Below are positions 1 through 64,000 of a stretch of DNA of 64,000 nucleotides, in pieces. Position 1 is the stretch's first letter. Every line of letters starts with the position of its first letter. The position numbers and the translations under genes were made by a program. The notes under the pieces were generated by a model. It saw nothing but the letters and a program-made list of their open reading frames with translations, did no database searches and was not told the DNA's origin. This DNA comes from Hericium rajendrae (lineage: Eukaryota > Basidiomycota > Agaricomycetes > Russulales > Hericiaceae), in the NCBI GenBank assembly GCA_033439255.1, contig CM065886.1, forward strand, positions 1,488,001 through 1,552,000, written 5' to 3'.

Positions 1-45
1 AAGGTGAGTAAAACAGTTCTATTAACCTCATTTTGCACTAATATA

Positions 46-81
46 GAGAGTATTGCTCGTTTGAATACGGGCAATACTCTC
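46..81. repeat. Stem-loop in module head
   Basis: GAGAGTATTGC and its reverse complement GCAATACTCTC face each other across a short spacer. The third module copy has the same structure at 9938-9971 with a perfect 14-bp stem (GAGAGTATCGCTCG). The pairing is kept although the bases differ (ATTGC against ATCGC), which suggests selection on the fold. Confidence 0.8.
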
Positions 82-1222
82 GTTTTTACCCTACACAATG
101 CCCCCATTGACACCCGCAACCTCCGCATGCCCCTGCCGACTCTCGCACGCCTCTGTCGTCCTCCCCGCATCCCCTGCTGCCTCCCGCGCGCCCCTGCCAT
201 CTCCCGCGTGCCCGCATCACCTCGCGCCCGCTGCCGTCTCCCACACGCCTGTGTCGCCTCACGCGCCCCTGCATTGCCTTCCCCGCCTGTCCGTGCCGTC
301 TCCCTCGCGCCCGCGCCGTCTCGCCCATGCTGATGGCGTCTTCCCCGTGCACCTGCCATCTCCCACAAGCCCACACCGTCTCCCGCACATCCACGCAGAC
401 TCGTGCACCCCCGCACCAGCACCAGCACTCCCGCACTGACTTGCACGCGCCTGCGCGAACTCACACGTGTCCGCGCCACCTCCTGCGTGCCCGCGCCGCC
501 TCCTGTGCGCCCACACCGTCTCCCGCGCACTCCCTACACATCGCCTCCCCCCACTCACATATCTCCCCCACATCCACGCCATCTCGCGCACATTGGCGCT
601 GTCTCCCTCCATGCCGCTAACCCCTCCCCAGCTCTTCCTGCTGCCTCCCCCGTGCCCCCACCATCTCCCGTGCCCCCACTCGCCTCGCGCGCATTGGCGC
701 CGTCTTCCTTGTACATGCCGGCGTCCTTTCCTGTGCACCCGCGCTGCCTTGCGCACGCAGGCGCCGCCTCCCCTGCGTCCATGCCACCTTGCTCGCATCT
801 GCGCCACCTCGCGCACACCCATGCTGCCTCCCCCATGCCGGCGCCATCTCGCGCGTGTCCGCGCTGCCTCCCCCACATACACGCACCCCTCTTGCACGCG
901 CATGCCCCTCCGCGCGCCTTTGCCGTCTCCCCATGCCCGCATTGCCTCGTGCGCATCCACACCGTCTCCGCCGCGCCCCTGCCACCGTGCCCCTGCCATC
1001 TCTCCCGCCTCTGCACCACCGCGCGTGCATCCACGCTGTCTCCCCTGCACTGCTGCCGCCTCTCCCCCGCACCGCCGCCTCCCGCACGTTCGTGCTGCCG
1101 CCTTCCGCGCGTCCGCGCCGCTTTGCACATGCTGATGCCACCTTGTTCGCACCCGCATCCAGTCTCTCCTGCCTGTGCCAAGTCACGCATGCTCCCACCA
1201 ACTCCCCTACAGATGCAAAATG

Positions 1223-1256
1223 TGGGAACTGTTTTGCTGCAGCAAAACAGTTCCCA
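1223..1256. repeat. Perfect 34-bp palindrome
   Basis: The half-site TGGGAACTGTTTTGCTG is followed directly by its reverse complement with no spacer. Identical palindromes lie at 8241-8274 and 11341-11374, and a diverged one at 9604-9639. It marks the boundary between the GC-rich body and the AT-rich tail of each module. Confidence 0.95.
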
Positions 1257-2128
1257 TGCTCAGATAGTTTGAAGGAGACGTATTAGAATCTTGTACATTA
1301 GATTACATTTGTAACTACTGTAGGCCCAATGAGAATCATTGTGAACATCTATAGTGAAATCAAAGGATAATTTGGGCATTTAAGCATGCTTTTGAGAGTG
1401 CAGAATTGCTCAGAGTGAACATTTTATTTTTGTGATCTACCAGTGCTACAAGAAGTACGGTAGCTGTAGTTCTGGCTTTGTAAGATTGCCGGGTCTCCGG
1501 ATATCAAACCAGTGGCTTACGATTACCAAAGCTCGGTTACTATAGCCAAGGCTCGGCTACCGTAGCCATACCTCGGCTTTTACCCAAAAAACCATTTTTC
1601 CTGATGCTACTATCATGAAACGAATGAGATTTAGGGCCGGTCGCGATGCACCTTGGAGAAACGTCGTAGCGTTGCTACGGGGTCTCGGAAATATCGAGAC
1701 GTGTACCTGTATTTCGCGAGGGGTACGGCAGGCAGGCGAAGTAACTGCAAATGCGTCAAAAACCTGTCATCTAGACTGAAAGCCATTAGAGATCAGATCG
1801 GAGATTTTGAAAACTCACCATCACAATGTCAAATTTTCAAGTTGTCGACAACCTTTTGTGAGGTATGTATTTATGGTGGATTTTAGGAAACGGTTCAAAA
1901 TCGCCAGATGCCGGTCATGCCGACTATGCCGGGCTGATGTTTGGTCGTCGACCGACTTGTGGGCATATCAGGGCCCCGGACACCTTCGCAATGTGAGAGA
2001 AAGTTCATTCTCCCTCCAATAACGTCTTTGAGGAAGATCAATTATTTGTATCTTCTTGTGTCTTGTGCAACATCATCATCAGATCGCAGCCGCAGAAGTG
2101 TAAACGGGGACTAAGTTTTTTTTTTGTA

Positions 2129-2800
2129 TCAATCATCATCGAATGGCATTGTGGTATATCGGGTAGCCTTTACAAAGTGGTTCTGCATGCTCATCCCCGC
2201 AATGTGGCAGACCTCGTCCTCCATCAGGCCCATGCCAAGCAGCTTCGGCACCAGCAGCAGTGCGTACTCGCTGATTAGCGAGTTGCGGAACAGCAAGATG
2301 TCATCCGTCTGCACGCCATCAGCGACCGGGCATGAAAAGGTAGACATGCAAGAGAGAATGCACGCAGACGGCGAGAGGATAGTCGTGGTGTAGGTAGCAG
2401 CGGATGTGATCGTCCAGATGCAGTTTTTGCATCTGAAAAGTGGCATCAATGCTTCGATCAGGCGCACATGTCGTGTGCGGGGCTCCACGCCGGCGTGCAG
2501 ACAGGTGAGCGGAGCATGCACAGCAGGTTCGACGAGAGGCAGATCTCAATGCAGGTCTTGTTCTTCAGCACGAGGGCCCTCATATGCTTCGTCATCCGGG
2601 TCGCCTGGGAATGGGAAGAAGTAGATGGGCTCCAATATGGCATCAACGATGTCTGCAGCAATATGCACCTTCGCTATGATATACACGATGGTCCCATCCG
2701 GCACAGGCTGGCTAGAAGCGGGAGCATACACGCGAACGGTTCCATCCATAGGACTGCTATTATTTGCCGACAGCTGCAATGTCAAGCTGTACAAATAAAA
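2129..2800 (-). pseudogene. Relic of a fungal hypothetical protein, interrupted at the retroelement edge
   Basis: Reading the minus strand just beyond the left LTR gives a coherent stretch containing SSPMDGTVRVYAPASSQPV, then DGTIVYIIAKVHIAAD and FFPFPGDPDDEAYE. These resemble, from memory, a mushroom hypothetical protein family with an OB-like fold. A further stretch at 2521-2129 is in another frame, so the gene is broken. The LTR begins at 2807, directly upstream of the readable part. Family and function are uncertain. Confidence 0.35.
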
Positions 2801-2806
2801 CAGCGT

Positions 2807-3628
2807 TGATGTGTGGACCCTGGGAATGGAGGTGGCAGCCAAAACCAAAACCAACAGAGTACCGGGGGGTGCGAGGGGACCAAGTATCTCAAGTGAGGAG
2901 TGAGGTGAGGGCAGCTGAAGGTCACTGCAGCAGGAACGATGGAACGGCTGGTTCGCTAAGGGCGATACTGAGGCAATCTGGTGATAAGCGGCTGGGAAGG
3001 ATGAGGAACGGCTGTAGAATGACAAGGGGAACGACGAGACACACGGGTCTCCGATACGACAGACTGATCCTAGAGAAAAGGACTGAAAAGCGGCTGATAT
3101 GACTGAATCTGACGAACGACGCTGCGGGCGGACTGGCCTAAAGGAGGGCGAACTTGTCTAAAGCCCGGAGAACAATGAGAACAACAGTGAGAGAGACTTC
3201 TGAGGTCTGAGCTCTGAGGGGGAAAGGTGCACTGGGGGGTTCTATTCGAAGCTGGGACTCTGTCTACCATACAAGTAAGAAACTCGCCCTGGGCGATCTC
3301 GGGCAATCTCGGACTCGGCTGCTCTATGGTACATCTATGGTCCGAAACCATCAAAAGGCGGCATCCAGGCATCCTGTACAACACAGACCCGGTACCATAA
3401 TGCCCACAACCTGATTGGCTCACCAAAACCGCTGAGGACGACCTGGAGCGAACTTGAGGAAACCTCGGTGAGGCCTGCAGTAGCTAACAACTCCTGAGAT
3501 GAGGGACATCACTGCTCTGAGCGAGGTTGGTGGGTGAGGAGCTGGAAGCTGGATGGAAGTGAAGGGGAACTGCATGGGAGATGGTGAGATGAGGTCTGAC
3601 GTTGCTGAACACAGCTTGAGGCGTATCA
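2807..3628 (-). repeat. 3' LTR of the gag-only element
   Basis: About 822 bp with TG..CA ends on the minus strand. It shares about 700 bp with 7192-7890 with only a few mismatches. No matching target-site duplication was found at the outer edges. Confidence 0.8.
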
Positions 3629-3766
3629 TTCTCCCCCCAACTGAAAAATAGACTGCCCTCAGTCTAACCAATGAGCCCCACGAGGGATTCGGACGCTAGA
3701 CACCAAATACGCTTCGAGCAGTGTTCTCACTATAGCTGAGAAGGAGAGTGGAGGTGGTGACAACGA

Positions 3767-6070
3767 TCAAGCAGGAATGCATCGCGATAGAGGAGGACGA
3801 TCTGGGATCACTGCTGGTGGGTTCTGATGGAAAGCAAGATGGTCAAGGAAAATGATATCGCTGTCGTCGACTAAGGGTGCCCTGAGCGAACTTGATGCGG
3901 ATCTGAAAAGTGACTGGAGAAATGACACTGAAAGCGGTGGAGTGATGGAAAACGGAGGTCGACAGTCAGCAGGTATAGGCTTGGATGCCATAGGCAAGCT
4001 TGGAGTGGGTTCAGAGCCACCAACAAGGACTCCTGGGTTGAGATCAGATTTTGAGACACCCTGGTGATCCACCTGCAGGTCTGTGCATTGAGAAAGAAAC
4101 TCTGCATCGGTAGAGACGGTAGAAGGAAGGGTAGATGAGCTGCTCGAGACTTGGTGCTTCTCTAAGTCCAATAGAAACAAGTTCGCCGGTGGTTCGCTTC
4201 GGGCGATGTTGAGCGCAGAGCGAACTTGAGTCTCTAACTGCTCGCATTGGTCTCTGGATGACAGGAGAGGCCTCCTAGATGATGACACATGATGATCGAT
4301 GAAGGATGAGCTCGACATATGGGCTGGCATCACGGCTGGCTCATGGAGCTGAGCAAGTTCGCCTCGAGCGTGGTAGGTGGTGAAGTCGAGTTGCATCTGA
4401 TAGAGCTGAGCAAGCTGATGTCTGCAAGACTGGATCGGCGTCGAAATGGAGAGGCCATGCCTTAGAAGATAGACTCGATCCTCAAAGGACACTTGATCTG
4501 CGGTCGAAGGAAGGTCGCTGTGGGCGGACTTGTGCGGAGCAGGCATTTGGTGGACAAAGGGAGCAGTTTGAGCGATGATGCTTGGTGAAGACTGGTCTGG
4601 GGCATGCCAGGATGGGGTGCGCTGATAGAACTGGTCAAGACGAACTGCAATGGGATCACCTGGGACACCTCGAGGTAGCCAGGCCCCAGAAGGTAAAGTG
4701 ATCTCGCCTCTGGCGTTGAACTTGCACTTGCCAGCCTCCAGGTACGTCTGAACTGCTACGCACTGACGAAGGAAGTGACCATGGGCCCCACAGAAGCTGC
4801 AATGCCCAGGGGCAGTCCGAATACGCCGAGGCTGTCTGAAGGTCGTCGAAGGCGTACAGGAGGTCGCTGGCTGGACAGGAGGTGAAAACATCGGTGGCTG
4901 GACCGTTCTAAGCAGGAGATTCACTAATGAGGGTACATGCTCGCTTTTGATAGTGATTGTGGTGGCAGAACCCAAGACCGCTGGTGGCGAACTCACCAAA
5001 ACGTCGGCAACTGGGTCATTACAGCTTGTATGAGGGCCAAATGTGATGCTGGTACCATGCAGAATGCGCTTAGCAGCGTGATAGATGTCGATAATGGGGT
5101 AGGGCTCGTCTGGATGGTGGTCTGGGTGCCTCTGGGTGAGATAGGCCTCAATCTGGTGGCAGAGTCGATCAGGAAGCGCTGAGAGGAAGAAATGCTGCTC
5201 CTCGAAAGCAGAGAGACGTCCCTGGTGCTTCAGGCAATGTGAAATGACCAAAAATCGACGAAGAAATGCACCAAGTTCGCCTAAGGAGGACAAGTTCGCC
5301 TGAAGCGTCCTTCGAGCGAGAGCCACCAAATCCTGCCTGGACCAAAGGCCTCCTGCTTTGGAACCTGGATACAACTTCTGGATCGCAGCCTTGAACTCAT
5401 TCCAAGTGCCTGTGCCAAAACTCGGTTCAGACTGCCAGAGATCCTGGGCATCTAACTCAGACAAAAGCCGGACTGCATGAGCCTTCTTCTCCAAATCATC
5501 CTGGACCTGAAAGCGCTGAAAACAAAACTCCAGATCGGCAAAATATGGTCCAAGCTCACGGGGATCGTCTCCGGCAAAGCTGGGAGCACCGCTCTCTCCA
5601 CGCATTGGCATGAACGCTGATGGCGTCATTGTAACAGAAGCGGCGGGACAGGGGTAATGTCGAGGATGAAAGTGAGCAGTAGTGATCGGAGGCACGCTAG
5701 AGCAATCAGGAATGATGGAGGTGACTCTGATGCAAAGAAAGTGAGCCTGAGATGGACTAGGGGCGATCAGGGAAGATGAGGAGCGACTTTGAGGCGATCT
5801 TGCTATGACTAGGGCAATGCGAGACGATTGGAAGGGATGAGTGAAGAACCAAGGTGGTGGACGATGACCTGCAATGATAACTGATGATCTGGAATGCTTG
5901 AAAGCGATGAAAGGTGCTTGAAAGCGATGACAAATGCTCAAAAGCAATAGAAGGCAATTCTGGGGCAACCAGAATGGCGAGCAATAGGGAGAGATGATCC
6001 AAAGGGGCCAGGGGTGCTCCTGGGGTGATACAACCTGGAAAAGCAATGAGAAACTGCTAAAAGCAACCAA
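3767..6070 (-). CDS. Gag-like protein of the LTR element
   Basis: This is a long open frame of up to 767 codons. The first part is low complexity; the likely gag proper begins near 5605 with a capsid-like helical region (LGPYFADLEFCFQRF, then WNEFKAAIQKLYPG). A CCHC zinc knuckle follows (CSFCGAHGHFLRQC, spacing C-x2-C-x4-H-x4-C). The rest is serine/proline-rich. No pol domains follow before the 3' LTR. Confidence 0.75.
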   Translation of the reverse strand: MVAFSSFSLLFQVVSPQEHPWPLWIISPYCSPFWLPQNCLLLLLSICHRFQAPFIAFKHSRSSVIIAGHRPPPWFFTHPFQSSRIALVIARSPQSRSSSSLIAPSPSQAHFLCIRVTSIIPDCSSVPPITTAHFHPRHYPCPAASVTMTPSAFMPMRGESGAPSFAGDDPRELGPYFADLEFCFQRFQVQDDLEKKAHAVRLLSELDAQDLWQSEPSFGTGTWNEFKAAIQKLYPGSKAGGLWSRQDLVALARRTLQANLSSLGELGAFLRRFLVISHCLKHQGRLSAFEEQHFFLSALPDRLCHQIEAYLTQRHPDHHPDEPYPIIDIYHAAKRILHGTSITFGPHTSCNDPVADVLVSSPPAVLGSATTITIKSEHVPSLVNLLLRTVQPPMFSPPVQPATSCTPSTTFRQPRRIRTAPGHCSFCGAHGHFLRQCVAVQTYLEAGKCKFNARGEITLPSGAWLPRGVPGDPIAVRLDQFYQRTPSWHAPDQSSPSIIAQTAPFVHQMPAPHKSAHSDLPSTADQVSFEDRVYLLRHGLSISTPIQSCRHQLAQLYQMQLDFTTYHARGELAQLHEPAVMPAHMSSSSFIDHHVSSSRRPLLSSRDQCEQLETQVRSALNIARSEPPANLFLLDLEKHQVSSSSSTLPSTVSTDAEFLSQCTDLQVDHQGVSKSDLNPGVLVGGSEPTPSLPMASKPIPADCRPPFSITPPLSVSFLQSLFRSASSSLRAPLVDDSDIIFLDHLAFHQNPPAVIPDRPPLSRCIPA

Positions 6071-7191
6071 TGTCGCCGACGGTGGGTCAAGATCGCCAGT
6101 GGAAATCTAAAACAAAAGAAAGCAAGTAGGGGCCAAGAAAATGACCTGAGAGCGACTCGAGAGGCTCCTGAACGTCGATGGTGACTTTGGGATGGACTGT
6201 AAGCAGTCTGGACACAACTGGCTCAACCTGAAAGAAACAAGACTCCTCTGCAACCGATGGAGAGTGCTAGGGATGCTGGGGCGACCTTGCCTAAGACAAA
6301 ATGCGATAAGTCGATGGGAGATGGCTCCTGAACGAAAGACAGTGATAGGAGTGATCGATAGGAACCCTGGGGCAATGAAAAGTGACTCAAAGCACTGGAA
6401 GATGATAGGAGGAGGAGCTGATGCAAGCTATGAGGTACAGAGGCACCTCCAAGGTGAGTCTGAGCAACAGAAGGGAGCTGGGACGACTCAATGGTGCGAA
6501 GAGGTCGCTGAAGGGGATATAAGGGCAATCCTGGACGACCTAAGATGCTGAAAGCTGGCGGCGACCTAGTATGCTACCGGCGACTCTGTGGCGACAGTGC
6601 TAGGTGATGATCCTGGGTGCTAAAAAGGCAAACAAGAGCGATTGAAGACCAACCAATGCCGTCAAAATGCAATCTGGAGCGACCAAATGAAGCGAGAAGT
6701 GATGCTAGGCAGTAGGAGATGCTGGGGACTGAGTCTGCCTAAGGCAACCTTGAGGCGAGCTGAGACGATCTGAGGTGATCAAAGGATGATCAAAGATGAT
6801 GGGAGTGACCTAAAGACGACAAAGAAAGGCAGGAGGTGACGAGAGGTGATAGGAGATGACCCAGAATGATCTGAGCCAGTACAGGGCACTAGAGAGAGAT
6901 GGGGGATGGTCCTGGGCAACAAAAAGCGACTCTGGGAGGGGCAGGATGGTGGAAAGCGACAGGAGGCAATCAGGTGCGATGAATGGTGACGAGAACCGAT
7001 TGGAAAGCTCTGCAACCAATGGCGATCTCGAAGAATGCACCAAGGCTGCCTAAGGCGATAGCGAGCGAGAATGTGATAGAGAGCAAAAATGCGATGTCCT
7101 GACCTCGATGGCAGTCTTGACCCGATAGAGGCTACGCCTGGGTACACCCCTCACTGTTTTGAGTATGGAACCCTCGCGGTGGGCTCCAAAA

Positions 7192-7890
7192 TGATGTGTG
7201 GACCCTGGGAATGGAGGCGGCAGCCAAAACCAAAACCAACAGAGTACCGGGGGGTGCGAGGGGACCAAGTATCTCAAGTGAGGAGTGAGATGAGGGCAGC
7301 TGAAGGTCACTGCAGCAGGAACGATGGAACGGCTGGTTCGCTAAGGGCGATACTGAGGCGATCTGGTGATAAGCGGCTGGGAAGGATGAGGAACGGCTGT
7401 AGAATGACAAGAGGAATGACGAGACACACGGGTCTCCGATACGACAGACTGATCCTAGAGAAAAAGACTGAAAAGCGGCTGATATGACTGAATCTGACGA
7501 ACGACGCTGCGGGCGGACTGGCCTAAAGGAGGGCGAACTTGTCTAAAGCCCGGAGAACAATGAGAACAACAGTGAGAGAGACTTCTGAGGTCTGAGCTCT
7601 GAGGGGGAAAGGTGCACTGGGGGGTTCTATTCGAAGCTGGGACTCTGTCTACCATACAAGTAAGAAACTCGCCCTGGGCGATCTCGGGCAATCTCGGACT
7701 CGGCTGCTCTATGGTACATCTATGGTCCGAAACCATCAAAAGGCGGCATCCAGGCATCCTGTACAACACAGACCCGGTACCATAATGCCCACAACCTGAT
7801 TGGCTCACCAAAACCGCTGAGGACGACCTGGAGCGAACTTGAGGAAACCTCGGTGAGGCCTGCAGTAGCTAACAACTCCTGAGATGAGGG
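7192..7890 (-). repeat. 5' LTR copy of the gag-only element, partial
   Basis: It is nearly identical to the corresponding part of the other LTR, and ends exactly where the right inverted arm begins (shared GCATCA). Confidence 0.8.
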
Positions 7891-9493
7891 CATCAGGAAA
7901 AATGGTTTTTTGGGTAATAGCCGAGGTATGGCTACGGTAGCCGAGCCTTGGCTATAGTAACCGAGCTTTGGTAATCGTAAGCCACTGGTTTGATATCCGG
8001 AGACCCGGCAATCTTACAAAGCCAGAACTACAGCTACCGTACTTCTTGTAGCACTGGTAGATCACAAAAATAAAATGTTCACTCTGAGCAATTCTGCACT
8101 CTCAAAAGCATGCTTAAATGCCCAAATTATCCTTTGATTTCACTATAGATGTTCACAATGATTCTCATTGGGCCTACAGTAGTTACAAATGTAATCTAAT
8201 GTACAAGATTCTAATACGTCTCCTTCAAACTATCTGAGCATGGGAACTGTTTTGCTGCAGCAAAACAGTTCCCACATTTTGCATCTGTAGGGGAGTTGGT
8301 GGGAGCATGCGTGACTTGGCACAGGCAGGAGAGACTGGATGCGGGTGCGAACAAGGTGGCATCAGCATGTGCAAAGCGGCGCGGACGCGCGGAAGGCGGC
8401 AGCACGAACGTGCGGGAGGCGGCGGTGCGGGGGAGAGGCGGCAGCAGTGCAGGGGAGACAGCGTGGATGCACGCGCGGTGGTGCAGAGGCGGGAGAGATG
8501 GCAGGGGCACGGTGGCAGGGGCGCGGCGGAGACGGTGTGGATGCGCACGAGGCAATGCGGGCATGGGGAGACGGCAAAGGCGCGCGGAGGGGCATGCGCG
8601 TGCAAGAGGGGTGCGTGTATGTGGGGGAGGCAGCGCGGACACGCGCGAGATGGCGCCGGCATGGGGGAGGCAGCATGGGTGTGCGCGAGGTGGCGCAGAT
8701 GCGAGCAAGGTGGCATGGACGCAGGGGAGGCGGCGCCTGCGTGCGCAAGGCAGCGCGGGTGCACAGGAAAGGACGCCGGCATGTACAAGGAAGACGGCGC
8801 CAATGCGCGCGAGGCGAGTGGGGGCACGGGAGATGGTGGGGGCACGGGGGAGGCAGCAGGGAGAGCTGGGGAGGGGTTAGCGGCATGGAGGGAGACAGCG
8901 CCAATGTGCGCGAGATGGCGTGGATGTGGGGGAGATGTGTGAGTGGGGGGGAGGCGATGTAGGTGCGCGGGAGACGGTGTGGGCGCACAGGAGGCGGCGC
9001 GGGCACGCAGGAGGTGGCACGGACACGTGTGAGTTCGCGCAGGCGCGTGCAAGTCAGTGCGGGAGTGCTGGTGCTGGTGCGGGGGTGCACGAGTCTGCGT
9101 GGATGTGCGGGAGACGGTGTGGGCTTGTGGGAGATGGCAGGTGCACGGGGAAGACGCCATCAGCATGGGCGAGACGGCGCGGGCACGAGGGAGACGGCAC
9201 GGACAGGCGGGGAAGGCAATGCAGGGGCGCGTGAGGCGACACAGGCGTGTGGGAGACGGCAGCGGGCGCGAGGTGATGCGGGCACGCGGGAGATGGCAGG
9301 GGCGCGCGGGAGGCAGCAGGGGATGCGGGGAGGACGACAGAGGCGTGCGAGAGTCGGCAGGGGCATGCGGAGGTTGCGGGTGTCAATGGGGGCATTGTGT
9401 AGGGTAAAAACGAGAGTATTGCCCGTATTCAAACGAGCAATACTCTCTATATTAGTGCAAAATGAGGTTAATAGAACTGTTTTACTCACCTTG
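7890..9493 (-). repeat. Right arm of the large inverted repeat
   Basis: This is the reverse complement of 1-1607, with the same order of head, stem-loop, minisatellite, palindrome (8241-8274) and AT-rich tail. Its tail end meets the partial LTR at 7890; its head ends at 9493 in ACTCACCTT. The spacer between the two arms is about 6.3 kb. Confidence 0.85.
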
Positions 9494-9893
9494 TAGCCCT
9501 CTACGGCTCTTCCCTGTAGTGAATTTGCCTAGATACCTGAAAAAGATGTGTGAACCATTCATTCAAGGAGAGAAACGTACCTTGCAGGTTTGAAAAAACA
9601 GCCGTGGGACGTGTTTGGCTGTAGCCAAACGTTTCCCACGCGCCCCCGCATTTTTTTTTTTTTTCTTCAAGTCGAAACGCGCGCAGGCACGGCCCGCCGC
9701 ACACCGTGCTGTTTTATCGTCCATATATGGTCACTAAAATGAATCGGGCCGCACGGCTCCGTGCGCTCGACTTGCGCGCGATTTGACTTTGCCTGCCACG
9801 TCGTCTTCCTTCCACCCACCCCTTCCTCATGCTGGAATTTTAATTGTAAGTGTCTCTTCATCTTTTTCGATTCTTGTTGGGCTGGGAATAAAG
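9494..9893. other. Spacer between two divergently oriented modules
   Basis: No gene is seen. It holds a diverged palindrome at 9604-9639 (GTGGGACGTGTTTGGCTG and its imperfect mirror) followed by a T-tract at 9652-9664. It may be the remains of another module copy. Confidence 0.5.
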
Positions 9894-11795
9894 GTGAGTA
9901 GCTACACTTTCTGCTGTAGCTTTATTGTACTAATCAAGAGAGTATCGCTCGTGGTGTCGAGCGATACTCTCGTTTTGTACACTCTGCATGGCCCCACCAA
10001 CGCCTGCACGCCCGCGCTGCCTCCTGTGCATCCCCACCACCTTCCCCGTATGCCTTCGCTGACTCCCGCACGGCCCACGTTGCCTCCCGCACGCCACGTC
10101 ACTTCCCGCACGCCACGCCGACTCCCGTGCACCTCCTACCGAGTCGCTCGCACCACCACCGACTCACTTGCGCCCCATCGACTCCCCGCGCCCGTGCTGC
10201 CTCTCGCCCGCCCACGCCAAGTCACGTGTACCCCGCCGACTTGCTCGCACCCCGCCAACTCGCGCGCACCCCGCCGACCTGCACGCACCCCGCCGACCCG
10301 CGCGCACCCCGCCGACCCGCGCGCACCCCGCCGACTCGCTCGCACCACGCCGACTCGCGCGCACACCCACCGATCTCCACATGCCCCGTCAACCTGCACG
10401 CGTCACTGCCGGCCCACACAAGCCCCCGCCGACCCACGCGACTTCTGCACGCTCGCAGAGGTGAGTGAGTCAGCAAGCACATGTGGAAGGCAGCGCGGGG
10501 GTGCGGGAGGCAGCAGGGGTGCGAGCGAGTCGGTGTGGGGGGGTGCGGGAGTTGGGAGAGGGTGCGCGGGAGTTAGTGGGAGTTGGGGTGGGCATGCGAG
10601 AGGAGACATGGGCACACGGGAGCTGGCGAGGGCGCGAGGGGGGTCGGGGTGGGCGGAGGTGGCAGCTGACTCCCACGTGCCCCTACTGCCTCCCGCGTGC
10701 CCGCGCGCCCTCGCCAACTCCCATGCACCCACGTCGCCCCTTGCACGCCCCTGTCGCCTCCCGCATGCTCTCGCCGACTCCCACCCACCCGTGCTGCCTC
10801 CTGCGTGCTCCCATCGCCTCCCGCGCACTCCCACCACCTCTCCTCGTCCATGCCGACTTCTGCACACCAGCGCCGCCTCCCGCGCGCGTCTGCCGCCTCC
10901 CGCACTCCCGCCGATGCCCGCGCCCTCGCGCCGATGCCTGCGCCCTCGCACCGATGCCTGCGCCCTCGCGCCGATGCCCGCGCGCCTGCGCTGACTCCCC
11001 CGCATCCGCGCTGCCTCCCGCGCGCTCCCACCGCCTCCCACCCACCTGTGCCGACTCCCGCATGCTGCCTCCTATGCGCATGCACCAACTCGAACGCACA
11101 TGCGCCGATGCCCCACGTCCCCGCCGACTCGCATGCGCCCGCACCAATGCCTGCATGCCCATGCCGACTCTAGCATGCCCATGCCCGTGCCCACGCACCC
11201 CCGCCGACTCGCGCGTGCCCTCGCCGACTCCAGCATGCCCCTGCCACCTCCAGCATGTCCCCGCTGATATCCGCATGCCCTCGCCGACCTCCGCATGCCT
11301 CCGCCGACTCCTACACGCCCATGCTGCCTCCTGTAGTGCGTGGGAACTGTTTTGCTGCAGCAAAACAGTTCCCATGAGGCATTGGATGCTGTGGATATAG
11401 AGGGGGAGATATCATGCACTAGTACTATTAGTATACAAGATGTAACTAGCCAGAATACAAAATTTTGCATGATATATTGTTTGAGATGTGATCAGAGACT
11501 ATAATGAATTATAAGAAACTATATTATACTGAATCTCACATACTGCAGTATAGCACCACAGTAGCCGGCATAAGCTACAGTGGCTAACATAAGCTACAGT
11601 AGCTAACATAAGCTATAGTAGATATACCATCTACAGACTGCTACGGATCACTACAGATGGCTACAGACAGCTACCTGTAGTTGTAATAGAGACCCACCTA
11701 TCAACAGATGCTACAGAAAATATATAATCTATTATAGCTACTGTAGACCATATTTTCTACTGTAGGCTAAAGTAGTGTGGACACTTTTTCCAGAT
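9894..11795 (+). repeat. Third, diverged copy of the modular element
   Basis: It starts with AAGGTGAGTA and has a perfect stem-loop at 9938-9971. The GC-rich body includes a 17-bp tandem repeat (unit about CGCGCACCCCGCCGACC, 10225-10380) and an 18-bp one (unit about CGCCGATGCCTGCGCCCT, 10905-10985). The strand bias of the body flips between about 10460 and 10675, as if that segment were inverted. The palindrome at 11341-11374 matches the arms exactly. The tail has three to four copies of a 19-bp unit like ACAGTAGCTAACATAAGCT (11562-11625) and ends in CTTTTTCCAGATG, like the arms' TTTTTCCTGATG. Confidence 0.65.
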
Positions 11796-12954
11796 GGCCC
11801 TATATAGCCTTCGCAGTTGTACGCAGTCTTCGTCCAATCCCTCCTCGAGCTCCCTCCTCTCGCAAGCATATCAGCTATTCAAGCTTTTCGAAGGACCGTC
11901 GTGCCTGTTTATTCCCTCCGGATTCTCTAGGCTGGCGTCTTCTTGTGTCGGCCTTCTATTGGCTGGACTCTCAATCGTTCGTGGTGCTTTCCATCAAGTG
12001 TTGCTTTCTGGGACTCCTCGAAGACATTCTCTGGCGGGATATCTCGCGACGGGCGCAACGCTCGCCCCTGGCTTCTGGATCGCTCGGGATCTATCCCATT
12101 TTCAGCTGACTGATTGCACGACGGTGCATCAGTGTGCATAGAGATGGTTGTTACGTAGTTACAGATGTGTCTCGTAGATAGCTTCTATGTATCTTAGACA
12201 GGTTCGTAACTACGAAAAATGCATTCAATTTTATCTCTGTCACTATCTCTGCCAAGGATGAAAATAAATAAATAAAAATATCTAAATGCTGTAGCACTCC
12301 TTGTGTCACTTTACAATGACCATATGGCATTGCACGTGTACCATGCCAATGGAGAAGTCCAACCCGCCAGGTAACCCTTGGCAGGGCTGGCAAGCCTTGC
12401 GAAGGATGGGGACGATGGCAAATCCTTAAGGTACCCGTGTATAGCCTTGCGACGAAATGTGGCATCCTTACCGGATGGCAGCGATTGTAACCTTTGTAAA
12501 TCCTTACATATCCTTGTAAGCCCTTACAGATTTTTCACGCTTTTGCTGATGGGTGACAACTGTCGTTCCAACCTCTAACGCTGGCGGCGCCGAGCGCTCG
12601 GAAACCTCGATATGCACATCAAGCATATCCGTGACCAGCATGTGGCTGGTCCGTGCAACGTCAGGCAGGCTGTAGGGAGTCCAGACGACGGCTTGCAAGG
12701 CAACGCTTCATCGCGCTATCGACGTTACTCGGCTCCGGGATCTATGCGCATCGAAAACGAAACCATCCAGATATTACACAAAGATTAAATGCCATATGCA
12801 TATACATCGTAAAAGTACACTGCTATGTGTAGTTGACCAAATAAATATCGCAGGTATGAGCACTCGACGAACCAGAGCAAAGACACAGAGGAAAGCACGA
12901 CACGACCACGGAGTCCGTATCTGCTCCGACCACAGAACCCACCACGACACCCGC
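11796..12954. other. Intergenic, no supported gene
   Basis: Short frames here have no recognisable domain. At 12360-12535 there is a cluster of CCTTGC/CCTTAC-type short repeats. The segment ends at the stop codon of the APH-fold gene on the minus strand. Confidence 0.5.
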
Positions 12955-15208
12955 CTACTCTGCCTCCGCTTCGTACTCCTTGTCATGCTCCGAGCCCCAG
13001 TCCCGCGGACGCCGGATGCTGCCCTCCCCATCCCCGTTCACCGTGAGCAGCGCCTCCAGGCGCCGTCCGAGCTCGCCGCCGCGCCCGCCGCAGAAGTCGC
13101 CCGTCGACGCGAGCAGCTTCTCCTTCTCCTTTTCCTCCGCGGTCGTGTGCGCAAGTCGCCCGCGCCGCTTCCGGCGCACGCCATGCGGCTTCAAAATGTC
13201 GTCGACGCTCGCGGCCTCTGAGTCCTCGTCCGAGCCGTCCGAGAATGCGTGCGCACTTAGAGCGGCGGTGCCGAGCAGCGCGGTGCGTGCGCCGCGCTCG
13301 GCGTCTGCCTTCGCGTCTGCCATCCATTTCTCTTCCATGTCCTCTGGCCCGAGGATGCTCTCGACGAGCCCTTCCTCCCATCCGTCCCATTCGACACAGC
13401 GGTGCGCTAGACGTAGAGGGGCTCCAAGTGCTTCGTAGCGCAGCCATTCTGCGGCGAGCACGGCAAGCTCAACGTGAGCTTTGGGTGTCACTTTCGGAGG
13501 ATGCGCGGCACTGGCGCGTTCGGTCAGGTTGCTGACGGTCGTGCGGAAGAGGCGGGATGTGAAAGGGCTGGACTGGAGGAATGAAGGCAGATGTGCGCAT
13601 TGCCAGAGCGGCCGGGTCGTCGTGGATTCCCAGTCGATGATGCAGGTCTGAGACAATCATAAGCAAAGGATAGGCACAATACGAAATGAGAGCGTACGAT
13701 TTTCGAGGTGTCATGTGCGTCCACGAACACATTCTCCAGACTGAGATCATGCAAGTCGAGCCCGAACTCCTCGCTTCGACCGGGGGACTCGGGCAGCCCC
13801 GCTGCGAGCCTCTCCATCATGCGGATCCAGCGTGCCATCTCCTTTCGCACCGCGTCCTCCCGCTGCGATAAGTGCGATACCAGGAACGTGCTGCGCTGCA
13901 TCCGGCGGTAATCGCGATACATGGTGTCGCCGGGGCCCTCACATTCGCCCTCGCTGTCTTCCCAGTCCCATTCGTCGCTCTCGTCGCTCCTATCACCTGG
14001 AACTGCGCGCAGATGGTGGTGCCGCGACGACAGGATCTCGTCTGGGTCGAGATGTAGCCGGTGTGGGGCGGTTTTGCCTGCATTCTCACTCTGTACGCCC
14101 GCGATCTCGCGTGCCGCGCAGGCTTCGAAGTACGCATGCGTGGTCGACCAGGGCCCGCGATCGATCTCCGTCGGGTGCGCGAGGTCACCGCGGTTCGAAC
14201 CGAAGAAAGGCCAGGAGATAATGGGCCCGACCTCGAAGCCTGGAGATGGCTGCGCGGATGTGCTCGGCTTCGGGGTCGGTGCGGCGTGTATGAAACTGTT
14301 TTGGCGCGGAGTTTGAGAGGAGAAAGCGAAAGATGACGTGATAGTGGGCGTGGGTGCGGAAGAGGACCATGCGGAAGTGGACGGAGGGAGGGAAGCCGTG
14401 GATGTGAAGACAAGGGAGCCGATGCTGGAGAATCTATGTGCGAAAAGGGGTATCACGATGGACGCGAGGCTGCCGAGAAATGAAATAAGCTCGTTATGGG
14501 ACATGGAGTGGAACACAGAGGCAAGGGGAACGCCTGGCGCCTGGAAAGTGGAAAATACGGTCGGATGATGAGTATCACGTGACATGCATAAGGAATTCGA
14601 TTTCACCTTGGACATGAGGATGTATTCACCGCCGAGGCGATTATAGGGGTTGGAGTCGTAGAAGTACACGGTCGGAATGGGTATTGACGTGTGCATGCGT
14701 ATATACGCCATGGTGGCGACCTCGGACTCGGTCTTCAGGCGGGGCATGAAGCGCCGTGCGACGCGCGCGATCAGCTCCCGTCCGTCCGTCAAAGTGACGA
14801 GGTATCCCTGAGCAAATCATTGAGCCCTGATACGGATATCATGAGGCGTTCGCCATACCTTATGAAATGTCCCTGATTACGGACCGCAGCACGCTGCCGT
14901 CAGCGATAGAAGGTCACGAACGTTTGTCAGTACTGACCTGCACCGATGAATGAGATCCTCCCGACCTCGCAATCCATCTTCTCGCGCACGACATCCTTGA
15001 GGAGCTTCCTGTCCACGAGGAACGGGGCTGCGCCGTGGATAGCAGCGTCGGCCTTGGCCTCGCGCTTACGGTCTGCGTGCTCGATGTCCCAGTCCCACTC
15101 AAGGGCAGTTGGACCATCACCGGCGGGAATCATGTTGTGTGAAGCCAAAGAGTGCTTCGACGCTCGTGAAGCGATACCGTTGGGTAACGCTCCGCCGTCA
15201 TGGGGCAT
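12955..15208 (-). CDS. Aminoglycoside phosphotransferase (APH)-fold protein, five exons
   Basis: Predicted exons on the minus strand are 15208-14938, 14872-14859 (a 14-bp microexon), 14807-14607, 14540-13698 and 13647-12955. They join in frame to 673 aa. The glycine-rich loop region reads ISFIGAGTFHKGYLVTLTDG, the first part of which needs the microexon. The catalytic loop is LHDLSLENVFVD (about residue 427), and IIDWE just after the last intron is the metal-binding Asp. The family phosphorylates small molecules or is of unknown substrate in fungi; antibiotic resistance should not be assumed. Oddities are an acidic low-complexity insert in exon 4 and a long charged C-terminal tail. The domain call is firm, the substrate unknown. 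Confidence 0.85.
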
Positions 15209-16959
15209 CGCAGAGCGCCCCTGGGTCGGCGGGATGCGGAGAGGAGTAAATTTGGTGAACGCTGAGTTATGAGAGTTGACGAAAGGGCTTATGGGTGAAG
15301 TCAGGAATGTGGAGTGATGGCGGGGAGGGCTTGGCGGGACACTGTTGAAGACAGAGTACTTATAGTCGGCGGCAGAGTTATCGGCGCCGGCGCGATCCTA
15401 AAGTCAAGGAATTGTAACGTTATGGTCTACAGTAAGCCGCTATTTGCCTCTGTTTGCCGTAACAGTGGTCCTTACCTCGACAGTCATAAGCGCGACGGCC
15501 ATGGCACAAACGTCTGTTATCTCCTACCCCGCATTCTCCTTTATATATAGAGACCCCCGAGGCATCGATGCCGTGCAGGCACGGTATCTCCAAGCTCCAG
15601 TCTTGAGGCTGGTACTGCCTGGATCCGTGACCCATCTGACTCCAAGGAAGGTCTGCAGACCACCCACTGATCCCAACGTTTTCCGCATCACCTAAATCAG
15701 CCAGTAATCAAACGCCCATCTCATACCTTAACTCCGGCCGCGATGCGGGGCCGTTTTCCCCATATCTTACCCCGTCGCAATCGTGCGTCTAACCCTATGT
15801 GCGATGACGCGCTCGCGTAAAAGCGATCGTTCGCTTCACAGCTGCTTCGCGGGTCTCGAATTCTGCCAGCAGGCTATCGGGCTGCTCTTATCGCGCCAAA
15901 CGGCTTGGCTGCCGCTCATCGTTCATGACGAGTATGGCTATAGAAGCGGCCAAGCAGCCAAGCGGCACAGGTATGACTGCTCGGCGTGCCCCGAAGCAGT
16001 CAGCAAACTCCGTTACCGGGGCACCCTGCCAGTAACAGGAATAATGACGCTACGCCCTTGCCGCAATCGGTCTATCAATAGACGTGGTCGATGACCAAGG
16101 GAACGAAGGTGCGTCTACAGCGTGTCGTATATGGTCAATGGAAACCTTCTTAGAGTTCGATGCGGTAGAAGAGGGGCCGCAAGGCTGTGGTTACATCAAT
16201 AGATTGCAGCGATAGCTTGGAGCAGCTTGGACCTCACGCAAGCCCACGCATCGCAAGACCGATCAACAATTGATGTGACCTTCACATTTGAACGATTTGA
16301 TGTTTTCAATCTCGATGATATCCCCAATACAAAAACAGACAGAACGGGTCCGTGGCTGGCTGTGAGTGTGATAGAGGCGGTCCATAGGATGTTCTGGTCA
16401 ACTGTCACCGGGCGGGCGAACATCCAAATCCGTGTCAATATCTCTCGGCGAAAAGTTTGCGATCCCGTATAGGGCAATTAATTGTGTGTTGGTATTCCAG
16501 CTACCGTAAAGCAACAATCTGCGGTCCAGGATAGGTCGTGCAATTCAACTTCCTTGCCAAAACAATCCACGACCAACCTACGACCGAAAATAGGCAGTGT
16601 GCGGCTTGCGGACAGTTTTCCAAAGTTATATCTCGGTCATTGTTGCCTGACGATCTGCGAGATACGTCAACGGACATCGGCATTAATTCCAGGAATGCCG
16701 TATCCTTTCACAAGAGAACTTCAAAGTGGATGAAGACAGGCCCGGTGCGCCGAGCAGGATAACGAAACGCAATTAGCGCCCCGCCGCCGCCGCCGCCATG
16801 CCGCAAGCGTTCCCGACTCCGAGGATTCCATACACCACTTACTTGCTAACCGTGTCTCTATTGCAACAAGGCTTCGGTCGCCCGCTGACATATTGTTATT
16901 GAACCAGTGTCGACCAAGAAATCTACAAGACAAAGTCATCTGCACAGAATTGATTTGCA
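15209..16959. other. Intergenic, no supported gene
   Basis: Only short overlapping frames occur, with no domain I can name. The part next to the GNAT gene (about 16770-16960) resembles the segment after the GNAT pseudogene at 35886-36050, so the duplication extends into this flank. Confidence 0.5.
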
Positions 16960-17836
16960 TTACCACTTGACCCCCATCGCCCTCGCAAGCTCTTCATACT
17001 CCCTCTCCATAAACCCCGTCGCGCCCGCCATCTGAGTGGCCTCCGCATCCTCCTCGATAGGCAAAGCCCTCGAAGCGTGGTTTCCATCCCTCGCATACCC
17101 AAAGAACCAAGTGCCACCGACCCGGCGGAAGCCCTGCTTGCGGAAGAAGGCGATGGCGGCATCCTGCCGCGCGTCGGCGCCCTGCGCAGGCTCGTCCGGG
17201 AGATTGAGCGACGTGGCCCATGTGAAGATCCACGGGCAGTCCTTCAGGCATTCGAATCAGGTGTCCAGCCGAATGTATGCAGGTGGGCAGAGACTGACCT
17301 CCAAGGCCTGGTGTTGCAGAAGGGCATCTATGGCCCAACTACCTACCCCCTGCCTCTGATACTCGGGACTGACGGTGATGTCTTTGATGTACGCGAACTT
17401 TGCATTGGGTTTGTTGAGCTCTGTGCCCCAGGCTTGGGTCCCCGAGCATGCGACCTTGGCTTTGATGCGCCCGCTGCGGTCGAAGACTGCTTTTGAGAAC
17501 TGGAGTAGATCCTAGAACGACAGCCGTCAACGTTCCGGGTGATAGCGTCGTCGAGATCATATCCTGACCTCCGAGACCTCGTCCATGGACATGTGGAACG
17601 CGCCAGGCTGAATTTTCGCCTTGTCGATGGTCTCCACATGGATAGTCACAATGTCTCTAACCGCAAAACGGTATTCCTGTCGTATGGGGCTGATCGAGTC
17701 CAGCTCTTCTGCTGATTATTGATGAGATACAGACCTGCCAGTACGGCCATTCAGATTCACTGCTATCCAAGCCTTCATCATCCCGCTCGTCCATCTTCAG
17801 CTGCAGGGTCGAAACGTCAATGCGTTCGGAGGCCAT
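16960..17836 (-). CDS. GNAT-family N-acetyltransferase, paralog A
   Basis: Predicted exons are 17836-17735, 17703-17569, 17511-17299 and 17241-16960, giving 243 aa. The acetyl-CoA binding motif is YQRQGVGSWAIDALL (Q/R-x-x-G-x-G/A), preceded by the FAYIKDITVSPE strand. The C-terminal part CPWIFTWATSL...FFRKQGFRRVGGTWFFGYARD is the usual end of the fold. It would acetylate a small molecule or amine; substrate unknown. Paralog B lies 458 bp upstream on the same strand, and paralog C and a deleted copy lie at 33.8-35.9 kb. A TTATAA-like element lies in the duplicated upstream flank. Confidence 0.88.
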
Positions 17837-18293
17837 AATGTCGTCTGCGAGGGCTATGTTTGTAAATGATTAACTGCAAAAACCTCGAGACGCACTGAAA
17901 GGAGGCCCGTTTATAACCTGCACGTATCCCTTACGTGTTCGCTGAAGGGGAAAGACGGTGATTAGGAATGCCGTCACTCAAGCTAGAAGTTCCCATTCAA
18001 TGTCCTCGTGTAGGCCCATAACAGGACGGGTTTTACGCACCACCAGCCATTGACAACGGCGTCCTGATGCACGGCGTTGCGAGGCGAGCTCGATATGCTC
18101 TAGCTCACGGCGTAGACGGCGATGAACCAGTAAGCATCATTTCCAGCGCATTACACGCGCCCATCCACATGACATAGTGCGGAAGGACGATATAAGATAA
18201 AAGGACGAGCTGAAGCGTATACCAAGCGAAGTTTGGTCCGCAGCCTCAGACATGCCAGTCGTCCTCGTCGAACACAGGTTCATGAATGCCTGC

Positions 18294-19367
18294 TCATCGA
18301 AAACCTGCTCGCTGGGTGCGCCGGACCCGCTGTTCCTCCTCAGCGTCGTCCTCCACGGTCAAGTGCCGCGAATCGTGCGTCTTGTCCCGGGCATATCCAA
18401 AAATAAACGTCTCTCCGACGCGGCGGAAGCCCAGCTTGTGGTAGAACGCAATGATGCGCGCCTTCTTCGCGTTCCACACCGGGACCGTATCCTGCGGCCC
18501 AAAGGGGTAGAGAACTGAAGGCCACGTGAAAATCCACGAACAGTACTTCGCCGTTGTCAGACAATGGATTGTCAAGACGACTAGGCTAGACTAACCTTTA
18601 GCTCCTCTCGTTTCAGAACAGCCCGGATAGCCCAGCTGCCTATTCCTTGCCCGCGATAATCTTCGTTGACGATGATTTCCTCGATATACGCCATCTCGCA
18701 CTCTGTTTCATTGATTTCTTGGCCCCACACGCCAGACCCGGAGTCCCTGACGCTGTCTTTGATTCGCCCGAATCTGTCGAAGACAGCCATGGAGAAGTGA
18801 CGCAGCCCTGAAAATGACCAGTATATCCGTCAATACGCAGATGAAGTTCAAAAATGCCAACGACTGACGTCAGAAACGCTATCCATGTCGTCGTGGAATT
18901 CACCCAAATTGATCATTACTCTATTTATCGTCCTTAGGTGGACAGACACGAGCTCGGGGGGAATTCCACCTCTTGAGAGCCCCGGAATCTTGACTGAGAA
19001 TTTATAATCCTGGCGCATAGATTTAAGCTGACATGTTCTCGAGGGACAGCAACTCAGCATGAACCTGATAAAATGCGAACTCCGAGTCTTCATCATGAAA
19101 TTCGCATCCTCCCAGTTCGAGATGCAAGCTAGTCACGTCAATGGGGACGACCGCCATCTAATATGATTGGAAATGAATTTGAATGAACAATAACTTGAAT
19201 TGGCAAACCTGGTCAGGACTTGAGTCTGACGGCTGGGTGTCTAGATGGATGGATTCACATATTTTCATGAACTGTTCGAAGGGGGAGAGTCCAGAGTCAT
19301 CGCCCGCTCCTATGCTTTGCAACTCTCCAGCATCCTTGGGCAATTGTTCTCTGTTATTTTCAGCCAT
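18294..19367 (-). CDS. GNAT-family N-acetyltransferase, paralog B
   Basis: Predicted exons are 19367-19209, 19157-19065, 19009-18865, 18807-18596 and 18545-18294 (286 aa). The motif A region reads IVNEDYRGQGIGSWAIRAVL, and the C-terminus has FYHKLGFRRVGETFIFGYARD. The architecture matches paralog C exon for exon. One junction is doubtful: the donor giving the right frame at the end of exon 3 (A|GTCGTT) is weaker than the one four bases earlier (GAC|GTCAGT), which would shift frame. Either a weak donor is used or the gene has begun to decay. Substrate unknown. Confidence 0.8.
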
Positions 19368-19946
19368 GTACTCGAACGTTGTTGTTCTGGTTGAGTGTCA
19401 AGGGTACCGGTAAGGCCCCAAAAGTCAAAAATAACAGAAGTCATGCACGCACCTGCTAAGAGCACTGATAGGCAGGATATAAGTATGCAAATGGGAACGG
19501 CCTCAGCGTAGAAAAGGAAAGATCACGAGGTCAGGCGTAATGTACACGAGGCCCAAGTCGAAGTTCAAACGTTCAACACTACGTACGATCCATCTGATTC
19601 GGGTAGGCCCGAATCTGTCACTGGACCGTAGGAAAGGATAGTTGGCGGTCTCGATATGAGCACCTTACTTGACGTCTTGCAAGCAAGACAATACTTCCAT
19701 GTCGCAAATTGACCAATAGATTCAATAATTTAAATAAACCAACGCACCAGTACAAACAAGATGAACAGAGGTATCGACCGACTCCCACCGTCGGCATGCT
19801 AACCCGCAACAACAAGGCTACAAGAATCAACCCAATCCAATCCGCCAGACCAAGCGTCCACCTGCTGTGTCGTGTTCATCATAAATATGCATAAGAAGGA
19901 CTATGCGGCGGCCTGCAACCGGCGGCAACATGAGCAGACGAACAAA
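19368..19946. other. Intergenic, no supported gene
   Basis: No domain-bearing frame is seen between the GNAT gene's start and the end of the F-box gene, both on the minus strand. Confidence 0.5.
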
Positions 19947-22717
19947 TCAACGACGAACGAGAACCCACCTCTCGAACGGCGGCTCGACACACGTCACATC
20001 CTCGACCCGGCTCTTGAGCCACGCAACGACATCCTGCCCGAGCGTCGCGCAGTCGTACATCTCGATCTGGCGCAGCCGTGTCGGCACGGGCCCCGCCGCG
20101 CCCGCGCCACTCGCGGAGCCGCCGCCCTCGGGATTGCGCGCATCGACCATCTGCACGAGCTTCGGCACGCCCTCCGCGTGCGCCGCGCACCCGCGCAGCG
20201 CGAGGTGCGCGAGGTACGGGCACAGCCACGTCTGGCTATCGTCCTCGGGTGCGCCGAGCATGCTCAGCAGCGGGTCGAGCGGCGCGCCGCCGATGTGCAG
20301 CGAGCGCAGGTGCGTCAGGTCCGCGAGGAACGCCCAGCTCGCGACGATCCCGCCGCCCGTGTAGTAGTACGGCGTGCCCGCGCAGCCGTATGCGATCGCG
20401 AGGTGCGCGAGCGGCGGGTGGTTCGAGCGCGATAGCAGGTTCGTGATGCTGTCTTCGATCGGGTCGCGCGCTTCCATGTCGAGAGACAGCGAGTCGAGCG
20501 CGGGGAGGACGAGCGAGTCTGCGAACGAGGACATCATGTAGTGCCCGCCGATGCTCAGCTCCTTCAGCTCCGGCAGCGTCGTCGGCGCGAGCGGGAGCAC
20601 GGCGTTGACGACCGTGCTGAAGTGCAGCGAAAGGTGCTCGAGCCCGCGGTTGTTTGCGACGATATGCAGAATGCGGTCGAGCGGGATGTTCGTTGTTGGG
20701 AGGGCACGGAGGTTGAGGTAGCGCAGGTTCGTTTTGAGCATCGGGGAAGACCACTTGAAGGGCGTATATTGCAGCGTCAGGGACTGCAGCGAGCTGAGTA
20801 TGACGGGCGTATTGGGGCTCGCGCTGGGCAGCCACGGCCATTCGCCGTAGTAGACTGGCTCCGCGCACGAGACCTCGAACTCCTTGAGCAGAGGTGCAGG
20901 GCCTTCCGTGAAAGTGAGTTTGTGCGCCCCAATAAGACTCAATCGGAAGGCGACGCACCAGATATAGACTTCAACGCATGCCAGGATGGAAATTGCTTGT
21001 CAAACCTGAAAACGAATCGCTCCCATCTGTGCATCTGCTCCACAAGATAGAACATGGCGATATGACCCCAGTGCGTGCTCGCACGCGACTGCGACGGCAT
21101 AGGGCCGCTATGCATAAGCGGCTGAGTATGCGGGGGCGGTGTGACGGGATCCCAAGGGTCGTGCATGTGATGGTGGGGTGGCGAGGGAGGAAGTGCCATG
21201 GGCGTGGCGACGGGGATGATCTGGATGGAGGTGCTGGCGTGTGGAGGCGGATCCAAGTGTGGGGGTTGGGGAGGTGGCGCAGGGTACGGCCACGGCGATG
21301 GCGAACGCGCACGCGGGCGAGAAGAGGCGGCTGCAGGGAGCGTACTGTGGACCTGAAGGAAGATCTCGATGTCGAGGGAAACGCGGGTGCCGGAACGTTC
21401 GAGCCACAATCGAATGGTGTCTGCTGAGGCGTTTGGTGATGTCACGAGACGGATCTGTTAAAGTGAGAAATGGTGATGAGAAGAAGTGCAGAGATAAGAT
21501 GAATGAAGACACAAAATGAATAACGTGAAAGGAAGGCTAATGCCGCGGCGTCATGAAAACCGAAAAGCGAAGGCCTCTGCGGTGCGAATCAAGTACGGCA
21601 TGGGTCGGGTGAGGCAACACTCTCATCTCTAAACATGGGATAACGACACGAGACGAAGGATAGTGTCGCCGTACGGTGTAACCCAAAGGGTACAGGTATC
21701 CGCAACACGGACCGACCACGGGATGCTCTGCGTGCGAGGCAAAGAGCGCACGGCTGCTGCACTAAATCCAACGACGGAGAAATAACACAAAAACAAGACT
21801 AATGCTGCCGTGCAATGGAACACGAAAGGCGAAGGCGTCCGCAATGCGGGCCGTAAGGAATGCGTTAAGCGTGAGGCAAAAGACAGGGCTGCTACGCCAA
21901 CGAAAATAGAGAGGCGTCGCAGCGCCCGACTCCAAACCAATCAGTCGAACCCTACATGCCATTTGCCACAACCATGATTCACAACCGGCCGACATGAACT
22001 CCAACCCGAACGGTGGAGCGACTAAGATGCAGCTGTGGGTCGCAGGCAGGTAATGGAGCCTAGGGTTCGACTAGCTCGGTTCGAGTCGGAGGGCTGCGAA
22101 GACTCAACTGCATGACAATCGACCTTGGGCGCTGCACCAGTCAAGTGCAATGGATGAGGCCTCTCATTATACTTGACTCGCCGCGTACCATGATAGAGAA
22201 GACGTGAGGCTGGTATTGCTCAGGACACTGGCGCCCGTACGGGACCGAGATGAACGGGACAAACGGGGACGGAGAAGCCACTGTTCACGAGAAGGTGTTG
22301 CCGAGGGGAAACACAGCGGTACAGACGAAGTGGGTAAAAGCAAACCGCACGCACCCTTGACCAAATCTTGGGCATGGATATCGCGAGCCGGCGCCATAAC
22401 GAGCAGACGGCGGCGAGAATCCACGCGCAGCACGGATACTCGTCAAAGTTGAGCAGAAAGATATAGCGGAGGAGCTCGTGCGGGAGGCGCTTGATGGGGG
22501 CGATGTAGGCGAGGGTCTGGGCGACCTTGTCCTCAAGTGCGGCGCGCTCGCGCTGCAGGTCGTTGATGGTGCAGCGGGAGTCCTTGACGATTTGGGCGAG
22601 CTGCGCCTCGGCGGCGTGAATCTTGGCTTGGAGGTCGTCGAGGCTCTTGCGGGAGAGCTCGAGGGCGCGACGGGCCTCGGCGATGGAGGTGTCGGTCGGC
22701 GGGAAGGGGTGGTCCAT
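19947..22717 (-). CDS. F-box/LRR-like protein with a very long intron
   Basis: Predicted exons are 22717-22355, 21454-20959 and 20902-19947, joining in frame to 604 aa. The N-terminus is a coiled coil (about residues 5-75, with RRALELSRKSLDDLQAKIHA). An F-box follows (IKRLPHELLRYIFLLNFDE...AVCSLWRRLAISMPKIWSR). The C-terminus has leucine-rich segments such as LQSLTLQYTPF, LRYLNLRALP and LEHLSLHFSTV. Such proteins usually act as substrate adaptors of SCF ubiquitin ligases through Skp1; the target is unknown. Introns nearby are 45-70 bp, but intron 1 here is about 900 bp and contains a SINE and degenerate direct repeats. The exon 1 to exon 2 join (IWSR|IRLVTSPNASADT) is typical of mushroom F-box proteins, so I treat them as one gene. 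Confidence 0.82.
21541..21915. repeat. Three degenerate direct repeats in the F-box gene intron
   Basis: Three units of roughly 120-140 bp begin near 21541, 21664 and 21802. Each has a CCGAA/CACGAAA-like start, a GCGGTGCG or GCAATGCGG core, then GTGAGGCAA or GCGAGGCAAAG. Identity is modest by eye. Confidence 0.5.
21990..22122 (+). mobile_element. tRNA-derived SINE copy inside an intron
   Basis: It has an A-box-like GGTGGAGCG, then ACTAAGATGCAGCTGTGGG, then a B-box GGTTCGAGTCGG followed by AGGGCTGCGAAGACTC. The same order recurs at 37.2-37.5, 49.5-50.1, 50.2-50.4 and 53.7-53.8 kb. It lies sense to the plus strand, antisense to the F-box gene. Confidence 0.65.
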
Positions 22718-23213
22718 GGCGGGGGACGGGGGAGATGGTGGGCGCGAAAGGCAAGCTGGGTGGACGTGAGACAGCGGCGGCCAGGGGCAGATGACCCTGG
22801 TCGCGCGCTGGGTATTTATTTCAGCTCCCGAGTCTCTTGTTCTTCGGCGTTTCAGTCCCTTTGCAATACAAACACCACAGTCGTCCATATCTGACATGAG
22901 GTTTAAGCATGTTCCGCGCCCGATACAGCTTAAAGCTACGAGGAACACGAGGAACGAGGAACCAAAGCCAATCCTGTGCTGTTGCCGACACTACCTCCGA
23001 ATCATGCACTCACAACAACTTATTCAATTCTAATTTACTGGTGCGGGGGACATGAGAGATGGTAGAATACAGGAAATTGGTATAAGTATAAGCACACGCG
23101 GAGAGACGGAAATTGGGCCACACGGGCCTAGGGGCAGACTAGACGAGCATTAATTCGAGGACAAAATGTCCGTTGCTGACGACAGGCGCCAGGGCGCTGC
23201 ATCCCTACAGCTT
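22718..23213. other. Intergenic, F-box gene promoter side
   Basis: GGGTATTTATTTCAG near 22808 is a possible TATA-like element (TATTTAT, read on either strand) upstream of the F-box start. Nothing else is supported. Confidence 0.4.
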
Positions 23214-23712
23214 CTAACTCTTCTTCCCGGCTTCTATCGCGTCTCCATTCTTACATGCGATGATCTTCACCTTGGGCGCGCGGACGATGTCGTTCCCGTC
23301 CATTTTGAACGACGCATCTTTTACAATAAACGTCCACACGTCGTCGCAGAGACGGTATGTATGGAGATGGCCCTGCGATACGATGCATATCGGTGTGTCA
23401 GGACGTGGCTAAGGTGTGGCACACCTTTAGATTGGTCTTGGTCTTCACGGACTTGACCATCGTATCCGCAAGGGATTTGTCAAACTAGCATAAGCTATTA
23501 GCGACGTTCCGCAGAACATGCGGTCTCCAAGCACCTGCTGCAGAACCTTCATGGCCAGCTGGGGCGTAATCGCACCGCTCGTAATAAGTTCGTCCAGCGA
23601 ATCGGTGAGGGCCATGCCAATCCTAGGAGAGCTGTAAGAGCCGCCACAAGCTTCCAGGCTCGGCGCGCACGTACGATGACCCGCGGTAAAACTCGTAGTA
23701 GGCTGTTGCCAT
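23214..23712 (-). CDS. TOA2: Transcription initiation factor IIA gamma (small) subunit
   Basis: Predicted exons are 23712-23675, 23622-23535, 23484-23425 and 23372-23214, giving 114 aa, the usual length of the family. It reads [20 protein letters not shown], then [20 protein letters not shown] and [20 protein letters not shown], the conserved N-terminal helical and C-terminal beta-barrel parts. With the large TFIIA subunit it stabilises TBP on TATA DNA in the nucleus. It is divergently transcribed from the NFX1-type gene, with 282 bp between the start codons, probably a shared promoter region. Confidence 0.95.
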
Positions 23713-23994
23713 GTTGTCAAACGCTCAGGTGTACGAGAAAGCGGTGGAAGCTGGGTAGGATGCACTGCACGGTGAGCGCAGGCGGTAAGGAAGAGCAGGG
23801 GAGCGCTTCCAGTGCATGACCAAGCGTGACTCCCCGTGACTCTTTTTCCTCTTTGGGATGCTGACTCAGGCGGGCGGAATATAATTCTGTGCTCCTCAAG
23901 CACTTGTCTCAAGCTTCTAGACCTCAAGCTCAAGCTCGTACACCCTCCTCCTCCTCCTCCCCTCCTTCCCCTCAGCCCCTTCAGCCACATTTGC

Positions 23995-26900
23995 ATGTCC
24001 ACTGCCGAGATACCCACAACCAGCTCTAATACCGATTCAAAACGTAGTCAGAACCGACCATATCGCGGCAGAGGTAGACCCAAGTCGGACAGGCCCAGTG
24101 GATCGAACACTCCAGACGGCGACGGCCCCTCGCCCTCTGCACCACGTTCCAATGCACCAAACCCCCGTAGAGGGCCGTTCAATCCGCGTAGAACGGGGCA
24201 AGGTGATAGGCCGCCGCGCACGGATGTAGCTGCCCCAGCTGCTTCCCAGTCGAATCCCGATTTGGTGCGTACGGGTACCCCAGATCAGGAGAGACGTCCG
24301 CAGAAGCCTAGGTCCAATCGACCTCGCAATCCTCGAAACATAGGCGGTGTTCCGCCGTCGGACGTCGCCCCTGGATCGTCGAGCCTCGAGGGAGAAGGCA
24401 GCAGACCTGCTTCTCGTGCGTCGCGCCCGCCCCGCACCAAGCGTGCGGGCAAGTTCAACGCCAATCTCACCGAGGCCGCCCCGGGTGCGTATGCCCAGGA
24501 GGCCAGACCCACGAAGTACCAAAGCGCCGCGCCGAAGAAGGACGACCTGACGTCCATCCTCACCCATGCACTGCGCACACCGCCGTACCCCGACTGCCCG
24601 ATCTGCTTCGCGGCAATCCACCCGGCGCAGCCATCATGGTCATGCTCGCCCACGTCGACCCTGCTCGCCGCTGATCAGGGAGACGGCGCGCGGCGCACGG
24701 ATGCGAATCTGAATATGCAGTGCTGCTGGACGACGTTCCATCTGAAGTGCATCCGCTCGTGGGCGGCGAAGAGCGTGAAGGATCTCGAGGAGGCGTGGCG
24801 TGCGCGCGGAGAGGAGAAGAAGGCCGAGTGGAGGTGTCCGGGCTGTCAGTCTAAGCGCGACACTGTCCCAAGGACCTATTGGTACGTCCGCGCATGCTCA
24901 TTCTGCTACTCGAATGTATGTTGATGGCGTATGTACAGGTGTTTCTGTGGTTCCACGCAGGACCCAAAGCCGCCCCGGCTCGCGACGCCGCACTCTTGTG
25001 GGAATCCTTGCTCCCGCCCCCGCGCGTGCGGTCACGCCTGTGCGCTCGCCTGCCATCCTGGCCCCTGCCCGCCCTGCCAGATTACGACGCATCTCCCGTG
25101 TCATTGCGGCAAACAGACAATTTCTTTCCGCTGCTCGCACGCGATGCCTGGCCGCAAAGCAGCGACGCCGCTCGTGGATCTGTCCTGCGGGAGGATATGC
25201 GGGAAGAAACTCGGGTGTGGGCAACATACGTGTGAGAAGGTGTGCCACGAAGGGGACTGCGAGCCGTGTGCGGTGAAGGAGACGGCAAGGTGCTGGTGCG
25301 GGAAGGTGGAGAAGGAGCTGGCGTGCGGGGTGGGAGAGGAGAAGATGTGCGTGGTGATCGAGGATGGGAAGGAAGTGTCGTGGACGGGCAAGTTCAAATG
25401 TGAAAATATATGCGATAGGTGCGTCCTCCTGATTGATTAGTCGCTATGCTTTTGCTCATCGCCCATTTTTAGGCCGTTTGATTGCGGAATCCATCGTTGC
25501 TCAAAGCCCTGCCATCCCCCATCTACAAAGCCCCCTCCTTGTCCTCGTTCTCCCAGTCTTGTTACCCATTGCCCTTGCGGGAAGCATGCCTTAGAACCAT
25601 CCTCATCCTCATTCTTCCCGGCCAACGCAACCCTCGTTCGAACATCTTGCGCCGATCCCATTCCGACCTGCACGTCGCTCTGCATGAAGCCTCTCGCCAG
25701 CTGTAACCACGTTTGTTCCGTGCCCTGTCACACCGGACCATGCCCGCCCTGCACAATTCAGCTCGTGCGGCCCTGCCGATGCGGCGCAATCACGCGCGAA
25801 GTGTCCTGCAGCGCCATCACGGCTGGCCACAACGACGAGGTGCTCTGCGACCGGCCCTGCGGCGCCCTCCGCGCATGCGGTCGCCACCAGTGCACGCGCA
25901 TATGCTGCCCGCTCGCAGCGCTCGCGACCACCGGCAAGGGCAAGGGCAAGAAGCGGCGCGAGATCGACGTCGTCGACGCCGCGGGCTGGCACGAGTGCGA
26001 CCTCGTCTGCGGCAAGCTGCTCGGGTGCGGGCAGCACCGCTGCGAGGCGCGCGACCACCGCGGGCTGTGCGCGCCGTGCCTGCGCAGCTCGTGGGACGAG
26101 ATGGTGTGCGCGTGCGGGCGCACGGTCATCGAGCCGCCCATCGCGTGCGGGACGCGCATCTCGTGCCCGCTCCCGTGCGCGCGGCCGGACCCGCCGTGCG
26201 GGCACCCGAAGTCGCCGCATGCGTGCCACGAGGACCCGACGCCGTGCCCGCCGTGCCCGTTCTTGACGAGCAAGCCGTGCGCGTGCGGGAGGAAGAATGT
26301 CGACAATGTGCAGTGTTCGCAGGAGAAGGTGTCGTGCGGCACGGCGTGCGGGAAGCTGCTCGGGTGTGGGTTCCACCATTGTAAGAAGCCGTGCCATGGT
26401 GGGCCCTGCGGGCCCTGCGCCGCCGTGTGCGGCAAGCCGAGGAAGTTGTGGTACGTGCCTTTTGGGCGTTGTTAGTTTTGCAGAGGCTAATTTTGGACGT
26501 TGTGCAGTTTACCCGCGATTCACCCCTGCGAGAATCCGTGCCATGCCCCGGCCGCCTGTGAGGAATCGGAGCCCTGCCGGGCTGTCATCACCATCACTTG
26601 TCCGTGCGGCCGCATCCGCCAGTCGGTCTCCTGTGGGCGCAGCACGGGCAACCCTGCGGGACTCGAGGCGACGCAGACGCTGAAGTGTACCAACGACTGT
26701 CTCGTGGCGAAGCGGAACGCGCGGCTTGCGGAGGCGCTGGGCATTGACCCGGGGGCGAAGGATAGGCATGCGGTCGTGTACAGCGATGAGCTGGTCGCGT
26801 CCGCGAGGGCGAATGCGAGATTCGTGCCGTTGGTAGAGAAGGCGTTTGCAGAGTGCGTACCGTCTGTCTCAGAATTTCGTGCGAACATGATGCTGATCAG

Positions 26901-27478
26901 AATCGTTCATGTAGATTCGTGTCCTCGGACAAGAAGGTTCAGGTCCTGCCGCACATGCCCGAGGCGCGTCGCCAGTTCGTGCGCAGCGTACGTCTTTGCT
27001 TCTTCTAGCCTATCCCTTGATGCTGATCATCATCAACTCTGTTTAGCTCGCCGCGGTGTACCGCATGGACACAGAGATGGTGGATCAGGAACCGCACCGC
27101 AGCGTGCAGCTCATCCGCCGCCTGGACACGCGCATTCCGAGCCCGCTCATCTCCTCGACCCTGGCGCCCACGCCGAGCGCGCCCAGTCTAGGCAAGCTCG
27201 CGGACCTGCGCGCGCCCACGAATGCGTGGTCGCGCCCACAGTCGGCGGCGCCGCGGGTGCCCGCTGCGGGCACTGCGAGGGGCTGGACGTCGGTCGTCTC
27301 GCGGCCGCCGAGTGGCAGTTCGACGCCGGCACCTGGCGCAGTGCCCGTGGCGCAGAAGCCGGAGCCGCCTGCATTTACTGCTGCTCCTACGCCGATGGTG
27401 GCACCGCCGGTTCTGCCGGTTCTGCAGCGGCCGGCGAGTCAAGGACCTGTACCGGATAATTGGGAGGACGATATATAG
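23995..27478 (+). CDS. NFX1-type zinc-finger protein with RING-like and R3H domains (FAP1 homolog)
   Basis: Predicted exons are 23995-24881, 24939-25418, 25473-26450, 26508-26852, 26915-26987 and 27047-27478, giving 1064 aa. The disordered Arg/Pro-rich N-terminus (to about residue 195) is followed by a RING/PHD-like domain ([10 protein letters not shown]...[14 protein letters not shown]...WRCPGC). A long series of NFX1 zinc fingers follows ([52 protein letters not shown]). The end carries an R3H-like segment ([21 protein letters not shown]) and a Pro/Ala-rich tail. Relatives are human NFX1 and yeast Fap1, which act in transcription control or ubiquitin ligation; the specific role here is inferred only. 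Confidence 0.93.
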
Positions 27479-30428
27479 AGATGTATTCAACTGATGTATT
27501 TGCTTGCTCGACGATGTTGTAACGATCATGTAGAGCAGGGTACACGAGTAGGATATCCTTAGAGCATGAATGAAGACGTAGTCTACTCTAGATTTGTGTG
27601 CACTAGCAGCAGATTCTCAGTGAAGATGAACATTCGCGCGACGACCGACGCGCTGCTTGAGCGCTTATATCGGGCTTCTCCGAAAGCCATCGATCACGGC
27701 TTCGCGTCGCGAATGCGTCAACTCGTCCACCGTTGACAACGGCCGCTGTGCGACGACGTCGCCGCCTCCGCAGACCGCCATTTAGAACAATAGGCCCAGC
27801 ATTGTCCATTGTCACAGCGCGACGGCCACGTTGTTCTGATGCGTATGCCGCTCACTAGGTTCAAGCAGACCTCTTCGGGTCGCCTCTTCCGGCGCGCTGA
27901 GCTTCATACGTATATGCTTATACAGCACAGGACTTGCTTCCAAATGGTGCGTGTCCAGATTATCAGTTCCATTCTGTTGCTTCGTCTATGGCAAACCATT
28001 CCGCACCGCCCGCGCCAGGGCGAAAGAACCGACAGAAGCGCTGGCAACAATAATACAAGGCTTCTGTGGCGGGCGCCTATGCGACGCTTTGACCGCGGAG
28101 CCACAGTGCGACGCCGCTGTGCGGCCTTGTTTTCTGCGCGTGTTGCGCTATCGGAGCCACATCAGAGCGTTGTGGGCCTGATCAAAGCGTGCTGTGCCCG
28201 CTGGCATGTGCGACCGGCCTTTTGTCCTCTGCGTATATAAGGGACGCGGGTGAGCCCTTCTGGCCATCTGCCTTCCCCCGTTCCTCCCTTCGCCTTCCTT
28301 CTCCACTCCCTTTCTGATTACTGCATCCTCTTATACTCTCTTCTTGAGTTTCTCTGCGCTTGGACATTCTTATTTATTGCTGTCCATCGTTATGGCGCTC
28401 TCGTCGTTGTGGCTTTCTCGATTATCTGGACTTGCAGGCGTCCCATCATGTTCATTTCTTCATGTCAAGCCCTGTCGTCGTGTCTCTTCTGCCTTGCATC
28501 CTGCGCCGTGCTCTGCAACATCGTCTTGTGGCATCCGCCTATGTTCAATTATGCCACCTTCCGGTTTGCCTATTCTGCATTCTCTTCGCTCTGTTGACTT
28601 TGCCCTATGATTCTCAACACCGTCCATAGACTTTCGATCTTCAAGACTATCGGATGTCTCTCGCTTTGCTCTGTCCACTGCTATTTTGCTGCTGCTATCT
28701 CATCAAGTATGCGCTCTGGGCTTCGCTTTGTTCTCTAATTCTTATTGCGTCTGTCTATTATGTCTTGTCGCTCCTCGGCTCCTCTGGCAACGCTACTCTG
28801 TCTTCAAGTCCGTTTGTACGCCTTGCCCGTTGCTCTTGTTCTGCTCCTCCTCCTGCTCTTGATTAACTTATTGGATATTTGAGATCGATGCTCTGGTCAG
28901 TTCTGGTGCTTTGACGTTGACATGTTCGCACCTGTTTTGCTCACACCGCTTGCTCGTCTCCATCGCTCACTGTTTTCCTGCTCATTCTCCTGGCCTATCT
29001 CGCTGTCTCTCTGGCCTTCTTACTCGCTTCTGCTCGCCTCGTCTCCGTGCTATCAACATCTGCCTCAAACGATGTAGGCCTGCTTCCATCACAACCATGG
29101 GACTTCTGATCGACTGCGTGCTTCAAGACGTCTCGTCGAAGCTCGCCCGAGTCCGGACTGTGATCATTTCACTAACTCTTTGAACTTTCCAGAATTCTTT
29201 CGTCATGCTCGAAGACCGCTGCCAAAATTTAATAGTCTGTGTTTTCAATTATTCGTCTACATATTGCATCTACTCATCAGCTCGTTTAGGCAACGTCACA
29301 AAGCGCATCACTTTCAGAATCAAGAGGTTCCAGGTGCGTCGCTCGTATTCGTGCCAATACGTCTTATGTTTCCTTCATAGAACCCATTCGAGGATGATTC
29401 CTTCCCTTATGCGTGATTCAAGTCCTTACTTGATCTCGCCGAGCCTTCGTTGCTCTACTGCGGCCCCATCGTGTTTTGGGGACTTTACAAGTTCCCCGCG
29501 ACGATCGGTCTAATTTTTGGAACCCCAGTTTCTTCGTGAAACTTGTGCCCTACGGGGCATATATTCTTCCGCCGTCCTCGCTCTCCCTTGTGGAGAGTGC
29601 GACTGGCTAGCTTGCTTCGGCGGCTCATTTATATGGTTCAACATGTTGCTCGCGTGCATCAACATAGGTTGGTCTGATACGATTCGCGTCGATGTGTGTG
29701 AGCTGATTTGGATCTTTGCACTCTGCAGGGTCGGGGCCGTGATGTACGGGTGTTTGGGTGATTCTAAAGTCAAAGTTAGCATTTGACTATTAGCATCTCA
29801 GTTACTAGTTCTTATTCTTGGCGGTTTCTTCGACTTCCCGCAGTAGTCATATCCGTGCTCAGCCACTGCTTCTTACCTCAGAGCGGTCGACCACCGGCTT
29901 GCAAACGGCCCAGCCTTCTCGGGCTTCTTCATCAGATGCATGTTGGGGACTTGACACCAAACATGGTCTTGTGCGTTGTCATTCGGCCAAAGGCATGTAT
30001 CTTGCTTTAGCCTTTGCAGATCCTATACCAATGTTTGCTGAATCGGTACCTCTATATCAGCACCTTGTATGCAATTACACACGTGGTGACTGTCAGGCTC
30101 CTCGTGTCAGGAGATATATCCAATCCTGCGTTGATCACTTCGTTTCAGATCGTGAACAGCCGAACTCCGCTGAGGTGAAAGACTGCGCGTGGCGGCCACA
30201 TTGATCCTGCCAGACGCCCGCTGAGGAGTGGAAAGCTCTATACATGGGTAGCCAGTATGTACGGGCAATCGAGCTTCCTGGGATACCACCAGTCTCCGCG
30301 ATCGCCGTACCACATGCTCTATTTTCTATGCCTTGTCATTGCACAGTCGGCGCGGCAAAAGATGGACATTCTTGCCTGTCTCGGAACCACATGCGGACCG
30401 ATCTTGGCGGTCTTGCGCAGCAGATCCG
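27479..30428. other. Long gene-poor stretch with a pyrimidine-rich block
   Basis: A TATA-like TATATAAG at 28234-28241 is followed by about 1.2 kb that is strongly C+T biased on the plus strand (28250-29470). Several medium frames overlap there in all plus frames, which fits composition rather than coding. No domain is recognised from 29470 to the P450 promoter. Confidence 0.5.
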
Positions 30429-30438
30429 CATATAAAGG
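30429..30438 (+). promoter_or_regulatory. TATA box of the P450 gene
   Basis: CATATAAAGG lies about 45-50 bp before the ATG at 30481, which leaves room for a short 5' leader. Confidence 0.5.
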
Positions 30439-30480
30439 CTTCGGTATCCATGGGAGTATTTTCGCGCAGTTCGTCGAGCT

Positions 30481-32822
30481 ATGTCGCTTCCCTCATACGT
30501 CCTGGGGGGCTTCGCTGCTTTTTTGCTTGCTTTATGCTATCTGACTTTTAGAGCCGTGCGTGCCCGTTCGCATCTCAGTGACATTCGCGGGCCACCGTCA
30601 TCATCGTTCTGGATCGGTACGTAACTTGTAGCTTTTCATGACGCGTCTGAAGTCCACCCGCTCTGAAGGCAACGAGGAGGAGATCCGCTACCAGAATCAA
30701 GTCGGTGAAAACGAGTTCAAATGGTTGCGGAAATATGGCAGCGTATGGCGCACCTCCGCGTGCATGGGTGTATGTATCTATGTGTTTCCCTGCTGCTGTG
30801 TCAATGGCTAAAGCTCAACTTTCAGGAGCAAGCCCTGGTCGTGGCGGACCCAAAGGCTCTTCAGTATATACTCCACACCTCTGGCTACCGTTATCCTAAA
30901 CGAGCCGACGTCCGGGAGGTTACTCGGATTCTATTTGGGACCGGTATAGTCTGGGCCGACGGTATGACCCTATCAGTACGGGTCTGGCTACTGCTCTGAT
31001 TCCCGGTTTCAGGGTCAATGCACCAGCGTCATAGAAAGATTATGAATCCTGCGTTCTCAGAGGTGCAGTTAAAGTCATTTCTTCCCGTGTTCGAAGGATA
31101 TGCGAACAAGGTACAGCGTAATTTGCTTAAATTTAGAGCTTTCTCATTCAGTTATCTAGCTCGTGCAAAAGTGGATGACGGACCTCAGCCTAGAGGAGAA
31201 GCCAGATGGTATGCTGATCAACGTCATACCCTGGTTCTCGCGCATGGCTTTGGATATCATCGGAAAAAGTGTGTTTCTCCTTTTCTGCTAATCAGAGGAT
31301 ACAACCGACCTTGCTCTTCGTCAGCGGGCTTCAATTATGAATTTGGCGCGCTCGATGATGCTGAGAATGAGTTGACGGCAGTCTACAAAGACCTATTGTG
31401 GGTAGTTTTATCTACTCGTCTACCCCTTGTTAACTCCGTCCGAAGCGTCGACTCTACTCTCTATCCCTCGAAGCCGGACTTGGTATTCAAGTCCTTCTGG
31501 CATCTCATTCCAGATGAGCTCCTTCATCTCGTCCGTTTCTTACCTGGGCGTGAATATCGCCGATTCCGTCAATTCAACGTGTATATGCGTAAGTTTGCCA
31601 GGCGAATCGTGGCGGAGAGTGAAGCGCAGGGAGATGACGGGAAGGATATTATCAGCGTGTTGCTTCGAGCTAATGCATCTGAGAACCCGAAGTCAAAGTT
31701 GTCAGACAGCGAAGTCTATGATCAAATATCGTATGTAGTGACAGCTATCTTCTCCCTGACATATATCTCACTTCCTTCTCTTCATATAGGACCCTGCTGC
31801 TGGCCGGCCATGAAACATCTTCGGGGGCCATAGGCTGGTTGTTCTATGAATTGGCGCAGGACCCACTCTGGCAGGCAAAGATCCGGGACGAAATAGCTGC
31901 TGCGCGAGAACGCCTGGCATCCCGTGGCGAGACGGATTTTTCCGTCGCGGACCTCGAGAGCATGACGGCAATGCAAGCTGCGATTAAGGTAACTCCTCTG
32001 GTTTGATTGGAGGTTAAACGTCATCTTGAGCCTCTATCTCCAGGAATCGCTACGTCTCCATCCGATAGTCTGGCAGTTCATGCGGGTCGCCGCACAGGAC
32101 GATGTTCTCCCGCTTGCCCTCCCGATCACCACGAACTCGGGCAAGACGATCTCCGATATCCCTATTCCGAAAGGCCAGAATATCATCGTTTCTGTGTGTT
32201 CGTATAACCGGTGAACTTTCAGTCTGATTGTCATGAAAGTCTGTCCTCATGCATTTCAGGCTGCCCGAAATTTGGGGAGAGGACGCGGATCGATGGAACC
32301 CCGAACGGTTCATGCATCTGGATAAGAAGAAGCAAACTCCTCTCGGGGTATATTCGAATCTGTAAGTCGTCTGAAGTGTTGGTCAGAGGCGTTCTCATAG
32401 AAACTCCGACAGAATGAACTTTTGTAAGTTGTTAATCAGCCTTCATCCTCATCCTTGGACGCGTTAATAAAACGACCTGACCAACTTCCGTCGTAGCCGG
32501 CGGAGTACGCGCCTGTATCGGGTAACTATCCTTTACGTCTTGGCCTTACCTGTCTCCTAATGAACATCCTACTCCCTCTAGGTGGAGATTCACGTATGTA
32601 ACCAACCATCATGTCTTTCTGAAGACACAACGCTGATCTCGCGAGGGCACTTCCAGTATCATTGAAGCTCAGGTCGTTACGGCGGCTCTCCTCGAGCACT
32701 TTGAGTTCTCTCTTCCAAAGGACCAGGCGAGAATCTTCAGGAAGCCAACCGGCCTCATGACGGCTATGTCGGATGATCATGTAGGGGCTTGGATGGGCCT
32801 GCATGTAAAGATGGTAAGGTAA
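30481..32822 (+). CDS. Cytochrome P450 monooxygenase, 14 exons with microexons at the heme loop
   Basis: Predicted exons are 30481-30616, 30669-30769, 30826-30961, 31013-31110, 31160-31268, 31325-31397, 31446-31730, 31790-31988, 32044-32210, 32260-32361, 32413-32423, 32497-32521, 32582-32593 and 32657-32822. They sum to 1620 bp (539 aa), in frame. An N-terminal anchor (LGGFAAFLLALCYLTF) suggests the ER membrane. The I-helix is LLLAGHETSSG, the K-helix ESLR, the PERF motif NPERF, and the heme loop FSGGVRACIG with the cysteine ligand. Three exons of 11, 25 and 12 bp encode the heme loop and the residues after it. The reaction is presumably NADPH-dependent oxygenation; substrate unknown. It looks intact. 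Confidence 0.93.
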
Positions 32823-33834
32823 CTCAGTCGCTTGGCTGAGAAATTGTTCCCTCTTCGGACCAGTTGCCTTCATATCAGCAAATATACTACCGCGATGCTT
32901 TAGTAATCTGTGTACATCTCGCATGAAGACTCCTGCACAATCGGTACGAGGTCTTGGTTTACGAAGGGCGCTCGCCTTGTCGAGCTTCCCGATGGCATCT
33001 GCCGATGCACAGCCCTTCGTGGAACGAAGGCCACATAGCGCTTCTGACAGCGAAGGTGAAAATTAATTTGATATACTCTACGGATGGACATAATTCGATG
33101 CAGGGAAGGGCATTGGTGCGGCGGTGACAGTGTGCAATGTTCTGAGACCGCCGGCTTCTCAAGCCTAAAACTTGAAAGTAGACTTGCCAGGTCTGTGTCT
33201 GATTATTTTGACTCCATTGTTCTATATATATGCTGGCTTCCGGTCCCTGACCCAAGGAAGGCCGATGAGGCCGCATATCCACTTTTGACCGCCCAAATAA
33301 GGACCACGATGGACTCGAGTCGATGATCGCGCCGACGACATTCCATATTCCTGAACGATATCCCTGTGAGTGAGTCAGTTTCATCATCATGTAGTCAAGA
33401 GACTTACAGTGCTCGATCCAGGATCGGATCCAGCCTTCCTTCCAAGCCAGCCTTCCAGCCGGCTCACACGGAGGTCATGCATTCATATAGTGAAACCGGG
33501 AATGCAATTTGCGAAAACAGACCCAAGTAAGCTGCCAATAGTTTACATGAATCAATGACCGCCATTCAATACATAATACCAGTGGTAAGGACTAGGCTAC
33601 TGGTCCGTGTGTTGCGGCGGAGAACTGCAGAATGGTAAGGTAGAGTGCTAATATACACGGTGCTTTCGGGCTTCCCCGAAACGTTATACCGTACGTGTAC
33701 ACCTCGTGTAGTCTCCGTTGCTGACCTCACGCAGAAGACAGCCAAGTACCTGTGTGTCGCACCTCAGCGTGGTTGTTTTCTTCTTGTGCCGAAGTTGACT
33801 GGTTGACCCTTACCACCTGTCAGTCTTTGATACC
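32823..33834. other. Intergenic, no supported gene
   Basis: A minus-strand frame of 143 codons (32959-33390) has no recognisable domain. The last part is the upstream region of GNAT paralog C. Confidence 0.5.
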
Positions 33835-35116
33835 ATGGATGAAGGCGACCAAGAACGATCTTCGGAGGAGGCTGCCAGTGGTCCAGTAGATGCTGGAAGG
33901 GCACCATCTTCTAGATATGCCGAGTCTTCTGAAGACCAAAGCGCTCTCTTCGACAAGGCTGCCAGCATGCTCAATCGTGCCCGGCTAGAAAGCGTCAAGC
34001 TCGATCAGGTTTGCCACTCTGAAATCTCTCCTTCTCAGATCTCTCATATGCAATTCTAGGCGGCTGTGGTCCCCATTGACGTGACTAGCTTGCGTCTCGA
34101 ATTGGAGGAACATGAACATCATGATGACGACTCGGAGTTCGCCTTTTACCAGGTCTGTTCCTACTTCGATGCCAGTTCTGGTTCCATACCAATCACATTT
34201 TTATGTTAGGACTATCGGTTCTCAGCATCGGTAGCAGGGCTTTCAGGACGCCCTCTTACGCTCGTGTCTGTCCATGTACGGACGATAGACCGAGAAAAGA
34301 TCAGACCCAAGCATGCTTTCTACTACGAGATGGACGGCGTTTCTCATGTTCGTCAATGGCCTCACCGAACGCAAATCTTCATGCTGATGTATGCAATCTT
34401 CAGGGTTTGATTCACTTCTCCACAGCCGTCTTCGACAGATGCGGACAGATCAAAGACGACGTGGTATACTCTGGGTCTCGGGTGTGGGGTGAAGAGATCA
34501 ACGAATGGCGCGAGCTGGCGTATATCGAGGAAATCATTGTCAATAAGGCTTATCGCAGGCAAGGAATAGGCAGCTGGGCTCTCCGCGCTGTTTTGGAACA
34601 AAAGGAGCTAGCAGTAAGTCTAGCACACTTGCCCTGATAAGCCACCATCTGACCATGGCAAAGAGCTGTCCATGGATTTTCGCGTGGCCTTCAGTACTCA
34701 ATGACGACCTTTTTGGACCGCCGGACACGGCAGAGGTCTGGAACGCGAAGAAGGCGGGTGTCATCTCGCTCTACCGCAAGCTGGGCTTTCGTCGCGTCGG
34801 AGACACTTTCATTTTTGGATATGCTCGAGATGCGACGCACGCTTCGCGACACTTGCCTGAGGAGGAAGACGGGGAGGAAAAACCACGATCAGGCACGTCC
34901 AGTGAGCAGGTGTTCGATGAGCAAGTGCTCGACGAACGGGTGTTCGACGAACGGGCTCAGCAGGCGCTCGACCAGCAGGCTTTCGACGACCATTTATTCG
35001 ACCTACGGGCTCAGCAGGAGTTCGACCAACAGGCTTTAGACGACCAAATATTCGACGTACAGGCTCAGCAGGCGTTCGACCAGCAGACATTCGACGAGCA
35101 GTTCGACGGATTGTAG
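33835..35116 (+). CDS. GNAT-family N-acetyltransferase, paralog C, with pentapeptide-repeat tail
   Basis: Predicted exons are 33835-34008, 34060-34152, 34210-34347, 34404-34613 and 34664-35116, giving 355 aa. Motif A is VNKAYRRQGIGSWALRAVL; the fold ends with YRKLGFRRVGDTFIFGYARD at about residue 280. After that comes a tail absent from paralogs A and B: about a dozen 5-residue units of type x-F/L-D-E/D/Q-Q/R (AFDDH, ALDDQ, TFDEQ), from a 15-bp DNA repeat. The frame stops at 35116, but the same repeat runs on in frame to a second TAG at 35179-35181, so the stop is probably recent. Confidence 0.87.
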
Positions 35117-35181
35117 GAATTCGACGAGCAGGCTTTCGACGAGCAGTTCGATGAATGGCAGGGGTTCGATGGGGACGGCTA
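34899..35181 (+). repeat. 15-bp coding minisatellite
   Basis: The unit is about GAGCAGGCTTTCGAC. It encodes the repeated tail of GNAT paralog C and continues past that gene's stop codon in the same frame. Confidence 0.8.
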
Positions 35182-35433
35182 GCATGTCTGAGGTCATGAC
35201 CTATGAAGTTTTCTGAACACACGCTTGGGCTCACCCTATTATCTCATGTCGTCTTTCCGCACTATATCATGCAAAGGGGTGGTGTAATGTGCTGGGAACG
35301 ATGCTTACTGCTTTGTCGCTGTCTACGCCGTGAGCAAGAGCAGTCAGCTTCAAGGCCGTGCAACAAGTCGCCGGTGTCAATTGTTGGTGTCATCGGCTGG
35401 TGGTGCGTGAAACTCGTCCATTATGGGCCTACA

Positions 35434-36050
35434 TAATGATATTGAATGGGAACTTCTAGTTCGAGGTGACGGCATTCCTGACTGCCGTCCTCTTTCTTCA
35501 AATTTCAACAGCCACATAAGGACCCTGCGGTTTATAAGTGAGCCTCTCTGCAGTGCACAATGAAGCCGTTGAATACTTGCAACCATGACCGTCGCATACA
35601 ATATTATGGCCTTCGAATGCATTGAACTTTCGACCCTGCAGCTCAAGATGGACGAACGGGATGAAGGCTTATTGCCATTGCCTTCTTCCACAAGCAGGGT
35701 TTCCGCCGGAAGGGCGGTACTTGGTTCTCTTGGGTATGCTAGGGACGGAGGCCACCCTTCGAGGGCTTTGCCTATCAAGACGGATGCGGAGGCCACAAAG
35801 TCGGCGAGCGCGACGGGCTTTATGGAGAGGCAGTATAAGGAGCTCACGAGGGCGATGGGGGTCGAATGGTTATACAAATCAATTAGGTGCGGGTTGCCTT
35901 GTCTTACATCTTGTATAATCGATACTGGGTCAATGACAATCTGTCAACGGGCACTCGGACTCGTGTTGCAATGAAATCCCAGTGGCAAGTCGACAGCTGT
36001 CGACAGCAAGTTCAGAAAGCCGAGTCCTTGGGAACGCGCCTCGCGCATCT
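35434..36050 (+). pseudogene. Internally deleted duplicate of GNAT paralog A
   Basis: Upstream sequence (about 35434-35580) matches the 5' flank of paralog A (17850-18010). The ATG at 35608 starts a copy of its N-terminus (ELSTLQLKMDERD against VSTLQLKMDERD). The reading then jumps to the last exon: DNA matching FFRKQGFRRVGGTW is present in shifted frame, and SRALPIKTDAEATKS...ATGFMERQYKELTRAMGVEW matches the end of paralog A. All of motif A is missing, so it cannot be an active acetyltransferase. The 3' flank also matches. It is inverted relative to paralog A. Confidence 0.85.
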
Positions 36051-36464
36051 CCGGCCCACATTCCCACGCCCGCGCGCTATAAATTCTCGCCCGCGCCGTC
36101 GCCTTTCCGCACTCATTTCCGGACCCGCACTATTGTCCCCCTGCGCTGCACCCCGCTCGCGCAGGAGCCTACCGCAGGTCCGAGAGCGAGCCGTCTCTAG
36201 CTGGAGTGTCCCCTTTCCTTTGGGAGCCGGCGACGGGTGGGGCGATGTTCCTTACCAGAGACGCGACATTTTTTCGTCGATGGCATTGCGTGTCGACGGG
36301 GTGAAGACGGGGGTGTTGGGTGGGGTTGGTACACTCTTGTTGAGGTTGTTCTGTGGTGAATAATATCATTGGTGTTTCCCATTACCGTTGGCGATCTCGG
36401 CATGGAATGACTTGGTCTGAACCCGTGATGACTATTTTGGCTTGAAAGACCGAAGGTCCAACAA
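36051..36464. other. Intergenic, no supported gene
   Basis: GC-rich DNA between the GNAT pseudogene and the duplicated DUF1275 block. No gene is supported. Confidence 0.4.
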
Positions 36465-36567
36465 CCTCTACGTAGTGCAGGATATCTAATGATGGCACGC
36501 AACTCGGGTATACACGAAACAATCCAAATGTCTAGATCCTCCATCCAGTCCACGGCGCCCTGACATT

Positions 36568-37795
36568 TTACTTCTTGCCCGCCTTCTTCGCGGGCACGAA
36601 CAGCCACGCGAGCGCGATGAGCACGCGCATGCCCGTGCCGATGCCAAGCGCGGCAGGTGAGCCGATGGCCTGCAGAATCGCGCGGCTCACGAACCCGCCG
36701 AGGAAGAGCGCGAGGATCGCGACGAGCTTGAGGTCGCGCGAGATGACCGCGCGCCGGAGGTCGAACAGCTTCGGGTCCGCCATCAGCTCGCACCACACCG
36801 TCGTCAGCACGACTGCACGCCCCATCAGCACTGCAGAGAGAAGAAGGCGGGGAGGGACGCACTGGTGGTCGCGAACTGGGTGTTGAGGCGCTTGCCCATG
36901 ATGCCCTGCAGGCCGAGGCTCGCGCTCATGAGCCCGAGACACGCGAACGTGCCGGCGCGCGTCCACGTCGGCACGTCGCGCGCGTCGGCGACGCTCGCCT
37001 GGCCGCTCTTCCAGAGGGCGATGGCGGCGGCCATGGTGAAGAGGGCCTGGATGAAGGTGCCGAGGGCGAGCCAGGCGCGGGTGCGGGCGCCCATGCGGTC
37101 GCCGATGCGGCCGATGGAGGCGCCGAAGATGAAGGTGAGGACGGAGGTGAGGGCTTGTTGGTCGGCGAGGTGAAAGGAGGTGTCGCGGTGGCCTGGAGGG
37201 CCTTGGAAGAGGCGTGCGAGGGCGAGGGCGAGCTGGAACGGAGGTCAGTTCGTATCGGTATACTAGAGAGGGTTCGCAGCCCCCGACTCGGATCTGGCCA
37301 GTGAAGAGCATTAATTGCTCCACCATGCTATCTGCAGACGCGTCCAGGAATAATCCAGGTTTGCGCGAATGCGAGTGCGCGAGCGCGTCTCCTAACGCGG
37401 CGTGCTCGGCGCCACCGTCCACCAGTTGAGTCGAGATTCGAGTGGGGTGGCTGCGAAAACTCTTTACGAAACGAGGAAAACAAACACACCTGCACAGAGT
37501 TGCCAGTCTGGAAACCGCACCAGACGAAAATCGCAGAGAACGAAATGGCGTCGCTAGAGGGCTAGGTCAAAACTTATGTGCGCAGAACAACAAAAACGAG
37601 CACGCACATGTACCCAGTCATGAAGCAATACGCAGCAAGCGGCAACGTCGACGAACTAGGCTCGACCTCGGTAAAGAGGTAGTCCTTGACGCCGCTCGGG
37701 AGCAGCTTGAGGCTCGACGAGTCGGCAGAGACGGGGCGCGGGAGGTCGCCGTCGCCGGCCTCCTCGGCCTTGGATAGGGGCGCGGTCTCAGCCAT
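36568..37795 (-). CDS. DUF1275 (YoaK-like) membrane protein, paralog 1
   Basis: Predicted exons are 37795-37608, 37553-37490, 37232-36863 and 36812-36568, giving 288 aa. About six hydrophobic segments are visible, among them LAAYCFMTGYIDAISF, ALTSVLTFIFGASIG, LGTFIQALFTMAAAIAL, LVAILALFLGGFVSRAIL and MRVLIALAWLFV. The GYIDAISF and GFQTGNS motifs are typical of DUF1275. The protein ends in a Lys-rich tail. The family is of unknown function. Intron 2 (257 bp) holds a SINE-like segment; its counterpart in paralog 3 is only 49 bp. Confidence 0.9.
37245..37480 (-). mobile_element. SINE-like insertion in DUF1275 paralog 1 intron
   Basis: Minus-strand reading gives GAGTTTTCGCAGCCACCCC, then CTCAACTGGTGGACGGTG (A-box-like), and ends with GATCCGAGTCGGGGGCTGCG (B-box-like). 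It is diverged but in the family's order. Confidence 0.55.
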
Positions 37796-38092
37796 AATGG
37801 TCCGGATCGCGACGCTGTAAACGACAGACGGAGGGTTATAAGCAAGGGCAAAAGAGCGACGAGCAGGGCACGGACAGATAAGGGCGCGGTATCGATGCAA
37901 GTCCGATGGGTTATGCACGTCCGTCTGTCACGGTGTGAACGCTGGTGCTCGGAAGATCAAGCTTGGCCTGCGAGTTTCCAAGGCGCTCCGTCCCGCCAAG
38001 CTATGGCAGTAGCAATGGAATGGCTGTGGGAGACGGAAGAGGGGGTCGCTCAGGGCGAGCATAAATAAGAGGATGCTGTCGATTGCCAATAT

Positions 38093-38990
38093 GATGGATG
38101 GGTGGGGTGGACATAGTGGTTGAGCGAGGAGCGACGAGACTGAAGGTCTGTCTGTGGGAGCGACGAGAAGCAAGTTGACGTTTATTGGTCCGAATGGGTC
38201 CACGTCCTCGGTGCCTGGGCGCTTCTTCACTTGCTCCTCCGTCTCCTCGATTTCGATCGACTTTCATTCTCACGTACCGACGGCAAGTCTCGTTCTCGTG
38301 TACTCTGTACCAACTGGCCGAACTCAGCATGGTGCTTCTCCCCAGTGGGATCGACAATCTCGCGTTCACGGCTTCACGATTGCGATCTCGCCTCGCGCGT
38401 AGGACGATGTACCGAGAGCAAATGCGAAAGTGTACCTGCGGACCCCAGAGAAGTGAGACGTAAGTGTGTTTGCCTTGTCTCTTTTTCTACTATCTAGTAC
38501 CACAGGCCCTTTTCTTCGCATCCTAGGTCTCTTTTCTAGTATCTAGCAGCCTAGCGGAGTTCTCTCGCGCGCTCCACTTATCCTCTGGAGTAGCGAAGCA
38601 GTCCGTCGTCTCTAATTCTCTCTTTTTCTTAACTGACCGGAGCCCGCAATTTCCAGGATTTCTTCTGGCTTTGTCTCGCCCGATTTGACTGTTCCCGCCA
38701 AATCGCGCCCCTTCCCGCACCTCGACGATGCGCCGGCCGGGGCAGTGAACCCGTCTTGTTCAAGGCGCTGACCGCGCGCACCTGCTGCGCGCAAGGCGAC
38801 ATCGACCGAGGCAACGGACGGCGCCGCGACCAACCACTTCCCTACCGCTGATGGCGCTCTCCACGCTGTGTGCGCATGGCGGAAAGCAGGCGGCACAGGA
38901 CGGCACGGATACGACCAGCCTGCGAAACACGAGACCGTGAGCTTCCATGCCCCGTTGCACGCGATGACAACTTACTGCCTGCATCCACCA
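38093..38990. other. Intergenic, no supported gene
   Basis: Short frames only. GTAAGTGTG at 38461 is the first donor-like site of the kind repeated through the array that follows. Confidence 0.4.
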
Positions 38991-41900
38991 AAGAGCCAAC
39001 CACATCGCGAACGAGTTTCATCAAGAAGATCCATCCGCGCCGCGCCCTCTCGCCCTTGCCGTTCGCCAAGTCCGGAGCAACGCGTTCGCCGCGGGTGTAT
39101 CTGCGGTTCGGCCCATCTTACTTGACGATGATGCTCTTGTGGCATGGTCCAGCTGTCAGCGAGACCGGAGGGGAGTGCGGACGACGGCGTCGGGAAGACT
39201 TGTATCAACACAGCCAGAGTCGGCGAGCAGCCGCAGTCGACGCGTGCAACACGGCGAGCGCGCCGGAGCGGCCTCTGTGGACGTTGACGCGTCCGCGTTT
39301 TCGGCGACGGACGAGATATAGACAAAGTAACTGCCCGCGGGAATGAGGAAAAGCGCCGCGTGCGCCAGAAGTCCTGCCAGAACAAACGTCGGTAAGTGAT
39401 ATCCCCGTTCGCGAAGAGACGAGAAACTCACCCGTTCAATCCAGCGGTGTCATCCGCATCTTCAGCGGGACATGGGTCCTTATCACTCCCTCTCACGCTA
39501 GCCTCACCCGCGACTTGAGGGCACAGCGAGCGTTCCGCCTTCGCGCCCGCACCACGTAACTTGACGATGACGCCCGGAGGACGTGAAGGAGGGGGGCGGG
39601 AACTCGATGATGACCTTGGAAGTCGCAAATGTGTGACACCGTCCGGTGGAGAGCGCGACAGGCAGGATATCTGATGCGAAGATTGTGCGAGATGCGCGCA
39701 CGACCCGTACTTGATGATGACGCCCTGCGTGTATCATGCATGCGCGGGGTGTGGTTTGTGGACAGGGCGACGGCAGCGCGGAAGACAAAGGATTTTTATG
39801 TCTGCCCGGATTCGCTGAGAAACAGTAAGTAGCTGTACACGCTCGAGAAGAAAGTCACTCACCTCTTTAACCTAGCCAGGAGAGCTACACGCGAAGATAC
39901 GAGCACCCGACAAGGTCACGGCAAGTCTGCGCGCAACCCGCCCGAGGTAACTTGACGATGACGCCCTTGGCGTCCATTTGCAGGCGCGGCGGCTTCGGAA
40001 TCCTCCTCTCTCACCGTTTATCTCCCGAAGGCGAATGCTCGGCCTCGGGTGACGATCTGATACAAGTCGAAGATAAGCAACACCCTCAGAGATGTTTGAA
40101 CGCGAAGACTCACTAAATATGTCCATCCACGGATGTACGTAGCTTGCGCCGTCATTCACGCGCCCACGACATGCACTTGACGATGACGCCCTTGGCGTCC
40201 AATCGCAGGCCCGGCGGCTTCGGAAGATGAACGATGCATGGGCGACGGGAGTGGCGGCAGTGCTCAGCGGGAATCCGCAGATCTTGACAATCAGGGATCC
40301 CTGCTCGATGTCGGGAGAATACGAAGGAGGTCCGTGGGACTGACATCACCGCGAAGACAGTGCGCGATGTAAGGTTCCCGAAGACGGACGCTCGGGCGAT
40401 AATCTCATAGTCAAAGGTAAGCAATGCCCCAGGAACGTTTGAACGCAAAGACTCACCCTTGAAGCCCATTCGGCACAGTCCAAAGGGACCGAGTGCACGC
40501 CGTCATTCATGCGCCCGCGACGGGTACTTGACGATGACGCCCTTGGTGTCCAATCGCAGGTGCATGGGTCGAAGGAGATGCGACGCGCGGACGGCGAGAA
40601 CAGGACTCATTCAGCGGAGATCCGCTGACTTCGACAGCTGGTACTTCCAGCAGGGATCACTGCTCGCCGCAGAGCAACATTCTCCGATTTTGGACCACGT
40701 AAACCGGCTAGTTTGGGTGTCAAGGTGAGTTTCGGTTCGACTCGGCTAAACGCGCGGTAACTTACAGATCGCAGCATGTAGAACGCGCGCCAGGCCACGC
40801 TCGGCGCTCGCTACCACCTTCTTGACATCAGAACAAGTCCACCGACTCTGATCACGACGAATTCAACTTTGGAGCCATGCGTTTCCGTTCGCCGAGGGAC
40901 GAGCCCCAAAATTTCGGCCGATGATACCTGCGTTTCGCGAGCCAAGGTCAGTTCCGTTCTTCAAGCATCGTGATAGAAACTCACTTTGCGACGCAGGTCT
41001 CGCGATGGGCTGCGCCCATCGCTCGCGGACGATGTCACCGGAGGCCCGCTGACATGTACTTCGAAGCTTTATCCTTTGAATGCGCTTGCCGCTCGGCGCG
41101 GGCCTCGAAATCTCAGAAATTCCGGCGAAAAAGGCTTCCTTCCGATGGGCTTCGTGAGTCCACATATGCATCGGCTGATCACGCGTTGAAATACTCACTG
41201 AAAGTCCAGAGCACGCGCGGGGCTGCGCCCCGCGCTCGCAGACAATGTCAGCGGGAGCCCGCTGACGTGAAATTCGTCTATATAGTCTTTGAGTGCGCTT
41301 GCCGCTCGGCGCGGGCCTTTTGACCCTGGAATTTTGGGCGCAAAAAGGGATTTTCTGTGAGGTCAGGTCAGTCACAAGCTTTTTCGGGTAAGTACAATGG
41401 AGATTGGCCTACAGCACACGAAATTGCACTGCAGATATCTTCAGAATTCGTGCCCTACACCCGCGGAGGGATGCGGCGGGCTTCGCCCGCCTCCCGCCAA
41501 GCGTGCCGTGAGCGTCGGACCGACGCTCACTTCGTAGGCATTGTCCTATGGACCAGTAGGCCGCTCGGCGCGGGCCACTGGATTCTGAAATTTTGGGACC
41601 AAATCTTGTTTTCTGGGATGCCAGGTGAGCGTGAAAAGATCTCGGCTAATCAGGAGTGAAAACAGCTTACAGGGATCTGAAAAGGCGTTGTACAGTCCCA
41701 CAGAACCCGCGCCTTCCACATGGGAACGTGTCCGGCGGGCTTCGCCCGCCTCACGTCAAGCGGGACCGTGAGCGTCGCCCCGACGCTCACGTCGTTGGCT
41801 TTATCCTATGGACCGGTAGGCCGCTCGGCGCGGGCCTCTGGATCCTGGAATTTTGGGGCCGAAAGTTCGTTTTCTGGGAGTCCAGGTGAGTACCTTTTCA

Positions 41901-43260
41901 ACTCGGCTAATTTCAATAGAAGATGACTTACCGGGACGCAGGAACGCAGCGCGCACACGCGCAGACCTCGCCGTACATCGCTCGATCACGTCTGTCGAGC
42001 TGTGCTCGACTCTGGACGCAACACGCCCACGGTGAACGTGGACCAACGCGAACACGGGACGGAATGGACCGCGCTTGCTGGGCTGCGCCCAGCAGCGCGC
42101 AGGCGTTGTCGGGGCTTGGTTTGCCCCGAAATTGAAGGCCTTAGCCTAAGGATGGGTCGCCGCTCGGCGCGGGCCACTGGACGTTGAAATATCCGCGATG
42201 AAGACTGCGTTTTTGGAAGCTTTCGTAAGTACTCGTTCATCTTCGATGATTGCAATGAAAACGACTCACCGGGACTCATAAGTTTGTTGCATGGACATCG
42301 AACACCGAATCGCGCTCGCAAATCCTTACAGAAGACGCGCACTGGCCGCCTGCGTAGAATGCAATGCGCCGCGCTTGCTGGGCGCAGCGGCGCGGAGACG
42401 ACAACGGGGCGAACAAGGCCCCAACAACAAAAGCCCATCCTACGAGCGTGGTTGCCGCTCGTCGCGGGCCACTGAACTTTGAAAAACGGCGGCAAAATAG
42501 GTCTTCTGAGAGTAGAGGTTAGTGCTTGTGAGGCTCAGCTAATAACAAGGGGACCGACTCACCAGGATGTCAAAGGTGGTGCGCATATGGAAGTATTCAT
42601 ACAGCACTCCCCGCGAACGTCTACTTCGGGTGGAAACAGTCATGCGGGTGTGCGAGGCTTCGCCCAGCACTCCTGCTCGCATGGCGTCGGTGTCGAGAAG
42701 GCTGAATCAGATGCCGTGTGCGCGACTTGCCATGCAGCTGTGAGTCTCCGCAACTTGGCGAAAAAGGCTGAAATTCAACCTGAGGTGAGTACGAGATCGA
42801 GTCTGTTGAATGAATCACTGAACACGCACCCTCTGTCATGAATCCTTCTGGCTGCGCACAAAGTATCTCCCACCTCTACTGAAACAGATTGTCCTCAAGC
42901 TTAACTTCGCACAGCGTAGCTGTCGTGCGACGTCACTGCCTCTATCAGGTGCAGAAACGAGCAATACAACAGTCAGCTTGTTCGAATCACGGCGCTGGTG
43001 AGCTGCGCTGTCGCGCTCTCGCGTTACAGCTGGCAGAACTGGAAGAGATTGTGAACCCGGTGAGTATGATGCACTACGACGTAGATAATCGCACATACCC
43101 TCGAACCATCAACAGCTCGACACATGTTATAGCCAATGGTGTCAAACTTGATGTCGACGTCCTCTCGTTCTGCAGTGATGCCCGGATTTTAGTACCTTGC
43201 AACGTCTAACTTGTCGATGACGCGCTAGCGTGTTGTCATATTTCTCTGGTAGATCTGGAC
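38990..43260. repeat. Degenerate tandem array of structured units of about 210-350 bp
   Basis: Two motifs recur. ACTTGACGATGACGCCCTTG, more or less diverged, lies at about 39120, 39559, 39707, 39949, 40174, 40526 and 43208; on the minus strand it reads GVIVK. CCGCTCGGCGCGGGCC lies near 41082, 41296, 41560, 41817, 42157 and 42451. Units are separated by a donor-like GTRAGT, then about 40-60 nt, often with CGGCTAAT, then ACTCACC, a donor on the other strand (e.g. 39390, 39826, 40726, 41886, 42225, 42786, 43058). Several units carry perfect hairpins such as GAGCGTCGCCCCGACGCTC. I recognise no protein. It could be a repeat-exon gene, a structured non-coding RNA locus or decayed satellite. Confidence 0.6.
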
Positions 43261-46200
43261 GGTCTCAGGCTGTCGAAACTCGTGCTCTAAATTGCGATGC
43301 GGGCTGCGGCAGGCATTCACATCGCAGATGCATCGACAGCACTGACCGTGACTGTAGAAAAAAATGTCAGCACTGGCATTGTACAAGGTAAAGAAATCAC
43401 TTGCTCGAGATACTCATTAGGGACCGTTACTGAGAACAACAAGGGCGATAGGAAATCGACAACGTCAACAGAAACAGGGTCGAGGAATGGGGGAGCAAAA
43501 GGGCGGAGATGAGCCCGAACCCCTGCTTATATTGACCCACGCGGAGGATCCCCTCTTCCTCCGCGCCCTGTGCCGGTGTCTCGGTTCGTGGTAAATTCCC
43601 TGTAGTTACCTTCTTCCGAGATTTACGTCCATCCCGGTATTCGAGAACCGCTCGTGTCCATTTGTCGCTAACATGCATGTAGTGTTCCTCCGATGGCTTG
43701 GTTGTTTGAGCGGGGAAACAGCACTTGTTAACTTCGTAGATATTTTTGGTAGCCTTTGAGGCTAACACATGTATTAGAGACGCATTCGTGATATGAACAT
43801 TTTTCTTGGTGCCTCACATTCATAATTTCAGTCATCGAAGCAAGAGTCCGGCCCTCGTTTCGTGAGCTTTCCTGTGCTCTGTACATTATCTCCATTTGTG
43901 GCTTATATTAGTACACAGTACATCAGAGCTGATTTTTATTGTAAAAGAGTTGTTCAGTATCGAAGAAGACAGTCATGAATAAATATTGCGGAGCCTATTC
44001 GAGATTTCAGGAAGTGGCTCACATAGTGCGAGAGAATGCGAAGCTCACCTCAAAGTCACGGTGCTGCTGCACAACAAGTCCTACCGAGTCGGCGGCAATA
44101 ACACTCTCGTTTCTCAGGCTCACTCTCCGTTCCTCGATTGACTGCTGATACCGTAGCAACCCGATGGCGGCACTGTCGGGAGGTGGTCAGTAATTACTTC
44201 TTTGACAGACGGAGTGTTACGAGACTGCAGCCTATCGCAGTAGTACACCGAGACAGATTTAGCATCAAGCTGATTGTACCGATCAACGGCTAAGTGTCCG
44301 CTTCATCTACGGTCAGGCTCTTCACTCACTGCAGATACAGGTCTCTAAAAAGTTCACTACTCTGCTCGGTGCTTGAACCAACAATTGATTATCATTAGCC
44401 TTAAGTTTCTTGAGATCCCTCCATGCATTGCATTTTTGCAGCAACCATGTCTCTCCGAAAATCCAGGAAATGGCTTGGCAGCATGGAAGCACTCGGAGCA
44501 TCCATTCCCCATGAGAACCTGATCTACCAGCTGTCAGAAGCTTATTTGTATGGTTACCCCTGAAATTCTGCCGTTCCAAAATCCTGAGTCCAATGCCTGA
44601 TTGAAGATTCTCTCCATGAAACTTAGACTTATTTATTTCTCTGCACAATTCTCATTCTCACAGCTCAAGCCATAGAGCACTCAGACTGCTTAGATAGAGG
44701 GGGACAGAGGGAGCCAAGCCTTTCAAAACTCCACTTGGCTTTACATAAATTATGAAAGTGTCTGAGCTTGAAGGGTGGAGTTTTCGGGGCAAGCAACCGG
44801 ATGACACAAGGCCTTCAATGTCCGGTGTGTTTCAAGACACGGCGATCACGAAGCTTACCTCCGAAAATGGATATGAGCCGGTTGGATAGCAGGCCTTCAT
44901 GTACATTTCTGCCCCTCCCTTACTCTGGTTGAGTACACTCACCTGTTCGTCATCGACGTATCAGTCAACCTGCGGCCTGCAAATAGGTCAAAGTTTCTAA
45001 CTCTACGGGATTTTGATATACTGGCTAACACACGATTAATTGACAGATGCACCGGAACAAAAACTGCCTCGGCGGCATTGCATAGTAGATATAATCTGTA
45101 AGCCCCGTCACTACTAATACCTCTTTGCCATGCAGCGACTAGTTCTGAGACGTGTGGGGCATTCTTTGGTGAGTAGTTCGCAATAAATTTAGTCGAGTTG
45201 AAGTGGGACTCACCAAGTCTTTCACAACATTGTTCCACACTGCTTTTTTTCCAGGATCGAAAGCCCCATGGCGAGCGGCAAGCACGTCAATAGGACAAAG
45301 TCCTCGTGGTCAACATTGACAGCTTGTCGGTGCTGTTATCGCCTGCATGCCCAATATCATGCCTTTCGGTGTTGTTCGTGACTGCTTGCGTGCCACAGCG
45401 CTGCACCGCAGAAAGGTGGGGACGTGTTCCGTAATGTCATTCACTGATGGTGATATGTTGACGCCAGGCGTGAACCAGCATGTCTTCAGAATGAGGGTTG
45501 CATGGTCAGTCTCTATACTGCTCACGCTGCATGGCAAGCGATAGGCAGATGTGAATGCCGATATCGCCTACTTGGAGGGCGGAAGAGTTGGCCCTGCGAC
45601 GGGATGCCTTTGAGAAGAATTTCTGGGATGTGAGATAAGTAATGCGGATCAATCTGCAGCACGGCGACTCACTACACTGACCTCTGTCTCGACAGGTATG
45701 CGGCTCTAGATGTTGACGTGACATGGATCACGTTGAGGCTATTCCATGGTCCAATCATCATCCGCGCAAGTCTTGCAGCAGCAACGACTCGTCGCTGGTC
45801 GGTCAAGGCTCGGCGAGCAGATGCGATGGTGGGAGGACTTTGACCGAGATGGATATGATTTTTTATATACACTCCATAGCATGTAAGAAAACTGAGACAG
45901 GAGCAGGCGGGGGCAGAGGCGAGTGGATCGCAGAGGTGGTGCGGCGGTAGCAGCTGCGACCGCAGACACGGCGGCGGCATGTGACGGCCAGATTGGATTG
46001 GCGCAGTCGTTCGCCTTTGTCTTGTGACACCAGGGCAGGCGGGCCTGTTTTGCGCGACGCCGCTGAGTGTGCTACAAATGCTGGAGGGCGACGAGCGGCA
46101 TTGCATGGATCGCGAGCAGTGTTGCGCGGCATCCCTGGCCTGGCCCGACATCGTGAGCGGGCATGTGGTGCCTTTGCCGACGCATCCGTCTCTTCAGTGC

Positions 46201-47090
46201 GAGGCACTGTGGGAGCAGCGTCGATCAGACGTATGAACCTGTCAGGCACAGTGGTGAGCAGCGAGTCGCTCAGCCTTGTCTTGATTGTATTGCAGTCGAA
46301 GCGCATGGGACAGCGTGGAGATCGAGACGAGGCGGGGAACATGGTTGTCATCGTATCGGCGAGATCTTGCACGGACGATGAGTGGCGCAGCCATGGCAGG
46401 CTCGTGGATGGGGACTGTGGTGGGCAGATGCACTCGTCGTGATGTTCACGAAGTCGCCGATATGCTGCGACATCGCTGGAAAGTGATCGCCGGCCCCTTG
46501 AGAGGGTACAAGCTTTAAGCACGAGCTCGGGGAAACTGGCACTGACGTACATGACAATAGGGTACTGGATATTCCCACAGCATGCTCAGCGCGGCCGAGG
46601 ACATGCCTTCACGTCGGTCGCCATCGATGGTGAACCGCAAGGATTACCCGAGCTGAGGCTCATGCTGGACGTCAGGCGTAATGAAGCAGAGGGCTGATGC
46701 GAGCAGCTCTGCATACTGCCGATGCGAGGGATGGCCGCCGTCGATGTCAAGTGCGGTCTTCATGATGCGGCGGCGTCTGTCTTCACACGAGACAATAGAG
46801 CGCCCGAGTCGCGGCCGACGTCATCGTCAAGTTAGGAAACTTGCGGCGTGGCTTGCGTGGGTGCGGTGTCATGCAGGCGGTACGAGGCATTCTGCTTCAG
46901 CAGTGCCAGATTGCTCCGTCGTTGCGAGCGAGGCAAGTGGTCAGAGTGAGAGAAGGCACACGAGATGGAATTATGGAGAATCTACTGTACAGCCTGGTGC
47001 AGTCCATAACATCTCTAAAGGAGACGAGACAGGACAGGTATCGGGACGGCGCCGAGTTTCGCGGCCTGCCTAGTCCACCTACCGTGCTAA
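43260..47090. other. Long stretch without a supported gene
   Basis: Frames are short except a 229-codon minus frame at 46552-45863, which is Arg/Ser/Pro-rich and has no recognisable domain. Near 46817-46835 the minus strand carries AACTTGACGATGACG, the motif of the 39-43 kb array. The rest shows nothing I can name. Confidence 0.5.
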
Positions 47091-47129
47091 GATATGAGTA
47101 GCGGGACACGCGATGATGGTGCAAAAGGC

Positions 47130-48260
47130 ACTCGGTGCCCTCGGTCTCAGCGACTCTGGAGATGCGTCGCTCGTGGGTCAGATGGCGCCGAAACATGTGT
47201 GACACCGTATTTCTGCTCCAGGGGAGGTGCGCGACGCCTCTGCGAGTCGGAGAATGTGTCGTCAGCGTCGCTTTCGGCGCCGAAGGCGCGGTATCGTATG
47301 TCAAAGGGGACGGGGCGCGTGGCTTGAAATTCGTCGCGCATGGCGTCGACCCGTGCCGAAACGGGGATATCGTTATGTTTCTGCAGCGCGGCGGGCAAAC
47401 GAATGGCGCCATAATGCCCCGGGACGCCGTAACAAAGGCAAACCTAGTTGCGCGCCATCTCTGTGAGTCGGGGATGTGTCGCTCGGCATCGTTTTTGGTG
47501 TCGGAGGGGCTGTATCGAGCGTCGAAGGGGGCGGGGTGCATGGCTCGGGATAGGCCAAATCGCCTCGGAATGCCAAACCGAAGGTGTCTTTCGGTGAGCT
47601 GAGTCGCAAGGATAGAGGGAATATGTTGCATGTTGCGTCGGACCACGCCAGAACGGCAGTATCGCCGTATTCCTGCAGAGAGGCGGGCAAGCGAAAGGCA
47701 CCATGATTCCCTGGAGCGCTGGGACAAAGGTAGCGCTAGGTGCGCGCTACCTCAGCGACTTTGTAAATGCGTCGCTTGGCGTCGTTCTCGGGGCTGGAGG
47801 GGCGGTGTCGCACGTCGAAAGGGGCGGGTTGCATGACTCGGGATCCGCCATACCGCCTCGGAACGCCGAGATGAGGGCAGCGTTCGGTGTGCTGAGTCGC
47901 AAAGATTCGGGAAATGTGTTGCGCCTTGCGCCGGACCGTGCCGAAATGGCAGTATCATCAGATTTCTGTTCCGGGTCGGCGATGTGAGATGCGCTGAAAC
48001 GCCTTGCAGCGCCGTAATGAAAGCAACGCTGGGTGCGCCCCATCCCAACGAGTCGGGGAATGTGTCGCTTGCTGCGCCTGGCCGTGCTGAAATGGCTGGA
48101 TCGTGGGGTGAAGGGGGCGGGGCGCATGGCTCGGAATGCGCCAAATTGCATCGGAACGCCGAAGCGAAGACCGCGCTGGGTGCGTTCAGTCGCGACAAGC
48201 CGGGGAATGTGTCGCTCGGGATGTCGGATCGTGCCAAAATGGCTGCATCGTGACGTGAAT
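47130..48260. repeat. Tandem array of units of about 146-147 bp
   Basis: Anchor motif GGGAATGTGTCGCT (variants) recurs at about 47467, 47613, 47759, 47907, 48055 and 48201, with intervals of 146, 146, 148, 148 and 146 bp; more diverged units lie from about 47130. A unit runs on through GCGTCGGACCGTGCCGAAATGG, GGGGCGGGGCGCATGGCTCG and ATCGGAACGCCGAAG. Repeat-bearing minus-strand frames contain HIPRLV and FRAMRPAPF-like peptides but no known domain. Confidence 0.75.
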
Positions 48261-48339
48261 GGGGGGACGGTTGGCGTGAGTGGGAAGGATCTAAAAAGAC
48301 CGCACCTGGACAGATGCGCTGAGCCTCGACTACCCCGCA

Positions 48340-48762
48340 TTGCTCGATGTCCCGCTTTTTGAGTCGCGCACGTTTCTCGGCAGATTCAGAGAATGGGAGG
48401 GCGGGATGTGTTTCGAGGGATGGTGAGCATGTTGAGGTCAGAGTGAGAGAAACGCGTCAAATTATCAAGTTGACGCGGCCGCGACCGACTTCGCCGCCTG
48501 CAGTTTCACACAAACAATGAAGGCTTGCGTCGCTCAATAATTACGCAGATGAGACACCACAGCCAATGCAAAAAATTCGGATACATGTTCTAACTGACAC
48601 GATCTTCCGAACGAAATCGAAATTCTCGCATCCGTACCGCATGCAACGCGACTGCTCGAAGGGAGCGGCGAGCAACCTGGCGGGCGCAGACAGCGCAGAC
48701 ATGTCTAGGGCAGCGCCGGCACTGCATGACTGAGATGTCAGGCTACACAGACTGAAAACCCA
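48340..48762. other. Spacer between the 146-bp array and duplication block 2
   Basis: No gene is seen. Confidence 0.4.
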
Positions 48763-48858
48763 ACCTCTACATAGTGCAGGATATCTAAATGTGACAACAC
48801 GGGTATAAACTACCGAATCCCAATCGTCTAATGCCGTTGCATCCCCCGCGCCCCCGCG

Positions 48859-50590
48859 TTACTTTTTGCCCGCCTTCTTCGCGGGCACGAACAGCCACGC
48901 GAGCGCGATGAGCACGCGCATGCCCGTGCCGATCCCGAGCGCGGCAGGCGAGCCGATGGCCTGCAGAATCGCGCGGCTCACGAATCCGCCGAGGAAGAGC
49001 GCGAGGATCGCGACGAGCTTGAGGTCGCGCGAGATGACCGCGCGGCGGAGGTCGAACAGCTTCGGGTCCGCCATCAGCTCGCACCACACCGTCGTCAGCA
49101 CGACTGCGCGCCACCGTCAGCACGCGCGGGAAGAAAAGAAGGCGGGGAGGGACGCACTGGTGGTGGCGAACTGCGTGTTGAGGCGCTTGCCCATGATGCC
49201 CTGCAGGCCGAGGCTCGCGCTCATGAGCCCGAGACACGCGAAGGTCCCGGCGCGCGTCCACGTCGGCACGTCGCGCGCGTCGGCGACGCTCGCCTGGCCG
49301 CTCTTCCAGAGGGCGATGGCGGCGGCCATGGTGAAGAGGGCCTGGATGAAGGTGCCGAGGGCGAGCCAGGCGCGGGTGCGGGCGCCCATGCGGTCGCCGA
49401 TGCGGCCGATGGAGGCGCCGAAGATGAAGGTGAGGACGGAGGTGAGGGCTTGTTGGTCGGCGAGGTGGAAGGAGGTGTCGCGGTGGCCTGGGGGGCCTTG
49501 GAAGAGGCGTGCGAGGGCGAGAGCGAGCTGGACGGGGGGTCAGTTCGCATCCGTACACTAGAGGGGTCTCGCAACCCCCGACTCGAACGCAGCCAGTTGA
49601 AGCGTACGCTCCTCCAGTTGCCTCAGGGATGAAGCAGGTTTGCGCAGGTGCGGCGAAGGCGCACCCGGCGCACCCGGGCCCTCGAACGCAGCGGAGGTAA
49701 AGGTATCCGCGGCATGCTCCCCGCATACCGCATGGCGCAGGTCGGGATCCGAGTCGAGCGACGCCAGCGCTCCGCCTCCGCGATCGCGACCCAGTCCTGC
49801 CCGCCCATCGCCACGTAGGCCGGCTCCCCGCCGCAAGGTGCGCGTACCCGCACACTTCGTGCTCGTCCGGCTGCCTGCCGCCGCACGGCGCCGCCCGCCT
49901 TCACCTGCCGCACCACCAGCCGGCGCACGGCGATATTCTCACTCCTGCTGTCCGCAAGCTGCATGCGCATGAGCGAGCTCTGCAGTGACGGAACCCCGTA
50001 TGCGTACAGGGTCTTCTTGCGGCGAGCGACGGTACGGTGCGGGAGCTACATCTCAGTCGGACCCAGTAGTCGAGTCGTGCGGCTGCGGAAACCCTCTACG
50101 AAACGGGGAAGACAAACACACCTGCACGGAGTTGCCAGTCTGAAAGCCGCACCAGACGAAAATCGCGGAGAAGGAGATGGCATCACTAGAGGGATAAATG
50201 ATAAGTATGTTTTATGTGTAGGAGAAAAGAGAGTTCTTCGCTGCCCTCCGACTCGAACCCGGCCATTCGAACGCTGAGCTCCACGAGTTACTCCATCCTA
50301 TCACATACAGCTGCCCACAGCTGTATCTCAGTCGAGCCCAACGCTCTACCAGTTGAGTCGGGTGGTGGTTGCGAAAACTCTCGAACGGAAAGAAGCACGC
50401 ACATATAACCAGTCATGAAGCAAAACGCAGCAAGCGGCAACGTCGACGAACCAGGCTCGACCTCGGTGAAGAGATAGTCCTTGACGCCGTTCGGGAGCAG
50501 CTTGAGACTCGACGAATCGGCAGAGACGGGGCGCGGGAGGTCACCGTCGCCGGCCTCCTCGGCCTTGGATAGGGGCGCGGTCTCAGCCAT
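48859..50590 (-). CDS. DUF1275 (YoaK-like) membrane protein, paralog 2
   Basis: Predicted exons are 50590-50403, 50185-50122, 49527-49158 and 49103-48859, in frame to 288 aa and nearly identical to paralog 1. The hydrophobic segments and the GYIDAISF/GFQTGNS motifs are kept. Exon lengths equal those of paralog 1 (188, 64, 370, 245 bp). Intron 1 is 217 bp against 54 bp, and intron 2 is 594 bp against 257 bp. The coding parts look intact, so both copies may be expressed. Function unknown. Confidence 0.9.
49545..50100 (-). mobile_element. SINE-like segment split by a GC-rich insert, in intron 2 of paralog 2
   Basis: The start on the minus strand (GTTTCCGCAGCCGCACGACTC, CGACTGAGATGTAGCTCCC) and the end (GTTCGAGTCGGGGGTTGCGAG) match the SINE family. 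Between them lie about 410 bp (49625-50035) of GC-rich DNA shared only in part with paralog 1 (GCGCAAACCTG). Confidence 0.5.
50215..50385 (-). mobile_element. tRNA-derived SINE in intron 1 of paralog 2
   Basis: On the minus strand the A-box-like CAACTGGTAGAGCGTTGG is followed by CTCGACTGAGATACAGCTG, and about 90 bp later a B-box GGGTTCGAGTCGGAGGGC. This is the clearest copy of the family here. Paralog 1 lacks it, so it arrived after the block duplicated. Confidence 0.7.
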
Positions 50591-50890
50591 GTAGTCCGGA
50601 TCGCGGCGCTGTAAACGACAGACGGGAGGTTATAAGCAAACAGGCAAACGAGCGGTGAGGGCACGGACAGATAAGGGCGCGGTATCGATGCAAGTCCGAT
50701 GGGTTATGCACGTCCGTCTGTCACGGTGTGAATGCTGGTACTCGGGAGATCAAGCTTGGCCTGCGAGTTCCCAAGGCGCTCCGTCCCGCCAAGCTATGGC
50801 AGTAGCAATGGAATGGCTGTGGGAGACGGAAGAGGGGGTCGCTCAGGGCGAGCATAAATAAGAGGATGCTGTCGATTGCCAATATGATGG

Positions 50891-51952
50891 ACAAGAAACC
50901 ACCGCGCGCCACCGCCGCTTGGCGACTCAGCCCGGAGCCTGAGCCAGTTCCGTCGGCAGTCCGCTCTACGCCCGACGTTCACATGCACCTGGTCTGCGTT
51001 GCTGACTTTATTACAGAAGATAAGTAGGTGTTCTGTGCTGCAGGCACCAGCTTGCACCAACGCAGCGTCCACTGCAAAGGCCACACGGCGTTCGTGGTGC
51101 TCGTCCCGCTCTAACTCCCTGACATCATGTCGGATTTTGGTCTTGGCGCGTCTTAGCTGTCACTTTGCCGAAGTGCTGAGCGATTAGATGGCCCGAATTA
51201 ATGCCCTCGTGGCGCTGCGCTTGGCGAGCTACACCGTCTCCGAGGCCGCTGTCCGAGTCGACAGGCACGCCCACCTGTCCTCGCAAGCTCCATATATTAT
51301 CTATGAATCCCACCCTGTCTCACGCGTCTTCTGCGAGAACGCGGTCCCCGGCGGCAGACTCGCACGGTACGTCAGAGAGAGGCATTCTAGCGGGGCGCTA
51401 CGACGCAGCACGATCCCTTATAACGCGCACGGATGCTCGCACGCGGGCGCACCGGAGACACGCAGATGGCCTGGCATGCCACTCCCGATGCCCAGTGCCT
51501 TGGTCGCTCTCCGCACAGCGAATGCCCCCTGTGTTGAGGCTGCGGCTCGCGCACGCCGCAGTTGTTTCTGAGCGGGCGAAACGTGTTTGGCCGCGATGTT
51601 CCTACGATTGCCGAGTGAAAGTTCAGTGCGAGTCGCGCGCGGACCGTGTGAAGGAGAACGAGGGCTATTTTCAAAAGAGCGGACGGTATATACGGCAGCA
51701 TAAACCTACGAGCAAGCCAGAACCAGAGTCAAAGTAGAGTGATAGCAAAATCCGAAACCCAGCGAGACAAACAAAAGAAACGACGCGTCCGACGCAACGC
51801 AAGTGCATAACGTCGGGCAAATATCCTGCAGACATGGATCTACGACAGGTATCGGTATCGTCTGAGAAAGTGCAATGCAAGTGCAAGTGGAAAGCAGAGA
51901 AATAAATTGTCTTGTCATGTCATGTCTATGCGCATCACCAAGGCGTGCGATT
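50891..51952. other. Intergenic, no supported gene
   Basis: Two overlapping plus-strand frames (51188-51571 and 51201-51737) have no recognisable domain and are compositionally similar to shadows. Otherwise nothing. Confidence 0.4.
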
Positions 51953-52742
51953 TTAGAACAGACCGAACGCGGCGCCGACGACGGCGAAGGCGCCGGCGGT
52001 GAGCGGCGCGGCGAGGCCATGCGCGGCGTTGGACGACGAGGTGGGCGAGGCCGCCGCGGCACCGCCCGAGCCCGAGCCGGACGCGGTGCCTGAGGCCGAG
52101 GCCGACGTCGAGCTGCTGCTGCCCTCCGTGGGCGTCGCGGACGTCGGGGGATACGTCGCGCCGAGCGCCTTGATCTCGAACTCCTCCGAGGTCGCGAAGA
52201 TCTGTGCACGCAGGTGAGCAGGGGAGGAGGGGAGAAGGAGGTAAGGGGTACGCACGTGGGTCTGGTTGAGCGAGTCCCCGAGGAGGACGGTGTAGCCCGT
52301 GCCGGGGGCGAAGTTGGCCTGATCCTGCGTGATGGTGTGCGAGCAGTCGGCGTTGGGGACGCCGGCGATGATGGCCTGGGGCGCGGCGAGGACTTGCTGG
52401 TTGGTGTTGTTCACACTGCGGCGCGGATTAGCGTCTGGTCTGACGAGAGACTGAACGAGGCTCACAGGAGCGTATAGGTCGTCGCGGGGGCGTTGGTATG
52501 GCATGTCCAGACAAGGGTATTCTGGGAGCCGGCAACTACGGGGATTTCAGGAAAAGTAAAATTATGGAAAAGGAGGTAAAATGCATGTGGTTAGATTATG
52601 AGGACTTTGTCTCGTGTAACCAGCACTTACCCCACCACAAGTTAGGTCCCCCGGGGCTGAGGATCGAAAAGGTGCCCGACGACGACTGGGCAGCGGCGGC
52701 GCCGACGAGAGCGGAAGCAGCGAGAACACGTGAGAAAAACAT
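51953..52742 (-). CDS. GPI-anchored Kre9/Knh1-like cell-wall protein
   Basis: Predicted exons are 52742-52631, 52535-52466, 52415-52256 and 52201-51953, giving 196 aa. A signal peptide (MFFSRVLAASALVGAAAAQ) is followed by FSILSPGGPNLWW and SQNTLVWTCHTNAPATTYTL, the Kre9/KNH N-terminal fold (a short beta-sandwich at about residues 25-115). A Ser/Thr/Ala-rich stalk (SSSSTSASASGTASGSGSGG) and a C-terminal hydrophobic stretch (LTAGAFAVVGAAFGLF) indicate GPI anchoring. Yeast relatives take part in beta-1,6-glucan assembly; in mushrooms the family is large and functions are mostly untested. A short N-glycosylation site (NNT) is present. Confidence 0.87.
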
Positions 52743-53396
52743 GTTGGTATGTAGCGGAATAGAGGATGAGAAGGCCTAGGAGAGGGTATTAGGGAGAAGG
52801 GTCGGGGACGACGAGCAGCGACGACAAGGCTCTGGAGAAGAAGTCGACGACGGCGCGACGGGCTGATGATGTTCGGGGACTGGCAGCCGAATCAGCCGAG
52901 CAGCTCCGCCTCAATTCTAATTTTGGCTGGGCCCTCCGCCGCCTCTAGATCTTTCCTGTTCGGACTGCTCAAATATTGGTTTCGAGTGCGGTAGGTTGAT
53001 GTTGGCTTCGCAGTCACCTTTTCTTCACAAGTTGTTCGCAAGGAATATTCTAGGTGGTTTCATGTTTAGATCTGCTTTCAATTCACTCTGGGGCCTATCA
53101 TCGGAGTCTTGGTGCCTGCTCTCAATGCCTCGTCTTCTTCGAACTGCTCAGATATCGGTCTCGAGTGCAATAATGCCCACGCTGCTCGACATACATTGGT
53201 CTTGCTGCGAGTGTTTTCTTGAAAAGTTTCTCGCAGAGATATCTCACGTGCCTGACTCTTCACCTCTTTTCTCCATAGCTTAGGCCTTAGGGCCTAAGTA
53301 TCGTCGCGTCCGAACTTCGAGGATCAGTGCTTCCTCATTGTCATACATAGGGAAGATCTCAAGGAATAGCTGACAGGCATTGTACGTCAGCTGGCG
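52743..53396. other. Intergenic, no supported gene
   Basis: Upstream region of the wall-protein gene. Segments resembling AACTGCTCAAATATTGG recur at 52965 and 53143 and again at 54031, pointing to scattered small duplications. Confidence 0.4.
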
Positions 53397-53690
53397 CTCA
53401 TGGCGAGAAGCAACAGGGCAGGGAACTTCTGCCCATAGCCATCTGTTTTGGCCAATCGCGCCCTCCTGTCTTTCTCATTGGGCGCAGATATCCTATACGC
53501 CTGGGCATACTTCATCACGCCACAAAGGAAGTGCGTCATTGAGTGATAGTGAGTCTGAGCATGGCTTGGCGACTGCTTACTGCTGTCCATTTGCCGGATA
53601 CATCATATCTGACCTCATGGCCCGGCAAGATGTCTGTGACAGGACTTCTCTGACTTCATGTGGTGATTTCCAAGACTTCATTATTCTGAC
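53397..53690 (+). repeat. Dispersed repeat, copy 1
   Basis: It matches 54110-54370 and 55630-55920, with landmarks such as GCATGGCTTGGCGACT, ATTTGCCGGATACATCATATCTGA and CTTCATGTGGTG. Copy 2 forms the upstream region of DUF1275 paralog 3, so the copies are probably duplicated promoter DNA. Confidence 0.7.
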
Positions 53691-53840
53691 CTACTCCGGC
53701 TCGGACTCGGCTGGTGGAGCGCCGAGTCCAACTGAGATGCAGCTGTCAGCACCTGTGGGTGGCAGAATGGAGCGACTGAAGGGAGTGTAGCGTTTGGTTG
53801 GGGTCGAGTCGCAAGGCTGCGAAAACTCTCTATTGTCGGG
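53690..53840 (+). mobile_element. tRNA-derived SINE copy
   Basis: It has an A-box-like GGCTGGTGGAGCGCCGAG, then CAACTGAGATGCAGCTGTC, then GGGGTCGAGTCGCAAGGC (B-box-like) and GCTGCGAAAACTCTC. It sits inside the duplicated DUF1275 upstream segment. Confidence 0.65.
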
Positions 53841-54000
53841 GTTCAAGACCTTATTGCCTGGCCTGGCTCATGCGTTCGTACGTTGTGTCATTCAAATCGC
53901 CTTTTTTTATGCTTATAACCTCCCATCTTTTATAGGCCTTGGATGCCACTGCCAAGCCACCGCGCTGGCATCCGAGGGAGAGAAGACCGGTTCTAATTTT
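53840..54000 (+). pseudogene. Relic of a DUF1275 promoter and first codons
   Basis: CAAGACCTTATTGCC...GCTTATAACCTCCC parallels the promoter of paralog 3 (CAAGACCTCATCGCC...GCTTATAACCCCC). It is followed by TTGGATGCCACTGCCAAG, which parallels ATGGATGCCACCGCGTTC. The start codon is lost and similarity ends within about 40 bp of it. Confidence 0.7.
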
Positions 54001-54109
54001 AATTTCTCCGCCTCCGCCTTTTCCTCTTCGAACTGCGCAAATATAGTTTAACAAATAGCCAACAAGTACACTGTACTTCACTCGTTACTCATGGTGAAAG
54101 GTGATGACG

Positions 54110-54370
54110 CCGATTACTTCGGCCTATGGCCACCTGTGTCGCCCAAATCGCGCTTGTTGTTTTGCTCAATGGGTGCAAAAACCGTATACGTCTGGGCATT
54201 CTCCACCGCGCCGGCAAGGGAGGGCGCCATGTAACGATGGTGGGTCTGAGAATGGCTTGGCAATAAGTTACTGCTATCCGTTTGCCGGATATACCATATC
54301 TGATCTAGAGGCCCAGCACTATGTCCGTGGCAGGAGACTGCCCTGACTTCATATGGTGGTTTCAAGACCT
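54110..54370 (+). repeat. Dispersed repeat, copy 2 (upstream of DUF1275 paralog 3)
   Basis: Landmarks as for copy 1: GAATGGCTTGGCAATAAG, GTTTGCCGGATATACCATATC and CTTCATATGGTGG. Confidence 0.7.
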
Positions 54371-54474
54371 CATCGCCGAGGCCGCCTCCCACGATCGTAT
54401 GTTGTGTCACTGAGATTGCCCGTTTTTCGCTTATAACCCCCCGTCTGCTCTGTATAGAGCTTCAATCGACCACC

Positions 54475-55468
54475 ATGGATGCCACCGCGTTCGCGTCCGA
54501 GGCAGAGGCAGCGGAGGCCGGCGACCTTCTGCGCCCCGTCTCCGCTCGCTTATCAAACCTTACCCTCCTCCCAAGCAGCCTGAAGTCTTACCTCTTCGCC
54601 GAGATCGACCCCAGCGCCGCGACCGTGCCTCTCGCCGCGTACTGTTTCGTGACCGGATACACGTGCGCCCCCCGCTTCTTTTCCTCTGCTATGCATGACT
54701 CACCCCCACCTTAGCATCGCCTTCTCCACCGCCTTCATATGGAGCGGCTTCCCGACCGGAAATTCCCTGCGGGTGCGCCCGCCCCCTTTGCAGCGTTCCG
54801 CGCGCACTGACCCCCGCGTAGCTCGCCCTCGCCCTCGCACGCCTCTTCCAGGGCCCCGGGCGTCCCGACCCCTTCCAGTTCGCAGACCAGGAAGCCCTCG
54901 TCTCGGTCTTCGCCTTCGCCGTCGGCGCGTCCCTCGGTCGCATCGGCGACCGCATGGGCGCGCGCACGCGCATGTGGCTTGCGCTCGGCACGTTCATCCA
55001 GGCGCTCTTCACCATGGCCGCGACGATCGCGCTCTGGAAGAGCGGGCAAGCGAGCGCCGCGGACGCGCCCGGCACGCGCGCGTGGACGTTCGCGTGTCTT
55101 GGGTTCATGAGCGCGAGCCTCGGCCTGCAGGGTATCATGGGCAGGCGCGTGAACACGCAGTTCGGGACCACCAGTGCGCCCTCCCCCCTTTTTTCTGTGT
55201 GCGGTGCTGACGATGGCGCCCAGTCGTGCTGACGATGGTGTGGTCCGATTTGGTGGTGGACCCGATGCTGTTCAGCCTCCGCCGCTCGGACAGGACGCGC
55301 GATCACAAGCTCCTCGCGATCCTGGCGCTCTTCGTCGGCGGGTTCGTGAGCCGCGTGATCATGCAGACTGTCGGCTCGCCTGCAGCGCTCGGGATCGGCA
55401 CGGGCACGCGCGTGCTCATCGCACTTGCGTGGCTGTTCGTGCCCGCGAAGAAGGAGGAGAAAAAGTAA
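54475..55468 (+). CDS. DUF1275 (YoaK-like) membrane protein, paralog 3
   Basis: Predicted exons are 54475-54662, 54715-54772, 54822-55173 and 55224-55468, giving 280 aa. Hydrophobic segments correspond to those of paralogs 1 and 2 (LAAYCFVTGYTIAFSTAFIW, LGTFIQALFTMAATIALW, LLAILALFVGGFVSRVIM, VLIALAWLFVP). Exon 2 is two codons shorter, and the GYIDAISF motif has become GYTIAFS, losing the acidic residue. Introns are about 50 bp with no SINE. It is on the opposite strand from the other paralogs and clearly more diverged. A TTATAACC element lies about 45 bp upstream of the start. Confidence 0.88.
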
Positions 55469-55599
55469 TGCGAAGGCGCTGTGGACCGGTCCTTTGTATG
55501 GAGATTTATAAAACGAGCTTGCCTGTGACTCAATACTTCTTCCCCTTCACAGGGAAATTTTTCAAAACATGATGGGCAGACAATGGGATGCTTGAAGTG

Positions 55600-55935
55600 C
55601 TGTGTGCCAGTCGTTGCTCGTCAAGAAAAGGTGAGTTTCGCCTATAGCAATCTGTCCCATCCAAATCGCGCTTCTTGCTTCGCATCGGGTGACGCGATGG
55701 GCGCGGATATCGCGTTCTTCTGGGCGTTCTTTGTCGGTTCGGACAGGGCAGGCACTGGCGATGGTGGGATGGAGCACGGCTTGGCGATTACTTGCTGATA
55801 TACATTTGCCGGATACACGATATCTAGTCTATGAGAAGCCCACCCGCCATCGAGCAAGACGTCAGTGGGAGGACTTGCTTCACTGCATATGGTTGTTCGC
55901 GGACCTCATTGTCCACAAGCGTCCAGGAAACAGGC
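55600..55935 (+). repeat. Dispersed repeat, copy 3
   Basis: Landmarks: CCAAATCGCGCTTCTTGC, GAGCACGGCTTGGCGATTAC, CATTTGCCGGATACACGATATC and TTCACTGCATATGGTTG. It lies downstream of DUF1275 paralog 3. Confidence 0.65.
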
Positions 55936-56047
55936 TAGGCAAGCTAAGAGGGACGATCACTCGCGTGATCTTGTCGCTCCAGCAGTATGTCGTGTCAATT
56001 AAACTATGGCACGCGGTCCCCCTGGTACGTAGTTAAATATGGTTCAC

Positions 56048-58197
56048 ATGCTCAAAAAGCAGTCATTATTCCTCCCCACTTCGTTCGATCAACTACACAT
56101 ATTGTCCTTGCCTCTTTGGACATTCATTCTGGGTGTCGCGGCACTTCTGCACTGGAATATCAAGCGCCGCTATAGCTTTCCTTGACCACCAGGACCTACC
56201 CCAACCCCCCTCATCGGCAATGTTCTGTCTGCCCCATCTCGGGCATCGTGGGTGACATATGCGGATTGGTCCCAGAAATATAACAGTACGCGCCGATGCA
56301 GCCATCTCCGTTCAATTGCTCACGCATCCGTCGACAGGCGAGCTCGTCTCGTTCACGATTTTTGGCCAGGTGTGCGTCGTCGTGAGCTCGCTGCGCGCGT
56401 CGAAGGAGCTTTTCGAGACTTCCTAGACGATGTACTCGAACAGGCCGTATAGGACCGTAATTGATATGTTAGTCGCGCCGTTGCCCTTTAAGTCTGCCGC
56501 TGAATGACGCATCTCCAGGACGGGCTGGTGTTTCAATCTAGGTCTGATGCCGTACGGCGCTGCGTGGCGCGTTCGTCGGCGTATGCTACACCTCTGGCTT
56601 GCCCGCATATTTCCCGCTGCAGATGGAGAAGAGTGCGGAACTGACGAGAAGACTATACGAGGATCCCGATGGGTTTCTCGCCCATATATGTGTGGAGGTG
56701 GACGGCTTCACCGCATAATTCTCTGACTTTATGTTAATCCGCTGTCTAGCTCGGCGCCAATGACGATGACGATGGGTATGGCTTATGGACATGAACTCGC
56801 TCCCAAGATGATCCGTTCATTGTGCGAACAGAGATTTCTTTAGCAGCGCTCTCGGAGGAAGCCCTCCCCAGGTCGGCGGCACTCGTCAACACATTTCCAT
56901 TTTGTGCGTGAATTTCTGCCATGTCCGAACTTATATTTCTAGCTTACGGTGTCCCTTCCAGTCCGCCGTCTCCCGTCTTGGTTGCCCGGTATGGGCTTCA
57001 AGACGAGGGCGGAGAAATGCCACAGGATGGTATCGGAGATGGTTAACGTGCCCTGGGCGGCGATGGAGCGGCAGGTGGTAACGAATATACCTATGGTATT
57101 TCTGCATGTCTAATCTATTTTCTCCCATCGTTGCCATGAAGGTTGAAGGCACAGTTCGTCCCTCGCTTGCATCCTCTTGGATTACAGAGAATAAGGATTC
57201 TCATCCCAGAGAAGACGCCGAGCATGTCACGAAAGATGCCTATAGCGTTCTCTACATCGGTAGGTACATTCAGCTGAGTTATGGGTCCATTGTTGACTTC
57301 TTTGCGTCATATTAGGCGGAGCTGATACTGTAAGTAATCTCGTCGCTGATTGCCTATTCCTTGGAAACTGGACTGTCAATGGATAGACCGTCGTTACACT
57401 CACGAACGCCATGCGCGCTTTGACTCTAAACCCGGCTGTGCAGGTTAATGCACAGATGGAGATCTATAGTGTCATTGGACGGACTCGTCTCCCGACCTTT
57501 GACGACCGACCGTCCCCGCCATTTGTCCGGGTCGTTGTCAGGGAAGTCATGCGGACGCACCAGGCGTTACCTCTTTCCGTAATGTGGGCGGTAGAGAAAG
57601 ATGACGTCTACATGGGGATGACCATCCGGAAAGGTGAGTCGAATCGCCACGATTGAAGCAGTCAAATTTTCATATCCAATTCTAGACCAGGCCCGCGTAT
57701 CATGCCAAACTGAGGGTAAGTAGTGCTTTCTTCGATGCTAGTCCACGTGTAACTAACGTCTGACAGGGCGATATCAAACTACTCTTGTGCCTATGGAGAG
57801 CCGGACACGGTCAGACCAGAGCAATTCCTCACGAGCGAGGGAACTCTGAATGCCGACTCCTCGAGGACACCTTTCGGATTCGGCCGATGGTTAGTTTGAT
57901 ATAAAAGCTTTATACTTAGCATACGTCCTCATTTTTTGCCGCAATATATGCCCCGGCCAACACCTTGCCGAAGCGGCAATTTGGATCACGGTCACGTCGA
58001 CCCTTGCAGTTTGTACGATCTCAAAAGCCAAGGATGCAGACGGAAAAGAGATTCCGATTGAATGCATGATATCGGATTTTTTTCTTGTGTTTGGATTTCG
58101 ACTTCAGTTCGGTGTTGTTCCAGCTACCCACGTCCTTTCCAAAACTCAATCAAGCCGCGATGCGGCGGCAGAAGCCATGTTGAAGTCCCTTCGATAG
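56048..58197 (+). pseudogene. Cytochrome P450 pseudogene
   Basis: Recognisable parts in order: a membrane anchor (LHILSLPLWTFILGVAALLH), PPGPTPTPLIGNVLSAPS, LMPYGAAWRVRRRMLH, an I-helix remnant (GADT...VVTLTNAM), the K-helix ExxR in REVMRTHQALPLS, DTVRPEQFLT, and the heme loop FGFGRW...ICPGQHLAEA with its cysteine, then a normal C-terminus. It is broken: in-frame stops interrupt it near 56183 and 56424, and the frame shifts between MLHLW and PLQMEKSAELTRR near 56600. It belongs to a different P450 family from the intact gene at 30.5 kb. Because late domains are well kept, loss seems recent. Confidence 0.75.
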
Positions 58198-58427
58198 AAT
58201 TTATCTTAGCAAATCGGCAAGCTTGATTCTATAATACGAGTAGGGAATCAAGACTTCCTTTGCCTTTCGTTTTACATTGTTTTGTTTCGCGAGTGTTTTA
58301 CCCAGGCCCAGATCACTTGTCGTCTGTAGTTATCGTGGCTGGCACTCAAATTTAACCACTACTAAGTAATTGCGTGTGCGTATAATCCTGAGAGGGAGGG
58401 AAAAAATTAGTTTACAACAAACTTCTA

Positions 58428-58524
58428 TGGACACGTCCGGAATTGAACCGGACACCTCTCGCAAAATTATTGAGTGGTTTGAACCATGCAAAGCGAGCGT
58501 GATAACCAACTACACCACGTGCCC
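58428..58524 (-). tRNA. tRNA-Ala (TGC) with intron
   Basis: The acceptor stem GGGCACG pairs with CGTGTCC (one G-T wobble), followed by discriminator A. The D-arm is GGTGTAGTTGGTTATCAC, the anticodon stem CTCGC/GCGAG, and the T-arm TCCGG-TTCAATT-CCGGA. The loop begins TTTGCA, so with U33 fixed the anticodon is TGC. An intron of about 20 nt follows position 37. The A-box and B-box are intact. Confidence 0.88.
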
Positions 58525-58667
58525 ATGTTGTCTTATTCATAAGAATTTATTCTCTCATTGAACATCACTTGAGCAACAGTCGCCCTAACAAGAACTCACT
58601 ACGAAGGCGAGAATGCTTGAACTTAGTATGCCGACTACACATCTGTAACTTCCCTCATACTTCCCCA

Positions 58668-59429
58668 ATGCATCGCCTCGGCGGCGTCGGCCTCGCTGCT
58701 TTCGACAGGCAGCAGGACACCCAGCGCTCCTTCGCCGCGCTCTCCACTGCGCTCTCCGAAACCCAGGTCGAAAACCTCCATTCACAGCTCGACCAGTTCC
58801 GCTCTGCACTCTCGCGCTTCGCGACGACGCATCGCGCGGACATCCGCCGAGACCCGCGCTTCCGCCATGCGTTCCAGCAGATGTGCGCCGCGATTGGCGT
58901 CGACCCGCTCGCGGGCCCGCGGCGCGGCGGATGGTGGGAGGAGGCGCTCGGCCTCGGTGACTGGCAGAGCGAGCTCGGGGTGCAGATCGTCGACGTGTGC
59001 GTAAGCACGCGAGAGCGCAATGGCGGGCTCATCGAAATGAGCGAGCTCGTGCGGCTCGTGAGCGGCCTGCGCGGCGTCGAGGGCGGGATCGTCACAGAGG
59101 AAGACGTCGTGCGGAGTATCAAGGCGCTCAAGCCACTGGGGGCGGGCTATGAGGTCATCGATTTTGGCGACGGGCGCAAGATGGTTAGGAGCGTGGTCAA
59201 GGAGCTCGATGAGGACCAAATGGTCGTGTTGGCGCTCGCGCAGGAGCAGGGCGGGCGAGTGGACGAGGAACTTCTCGTGCGGGAGAAGGGCTGGGCAGCG
59301 GATAGGGCCAAGGCGGCGTTGCAGAATATGCTGCTCAGAGACGGGACATGCTGGCTCGATGAACAGGACGGACCTACCGGAACAAGTCGCGCGTATTGGA
59401 TACCTGCCGCAATGCAGTGGGATGAATGA
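58668..59429 (+). CDS. SNF8: ESCRT-II complex subunit SNF8/VPS22
   Basis: A single exon of 253 aa, the usual length. It begins MHRLGGVGLAAFDRQQ, where family members start with a conserved GVGAI-like segment. It continues with FRSALSRFATTHRADIRRDPRFRHAFQQMC, the LGDWQSELGVQIVDVC winged-helix start, and a second winged helix (ALAQEQGGRVDEELLVREKGW...ALQNMLLRDGTCWLDEQ). With VPS25 and VPS36 it sorts ubiquitinated cargo on endosomes and recruits ESCRT-III. An upstream in-frame region to 58569 exists, but this ATG fits the family. The lack of introns is unusual next to its neighbours. Confidence 0.94.
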   Translation: MHRLGGVGLAAFDRQQDTQRSFAALSTALSETQVENLHSQLDQFRSALSRFATTHRADIRRDPRFRHAFQQMCAAIGVDPLAGPRRGGWWEEALGLGDWQSELGVQIVDVCVSTRERNGGLIEMSELVRLVSGLRGVEGGIVTEEDVVRSIKALKPLGAGYEVIDFGDGRKMVRSVVKELDEDQMVVLALAQEQGGRVDEELLVREKGWAADRAKAALQNMLLRDGTCWLDEQDGPTGTSRAYWIPAAMQWDE

Positions 59430-59865
59430 TATATTTTATGTACGTAGACTGTTGTAACACTACTTGGAGCCATGGTCGATGTAATCTTCTTGCTTTTAGC
59501 CTTATAATCCGGCCGTCCGACATTGATCACGACGTGTCTGCTCGCTGTCCGTAACCGTCCGCAGTGGGTCCGGCCCCGTTGTCCGCTACATGATTCGTGG
59601 CATCGTGCCCATCGCGGAGGACCTTTGTAAAAATTGTATGGACCCACATCGGGACATATGTATAGGTGTGGGTCGAGAAGATCCGCAATCGCCAAGCTGC
59701 GCTGAATCATCAAGGTGGGATATGTTCTCGACGCGACGCGATTAGTCTATGGGCGATTACTGATTCACTGAACATCGAGTAGCACGCATGTTGGACCACG
59801 TTGCTGATAATCTGGCCGCTCGATCCAAGCTCCAGATCACTAGTGCTGGGCCTGTAGAGGCCCTG
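59430..59865. other. Intergenic, no supported gene
   Basis: Terminator region of SNF8 and upstream region of the OYE-family gene. No gene is seen. Confidence 0.4.
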
Positions 59866-59876
59866 TATATAAAAGC
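59866..59876 (+). promoter_or_regulatory. TATA box of the OYE-family gene
   Basis: TATATAAAAG lies about 80 bp upstream of the ATG at 59953, in good position for a short leader. A strong TATA suggests regulated expression. Confidence 0.6.
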
Positions 59877-59952
59877 CTCTCCTGTACTGGCAGGATCGTC
59901 ATCTACACACCACTTCATCTTCCTCGATACACCTTGAATAGAGCCAGTCGTG

Positions 59953-61389
<1,437 letters not shown>

Positions 61390-61690
61390 ATTGATTGTGG
61401 AAGACGACAGTGATACCCGTATTTTTGGGTTGTGTTGGATATTGCGTTTTGTCCTGCTATCGTGGCGCTAGACAGATTGCCTTGGGCTTTTAAAAAAAAT
61501 TGTCTACACATAACCCGGTGCTATGTACCAGACTGACCACCTAGTCTGGCATCTAGATTTGCAAAGCGCACAAATCCGTTGCATGGCTCATATCATATTT
61601 ATGCATGACACAACTATCGAAAGCACATAAACGGCCGTACGTGTCGACGTACATTTTAAAACCCACATCCATCCCTCGTAAGCAAAACGC
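61390..61690. other. Intergenic between convergent genes
   Basis: The convergent OYE-family and eL20 genes end here. A run of A (61493-61499) lies in the 3' region; nothing else is seen. Confidence 0.4.
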
Positions 61691-62382
61691 TTAGAAGGTA
61701 ACCGGGCGGTTCGCAACGAAGGTCGAGCGAGCCTTCATGACGCGGTGGGGCAGCGGGAACTTGAGGCCAGGCTCGAGCAGCTGCTTGATGTACGGCCGGC
61801 GGACATCCTCAGTCTTCGCGATCTCAACGACGCGGAGGATCTGCAGCGCAAGGTCAATTGAAGCTCGTCCTATGTATGGGGGACACGTACGTGGATCGAC
61901 CGGAAGCGGGCGCGGTGGCGCGCAGCCATGTCCTGGTAGAGCGACTTCACGGCGTCCGCACGCGTGAGCTCACGGAACTCCTTGTACATGTTGTGCGTGC
62001 CGGAGCGCGAGTCGTAGCGGATCCAGATACCGAAGTTCTTCACCTTCAGCGGCTTCTTCTCATGGATCTAAAATGCGCATTACGCGGGGTCAGCAATCCC
62101 GTCCGCCTGCCTCTTGGGGGCTGCTGGGATAAACACGGAATACTAACGACGTTGACGCCAATGATCTCGCCATTGGCCTTCTTGACCTTCTTCAGCTTGC
62201 TGTGGCGCGAGTGAGCAAGTAGGGGTGGCGGAGAGGAGGGGGACGCACCGCAGGAAGTACCAGAAGCGCGACTTGGCGACGACCTCGTTGGGCGCAAAGA
62301 TGCGCATGCGGTAGATCTTGGGTGTGGGCTCGCTCTCCGTGGGGAGATGGCGGCCGACAACCTGGTATTCGATGAGGCCCAT
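61691..62382 (-). CDS. RPL20: 60S ribosomal protein eL20 (L18a/L20)
   Basis: Predicted exons are 62382-62249, 62199-62148, 62067-61891 and 61840-61691, giving 170 aa. It matches the family end to end: [76 protein letters not shown] and [20 protein letters not shown]. It is a structural protein of the large ribosomal subunit. The ATG follows directly on a CAG acceptor-like site, so a 5' leader intron may end just before the start codon, a common arrangement in ribosomal protein genes. The alternative is that CAG is simply leader sequence. Confidence 0.96.
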
Positions 62383-63674
62383 CTGTGAACAGAACCTCCA
62401 GGTCAGCACAAGTACATCCAGGCGCAACGCATCCCATCCATCCCGGAAAAGCACTCCAGCAGACGAAATTTTGCGCAGGATGGATAGGATGTGTCAGGGG
62501 AAGCGATTTGGGGGAATACGCACGGTGATTGTCGGATGGGGTCTTGAGGTTTTGACGACGTTGAAGACGATGAGCACCGGGAGACTCTCCTGTGCGTTTG
62601 GGTTTGCGGTGGCAGTGCAGCAAGCGCAAGTTGCCGGCTCGTGTGGCTGGGATAGGCGCCGGTATCTGGGCGCTTGGGAGGGAACGGGCGCTTGTGTCGA
62701 ACCACGCGTCGAGGAGCCGATCCAACGTTGAGTTGTCGGGAATTTGACAACGGGCCTGCGGCAGTTGGTTGGTGGGAAGTTGACAGTATCTGTCCAACGG
62801 CGAGGCACGCGCCACTTTTTCCTCCTTTGCGGTATCCCCACGTTGTTTGCTTCAGAACTGTATACTACGTCGCCCAATGGTCAGGTGAGGCCCTTCCGCC
62901 ACGCAAGATCGTCGTTCTATGTATAATATCCCCAGGTGCGCTGAAACCCGCTTTGAAGTGCGAGGACATGTGTCATTGAAGCTCTCCACAGCGCTTTGCT
63001 CAATCCAATGGCGGGCCGTTAAAGTAGCTTCCCTAACGCCATATGCAACGCGTGGATTCCCTATCTATGCACGGGAACGAACGCAGGGGTCAGCTGCCGA
63101 TATTCAGCTGGTCGGCGAGTGCGAGCCTCTCACGGGCGGCACCGTGAAATGCTCAATCATGAGAACCCTACGAGAAACACATCTGCAGTCCTACAAAAGG
63201 CACTTTTCCCCAGGTCACAAGCGTTGTCGAACTCGTGCGATGATCTGCAAGCAATGTTATCGTCGGAGGTGAGTGGATGGCACTCTCATTCCTCGAACAC
63301 AGAAGGGCATCTCTTCTCGAAGCATCGCCATAAAGGGAACACTTTTTCTATCCCTGCGAATTGCATTCGGGTGAGTGTATCTATTCAAAATACCACAAGA
63401 ATGAGAATTGACTCTTGTAGCCTATTTGTGGAAGGCCAAATGTCCCGTGGCGACGGGATAAATGACGCACACAAGGCGAAAGTCGGGCAGAAATGACTAG
63501 GCAATTATGTGCGCCGTTTATGCAGTCCTACATTCGCCTGTGCACGGTCCTTCGTATCATCTAGCCCCCCACCAAAGTCCGTGTTTCTTCTCATGAAGCC
63601 GCTTTAGCACAGTTTTGTGGAGATGGAATGGGAGAGGCTCCGCTCGCTACCGACATGGATCCCTCGTATAACAG
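62383..63674. other. Intergenic, no supported gene
   Basis: Leader or promoter of eL20 on the left. A plus-strand frame of 125 codons at 63119-63496 and a 207-codon minus frame at 62192-62815 overlapping the eL20 gene have no recognisable domain. Confidence 0.45.
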
Positions 63675-64000
63675 CATGCCCCGAACAAGAAGTTCTGGAC
63701 TGCACTCCTGTCATTGGTGGACCCCAGGTTTGACTTTGACGACCCTGACGAATCCATCCCCGCTGCAAATATGACTTACGATGAGCGCGAGCGCCCCATG
63801 CACCTCGCTGACTTCCAGGAGCGCCCCCGCGTCCTGCGGATGTGGGAGCGCATACGGAACAAGCAGGCATATTGGCTCATCGAATGTGTTTCTGAAGCTG
63901 TAAGCATCGCTGTTTCCTTTGCCAACCGTTCACAACCTGAGCACGATTTTCCTCACAGATGGGCGTCTTCATCGTTTGCTTTGCGGGTACATCACCCCAA
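63675..64000 (+). CDS. Aquaporin-like protein, N-terminal part, cut by the window edge
   Basis: Two exon parts are visible, 63675-63899 and 63959-64000, joined in frame. They read KKFWTALLSLVDPRFDFDDP, then ERPMHLADFQERPRVLRMWE and YWLIECVSEA|MGVFIVCFAG. The W-E-R...HW-x-E-C-x-E-x-x-G-V-F pattern leading into the first membrane helix is typical of mushroom aquaporin/aquaglyceroporins, which carry a long cytosolic N-terminus. The NPA motifs lie outside the window. The true start is uncertain; a TAACAG acceptor at 63669-63674 suggests an upstream exon. Confidence 0.65.

Follow-up and report, generated by a model that had tools for sequence, protein, structure and literature searches.

Probable non-autonomous PlavakaB-type transposons with a splice-like hairpin leader in Hericium rajendrae

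The repeated modules at the start of the window (the whole 64-kb stretch of DNA analysed here) are very probably arms belonging to two copies of a non-autonomous PlavakaB-type DNA transposon (CACTA/CMC group), with a proposed leader in which an intron-like stretch runs into a hairpin. Sequence-level evidence covers the ends, the flanking duplications, the copy number, a Plavaka gene between the same ends, the kept arrangement and the paired stems. What had been an unnamed repeat is now a testable transposon system, with non-coding elements, a transposase-coding relative that has the same ends, and defined duplications.

Architecture of the elements

The first-pass annotation of this DNA described three copies of one element, each with the same order of modules: a head, a strong stem-loop, a GC-rich minisatellite body, an identical 34-bp palindrome and an AT-rich tail. 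All of these modules are present in that order (Table 1) and they recur genome-wide, but each "copy" is only one arm of an element. The complete unit consists of two head-to-head arms flanking a core of ~400 bp, has a total length of 3.9-4.1 kb (E1 to E4), and is bounded by the 12-bp ends CATCWGGAAAAA...TTTTTCCWGATG, the latter agreeing with the terminus given in that annotation. The window holds one complete element, E4, and the right arm of another, E3. A self-comparison of the window plus 20 kb to its left shows these to be inverted sister copies, with 99.2% identity over 3.9 kb. Copies 1 and 2 represent the same arm in each of these two sisters, hence their near-identity, and copy 3 represents the opposite arm of E4. 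An LTR retrotransposon separates copies 1 and 2, with LTRs at window positions 2807-3511 and 7192-7895.

Table 1. Features of E3 and E4, in window coordinates; splice sites are predictions.
Feature	Position	Strand	Remarks
E3 right arm	1..1606	+	Whole E3 is C9:1485703-1489606, remainder left of window; self-comparison
E3 intron-like stretch, 43 nt	4..46	+	Donor GTGAGT, branch-like CACTAAT, acceptor AG (its G starts the stem); sequence pattern, splicing predicted
E3 hairpin GAGAGTATTGCTCG...CGGGCAATACTCTC	46..81	+	Stem-loop pattern
E3 C-rich body	82..1222	+	Degenerate 19-20-bp repeats
E3 34-bp palindrome	1223..1256	none
E3 AT-richer tail	1257..1606	+	Right end ...TTTTTCCTGATG; flank without matching duplication
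E4 whole element	7891..11796 (C9:1495891-1499796)	+	Both 12-bp ends; flanks not matching
E4 left end and left tail	7891..8240	-	Left end CATCAGGAAAAA; adjoins LTR end
E4 left-arm 34-bp palindrome	8241..8274	none
E4 left-arm repeat-rich body	8275..9411	-	C-rich in outward reading
E4 left-arm hairpin	9412..9447	-
E4 left-arm intron-like stretch, 43 nt	9447..9489	-
E4 core between heads	9493..9890	none	Related palindrome 9605-9638; CATATATG at 9722
E4 right-arm intron-like stretch, 45 nt	9894..9938	+	With TACTAAT
E4 right-arm hairpin	9938..9971	+
E4 right-arm C-rich body	9972..11340	+	19-20-bp repeats
E4 right-arm 34-bp palindrome	11341..11374	none
E4 AT-rich tail	11375..11796	+	CTACAG/CTGTAG repeats; right end TTTTTCCAGATG

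The C-rich bodies are built of degenerate 19-20-bp tandem repeats. That they code for a repetitive protein is very improbable, even though outward frames are free of stops for up to 487 codons and 9 of 42 intervals exceed all 40 dinucleotide shuffles, two of these being single bodies (L014 and L030). The remaining 33 intervals do not exceed all of their shuffles, seven of the nine winners include the core too, the repeats have a period of 19-20 bp, and the single body frame compared with Pfam gave no match; neither the shuffle test nor the Pfam scan supports protein-coding bodies.

Copies, ends and a transposase-coding relative

Elements of this type occur by the dozen across the host genome. 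The palindrome, which had been suggested as a search query, is found at 76 genomic places (with at most 3 mismatches) against none for the reversed pattern. The end motif has 66 places (6 when reversed), the core 40, and the hairpin pattern 189 on the forward and 195 on the reverse strand, against none in a chance comparison. Sequence near-identical to the tail of the right end of E4 is found at 40 scored places, and clusters of the CTACAG-type motif also mark the right ends of E1, E3 and a 12.4-kb element.

Matching duplications of 2 or 3 bp flank 27 of 31 end pairs, i.e. 26 of 30 distinct insertions (P about 2e-26). The four exceptions are the two window elements, E3 and E4, and the L014 and L019 pairs; the target-site duplications that had been anticipated are therefore present genome-wide, but not around the two elements in the window. 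Together with the sharp ends and the many copies, they bear out the suggestion of mobile DNA. One candidate of 11.9 kb (C1:214368-226318) was discarded, as its ends had been mispaired and the true right end is at C1:218102.

A transposase-coding relative, also anticipated, is provided by an element of 12,415 bp that shares these ends and matches Plavaka (PF18759, E 2e-43); two further 12.4-kb elements have Plavaka matches inside. Alignment of E1 with the 12.4-kb element spans 175 columns (71%) for the left ends and 220 (83%) for the right ends, and the two have the internal palindrome and core motifs in common. The hairpin motif is absent from the 12.4-kb element. A TET/JBP-like match in this relative falls below the cut-off.

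The published PlavakaB group (2025; CACTA/EnSpm-Mirage-Chapaev-Transib) has CATCA..TGATG ends and 2- or 3-bp duplications (PMC12730594). The present elements resemble it in their CATC...GATG ends, their duplications and their 12.4-kb relative with a Plavaka transposase and the TET/JBP-like match below the cut-off. The terminal sequences read CATC(A/T)GG... at both ends and, whereas both published ends are CATCA, several copies here have CATCA at one end and CATCT at the other, so the agreement is at the CATC/GATG level and only partial at the fifth base. The transposase is supplied by the 12.4-kb relatives: the window elements encode none, and no gene is recognisable in the E3/E4 type. They also differ from PlavakaB in their GC-rich repeat bodies and in the splice-like leader and hairpin of each arm. 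Since the ends and the duplications match PlavakaB, the elements are most likely a non-autonomous form of it, and the earlier view that they fit no nameable family is withdrawn. Against this reading count the unmatched flanks of the two window elements, their lack of a transposase gene, the CATCT ends and the absence of the hairpin motif from the 12.4-kb element.

The leader and its hairpin

The most fitting reading of the AAGGTGAGTA head, initially thought to open the element, is that of a splice donor inside the element rather than a terminus. The head has the pattern of a 5′ splice site for an intron of ~43-45 nt that contains a branch-site motif, and the stem-loop begins at the predicted 3′ splice site. 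All 13 hairpin places retrieved from outside the 4-kb family show the same layout, as does one complete element whose ends differ. Of 26 core hits, 23 have an outward GTRAGT to the left of the core and 21 have one to the right, which suggests that the core may be a bidirectional promoter.

Introner-like elements begin and end at the splice sites of a single intron. We rejected this reading, which the donor-like head and acceptor-like terminus had suggested, because the donor lies within the element, at the end of the arm next to the core, and the likely acceptor follows ~43-45 nt further on, where the hairpin starts; the tail repeats (CTAAC..TACAG) were dropped as acceptors for the same reason. 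Nor is the module the own leader of the gene adjoining the hairpin unit at L086: that gene occurs in 3 identical copies plus a single distant match, against 47 scored matches for the module.

The stems were reported to keep pairing with changed bases, and this holds: five diverged stems have other letters and yet form 10 to 13 or more pairs, and 853 of 871 stem cells are paired, compared with at most 799 in 500 shuffles. These figures speak against the idea that the leader and hairpins are inherited remnants of an ancestral transposon leader, with no present function in the non-coding copies, as does the retention of the layout in the element with different ends. That idea is nevertheless quite plausible, if a little short of probable: the copies are related, stems of the main class are mostly conserved in sequence (two Watson-Crick types at 3 of 13 positions), and 23 of 92 arms have no hairpin.

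Tentatively, we propose instead that selection maintains the leader as a portable RNA device in PlavakaB-type non-coding transposons. It would comprise a very short intron and a compensatorily rebuilt hairpin, with the 3′ splice site forming the base of the latter, be read both ways from a bidirectional promoter, and be common to families with different ends. In the broader and very probable reading of the elements as PlavakaB-type transposons, the Plavaka transposase of the 12.4-kb relatives would recognise the CATCWGGAAAAA ends and the subterminal CTACAG-type repeats and mobilise the element in trans, leaving 2- or 3-bp duplications. The core, with outward splice donors on both sides, would drive transcription in both directions, each transcript consisting of a first exon, the ~43-45-nt intron, a hairpin starting at the 3′ splice site and the C-rich body, in which no gene is recognisable. 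Splicing of the short stretch is predicted, and the hairpin would act as RNA.

The hairpin could also function as double-stranded DNA, e.g. as a protein-binding palindrome. This is rather unlikely, although the hairpin is near-perfectly symmetric and the same element contains other DNA palindromes, since its position is fixed at the 3′ splice site. Mismatches on the outward strand are G-U in 45 cases and A-C in 15, but the counts are not independent and the two kinds are about equally frequent at stem positions 9 and 10, as the DNA reading would have it, so the G-U excess is weak proof of RNA.

If the RNA-device proposal is correct, the leader RNA would regulate splicing, export or mobilisation, and the elements would be without protein yet not without information. 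Non-coding transposons are usually regarded as ends plus filler. An internal, structured, splice-like leader, which seems to persist in families whose ends differ, prompts the question of what RNA is needed by a gene-less transposon.

Relation to other known systems

At gathering scores, Rfam found nothing in the window except one tRNA. A search of openly accessible papers, through titles, abstracts and text passages, returned no description of these elements or of the hairpin, and the splice-like leader with its hairpin may be a new feature.

Foldback elements are built from a pair of long, inverted, repeat-rich arms that are copies of each other. A Foldback-type origin, in which long inverted repeats made up of short subrepeats would move as the unit and the hairpins and palindromes would work at the DNA level, is very improbable: the arms do face inward, head to head, with short tandem subrepeats of 19-20 bp, yet within one element the arms do not mirror each other lengthwise and diverge over most of their length, and the short outer ends are also those of the Plavaka-coding element. 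MITEs are short non-coding derivatives, usually under about 0.6 kb, well below the size of E1 to E4. Helitrons have a 5′ TC, a 3′ hairpin and CTRR, and make no duplication, unlike the inverted CATC/GATG ends and 2-3-bp duplications seen here. The En/Spm-type CACTA elements have short terminal repeats, clustered subterminal motifs and defective copies that have lost the coding part, as here; they differ in their CACTA ends and 3-bp duplications, and none is known to carry a hairpin fused to a splice site. Non-autonomous hAT elements, e.g. those of Marasmius oreades, belong to another superfamily, measure 0.6 kb and have no such leader mentioned in the parts of that paper considered here, but they are likewise non-coding copies with the terminal repeats of a coding family (PMC9674265).

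Elements in and beside the window

The assembly comprises 46.8 Mb in 19 contigs, of which the window covers G000:C9:1488001-1552000. The first-pass annotation reported three copies of a modular element at the window start. The three arms are indeed present, but the first is the right arm of element E3, and the second and third are the two arms of E4. When the first 16 kb of the window were compared with the adjoining 20 kb on the left, four units of 3.9-4.1 kb emerged within 30 kb (E1-E4, the 4-kb family), each with two arms head to head around a core.

Coordinates of the elements, with subterminal CTACAG/CTGTAG repeats where counted
Feature	Position	Description	CTACAG/CTGTAG
E1	C9:1470233-1474308	inverted copy of E2, 99.6% identity	8/13 within last 225 bases
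E2	C9:1481181-1485258	inverted copy of E1, 99.6% identity	
E3	C9:1485703-1489606	inverted copy of E4, 99.2% identity	9/16 within first 220 bases
E4	C9:1495891-1499796	inverted copy of E3, 99.2% identity	
LTR retrotransposon between E3 and E4	window 2807-7895	LTRs 2807-3511 and 7192-7895	
12.4-kb element 1	C2:25000-37414	12,415 bp, duplication CA	6/13 within last 220 bases
12.4-kb element 2	C2:3857472-3869885		
12.4-kb element 3	C4:1119862-1132277		
Second-family element	locus L002, 342-3004	complete, 2663 bp, ends CATCAGAGAAAA...TTTTCTCTGATG, duplication TT	

The elements end in CATC(A/T)GGAAAAA...TTTTTCC(A/T)GATG, with CTACAG/CTGTAG repeats concentrated at one end. This end motif occurs at 66 places genome-wide, against 6 for the reversed pattern, and the palindrome at 76 (up to 3 mismatches; control 0), in line with the many copies with common ends that the first-pass annotation named as support for an element. 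The last 112 bases of E1 recur at 40 scored places (43 candidates) with 94-100% identity. For the core there are at least 41 scored matches, including one short fragment that lies on the opposite strand of another match; the number is a minimum, as 40 of the 62 candidates were scored. The head motif AAGGTGAGTA alone is found at 331 places versus 146 reversed, numbers that would fit a motif made up mainly of ordinary splice donors.

Target-site duplications, which that annotation also proposed to look for, were found as matching 2- or 3-bp flanks at 27 of 31 end pairs, against roughly 8% expected by chance (P about 2e-26); loci L012, L016 and L022, with one end each, were left out. Two loci, L027 (C5:1393442) and L028 (C5:1351116), lie about 42 kb apart and carry the same insertion twice: their flanks are reverse complements of each other, so that a single insertion was copied along with the inverted duplication of the surrounding genomic DNA. 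Counted once, it leaves 26 of 30 insertions with matching flanks. No matching flank duplication was seen at E3, E4 and one pair each in L014 and L019. For E3 and E4 we assume a later rearrangement, which the contact of E4 with the end of the second LTR makes plausible rather than certain. The two LTRs (about 705 bp each) are 99% identical and enclose a minus-strand frame of 779 codons (window 3767-6106) that is gag-like by eye. The second LTR terminates in CATCA, also the start of E4, five bases being common to both at the junction.

Transposon type and coding relatives

The end motifs pair at a spacing of 12.4 kb three times in the genome. In the first of these elements, one frame has a Plavaka match (PF18759, E 2.1e-43) and another a match to Tet_JBP that stays under the cut-off (E 1.3e-7; 31.5 bits, cut-off 34.9). 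Two further frames resemble Peptidase_C48 weakly, again below cut-off (E 0.0012 and 0.0062). The related transposase-coding copy looked for thus exists. Its Plavaka gene is split into three pieces, one with a stop; the other two elements have two pieces each and no stops. Genome-wide there are 132 scored Plavaka matches, several of which are fragments of a single gene; 14 control genomes yielded none. Together with the reported range of Plavaka, this abundance points to a basidiomycete host, probably an Agaricomycete. E1 can be aligned with the first 12.4-kb element along 175 columns at its left end (71%) and along 220 at its right end (83%), and both contain palindrome and core motifs. Between divergent frames of that 12.4-kb element, positions 3933-4066 form a palindromic stretch, on either side of which GTAAGT is seen by eye to face outward.

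According to PMC12730594, elements of the PlavakaB type end in CATCA..TGATG and make duplications of 2 or 3 bp, and all TET-bearing Plavaka families belong to this type. A PlavakaB-type identity of the 4-kb elements is well supported. The window elements have no recognisable coding content and are therefore non-autonomous, standing to a coding family much as non-coding copies do among the hAT elements of Marasmius oreades, as described in PMC9674265. Most economically, a Plavaka transposase would move them in trans.

Read on the outward strand, the bodies are rich in C and contain 19-20-bp repeats. Open frames exceed all 40 shuffles in 9 of 42 intervals, and 7 of these 9 span the core, the other two (in L014 and L030) being single bodies, as judged by length and place. 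We do not take this as a sign of coding.

Frames at L018 180-2550 resemble, by eye, those of a hAT transposon; they sit within element C2:987048-994954, inside its long left arm. In the window, Rfam matches a tRNA on the minus strand at 58428-58524 (50.9 bits) that is absent from the ARAGORN output, and 34903-35169 holds tandem repeats of 15 bp and of 45-54 bp; their lengths are all divisible by three, and they may come from a repetitive part of a coding sequence.

The intron-like leader and its hairpin

An outward GT(A/G)AGT lies within 450 nt on the left of 23, and on the right of 21, of 26 core hits; this pattern suggests that the core is a bidirectional promoter. After the donor stands a hairpin beginning GAGAGTAT, present in 69 of 92 arms (46 core hits, a few cores being entered twice via overlapping loci or split hits). 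GTGAGT precedes it by 39-44 nt in 52 of the 69, and some of the remaining 17 carry GTAAGT or a decayed donor. Donor, TACTAAT-like branch motif and an AG whose G is the first base of the stem follow in order, the layout of a miniature intron that would be spliced. Most left arms have a second donor, GTAAGT, 48-49 nt upstream of GTGAGT (window 9846); the stretch from it ends in AAAG at the GTGAGT donor, resembling a zero-length exon or alternative donor.

Genome-wide, 4-kb family included, the hairpin pattern occurs 189 times in forward and 195 times in reverse orientation (control 0). From an initial set of 20, thirteen places on C1 and C2 away from core hits were inspected, and by reading all 13 have the intron-plus-hairpin arrangement (donors: 11 GTRAGT, one GCAAGT, one GTAAGC); the donor-branch-AG pattern lists 12, missing the GTAAGC one.

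A sequence-blind script (donor, branch motif, AG, any stem of at least 12 pairs) found 75 places with 54 unique hairpins in 357 kb, which were picked for these elements and partly overlap, so that the count is no genome density. Reversed sequence and three mononucleotide shuffles gave 0; one hit, L030:2520, looks like chance. Intron-like lengths are 43-45 nt in 65 of the 75 (range 39-49). Among 63 unique hairpins of the main GAGAGTAT class, 791 of 807 stem cells pair (500 shuffles: mean 774.7, maximum 782), and 3 of 13 positions show two Watson-Crick types; most of the stem thus shows plain sequence conservation. With five diverged stems included (L002, L030, two in L014, L026), 853 of 871 cells pair, the shuffle maximum being 799. 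The diverged stems may be out of register, so position counts across classes call for caution. Four of the five pair fully; L030 has two mismatches. Outward-strand mismatches comprise 45 G-U and 15 A-C, an excess that leans towards RNA but is weakened by the kinship of the sequences counted and by balanced positions 9 and 10. From these patterns we infer that the hairpin may act as RNA.

The hairpin motif has no match in the 12.4-kb element C2:25000-37414. The leader, intron plus hairpin, may be a leftover, or may still be needed by the elements. We favour the latter, as a preference rather than a demonstration: a leader with rebuilt stems also occurs in the L002 element, whose ends differ. 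That element has AT-rich tails, a core-like middle, a C-rich body and a leader with GTGAGT, TACTAAC and hairpin, its stem (GGGGAGTCTCGCTTG/CGAGTGAGACTCCCC) unlike the main class on both sides; it represents a second family with the same layout. Motifs like its left or right end appear in L022 (twice), L026, L030 and L086, a comparison made with no control, and both ends together only in L002. Upstream of the hairpin in L073-L086, a nearly palindromic promoter-side motif around GTTCGGTGGCTGAAGCACCGAAC recurs across hairpin units outside the 4-kb family.
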